A DNA stretch of 15,716 nucleotides from Candidatus Sumerlaeota bacterium (GTDB taxonomy: Bacteria; Sumerlaeota; Sumerlaeia; JADFCT01), in contig JAPLSP010000763.1 of assembly GCA_026398575.1 (NCBI GenBank), positions 1-15,716 of the forward strand. The letters run 5' to 3'. The notes beneath the pieces are model-generated. The model was not told where the DNA came from. It did no database searches and worked only from the letters and a program-made list of their open reading frames with translations. Every line of letters begins with the position of its first letter. The first letter of the stretch is position 1. Made by a program: the position numbers and the translations under genes. Positions 1-15,716 of this stretch are shown one piece after another.

Positions 1-26
1 GACAGACGCCACACAAAATTGCGATG

Positions 27-41
27 AACCCTGAAGGGGTT
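27..41. repeat. Short interspersed-repeat fragment with a small hairpin
   Basis: The 15 bases here begin AACCCTGAA and match 13 of 15 bases with positions 1404-1418 on the other side of the 390-residue gene. They can fold as a five-pair stem (AACCC with GGGTT, one G left in the loop). The shared motif suggests that members of one interspersed repeat family lie on both sides of that gene. The rest of 1-80 shows no gene that I can support. Confidence 0.4.
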
Positions 42-80
42 CCACAAACGGCTATAATGGATCAATTTTCAACGGTCTGA

Positions 81-131
81 AAGGGCGAAAGAAGCAATCC
101 GTTGTCTTTCCTCAATGTTGCTTGCGCCCTT
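81..131 (-). terminator. Hairpin just past the last gene of the operon, possible terminator
   Basis: Bases 81-87 (AAGGGCG) pair with 125-131, and after a small internal loop 92-97 (AAGCAA) pair with 118-123. This gives 13 pairs around a 20-base loop. On the minus strand the stem begins 8 bases after the stop codon at 140-142, which is where a terminator for the operon would sit. The stem is followed by TCAGACC and not by a run of T, so intrinsic termination would be weak. A processing or mRNA-stabilising 3' hairpin is as likely. Confidence 0.4.
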
Positions 132-139
132 ACAGAGCA

Positions 140-1312
140 TTAGCGCTGATAGATCGGCAGATAATGGTAGTGGATGGAGAGGCTTAGCAGCGCCAGCGAG
201 GTGACATAGACTGTGCCGCCTTCCTTGTCTTTTTTTCCGGGTCGCCAGGAGCCGTCTTGTTCCTGAAGTTTGAGCAGGACGTCGCGCACCGTTTTGCGCG
301 CCAGCTCGGCGTATTTGCCGCCGGCCTGGTGCATGCCCTGGGAGTAGTAATAGATGCCGTAGAAGAAATAATCTTCGCTGTTCATGTCCGGCAATTTATA
401 GTCGAGGAAATGATTGGCTGAGCCTTTGACTTCTTTCGTATCGTACAGGCCGCAAATCTGAAGCGCCAGCAGACCGCCCGCCCCCGAACCGAAGCGCATG
501 TGATTTTCGCCCGGCGTATAGCTGAAGAAGCCGACGGGTTCCTGTTCGTCCGCGCTGCCCGCCGGCTTGGGACTTTTGCTGTCGCGCTTGGTCTCGCCGC
601 GAGTGTGATAGCAGCGCTTGACGTAGTCCACGGCCTTGTCAATGGCTTCCTTCGGGACTTCCATGCCGGCGTTTTTGGCCGCCTTGAGCGCGATCAGCTG
701 CCAGGAAGTGACCGACAAATCGCTATCATCCGAATTCGGCTCGTATCGCCAGCCGCCTTCGTGTTCGCGGCTTTTTTTGCGCGTGGCCTGCGCGCGCAGG
801 ATCAGCTCGATGCCTTTTTTCAGGCGTTCGCGGATGGTGCGGTCCTGCTGCTCATCCACGCCCATTCCCAAAACTTCGGACAACATCAAACAGACAATGC
901 CGTGTCCATACATCCTCGCGCCGTCCTGGCTGCCGAAGTAACCGTCGGCTCTCTGGCTCTCCGGTTTCAGAACAAACGCGATTGCCTTGCGCAGCGCGGC
1001 GCCTTCTTTGGTCTGATCGCTGGGTTTGTGTCCGACCGAGCACAGCCCCATGATGGCCAGGGAGGTCATCGTGATTCGGAACTGTTTTTTTTCAACGATG
1101 GCGCCGTCGTCGGTCTGCTGCGTCAGCAGATACGCGACCGACCGCTTGGCCGCGGCGTCAACCTGTTTCCAATCCTCATCGCTGCCGGCGGGTTGCGCGC
1201 CGGCGCTCAAGGCCAGCGCCAGCGCCGCCGCCAATCCGAGCGCCATTACTCCCCGGCCGGCAAGCCCCCGTGGCGCTTTCATTCGTAGTTTCGATGACGT
1301 ATCAATCGCCAT
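140..1312 (-). CDS. Exported alpha/alpha-toroid protein, prenyltransferase/squalene-cyclase repeat type
   Basis: The 390-residue product has a basic N-terminus, a hydrophobic stretch at about 21-38 and a likely signal peptidase site near Ala-Gly-Ala-Gln-Pro (37-41), so it is probably exported. The mature part has repeating units in which a Gly/Asp-rich turn precedes a hydrophobic helix: DDGAI (68-72), DGYFG (123-127), GGWRY (186-190) with DLSVTSWQ (198-205), GFFSY (261-265) and DGSW (353-356) with VTSLALLSL (370-378). This pattern is that of terpenoid-cyclase-like alpha/alpha barrels. The DxDD catalytic motif of squalene-hopene cyclases is not seen, so a binding or structural role is more likely than cyclisation. 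AAGG lies 5 bases before the chosen ATG; Met11 is an alternative start that would give a more compact signal peptide. The gene is downstream of the giant coiled-coil gene, separated by 667 bp of repeats, so co-transcription is uncertain. Confidence 0.8.
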   Translation of the reverse strand: MAIDTSSKLRMKAPRGLAGRGVMALGLAAALALALSAGAQPAGSDEDWKQVDAAAKRSVAYLLTQQTDDGAIVEKKQFRITMTSLAIMGLCSVGHKPSDQTKEGAALRKAIAFVLKPESQRADGYFGSQDGARMYGHGIVCLMLSEVLGMGVDEQQDRTIRERLKKGIELILRAQATRKKSREHEGGWRYEPNSDDSDLSVTSWQLIALKAAKNAGMEVPKEAIDKAVDYVKRCYHTRGETKRDSKSPKPAGSADEQEPVGFFSYTPGENHMRFGSGAGGLLALQICGLYDTKEVKGSANHFLDYKLPDMNSEDYFFYGIYYYSQGMHQAGGKYAELARKTVRDVLLKLQEQDGSWRPGKKDKEGGTVYVTSLALLSLSIHYHYLPIYQR

Positions 1313-1333
1313 TTGACCTTAAGGAAACCGCGC

Positions 1334-1382
1334 CAACTCCGGAGGAGTTGAACTTGAATAGCCCCCGGTGGCAACCGGCGGG
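1334..1382. repeat. Pair of adjacent small hairpins
   Basis: CAACTCC (1334-1340) pairs with GGAGTTG (1344-1350) around a GGA loop. Next, CCGGT (1365-1369) pairs with ACCGG (1374-1378) around GGCA, and CCC (1362-1364) can extend that stem with GGG (1380-1382) by bulging C1379. They lie 22 bases upstream of the start codon of the exported toroid gene, so they would be in its mRNA leader if transcription comes from further upstream. They look like the edge of an interspersed repeat. Confidence 0.6.
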
Positions 1383-1420
1383 AAGCAGCGCAAATTTTTC
1401 ATCAACCCTGAAAGGATTAA

Positions 1421-1530
1421 GCCATTATTCCACGCCGAACGACAACATGTTGTCGTTCCTTGCCATCCGTGTTATGCCATTATTCCACGCCGAACGACAA
1501 CATGTTGTCGTTCCTTGCCATCCGTGTTAT
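1421..1530. repeat. Exact 55-bp tandem duplication, each copy with a 22-bp perfect palindrome
   Basis: Positions 1421-1475 and 1476-1530 are identical at all 55 bases. Each copy carries a perfect palindrome, at 1437-1458 and 1492-1513, with half-site GAACGACAACA. The absence of any difference suggests a recent duplication by slippage or unequal recombination, or ongoing copy-number change. The palindrome could be a protein-binding dyad or could extrude as a cruciform. I see no gene reading through it. Confidence 0.9.
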
Positions 1531-1583
1531 CCGAGAAATCCGTGGTTGAAAACTAAACACGAATTTCCCGGATAACGCGGATG
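1519..1583. repeat. Imperfect long hairpin, interspersed-repeat module
   Basis: The bases 1519-1540 pair with 1562-1583 in 19 of 22 positions, one of the differences being a G-U pair in RNA. The loop can close further because CGTG (1541-1544) pairs with CACG (1558-1561). The left arm overlaps the end of the second 55-bp repeat copy, so the same ATCCGTGTTAT end is present once more at 1465-1475 without the partner arm. This looks like one module of a repeat family placed next to others. Confidence 0.7.
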
Positions 1584-1587
1584 TCGC

Positions 1588-1917
1588 GCCGCGAAGCGGC
1601 ATCTGGAGTTTGGACATTTTTCCCCGAAGGGGAACTACAATCATAGCCGTGGGTGAAGCGAAGCGAACCCACGGTAGGGGCAAGCGAATCATCGGTCCCC
1701 GAAGGGGGCCAACGCCGTCGCAAGAGCAATCCTTCACTTAGCCGATTCGAAACGCGTGAGCGAAATGCAGCAGGCCGTTCGATCCGTGTTGGCTCCCTCC
1801 AGGGACCTCCTTTCGCACTCATCATTTCCGTGGGTTCGCTTCGCTTCACCCACGGCTATGATAGTTTCCCCCCTTCGGGGGATGCAAATGTCCAAACACC
1901 TGGCGCCGCAATGCGGC
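1588..1917. repeat. Large inverted element: two copies of a three-to-four-hairpin repeat facing each other
   Basis: The left copy (1588-1710) and right copy (about 1790-1917) are reverse complements. The core is perfect over 35 bp (1640-1674 against 1828-1862). Left-copy stems are 1588-1600 (GCCGC-GAA-GCGGC), 1620-1634 (CCCC-GAA-GGGG plus two A-T pairs), 1647-1674 (8 pairs, 12-base loop) and 1694-1710 (7 pairs including one G-T). Right-copy equivalents are 1905-1917, 1869-1881, 1828-1855 and about 1790-1806. Stems are kept while loops and one stem length differ between copies. On one strand the C/G-rich stems close with GAA loops and on the other with TTC(G), the stable UUCG type in RNA. The centre (about 1711-1789) is not obviously repeated and holds no gene. 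Confidence 0.85.
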
Positions 1918-1979
1918 ATATTTTTTCTAACGCAGTTTAAAATAATCCTAGACCTTTGTTGCGCTGCAATTTCACTTCA

Positions 1980-4900
1980 TCATTTTTGTTCCTTCGACTT
2001 TTCGGCGATCGCCTTGAAATAGGCGCCGACCATGCCGCGATATTCCTCGGACACCGAGTCTTCGCGCGCCTCGATCATGTCGCGCGTTTCACGCCCTCGC
2101 AACTTGCCCCACTCGGCTTTCTTGAGAGCCACCGCATCGGGCATTACCCCGGTACCGCGTTTGGACAAAATGTCAGTGATCCCGTTGGCGGATTTGTTCG
2201 CGTTCTGACTGGCCATCGCCATTGCAGCGCGCGCCTGGGCCATGGCTTGTTGTTCGCTTTGCAGGCCTTGTTTCAGCGACTGCTGCGCCGCGTTCTGCTG
2301 GGCGTTCTGGCCATTTTGCTGGGGATTTTGGCCGTTTTGCGCCTGCTGATTCGCAGGCTGGGGTTGCTGGCCAGGCTGCTGCTGACCCGGGTCCGCATTG
2401 GGTTGGGCGGCCTGATCGGCGGCCGGAGGCGCGCCATTGAGCTGATCGAGGGCGCGCGCCATCCATTGGGCCGCGGCGTTGACGGCGCTGTTGGCCATCG
2501 CCTGCGGGGTATCCGCCTGTTGCGCAGGCACGGGAGGCTGGTTCTGAGGCTGCTGCGCCGCGTCCTGCGCCGCCTGATCCTGCGCCTTGCTCAGGTTGGC
2601 CATTTGACTGGCCGCCGCGTCGCGTGCGTTCTCGACCGGCGCCTGCGCCTGCTTGGCCTGGTCGGCCTGTTTGGCCTGGGCCTGGGCGTCGTTGTTGGGC
2701 GGCTGGGCTTTATCCGCCTGCGCCATGGCCTGCTCGGCTTTGGTCAGTTCATTATTCGCCAGCTGCTGCGTGGCCTCGCCGCTTTTTTTCAGCGCTTCGG
2801 CGTCGGCGCGGCTCAGCTGCTCGGCTTCCTTGGCGGCCCGTTCCAGTCCGGCCGCAGCATCCTGGACCGGAGGTTTGAGGTCATTCTGCCGCGCGGCGTC
2901 GGCCTTGATCTGCTCGGCGTTCTGCCGGGCTTGATCGGCTTTGCGGCTTGCAGGTTGCTCGGCGATCTGCTGGAGATTCGCAGCGATGTCATCTTCCTGG
3001 CGGACGGTCTGCTGCAAGGCATTGATGGCGTCGGCCACGGCCTTGTCGGCGATCTCGCCCAGCTCTTCGCGCATGGGTTGATTGGTCTTCAGTTCCTTCT
3101 CCAACGCGGGTTTGAGTTCCTCGGGCGACTTGGCCGCCAGCTCGGCCAGCCGCTCGGCCTGCTTGTATTGATCGTTCATGGCCTGCTGGATGCCCAGCTG
3201 CTCTTCGGCCTTGCGCAGGGCCTGCCGCGTATCGTCGGCGTTACCCTTCTCGAGGTTTTCATAATGCTGCGCGATGGTCTTGAGCGCGTCATCCAGCTGT
3301 TTTTGCTGGTCCACGGCCTTGTCGAGCAGGTCTTTGCGCGCTTCCTTCTGCGCCTGCGCCTCGGGGCTGTCGGCCGCCTGGTTCAGCAGGTCTTTGGCTT
3401 TGGGAGGAGGCTGGCGCAGCATGGCCAGGGCGTCGTCGGCGTCGCGCGCCCGCTCGCGGCCATCTTTGGTGGCAAGGTCCTGAAGGTTGGCGTCGTGGCG
3501 GATGGCGTCGGTCGCCGTTTCGAGGCGGGTATTGACGTTTTCCTGTTTTTCCAGCGCCTGATGCGTCTCCTTGCGCGCGTCTTCCGGCTTGGCCTGCTCG
3601 GTTTGCTTGGCCGTTTCCTGGGTTTTTTCCATGGTCTCTTTGGCCATTTTCTCAATGGCCTTGAGTTGCTCGGCCAGCGAGGGCGACAAGCTGGCGATGA
3701 GCGCGCGCGCGTCTTGAAGGGTCTTGTCGGCCAGCGTCAGAACGCCTCCCACCGACTGGCCAAGGTTTGACAATTGCGGGGCGACCGACTGCGTGACCGT
3801 CTGGTCTTTATGGCGCTTGTCCAGTTCTTCGTGCGCAACCTTCATGTCGCGGCCGGACACAACATCCGACAACTCTTTCTTGACTTCTTTGGGCATGCCG
3901 GAGGGGTCCAGCTGCCCTTGACCGACCTTGATCTGAAGTTCCAGCTGGCGCCACTCGCCCGGCGTCCGCAACAGCGGGCTCTTGCGCGGGTCCTTCGACT
4001 GCTCTTTGTCCGCCATGACGCCCAATTGGCTTTTAGCGGAGACCCAGTCATGGCCGAGTTCCAGCGCGCGATAGGCTTTGGTCAATTCCTGAAGATTTTT
4101 GGTTGCCTTTTCCCTTTGCGCGGGATCGGCGCCGCTTTGCACGACGGCGCCCAGAGCGGCGGCGGCATTCGAATTGTCGGCGATGAACAGCGGATCGTGG
4201 ACACCCAGGGCTTCTTCCATCTGGGCGCGGTCCCGCAGCTGCGCCATCGCCGAACGGGAACGATTCTCAATGGCTTCGGCGGCCTTTTGCGAGCGCCGGG
4301 ATTCTTCCGCCAATTTGCGGGCTTCGCTTTCGCCGGCTTTGCGCAGGGCTTGAATCTTCTTCTCGCTGTCCATCAGGTCGTAGGCCGCGTTGCGGACCTG
4401 CTCGACGTCATCGGCGGTTCGCGCCAGCGAACGCGCGACATTTTCGGCGTTATTGATGGCGTTGCTTTCAATACTGTACCTTGTTTTCTTGAATGCGTCT
4501 TCCTGCGCGGCCAGGCTTTCCTGCAACTTGCGGCCTGCGTCGGCCAGCCAGCGGTCCGGTTTGGATTCCTCGAGCGATTTTTCCATCTCCAAGCGCGCGG
4601 TTTCCAAAGCTTCGCGGTATTTCTTGATTGATTTTTCCTGCCACTGCGGCATCAGGCCGGCCAGATGATTCAGCATGCCCTCGGTCAGCATCTGCTCGCG
4701 CGTTGCGGCTTCCTCCTGCCGGGCCAGCTGATCCCACGCCGGCGCCTGCTTCGCTCCGGCGGCCTGTGTCATCTGCTCCTGATTCTTGATCAGGCGCCGC
4801 AGGTCCTGCGCGATGCTGTCGGCCTCGGCGGCGGCCAGCCATTCGGTGTAGGCGTTTCGGGCGCGATTGGCCAGGTCATTCACGCCTCCCGACGCATCTG

Positions 4901-6845
4901 CGGCCACGCCCACCTGCTCCTTGATGCTGCCGCCGGGCTCCTCGGCGTTTCTGAGATAGATTTGCGCCTTGACCAGCGCTTCGCGCCGCAGGCGGCTGAG
5001 CAGCCGGCTCAGGAGCGACAGCTCCTGCGATTCTCGCCCGATCTCGGCGCGTTTGGCGGTTTCGAGCAGGGCTTTCCATGCGGCCTCGGCGGCATCGTCC
5101 ACGGCTTGCGCCCGGGCCTGGGCCGCCGCGACCGCCATCTTTCGCTTCGCCGCGTCGCCGGAGCCTTTGCCGGCCTCTTCGACGGCGGCCCGCGCCTGGT
5201 GAATCAGTTGCTCGGTCGAGCCGGCCAGCGTCTTCAGCGCCTCCATGAGCGTCCGTTTGCCGGCCATCTTTTCGATGCGGGCGGGATTGAAATTGGCCGA
5301 ACTGACCGTCATCTTGAGCGGCGGCGTTTCGCTGCGCGAGCCTTTCAGGTCAATGGCCACCAGCTTGGTCCATATCTGGTCGCCGGGCTTGGCCCGCAGC
5401 GAAAGCAGGTCCCAGAACTTCGAAATCTTGAGCTCGGCGCCGGGCGTTTCGGCCAGGATGGTTTCCTGCCATGGCCCGTTGTTGACGCGGGTCATTTGCG
5501 AAACTTTTTTCAGCGCCAGATCGTCCACGGCTTCGCCTTCGAGCGTCACGGTCTGATCGGCGGTGACCACAGTATTGGCCACCGGCTTTTGCAGGAGCAC
5601 CGAGGGCGTCAGATCGGGCAGCGCGGAAATCTTGTAAGAAGGACTGAATTTGTTTTCAAACTTGGTGTCTTTGGCCACCATATAAACCGTGTAGGAACCG
5701 GACACTTTCATGGGGATCGTCCCCTGCAAGTGGCTGGGATCAACGACGCTCAGCTTCACGGTTTCTTTTTTCATGTTCTCGCCCGCGGGCGCGTCTTTGC
5801 GGGCTTTGCCGGTCAGGAGCGTTTCGATGCGCAGCTCGGCTTCGCTGACGGGCTGGTCCACTTCGAGGACCAGATCGGCCGTGCTGCCTTCCAGCGCTTC
5901 CAGATCGCCGGCCGGTTCAGTCACTTCATGGGCTTTCAGGTTGGAGTATTCGGGGAAGCGATAGGTTTTATGGAAGGTCGCCACATGAGGCCGGCGGCGC
6001 GTCTGGATGGTGTAGCGGCGGCTGACGGCGTCGCCCGCCAGGACGCGGAAAGCCTGGCTGTCTTCATTGGCGGCGAAGATGGCCGTATAGCGCTGGCTGC
6101 CCTGGGGCGCCATGCGCGCCACGTTGGTTTTCGTTCCCTTGACAAAGGTCTCGAGGCGCACTTCCGAGGGTTCTTTCCCCGTCACTTCCACTTCGACGGT
6201 CAGGGGATCGCCGCGCGCGAACAGCTGATCGGGATTGAGCGGCTGAAGGACATTGATGCTGGTTCTGGATACGCGCTCCAGATTCGCCGTCGGGGCGAAG
6301 GCCCGCGCGATCAGCATTCCGAAGCGCAGCCCCGGCAGCGCCGCCAACAGGAGACAGACGGCGGCGGCGGCGCCGGCGATGATGATCCAGCGGCGGATCA
6401 TGGCGCCCGGGAGCAATTGAACGACTTTGAGAGATTGCACCCGCGAAGCCACGTCTCTTTGAATCACCGAGCGAAACTCTTCGGAATCCCAGACTTCGAG
6501 TTTGCGATCATCGCCCAGTTCCACGGCGGATAATATTTCCTCCCGCAGCTGGGCGTGCCGCTGCTCGAACATCGCGGCCAGTTCGCGCAGGTCCGGCTGA
6601 TGCATCAGCCATCGCAGGCAGGCCATCCAAAAGACGGCGAAGACCGCGATATAGGCGCAGAAACTCAAGCCCAGCCGCACGGCGTCGGAAAGGAGAAATA
6701 AAAAGTCCATGAACGCGACCACCGACATGGCGGCCAAGGCGGTGGCAATCACCGCGCACACTCCGCGCCACGCGATCAACCGCCGCCGCCGCCGGCCAAA
6801 CGCCTGCAGCGCCTTGAGGGTTACCGGATCCAGCCGAGTGTCCAT
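1980..6845 (-). CDS. Giant membrane-anchored coiled-coil protein, DUF4175-type
   Basis: The 1621-residue product starts with a basic segment (about 16-23) and three predicted membrane segments at roughly 28-52, 56-79 and 152-171. Residues about 195-515 look beta-rich, with a YRFPEYSNL motif (295-303) and an ALEGSTADLVLEVDQPV segment (317-333), which I associate with periplasmic Ig-like parts of DUF4175-like proteins. From about 540 to 1600 the chain is almost entirely Ala/Glu/Lys/Gln-rich helix, probably coiled coil. Residues 1472-1521 are a Gln/Asn/Pro low-complexity stretch, and the C-terminus ends with EEYRGMVGAYFKAIAE (1600-1615). GGAG lies 8 bases before the ATG. It follows the vWA/GATase-like gene by 29 bp and is probably co-transcribed. 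It could act as a tether or scaffold between membrane and periplasm; the family assignment is fairly sure, the role is inference. Confidence 0.8.
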   Translation of the reverse strand: MDTRLDPVTLKALQAFGRRRRRLIAWRGVCAVIATALAAMSVVAFMDFLFLLSDAVRLGLSFCAYIAVFAVFWMACLRWLMHQPDLRELAAMFEQRHAQLREEILSAVELGDDRKLEVWDSEEFRSVIQRDVASRVQSLKVVQLLPGAMIRRWIIIAGAAAAVCLLLAALPGLRFGMLIARAFAPTANLERVSRTSINVLQPLNPDQLFARGDPLTVEVEVTGKEPSEVRLETFVKGTKTNVARMAPQGSQRYTAIFAANEDSQAFRVLAGDAVSRRYTIQTRRRPHVATFHKTYRFPEYSNLKAHEVTEPAGDLEALEGSTADLVLEVDQPVSEAELRIETLLTGKARKDAPAGENMKKETVKLSVVDPSHLQGTIPMKVSGSYTVYMVAKDTKFENKFSPSYKISALPDLTPSVLLQKPVANTVVTADQTVTLEGEAVDDLALKKVSQMTRVNNGPWQETILAETPGAELKISKFWDLLSLRAKPGDQIWTKLVAIDLKGSRSETPPLKMTVSSANFNPARIEKMAGKRTLMEALKTLAGSTEQLIHQARAAVEEAGKGSGDAAKRKMAVAAAQARAQAVDDAAEAAWKALLETAKRAEIGRESQELSLLSRLLSRLRREALVKAQIYLRNAEEPGGSIKEQVGVAADASGGVNDLANRARNAYTEWLAAAEADSIAQDLRRLIKNQEQMTQAAGAKQAPAWDQLARQEEAATREQMLTEGMLNHLAGLMPQWQEKSIKKYREALETARLEMEKSLEESKPDRWLADAGRKLQESLAAQEDAFKKTRYSIESNAINNAENVARSLARTADDVEQVRNAAYDLMDSEKKIQALRKAGESEARKLAEESRRSQKAAEAIENRSRSAMAQLRDRAQMEEALGVHDPLFIADNSNAAAALGAVVQSGADPAQREKATKNLQELTKAYRALELGHDWVSAKSQLGVMADKEQSKDPRKSPLLRTPGEWRQLELQIKVGQGQLDPSGMPKEVKKELSDVVSGRDMKVAHEELDKRHKDQTVTQSVAPQLSNLGQSVGGVLTLADKTLQDARALIASLSPSLAEQLKAIEKMAKETMEKTQETAKQTEQAKPEDARKETHQALEKQENVNTRLETATDAIRHDANLQDLATKDGRERARDADDALAMLRQPPPKAKDLLNQAADSPEAQAQKEARKDLLDKAVDQQKQLDDALKTIAQHYENLEKGNADDTRQALRKAEEQLGIQQAMNDQYKQAERLAELAAKSPEELKPALEKELKTNQPMREELGEIADKAVADAINALQQTVRQEDDIAANLQQIAEQPASRKADQARQNAEQIKADAARQNDLKPPVQDAAAGLERAAKEAEQLSRADAEALKKSGEATQQLANNELTKAEQAMAQADKAQPPNNDAQAQAKQADQAKQAQAPVENARDAAASQMANLSKAQDQAAQDAAQQPQNQPPVPAQQADTPQAMANSAVNAAAQWMARALDQLNGAPPAADQAAQPNADPGQQQPGQQPQPANQQAQNGQNPQQNGQNAQQNAAQQSLKQGLQSEQQAMAQARAAMAMASQNANKSANGITDILSKRGTGVMPDAVALKKAEWGKLRGRETRDMIEAREDSVSEEYRGMVGAYFKAIAEKSKEQK
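2283..2432 (-). repeat. Q/N/P low-complexity tract inside the giant gene
   Basis: Codons 1472-1521 of the 1621-residue protein encode about 50 residues that are mostly Gln, Asn, Ala, Pro and Gly, with imperfect QQNGQN-like units. At DNA level this appears as repeated short blocks such as TTCTGCTGGGCG and TTTTGCTGGGG on the plus strand. The tract separates the long helical region from the conserved C-terminal end. It is likely disordered or able to self-associate. Confidence 0.75.
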
Positions 6846-6874
6846 AGGAGACGCTCCCTTGTTCGCGCGTCAAG

Positions 6875-9790
6875 TTATAGCAAGCCTGAACGCTTGCGGA
6901 GAATCCATTCCACCATCAGAATCGCAATCACAGGGACAAACCACCAATAGCTCTGGCTCAACACGGTGTCGCTTTCGATCACGGTTCCTTCGCTCAACGG
7001 TTTGAGGCGGTCGGGCAGATCGCGCGCGTACTCTTCGCGGAAGTATTCGCCGCCCGAATTGGCCGCCATCTGGCGCAACAGGTCCTCATCGCACGTCAGG
7101 TCCACCCGTTCGCCCGTGTCGGGAGGCTGGACGAAAAATTCCGCCTTCGCCTGCATCTGTTCTTCGGGATATCCCGCCACCTCCAGCCGGACGGAGTAGT
7201 CGCCTTTTTCGAGCGCGCCCGTTTTGCCGCGGAATTCGGCGCTCTCCTCGTCCGGGTCCAGCGTCATCGTGGCCGCCATCTTGCCGTCGCGCCACAGTTG
7301 CGCCTTGACCACGGTCTTTAAATTCGGCTTTCCGTCCGCGTCGCGTACCTGCGCGCGGATTTCGGCCGTCTGACCGGGATTATACGTCGGACCGCCCGCG
7401 TCAAGCGAGATAAATTTGTCGCTGACCGAGTACGACCGGGCCATGATCCAGCCGGCCACTTGGTTCCAGTACCGCTCGTGATACAGGTCGGCCACGCGAT
7501 AGCGGAAGCGCCAGGATTCGTCATAGGCCGAAAACAACACCTTGCCCGCGCCATAGCGCCGCCAGATCATGGCCGGCGCGGCCTTGTCGTCCACCACGGC
7601 CTCCATCAAAACCTCGGCGCCCGGCAGCGGCGTGACCGGCGACAGCCAGTGCGGCGGCTTGAGCGACGTCCAGATCGAAGCGCTTTCTCTGGCGTCCGGC
7701 GCCAGCGACAGCGCATTCAGGCCCAATCCCTGCTTGGTCAGGCGCAGCTGGCCTTGCTCCGTCAGCCGGAGGGCGGAAGGCTCTTTCGCGGATGATTCTT
7801 CGCCCCATTTGACGGGGATCAGCGGTTCGAGCGGCGACAGCGAATAGCGCCGCAGGCAGTCGCGCTGGCCGTCAATCAGGATCAATCCCCCGCCGTGGCT
7901 GCCGACGAAATCGCGCATCCACTCCAATTCCTCTTTCTTGAACAGGCCCGAAGGGAGATCTCCCAGGATGATCAGATCGTAGGTGAACAACCTTTCGCGG
8001 CTGTCGGGGAACATCTGCGGCCCGGCGCCGCGCTTGATGCCGCCATCGGAGAGCGATGGGTCGGCGAGGAAGGCCGTCGTCTCCCATTTCTCGTCGCGCT
8101 CGAACAGATTGCGCAGGTACCGGAATTCCCAGCGCGGGCGGCCGTCGAGAATCAGGATGCGGCTGCGTTGCGAGACGGCCATGACGCAGAAAGTGCGTTC
8201 GTTGTTGTTGGGGTCTTTGTCCCACGCCGCCGGCTTGTCCGTGTCAAGGCCGGCCGCGACGGCGCGTAGCTTGAGCGGAATGGTTCGCGACAGCGTCTGG
8301 CTGGGCATTTTTTTCATCCGCTCTTCGAGCAGCTTCTCGACCGGAAAATCGAAATCCACGACGCGCAGCCCGGACCCGTCGGTCTTCATGTTTTTTTCCC
8401 ACAGCGTCTGGCCTTCGCATAGGACCCGCAGGGCAAAGGGCTTGTCGGGCTGCATATTGTCTTTGAGGGTGATCTTGCCTTTGACGCGATCTTTGTGGAA
8501 GACGGCGCGCGGCGCGTCAACCTTGGAAACCGCCAGATCATCCAGAGAACGCTGCCCGCCCAATCCCACCGTGAACACGGGGATGCCGCGCGCGCCGCAC
8601 ACCCGGGCCAACTGCAGCGGCGAATCTCCATAATTATGGCGTCCGTCCGTCAGGATCACGACGGCCATTTTTTCGGTCGCTTTCAGCTTGTCGGCTTTTT
8701 CGCTGTCCGCGTTGCGCGCCGAATCGGATTCGTTTTCAGGGGACTTGCCTCCGCGCGCGGGCGGGGGGCTGCCTTCCTCGATGGCGGTCTTGAGGGCCAG
8801 GTTCAAGTTCGTTTCTTCGCCGTCGGGTTTGGCTTCCAGGCTTTTGGGAATGTTGACCGTCTGGACGTCGCGGCTGGCTTGTCCGCGCCACAGCCAGGAG
8901 CACGCGAGCTCGGCGCCGCCTCCGGAGACCGCAAGCAGGCTGGCGTTGTGGCGCTCGGCCAGCTGTTTGAGCAGGGGCTTTTCGCCTTCGAGCAGCAGCG
9001 CCTGGGCGCGCTTCCAGCGGCTGGCTTCATCGAAGCGCTTCAACGTTTCCACGGTTTCTTTGTTTCTGTTTTCCACAATGGTTCCGGCGGCGCGTTCGGA
9101 GGCGGCGCGCAGTCGCTCGCGCCATTCGCCGGCCCTGGTCATCAGCAATGAAAGCGCCGCCGCGCTTTGACGCGGGTTCTTCGACTGGCTTTCGCTGGCC
9201 AGCGTCATGGCCGGCAGCAGCAGTTCCTTGTGATATTGTCCGCCCGCCTCATCCTTGGCCGGACCGGAATCGCCTTTGACATCGCGCGGATTCAGGGCTT
9301 TCACACCATCGGCGGCCCGCTCGAGTTCGGAGAGGAACTGCTTGATGCCCGTCCGCATCTCATCATCCCGGGCGCCGGTCTTGAGGGCGTCCGCGCCGGC
9401 CCGCATCGAGCTGGCCAGCGCGTCATGCGCCTCGAGCAGGCGCTTGGGGAGCAAATCCTGCGAGAACCAGTTGAGCGCGGCGGAGGCCAGCAGCTTGCGC
9501 CCCGGCTCGAGGGATTCATCCGTGGCGTCCATGCTCCGCGAGGCGTCAACGAACACCAGGATGCGCGCCAGCTGTCCGAGCACCCACCGGTGATGCAGCG
9601 ACGGCCCCGTCAGGATCAACACCATGAGCACGATGGCCGAGGCCCGCAACGCCGGCAGGAGCCACCGCAGCGTCCCCTTGCGCTCGCGGATTTCGCGATA
9701 ATAGAGCGCCCAGGAGCCGCCCGCCAGAAGCAGCGCCGCCACAAGCCCCAGCCACAGGCTCCAGTCACCGATGAAGCGCAGGTCGGTCAT
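6875..9790 (-). CDS. Membrane vWA protein with glutamine-amidotransferase-like domain
   Basis: The 971-residue product has two N-terminal membrane segments (about 13-31 and 43-62) and one at the C-terminus (about 948-964). A vWA domain begins at LVFVDASRSM (78-87), giving the DxSxS metal-site residues D82, S84 and S86. It resumes with VILTDGRHNYGD (378-389) and GIPVFTVGLGG (402-412). Residues about 542-780 resemble the class-I glutamine-amidotransferase-like fold found in this family: RILILDGRPRWEFRYLRN (544-561), LIILGDLPSG (606-615), GGGLILIDG (633-641) and YGAGKVLFSAYDESWRFRY (746-764); no Cys sits at the expected nucleophile elbow, so enzyme activity is unlikely. A beta-rich segment follows (about 800-890). 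Its start overlaps the upstream gene's end by 26 bp, and AAGGTGAG precedes the ATG, both pointing to translational coupling. It probably sits in the inner membrane with its large domains on one side, working with the MoxR ATPase. Confidence 0.85.
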   Translation of the reverse strand: MTDLRFIGDWSLWLGLVAALLLAGGSWALYYREIRERKGTLRWLLPALRASAIVLMVLILTGPSLHHRWVLGQLARILVFVDASRSMDATDESLEPGRKLLASAALNWFSQDLLPKRLLEAHDALASSMRAGADALKTGARDDEMRTGIKQFLSELERAADGVKALNPRDVKGDSGPAKDEAGGQYHKELLLPAMTLASESQSKNPRQSAAALSLLMTRAGEWRERLRAASERAAGTIVENRNKETVETLKRFDEASRWKRAQALLLEGEKPLLKQLAERHNASLLAVSGGGAELACSWLWRGQASRDVQTVNIPKSLEAKPDGEETNLNLALKTAIEEGSPPPARGGKSPENESDSARNADSEKADKLKATEKMAVVILTDGRHNYGDSPLQLARVCGARGIPVFTVGLGGQRSLDDLAVSKVDAPRAVFHKDRVKGKITLKDNMQPDKPFALRVLCEGQTLWEKNMKTDGSGLRVVDFDFPVEKLLEERMKKMPSQTLSRTIPLKLRAVAAGLDTDKPAAWDKDPNNNERTFCVMAVSQRSRILILDGRPRWEFRYLRNLFERDEKWETTAFLADPSLSDGGIKRGAGPQMFPDSRERLFTYDLIILGDLPSGLFKKEELEWMRDFVGSHGGGLILIDGQRDCLRRYSLSPLEPLIPVKWGEESSAKEPSALRLTEQGQLRLTKQGLGLNALSLAPDARESASIWTSLKPPHWLSPVTPLPGAEVLMEAVVDDKAAPAMIWRRYGAGKVLFSAYDESWRFRYRVADLYHERYWNQVAGWIMARSYSVSDKFISLDAGGPTYNPGQTAEIRAQVRDADGKPNLKTVVKAQLWRDGKMAATMTLDPDEESAEFRGKTGALEKGDYSVRLEVAGYPEEQMQAKAEFFVQPPDTGERVDLTCDEDLLRQMAANSGGEYFREEYARDLPDRLKPLSEGTVIESDTVLSQSYWWFVPVIAILMVEWILRKRSGLL

Positions 9791-12152
9791 CTCTCACCTT
9801 CGAAAAGTATTGTTGCAGAAACAGTTCCAAAAAGACCAGCCCCAGCATGAGCGCCAGCAGCGGCTTCCACACCTCGCGCCCGAAGCGCCGTTCGCGTTCG
9901 AGTTGCGCGTATTCGGAAGCCGACGATACGGTCGAAGCGTCCATTTCCTTGGCCAGGGCCGATAGCTCATCGTTGCTCAAAGCCGTCAGGTCCGACTCGC
10001 TCGCGGGCGTGCTGACGACGTAGTGTATCCGCTGCGATTTCAACGCCTCCCCGCCCTCGCTTGGCGGATCGAAGATATACAGGCCGGGACGCGTGGTTCC
10101 GCTGTATTCGACCACGCCGTGGGTGGCCAGGGCTTTGACCGGCAATTCGTATTTTTTACCCTCGGGATCGGTCAGCGTCGCCTTTTTGCCGGTCATCTCT
10201 TTGGGCACCAGCGCCATGAGCCGCTGCCCGAGTTCGATATTGCGCGGCGGAAAAACCTTCGACGCCAGGTAAGCGACCATCTGCTGCATCAGGGGCAGAT
10301 AGGCCGGCTGCATGGGCAGGTTGCTCCATTTGGCGTCGCATGAAACGCAGCACTGGATTACCCGCCCGGCGCCGAATTCCTTTTCCACAAGGAACGGATC
10401 GCCCGTATCGAGCCGCGCCATGATCGAAAGGTTCTCGCCCGGCGCCGCGCCGCCTTCCGGAAGCTTCAGTTCCTGCCAAAGGCGCAGCTTGGCGCTGCCC
10501 AGAGAGCCATTGCGGGGATCGTTGAACAGCGCCAGCGCGGGATGGTTGTAGCGTTGCGCCACCACCTCGGCCGCGCGCTCGTCTTCCTTGAGCGAACCGG
10601 CCAGGGTCGCAAAGCGGCAGGGCAGAAGCCCCTCGCCATTGCGATGCAGGCGGGCGTTGATCCATTCGTTGTTGATGCGATCGCCGGGGAAGACCAGCAG
10701 GCCGCCGCCTTCGCGCACGAAATCCTCCAGCGCCTGTATCTGGTTGTCGGTCAACTGCGGCACATTGGCCAGGACCGCCACGCGCGCGTCCTTCAGATCT
10801 TTCGCGTTGAGCTGCTGTGAAGACGTCAGCTGCGTCTGGATCAGGTCCGAAAGCCCTGAGTCGCGCGAGCCGGAGGCCATATACGGCTGCAACGCGATTT
10901 CCAGAAACGCCGTCGCGCTCTTGAGCGGGCCGGGCGCGGTGTCGCCGCTGATCAGGAGCACCGGCAGGTGATCCCAGACGGCGACGCTGGCGCGCCGGAC
11001 GTTGTCTTCCTTCAACGGATCGGCTTCGGCATAAATCTCGATGACGTGCGAGCCGGCCTGTTCGAAGGCGTGAGTGAACAACGCCTGCCCTTTCTGGCCC
11101 GGCTCGAGCGTGATTTGCGAGGCGGAACGTTCCTGCCCATCCACACGAAAATAGACGCGCATATCGGTGAATGTTTTCTTGCCGTAGTTGCGGATATTGG
11201 CCCTGACTTGAATCCGCTGTCCGACGCCCAGGATCGTTCGCGACAAGTCCAGCGATTCGATGGCCACGTTGTCGGGCGTTTCAGCGCCGGCGCGCAGAAG
11301 GATCACGCGCGGCGGAATCAGCATGTTTTTCAACAGACCGAGGGCACGCGGGCCTGCCACGGGAACTCTGGCTGCGGAGGCAGGACCGGCGGCAGCAGCG
11401 GAGGCAGGAGCGGCGGCGGACGCAGGCGCGGCGCCATTGGAAGCAGCCGGCACCCCGCTGTCGTCTTTGGCTGGCGCCCCAGGCTGATCTTTTTGTTCTT
11501 TGTTCTGGTCTTTCGGCGCGGCGGTGTAAGCAGCCCAGCTGGACCGCTGAAAATCGCCGACAATCACCACTTCGCGGGCGGCATAATGCGCCAGCGACAG
11601 CATCCCCGCCGCCGTGTCAATGGCCGTCGCCGGATTGGCGACGCCAAAGCCCGTCTCTTTCCCAAGCAAGGAACGCTGAAGGCGCTCCACGTCGAACGTC
11701 GGCCCGGTCACCTGCGAGGCGTCGGCCTCTCCCGACCCCTCCATCCATATCACCGAGGCTTCCGATCCGGTCGGGCAGGCGGCGAGGATTCCCGCGGCCT
11801 CTTCCCGCGCCTGCGCCAGGCGCGAGCTTTTGGCGCCCGCGGCGTTCATGGAAAAACTGCTGTCGAAGAGCAGGACCATCGAAAGCTTGGCGTTGCCGAG
11901 CAGCGAGCGCATGCCGGTCAGGACCGGCCTCGCCATGCACAGCGCCAGCAGCAAGGGGATGGCGGTTCGCACGGCCATGAGGATGAGTTGTTCGATCTTG
12001 ATCCGCCGCCGCCGGATTCGCAGGACGTTTTCGAGCAGAAACATCGCTCCCCAGGGCACAATGCGAAAGCGAGTGCGGTTGAGCAGGTGAATGATGATGG
12101 GAATGGCGCCAGCCGCAAGTCCGCCCAGCAAAATTATATTGAGAAAAGTCAT
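9765..12152 (-). CDS. BatA-type membrane protein with vWA domain
   Basis: The 795-residue product opens with the typical BatA N-terminus: membrane segment 3-22, the IHLLNR turn (21-26), an arginine-rich stretch (45-50) and a second membrane segment (56-76). A vWA domain follows with MVLLFDSSFSM (92-102), so D97, S99 and S101 form the DxSxS metal site, and VVIVGD (195-200) as the later strand. Residues about 210-262 are a charged then Ala/Pro/Ser-rich linker not expected in the domain. Residues about 295-395 look like a CARDB-type beta domain (VRANIRNYGKKTF, 316-328), 395-630 like an amidotransferase-like fold (EGGGLLVFPG, 481-490), and a last membrane segment lies at about 763-780. The start codon comes right after a 10-bp tandem repeat and has only a weak GGA ribosome site within it. 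It overlaps the next gene by 26 bp. The architecture matches the second membrane vWA protein downstream, suggesting that the two pair. Confidence 0.87.
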   Translation of the reverse strand: MTFLNIILLGGLAAGAIPIIIHLLNRTRFRIVPWGAMFLLENVLRIRRRRIKIEQLILMAVRTAIPLLLALCMARPVLTGMRSLLGNAKLSMVLLFDSSFSMNAAGAKSSRLAQAREEAAGILAACPTGSEASVIWMEGSGEADASQVTGPTFDVERLQRSLLGKETGFGVANPATAIDTAAGMLSLAHYAAREVVIVGDFQRSSWAAYTAAPKDQNKEQKDQPGAPAKDDSGVPAASNGAAPASAAAPASAAAAGPASAARVPVAGPRALGLLKNMLIPPRVILLRAGAETPDNVAIESLDLSRTILGVGQRIQVRANIRNYGKKTFTDMRVYFRVDGQERSASQITLEPGQKGQALFTHAFEQAGSHVIEIYAEADPLKEDNVRRASVAVWDHLPVLLISGDTAPGPLKSATAFLEIALQPYMASGSRDSGLSDLIQTQLTSSQQLNAKDLKDARVAVLANVPQLTDNQIQALEDFVREGGGLLVFPGDRINNEWINARLHRNGEGLLPCRFATLAGSLKEDERAAEVVAQRYNHPALALFNDPRNGSLGSAKLRLWQELKLPEGGAAPGENLSIMARLDTGDPFLVEKEFGAGRVIQCCVSCDAKWSNLPMQPAYLPLMQQMVAYLASKVFPPRNIELGQRLMALVPKEMTGKKATLTDPEGKKYELPVKALATHGVVEYSGTTRPGLYIFDPPSEGGEALKSQRIHYVVSTPASESDLTALSNDELSALAKEMDASTVSSASEYAQLERERRFGREVWKPLLALMLGLVFLELFLQQYFSKVRDDRPALHR

Positions 12153-12157
12153 TTTTT

Positions 12158-12213
12158 CAGTCCATCTCAGTCCATCTCAGTCCGTGCCAGTCCGTGCCAG
12201 TCCGTGTCAGTCC
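12158..12213. repeat. 10-bp tandem repeat between the DUF58 and BatA-like genes
   Basis: CAGTCC recurs every 10 bases six times from 12158 to 12213: two CAGTCCATCT units, two CAGTCCGTGC units, one CAGTCCGTGT unit and a partial one. The array fills almost all of the 61-bp gap between the DUF58 stop and the BatA-like ATG. Read on the coding strand, each of the two units nearest the start contains ATGGACTGA, a Met-Asp-stop mini-frame, and GGA as the only ribosome-site-like sequence. Change in unit number would alter leader length in 10-bp steps. Confidence 0.9.
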
Positions 12214-13104
12214 TCAATATTTCTTCCGCATAGTGAGATAATGCGCCAGCGATGCCGCATAAGGCTCATCGGTCACAAGCGGCACCAGGTCAATGTGATT
12301 GTTATAGCATCCCACCCGCAAGTCCTCGCGGAACTTGTTCAGGTTCTCCATATACCCCCGCCGCAGACTGGCCGGGTCCACCATGCGCTTGATATTCACA
12401 TCCTCCAGCGAATCGAACCGCGTCCATTGCTTGAACGGAAAATCCAGTTCCGCGCGATCCCAGATTTGGAAGATGATGATCTCATGACGGGCGTGGCGGA
12501 AGTGCGCCAGGGCCGACATCAGCTCGGGCACGTCTCCGAAGCAATCGGAAAGCACGATGAGCAATCCCCGCCGGTGCAGGCGCGGCGCCAGTTCGTGAAA
12601 GACCTTGCCCAGTTCGGTTTCCTTTCCAGGCTTGCAGGCCGTGAGCGTATCCAGCAGGACGCGCAAATGGCCGGCCCGCGAACGAGACGGAATGTATTCG
12701 CCCATTTTATCATCGAATGTCACCAGACCTACGCCGTCGGCCTGGCGCAGCATCAGATATGCCAGGCACGCCGCCGTCCGGACAGCGTAGTCGAACTTGG
12801 TGATCTTGCCGCTGCCATAGGCCATCGAGCCGCTTTTGTCCACCAGCAGCGTGGCGCGCAGATTGGTCTCTTCCTCATATTCGCGGATGTAGAAGCGATC
12901 CGATTTGCCGAAGACTTTCCAGTCAATATGGCGGATCTCATCGCCCGGCACATAAGAGCGATGCTGGCGGAATTCGACGCTGAAGCCTTTATGAGGCGAG
13001 CGATGCAGCCCCGCGCAAAATCCTTCAACCACCTGCCGCGCCACAATCTCGAGATTGCCGATGGTCTGAAGGTCTTCGGGAAGCAGAATGTCGGCAAGGG
13101 CCAT
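12214..13104 (-). CDS. DUF58 family protein (vWA-type MoxR partner)
   Basis: The 296-residue product matches the DUF58 family over its whole length. The signature is [12 protein letters not shown] (34-45), then [16 protein letters not shown] (48-63). A vWA-like domain follows with LLVDKSGSM (86-94), giving D89, S91 and S93 of the DxSxS site, and [11 protein letters not shown] (181-191). There is no membrane segment, so it is probably cytoplasmic. DUF58 genes nearly always follow moxR and the products are thought to work as a pair; here a four-helix-bundle cassette separates them. The bases before the ATG (CATTATTCCTCGTT) offer no purine-rich ribosome site, and the inverted-repeat arm of the cassette begins about 10-17 bases upstream. 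Translation may be weak or depend on another signal. A later start would cut into the conserved N-terminus, so this start is kept. Confidence 0.9.
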
Positions 13105-13113
13105 AACGAGGAA

Positions 13114-13157
13114 TAATGTAAAATGTAAAATGAGAAATGAGAAATTGAAAATGAAGA
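13114..13157. repeat. Left inverted-repeat arm, six 7-bp units
   Basis: From 13115 the arm divides into 7-base units: AATGTAA twice, AATGAGA twice, AATTGAA and AATGAAG. Its core 13122-13157 matches the reverse complement of 13677-13712 at 35 of 36 bases. It has one more AATGTAA unit than the right arm. It lies 10 bases from the DUF58 start codon. Confidence 0.92.
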
Positions 13158-13239
13158 CGAATCGCCTATGAAATTAAAAACGCGTTAACTGATGAAAATC
13201 CTGAATTCTTAAAGATGATGAAATACCTGCGCGATAGCG

Positions 13240-13614
13240 TTAGCTTTCTTGAGGCTCCCTTGATGATGAGCCTCTCGCTGTCTTAATTGACCGGCCGATG
13301 ATTTTGCAGAGCTCAGCCGCTTCTGATAATATATCCTGCATCTTGTTGTGGGGTAAAAGCTCGCAGCGATCAATGAGTCGAAGCCAATAATATGTTTCCC
13401 TTAATTCCTTGAGAACAACTCCCAGCTTATGTACAAAGTCCGCTTTACTTTCAGCCCCCCGCGCTTCTTCGTAATTTGCACCTGTCGAAGTCCCACATTC
13501 CACCAACTGCTTCGCGATATGTCTTCCGATGAATGTTTTAGGCAAAGCCGAGGCAAGTTTGATAATCCTCGCGGCAAAGTTCAGAAACCGCTCCGAAAGA
13601 TCATCGCCTTTCAT
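13240..13614 (-). CDS. Four-helix-bundle protein of the 23S rRNA intervening-sequence type
   Basis: The 124-residue product is clearly of the four-helix-bundle family first known from 23S rRNA intervening sequences (TIGR02436/PF05635 type). Conserved stretches are FLNFAARIIKLASALPKT (11-28), the STGANYEEARGAES segment (43-56), DFVHKLGVVLKELRET (59-74) and YYWLRLI (75-81). The charged tail after about residue 111 (TARGSSSREPQES) is outside the bundle. Length agrees with the family. AAGGAG lies 7 bases before the ATG, a better ribosome site than its neighbours have. The family's biochemical role is unknown; a nucleic-acid-binding role has been suggested. Its presence within a MoxR operon is probably the result of insertion and not of a shared function, given its flanking inverted repeats and lower G+C. 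Confidence 0.93.
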   Translation of the reverse strand: MKGDDLSERFLNFAARIIKLASALPKTFIGRHIAKQLVECGTSTGANYEEARGAESKADFVHKLGVVLKELRETYYWLRLIDRCELLPHNKMQDILSEAAELCKIIGRSIKTARGSSSREPQES

Positions 13615-13676
13615 TGCTACGCTCCTTCATCCCGATGAATCTATGCGCCTCGTCATTCACTAACCATCTATCGCAG

Positions 13677-13713
13677 TCCTCATTTTCAATTTCTCATTTC
13701 TCATTTTACATTA
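13677..13713. repeat. Right inverted-repeat arm, five 7-bp units
   Basis: Read on the minus strand the arm is AATGTAA, AATGAGA twice, AATTGAA and AATGAGG, preceded by T. It has the same order of units as the left arm but one unit fewer, and one base differs in the last unit. It lies 16 bases past the moxR stop codon. In a minus-strand transcript it could pair with the left arm to form a stem of about 36 pairs closing the whole cassette. Confidence 0.92.
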
Positions 13714-13729
13714 ATTGGTTTTGTGTTCA

Positions 13730-15082
13730 TTATATCAGCTTCGGCTTGGGCCTCGGAATTGACGCCAGCGCTCGCGTGACGATGTCATCCACCGTTACTC
13801 CCTGCGCCTCTGCGTTGAACGTCGGCACGAGCCGGTGACGCAGCACCGGCGCCGCCAATGCCTCGATGTCCTCTATCGCAACGTGCATCCGGCCCTTGAG
13901 CAGCGCACGCACCTTGCCGCCCAGGATGAGCATCTGGCACGCGCGCGGGCCCGGCCCCCATTCGAGCAATTCTTTTATAAACGGCAGCGCCTCAGGCTCG
14001 TGCGGACGGCAGGCGCGGACCAGGTCCAGCACAAACGCCACGACATGATCCGGCGCCGGAACGCGCCGAGCCACTTTTTGACATGCAATGATCGCCTCGT
14101 CGCTGATGATTGGCCGCAGAGTGACGTCGAATCCGCTCGTGGTCCGTTCGATGATCCCGCGCTCCTGATCGCGCGTCGGATACAAGACCTTGACATGGAA
14201 CATGAACCGGTCGCGCTGCGCCTCGGGCAGGGGATAAGTGCCTTCCTGTTCGATCGGGTTTTGCGTGGCGAGGACGAAAAACGGCTCATCCAGCTTGAGG
14301 GTGTGTCCGCCCACCGTGACCGAATGCTCCTGCATCGCTTCGAGCAACGCGGCCTGCGTCTTGGGCGGCGTGCGGTTGATTTCGTCCGCCAATATCATTT
14401 GCGCAAAGATCGGCCCTTTGATGAACACCAGACGGCGGCGTCCGGTTTCCGGGTCGTCCTGGATGATGTCCGTTCCCGTGATATCGGCAGGCATCAAGTC
14501 AGGCGTGAATTGAATGCGCCGGAACGACAGGCGCATCACTTGCGAGAGACACCGCACCATCGCCGTCTTGGCCAGTCCCGGCACGCCCTCGAGGAGGCAA
14601 TGGCCGCGTCCCAGGATGGCGATCATGAGCTGCTCGATCACATCCTCCTGCCCGACGATAAAACGGGCAAGTTCGCGGGTGATTTCGCGATGCGCCTTGA
14701 CCAGCATTTCGGCGTGAGCGACGTCATCCTGCTGCGGTTGGGCTTTGCCTCCATCCGTTTTGGCAGCCTCCGGTTTGACCGGTTCATGCTTGGGACCTTC
14801 CGGTTTTGCTGCTTCCGGTTTGGAAGCTTCCGGCTTGGCTGCGTCCGCCTTGGCTGCGTCCGCCTTGGCTGCGTCTGGCTTGGCTGCTTCCGGTTTTGCC
14901 ACCGGCGCTTTGGGCGCTTCTGGTTTGGGGGCTTCTGCCTTGGCGGGTTCGTGCTTGGGCGCATCCGGCTTGGGCGCTTCTGCTTTGGCGGGTTCGTGCT
15001 TGACTGCTTCGGGTTTGGGGGGCTCCATTTTTGCAGGCTCTGGCTTTGCCACTACTGGTTTCACCGCTTCTTTGTCCGTCAT
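13730..15082 (-). CDS. MoxR-family AAA+ ATPase with N-terminal KPEAx repeat tail
   Basis: Residues from about 120 to 450 form a complete MoxR ATPase: Walker A GVPGLAKT (166-173), Walker B MILADEIN (229-236), sensor 1 ATQNP (272-276), arginine-finger region EAQRDRF (287-293), and sensor 2 GPGPRA (376-381). MoxR proteins are usually about 320-350 residues; this one has an added tail of about 113 residues with lysine at every fifth position and mostly Ala, Pro, Glu or Asp between. The tail is probably disordered. GGAG with a 9-base spacer precedes the ATG, so the tail is likely translated; starting later would remove it but I see no better ribosome site inside. The protein is expected to be a cytoplasmic hexamer acting with the DUF58 and vWA proteins encoded downstream, and it is the first gene of the operon. 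Confidence 0.92.
14744..15067 (-). repeat. 15-bp tandem repeat array encoding pentapeptide tail of the MoxR protein
   Basis: Codons 6-113 make pentapeptides of the form x-[A/P/V]-K-[P/A/H]-[E/D]. Lysine falls at residues 8, 13, 18 and so on to 113, 22 times without a break in phase. At DNA level 15-bp units are most alike at 14834-14893, where CTTGGCTGCGTCCGC occurs twice in tandem (14834-14863) and is followed by close variants. Such an array can expand or contract in frame. Confidence 0.93.
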
Positions 15083-15355
15083 AGATTCGAGCTCCGATAT
15101 TTGGATGTTGCGGCAGATATACGGCTGCTGCGGCTATTCCGCATTAGAAATGTCTTCCCGGCCTTGCATGCGCATGCGCAATGGCCAACGCCTCATGCAA
15201 TTTATGATCATATTCCATAAATCGCCATCTGGACGATAAGGCTGGCACTGCGCAAACCGGCGCCATTATTCTTGCGGTTTGCCCAGCAAAGCAAGCCGTT
15301 TTCGCATTTATTTCCATAAGCGGCTTTTGTAATCAAATTCAAGGGAAGGACTATA
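15083..15355. promoter_or_regulatory. Divergent intergenic region with dyads, probable control region for both directions
   Basis: This 273-bp gap must hold the start of the moxR operon transcript and of the plus-strand gene. Structures seen are: an alternating purine-pyrimidine tract of 16 bases at 15165-15180 containing the palindrome GCATGCGCATGC; an enclosing dyad 15160-15186 (GGCC/GGCC ends); a 10-bp palindrome TATGATCATA (15203-15212); and an 8-pair inverted repeat GCAAACCG (15252-15259) with 15275-15282. I could not fix convincing -35/-10 pairs in either direction. Any of the dyads could be an operator. Confidence 0.5.
15341..15350 (+). promoter_or_regulatory. Ribosome binding site of the right-edge gene
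   Basis: AAGGGAAGGA ends 5 bases before the ATG at 15356. This strong site decides that start over the later in-frame ATG at 15437, which would remove part of the signal peptide. Confidence 0.75.
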
Positions 15356-15716
15356 ATGACTCAGAATACTGAACTCTTTCACAGTATTGTAAGGGCGGCG
15401 GGGTTTTGCAGATGGCTATGGCTATGGCCGGCGGCAATGTTGGCGTTCGCTGGCGGCGTTCAGGCGGCGGTCATCGTAGATGACTTCGAAGCCTCCCCAG
15501 CGCTGAATCTCTATCAGGCCAAGGAGCGCGGCGCCGTCTGCTCGGTGGAACCCGCGCCGGAGGGCGGGCATGGGAAAGCGGCCAAAATCGCCTGGTCGCA
15601 AACCCATGAAAGATTTCAAGAGCTCTACTACGCGCGCGACGTGGCGCTGCCGGATACCGCCACCGCAATGGAAGGACGCCTGAGCATGAGAGTTTATACC
15701 GATACGGCCAATGCCC
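15356..15716 (+). CDS. Exported protein of unknown function, 5' part only (runs off the window)
   Basis: A frame of 120 codons starts here and has no stop before the window ends. The first 38 residues have basic residues (R13, R19) followed by a hydrophobic stretch WLWLWPAAMLAFAGG and a likely cleavage site after VQA or VQAA, so the product is exported. The mature start VIVDDFEAS, followed later by KAAKIAW (74-80) and EGRLSMRVY (106-114), resembles the beta-sandwich opening of carbohydrate-binding-like or PEP-CTERM-associated surface proteins, but that is only a resemblance. It is read divergently from the moxR operon and shares its control region, so a functional link is possible but not shown. 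The tandem TGGCTA copies at 15414-15425 encode the WLWLW part. Confidence 0.75.
   Translation, partial: MTQNTELFHSIVRAAGFCRWLWLWPAAMLAFAGGVQAAVIVDDFEASPALNLYQAKERGAVCSVEPAPEGGHGKAAKIAWSQTHERFQELYYARDVALPDTATAMEGRLSMRVYTDTANA

Follow-up and report, generated by a model that had tools for sequence, protein, structure and literature searches.

An IVP gene between inverted heptamer arrays at a moxR–DUF58 junction, most likely a mobile element

The moxR–DUF58 junction of the window (the whole 15,716-nt stretch of DNA analyzed here) is occupied by an IVP gene enclosed by two inverted arrays of 7-bp units. We consider it rather probable that this cassette belongs to a widespread kind of mobile element with a single gene, made up of an IVP gene and inverted arrays of a tandem unit of its own lineage. 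The unit, as we picture it, would mostly be 7 bp long, sometimes 6, 8, or 9 bp, and would belong to the IVP lineage. Relatives of the cassette display the same architecture, inversion of the arms, units specific to a lineage, insertion at unrelated sites, and filled and empty versions of the same site without duplication of the target.

The cassette and its protein

The element fills the junction almost wholly, as a reading made from the sequence alone had placed it; the spacing is about 17 nt on the moxR side (stop codon to upstream arm) and about 10 nt on the DUF58 side (downstream arm to start codon; Table 1). It lies outside any rRNA gene and is read from the same strand as both neighbors. 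The element is also, as claimed, richer in A/T than its surroundings, with a GC content of 42.7% against 61.8% for moxR and 57.6% for DUF58.

Table 1. Parts of the cassette and the adjoining genes (positions in the window)
Feature	Position	Strand	Remark
Whole element filling the junction	13114..13713	−	exact ends inferred
IVP gene (23S_rRNA_IVP / four-helix-bundle, S23 family), 124 aa	13240..13614	−	AAGGAG ahead of the start codon
Upstream arm, ahead of the IVP gene; mirrors the downstream arm and has five 7-bp units	13676..13712	−	
Downstream arm: six 7-bp units	13115..13158	−	inverted match 13122–13158
moxR (AAA_3), upstream neighbor	13730..15082	−	
DUF58 gene, downstream neighbor	12214..13104	−	

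The inverted repeats reported around the gene are borne out by alignment. The arms match at 35 of 36 bases (13122–13157 with 13677–13712), or at 36 of 37 when the comparison is extended to 13122–13158 and 13676–13712. Their local alignment score is 35, whereas shuffling the letters of these flanks 300 times gave at most 19; among 400 random flank pairs from relatives, the 99th percentile was 28 and the maximum 50. The heptamer make-up can be read from the sequence, with six units in the left arm (AATGTAA, AATGTAA, AATGAGA, AATGAGA, AATTGAA, AATGAAG) and five in the right. When the whole window was scanned, the two IVP arms were the sole period-7 arrays scoring at least 12. Two other repeats lie at a distance from the cassette: a separate long inverted repeat at 1588–1917, REP-like or MITE-like, with 53-nt arms at 1622–1674 and 1828–1880 (91%) and outer 32-nt arms (78%), and a 55-bp tandem duplication (98%) at 1417–1526, the unit of which contains a perfect 22-bp palindrome.

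Profile matches and predicted fold agree that the gene encodes a four-helix bundle of the type found in 23S rRNA intervening sequences (IVSs). The protein matches PF05635 (23S_rRNA_IVP) with an E value of 4e-17 and 62.7 bits (curated cut-off 33.8) and TIGR02436 with 3e-25 and 88.7 bits (curated cut-off 24). Its predicted model is a four-helix bundle (pLDDT 92.6), to which structures 2rld and 2gsc are closest. PF05635 was the only domain found, no Y1/HUH transposase domain is present, and the protein matched no nuclease or polymerase family. A relative from X. campestris forms a ring of five (PMC4990558).

Two-sided arrays around IVP genes

For a survey, loci were taken from eight relatives, one order, further copies in multi-copy genomes, plasmids, and one phage, as well as from two phyla searched for proteins like the window IVP; the sample is weighted to two phyla near the relatives of the window. 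Plasmid loci came from 20 of 25 records. The profile matched in 208 of 212 loci, the other four being plasmids with an empty site (L195, L196, L197, and L199). Of 202 distinct elements, 194 were flanked on each side by 120 nt or more: 174 genomic ones, 19 of plasmid or phage origin, and that of the window. Because a plain inverted-repeat score separated IVP loci poorly from random flanks (9 of 91 loci reached the 99th percentile of the random flanks and none exceeded their maximum), periodicity was chosen as the test.

The design first proposed for a single junction, an IVS-like cassette with heptamer arms outside rRNA, recurs in this sample: 129 of the 194 IVP genes have period-7 arrays on both sides, compared with 0 of 600 random window pairs. 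Two-sided arrays of period 8 were found at 15 genes and of the harmonic 14 at 93, and the remaining periods gave 0 to 4 (controls, 0 to 3). With periods 6–9 taken together at a score of 12, at least one array was present at 166 of the 194 IVP genes and two at 113, against 32 and 2 of the 600 controls. One-sided period-7 arrays occurred in 12/600 and 9/600 random windows. In a gene-anchored control with other small open reading frames, two-sided arrays were seen in 0/82 and one-sided arrays in 8/82.

All 18 plasmid IVPs in the survey carry two arrays, and the hosts of these plasmids belong to Cyanobacteriota, Chloroflexota, Bacteroidota, Spirochaetota, and Bacillota. A clear array pair was missing at 52 of the 194 genes, many of which show a single array or periods of 6, 8, or 9. 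The phage copy, L182, is among these 52. A phage or viral vehicle was considered and rejected, given that copy, the distant matches in two phage records, and viral contigs that yielded no confirmed relative.

Arms and protein lineage

Two arrays could be compared in 142 elements (129 of period 7 and 13 of period 8). In 131 of them the two arms match better as inverted than as direct copies, and the match of an arm to its own partner reaches at least the 95th percentile of random partners in 113. Variant units also keep their order between the arms: in 72 of 78 ungapped arm pairs, the in-register match is better than that obtained when one arm is shifted by a unit. The lengths of the two sides correlate weakly (rho 0.20). 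At one insertion, two plasmids have 4 + 4 units in the arms and another has 3 + 3, a single event that gives a hint of paired change in unit number.

As many as 110 distinct units occur among the 142 elements, and their similarity follows that of the proteins. Across 129 elements, with 58 pairs of similar flanks left out, the Mantel correlation between unit similarity and protein identity was 0.32 (p <= 0.0005), against 0.13 in reversed orientation. Mean unit similarity climbs from 0.42 for proteins without an alignment to 0.72 above 75% identity, whereas in reversed orientation it stays at 0.42–0.46. L181 and L190 share the unit TAATTCG, and one IVP lineage (L221–L226, L246, L265, and L267) has arms like GAATATCGAACAAGGAAT at mostly unrelated sites, with L224 and L226 sharing some flank. 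The pattern shows that the IVP gene and its arms travel together. The correlation may reflect nothing more than common descent of gene and arms as linked DNA, and binding of the unit by the protein stays putative. Copying of the unit from the target site, which CAATTCG near the L178 junction had suggested, does not hold generally, since units are shared by related elements whose sites are unrelated. One contig (C61 of G443; L239, L240, and L241) holds five IVP genes with five different units in about 40 kb.

The same junction in relatives

Eighty DUF58 loci were kept for comparison, and 72 of them have moxR upstream; the nearest DUF58 relatives of the window are from Sedimentisphaerales (74–76% identity). 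An IVP gene was not found in 71 of these 72 other moxR–DUF58 junctions (tblastn, E 1e-3), which answers the call of the sequence-only reading for an empty site in relatives and disagrees with its counter-scenario of a gene present at this junction in all relatives without the arms. The single exception, L018 from Chthoniobacter, is probably an independent arrival, because its IVP is just 37.5% identical to that of the window and its unit is a different one, TGAATTC. At L026 and L027 an IVP gene sits one junction further on, between DUF58 and BatA, with the units ATCGAAC and AAACGCC, respectively. These two loci share a similar outer inverted sequence despite their differing heptamers; they probably descend from one ancestral insertion, which suggests turnover of the unit there.

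A second counter-scenario, arms that are widespread without the gene, holds in part, for gene-less arrays do occur here and elsewhere. Inverted arrays stand at the moxR–DUF58 junction without an IVP gene in L001, L006, L010, and L059 (L001 was recognized by eye, the array scan giving one side), L020 has a single array there without an IVP, and L026 has one weak array. In G768, 26 places match a single 38-bp arm with at most nine mismatches (20 stretches preselected for arm match). Chthoniobacter flavus gave 87 + 92 overlapping hits to a hexamer pattern, often in close inverted pairs, and its two IVPs use other units; a Dolichospermum plasmid bears further TAATTCG arrays within about 4 kb of its IVP element. 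The gene-less arms in these last three cases mean that arrays can exist without a cognate IVP in residence. At L006 and in genome G008 the repeats are palindromes of about 80–90 bp built of TTAATC-like hexamers, which have a high copy number in Chthoniobacter flavus.

Such repeats are reminiscent of REPIN/RAYT systems, in which a single gene has surrounding repeats and the genome also contains gene-less palindromes and single repeats. RAYT is a Y1 (HUH) transposase. Gene-less inverted pairs were found in relatives of the window; the window IVP differs from RAYT in having no Y1/HUH domain, and IVP arms are tandem arrays of 6–9 bp. The arms could accordingly be independent palindromic repeats, with the IVP gene a passenger of an unrelated transposase such as Y1/RAYT. 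The inverted arrays without IVP and the single arms of G768 would fit this picture, as would a weak correlation between the numbers of IVP and Y1_Tnp genes (rho 0.30, p 0.02, 59 genomes). However, score-12 arrays on both sides were present at 0 of 20 Y1-transposase loci (5 have one array outside the open reading frame), Y1_Tnp was not found in 4 of 50 IVP-bearing genomes, and units follow the IVP lineage. We regard a passenger gene as very improbable, and RAYT was rejected as the mobilizing enzyme on the basis of the 20 Y1 loci.

Filled and empty sites

Five comparisons of filled and empty sites were available, all for elements other than that of the window. The L265 element lies between a stop codon and the Shine–Dalgarno sequence of the next gene, where a few base pairs are involved; it is absent from G840, G450, G834, G835, and G528, and in G577 the arms are kept and most of the gene is gone. 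The other four, in which target DNA was replaced, are on Nostoc-type plasmids, and the lengths given, taken from local alignments, are upper limits: 188 bp of other sequence at the empty site for L190 (against L329 and L330), 25 bp for L191 (L331 and L332), 61 bp for L189 (L333), and about 328 bp for L178 (L195–L197 and L199). It is possible that the replacement at these four sites is due to later deletion or plasmid recombination, the left flank of L190 being 90.6% identical and its right flank 99.8%. No target-site duplication of the DDE type was seen in any of the five comparisons.

That the cassette is mobile, as the sequence-only reading suggested, is upheld by the 71 junctions in which no IVP gene was found, by these five empty sites, and by related elements at unrelated sites. 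The window cassette is most likely a mobile element, because filled and empty sites exist elsewhere, its own junction is without a detected IVP in nearly all relatives, and the unit tracks the protein lineage. We infer that the IVP protein recognizes its own unit and that the arms act as the ends of the element. Joining would be performed by host replication or repair enzymes, since the IVP matches no nuclease or polymerase family and the target is replaced, not duplicated. A strand that folds back on itself can template its partner, which might keep the arms matched.

Orientation and the RNA strand

A simple gene caller placed the IVP gene on the strand of both neighbors in 122 of 194 cases and opposite to both in 4; 34 were mixed, 23 incomplete, and 11 inside an open reading frame. 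These counts are noisy because the caller mislabels some GC-rich loci (the window itself was called SO although both neighbors share the IVP strand). Among 15 distinct annotated plasmid sites, the IVP gene shares the strand of its neighbors at 12 and is opposite to both at 3. Where the neighbors share the IVP strand, the fit is close: the upstream array begins a median of 2 nt past the upstream stop codon (112/142), and the downstream array ends a median of 9.5 nt ahead of the next start codon (116/142).

This strand bias is what one would expect of an element acting at the RNA level like the 23S rRNA IVS. In such an element the arms would pair once transcribed, the cassette would be excised from the mRNA by RNase III, and spread would proceed via RNA. 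RNase III does cut the rRNA IVS of Coxiella (PMC4990558), and in the RNA fold of minimum energy the arms of the window are paired (z −4.2). Although the arms can pair in RNA, the RNA processing envisaged earlier found no support in the mismatches: among 136 elements G-U numbered 156 and A-C 132 (p = 0.18), and this nonsignificant excess gives no clear sign of selection for a sense-strand RNA stem; selection on such a stem was set aside as unsupported. Two of the three plasmid insertions opposite to both neighbors, L191 and L189, have long, well matched arms, and the search for a reverse transcriptase (RVT_1) was negative in 29 of 50 genomes that carry an IVP, some of which may be incomplete. 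An RNA-level element is, on balance, unlikely. Because well-armed antisense insertions exist, the strand bias may be due to selection rather than mechanism, and the snug, same-strand place in operons would be what selection leaves.

Reverse transcription could also enter through the protein. After 2rld and 2gsc, the IVP model resembles Avd of a phage retroelement, including its structure in diversity-generating retroelement ribonucleoproteins (4dwl and 8ub7; Foldseek E 0.1–0.6, TM 0.62–0.73 to the query), and a likeness between PF05635 and Avd has been pointed out (PMC10053308). An IVP of this kind would recruit a host reverse transcriptase in trans, and cDNA would replace the target as in diversity-generating retroelements, which is consistent with replacement without duplication. 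However, IVP and RVT_1 numbers are unrelated (rho 0.07, 59 genomes), six of the genomes in which RVT_1 was not found have at least seven IVPs, and no reverse transcriptase is encoded by the seven window genes scanned on this 15.7-kb contig. A reverse transcriptase in trans was rejected on the unrelated numbers, and the Avd-like role seems to us highly unlikely.

Relation to known systems

The plan of the cassette is already known in rRNA, and the window element fits as the same plan outside rRNA. The Coxiella 23S rRNA IVS has a protein of the same family, a length in the range of about 430–600 bp, a terminal inverted repeat of 28 bp, and, ahead of the S23p open reading frame, tandem heptamers that vary in copy number between strains (PMC4990558). 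That source terms the IVS selfish, offers transposition remnants as one hypothesis, and still calls function and origin unclear 25 years after discovery. Unlike the 23S rRNA IVS, the window element is in a protein operon, and none of the loci compared matched any of six 23S motifs. IVP open reading frames of the same Pfam family are likewise found inside rRNA insertions of CPR bacteria (PMC11270868), but at rRNA sites; the term "inverted repeat" is absent from the main text of that paper.

Dispersed arrays of 7-bp tandem units are also known from bacteria. The cyanobacterial STRRs are an example. Others are the TAACTGA arrays (PMC4679880), for which the authors saw no evident transfer mechanism, and the five-heptamer sites of Geobacter (PMC2700814); the terms "four helix" and "S23" are absent from the main texts of both papers. 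Among the matches listed for the open-access literature, we found no description of IVP genes with heptamer arms outside rRNA.

More tentatively, IVP elements might constitute a separate class of mobile DNA, in which a noncatalytic protein ring reads a lineage-specific unit of 6–9 bp, host enzymes do the joining, and rRNA IVSs, gene-less palindromes, and many heptamer arrays, including cyanobacterial STRRs, are members or remnants. If IVP genes are the mobile core, a single protein with its repeat would be enough to test the questions of the rRNA IVS and of the heptamer arrays. A mobile element with no recognizable transposase, recombinase, or polymerase would be mechanistically unusual, and a repeat specificity that differs between lineages could be a source of repeat-binding proteins.

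Plasmid IVPs recur among defense-type genes (L180, L189, L194; L175, L181, L183, L187), in settings that include the spaces between cas2 and cas1, csx2 and cas1, and drmD and pglX, as well as restriction-modification genes. The 23S rRNA IVP is listed among CRISPR-linked proteins in a figure legend of PMC10910872.
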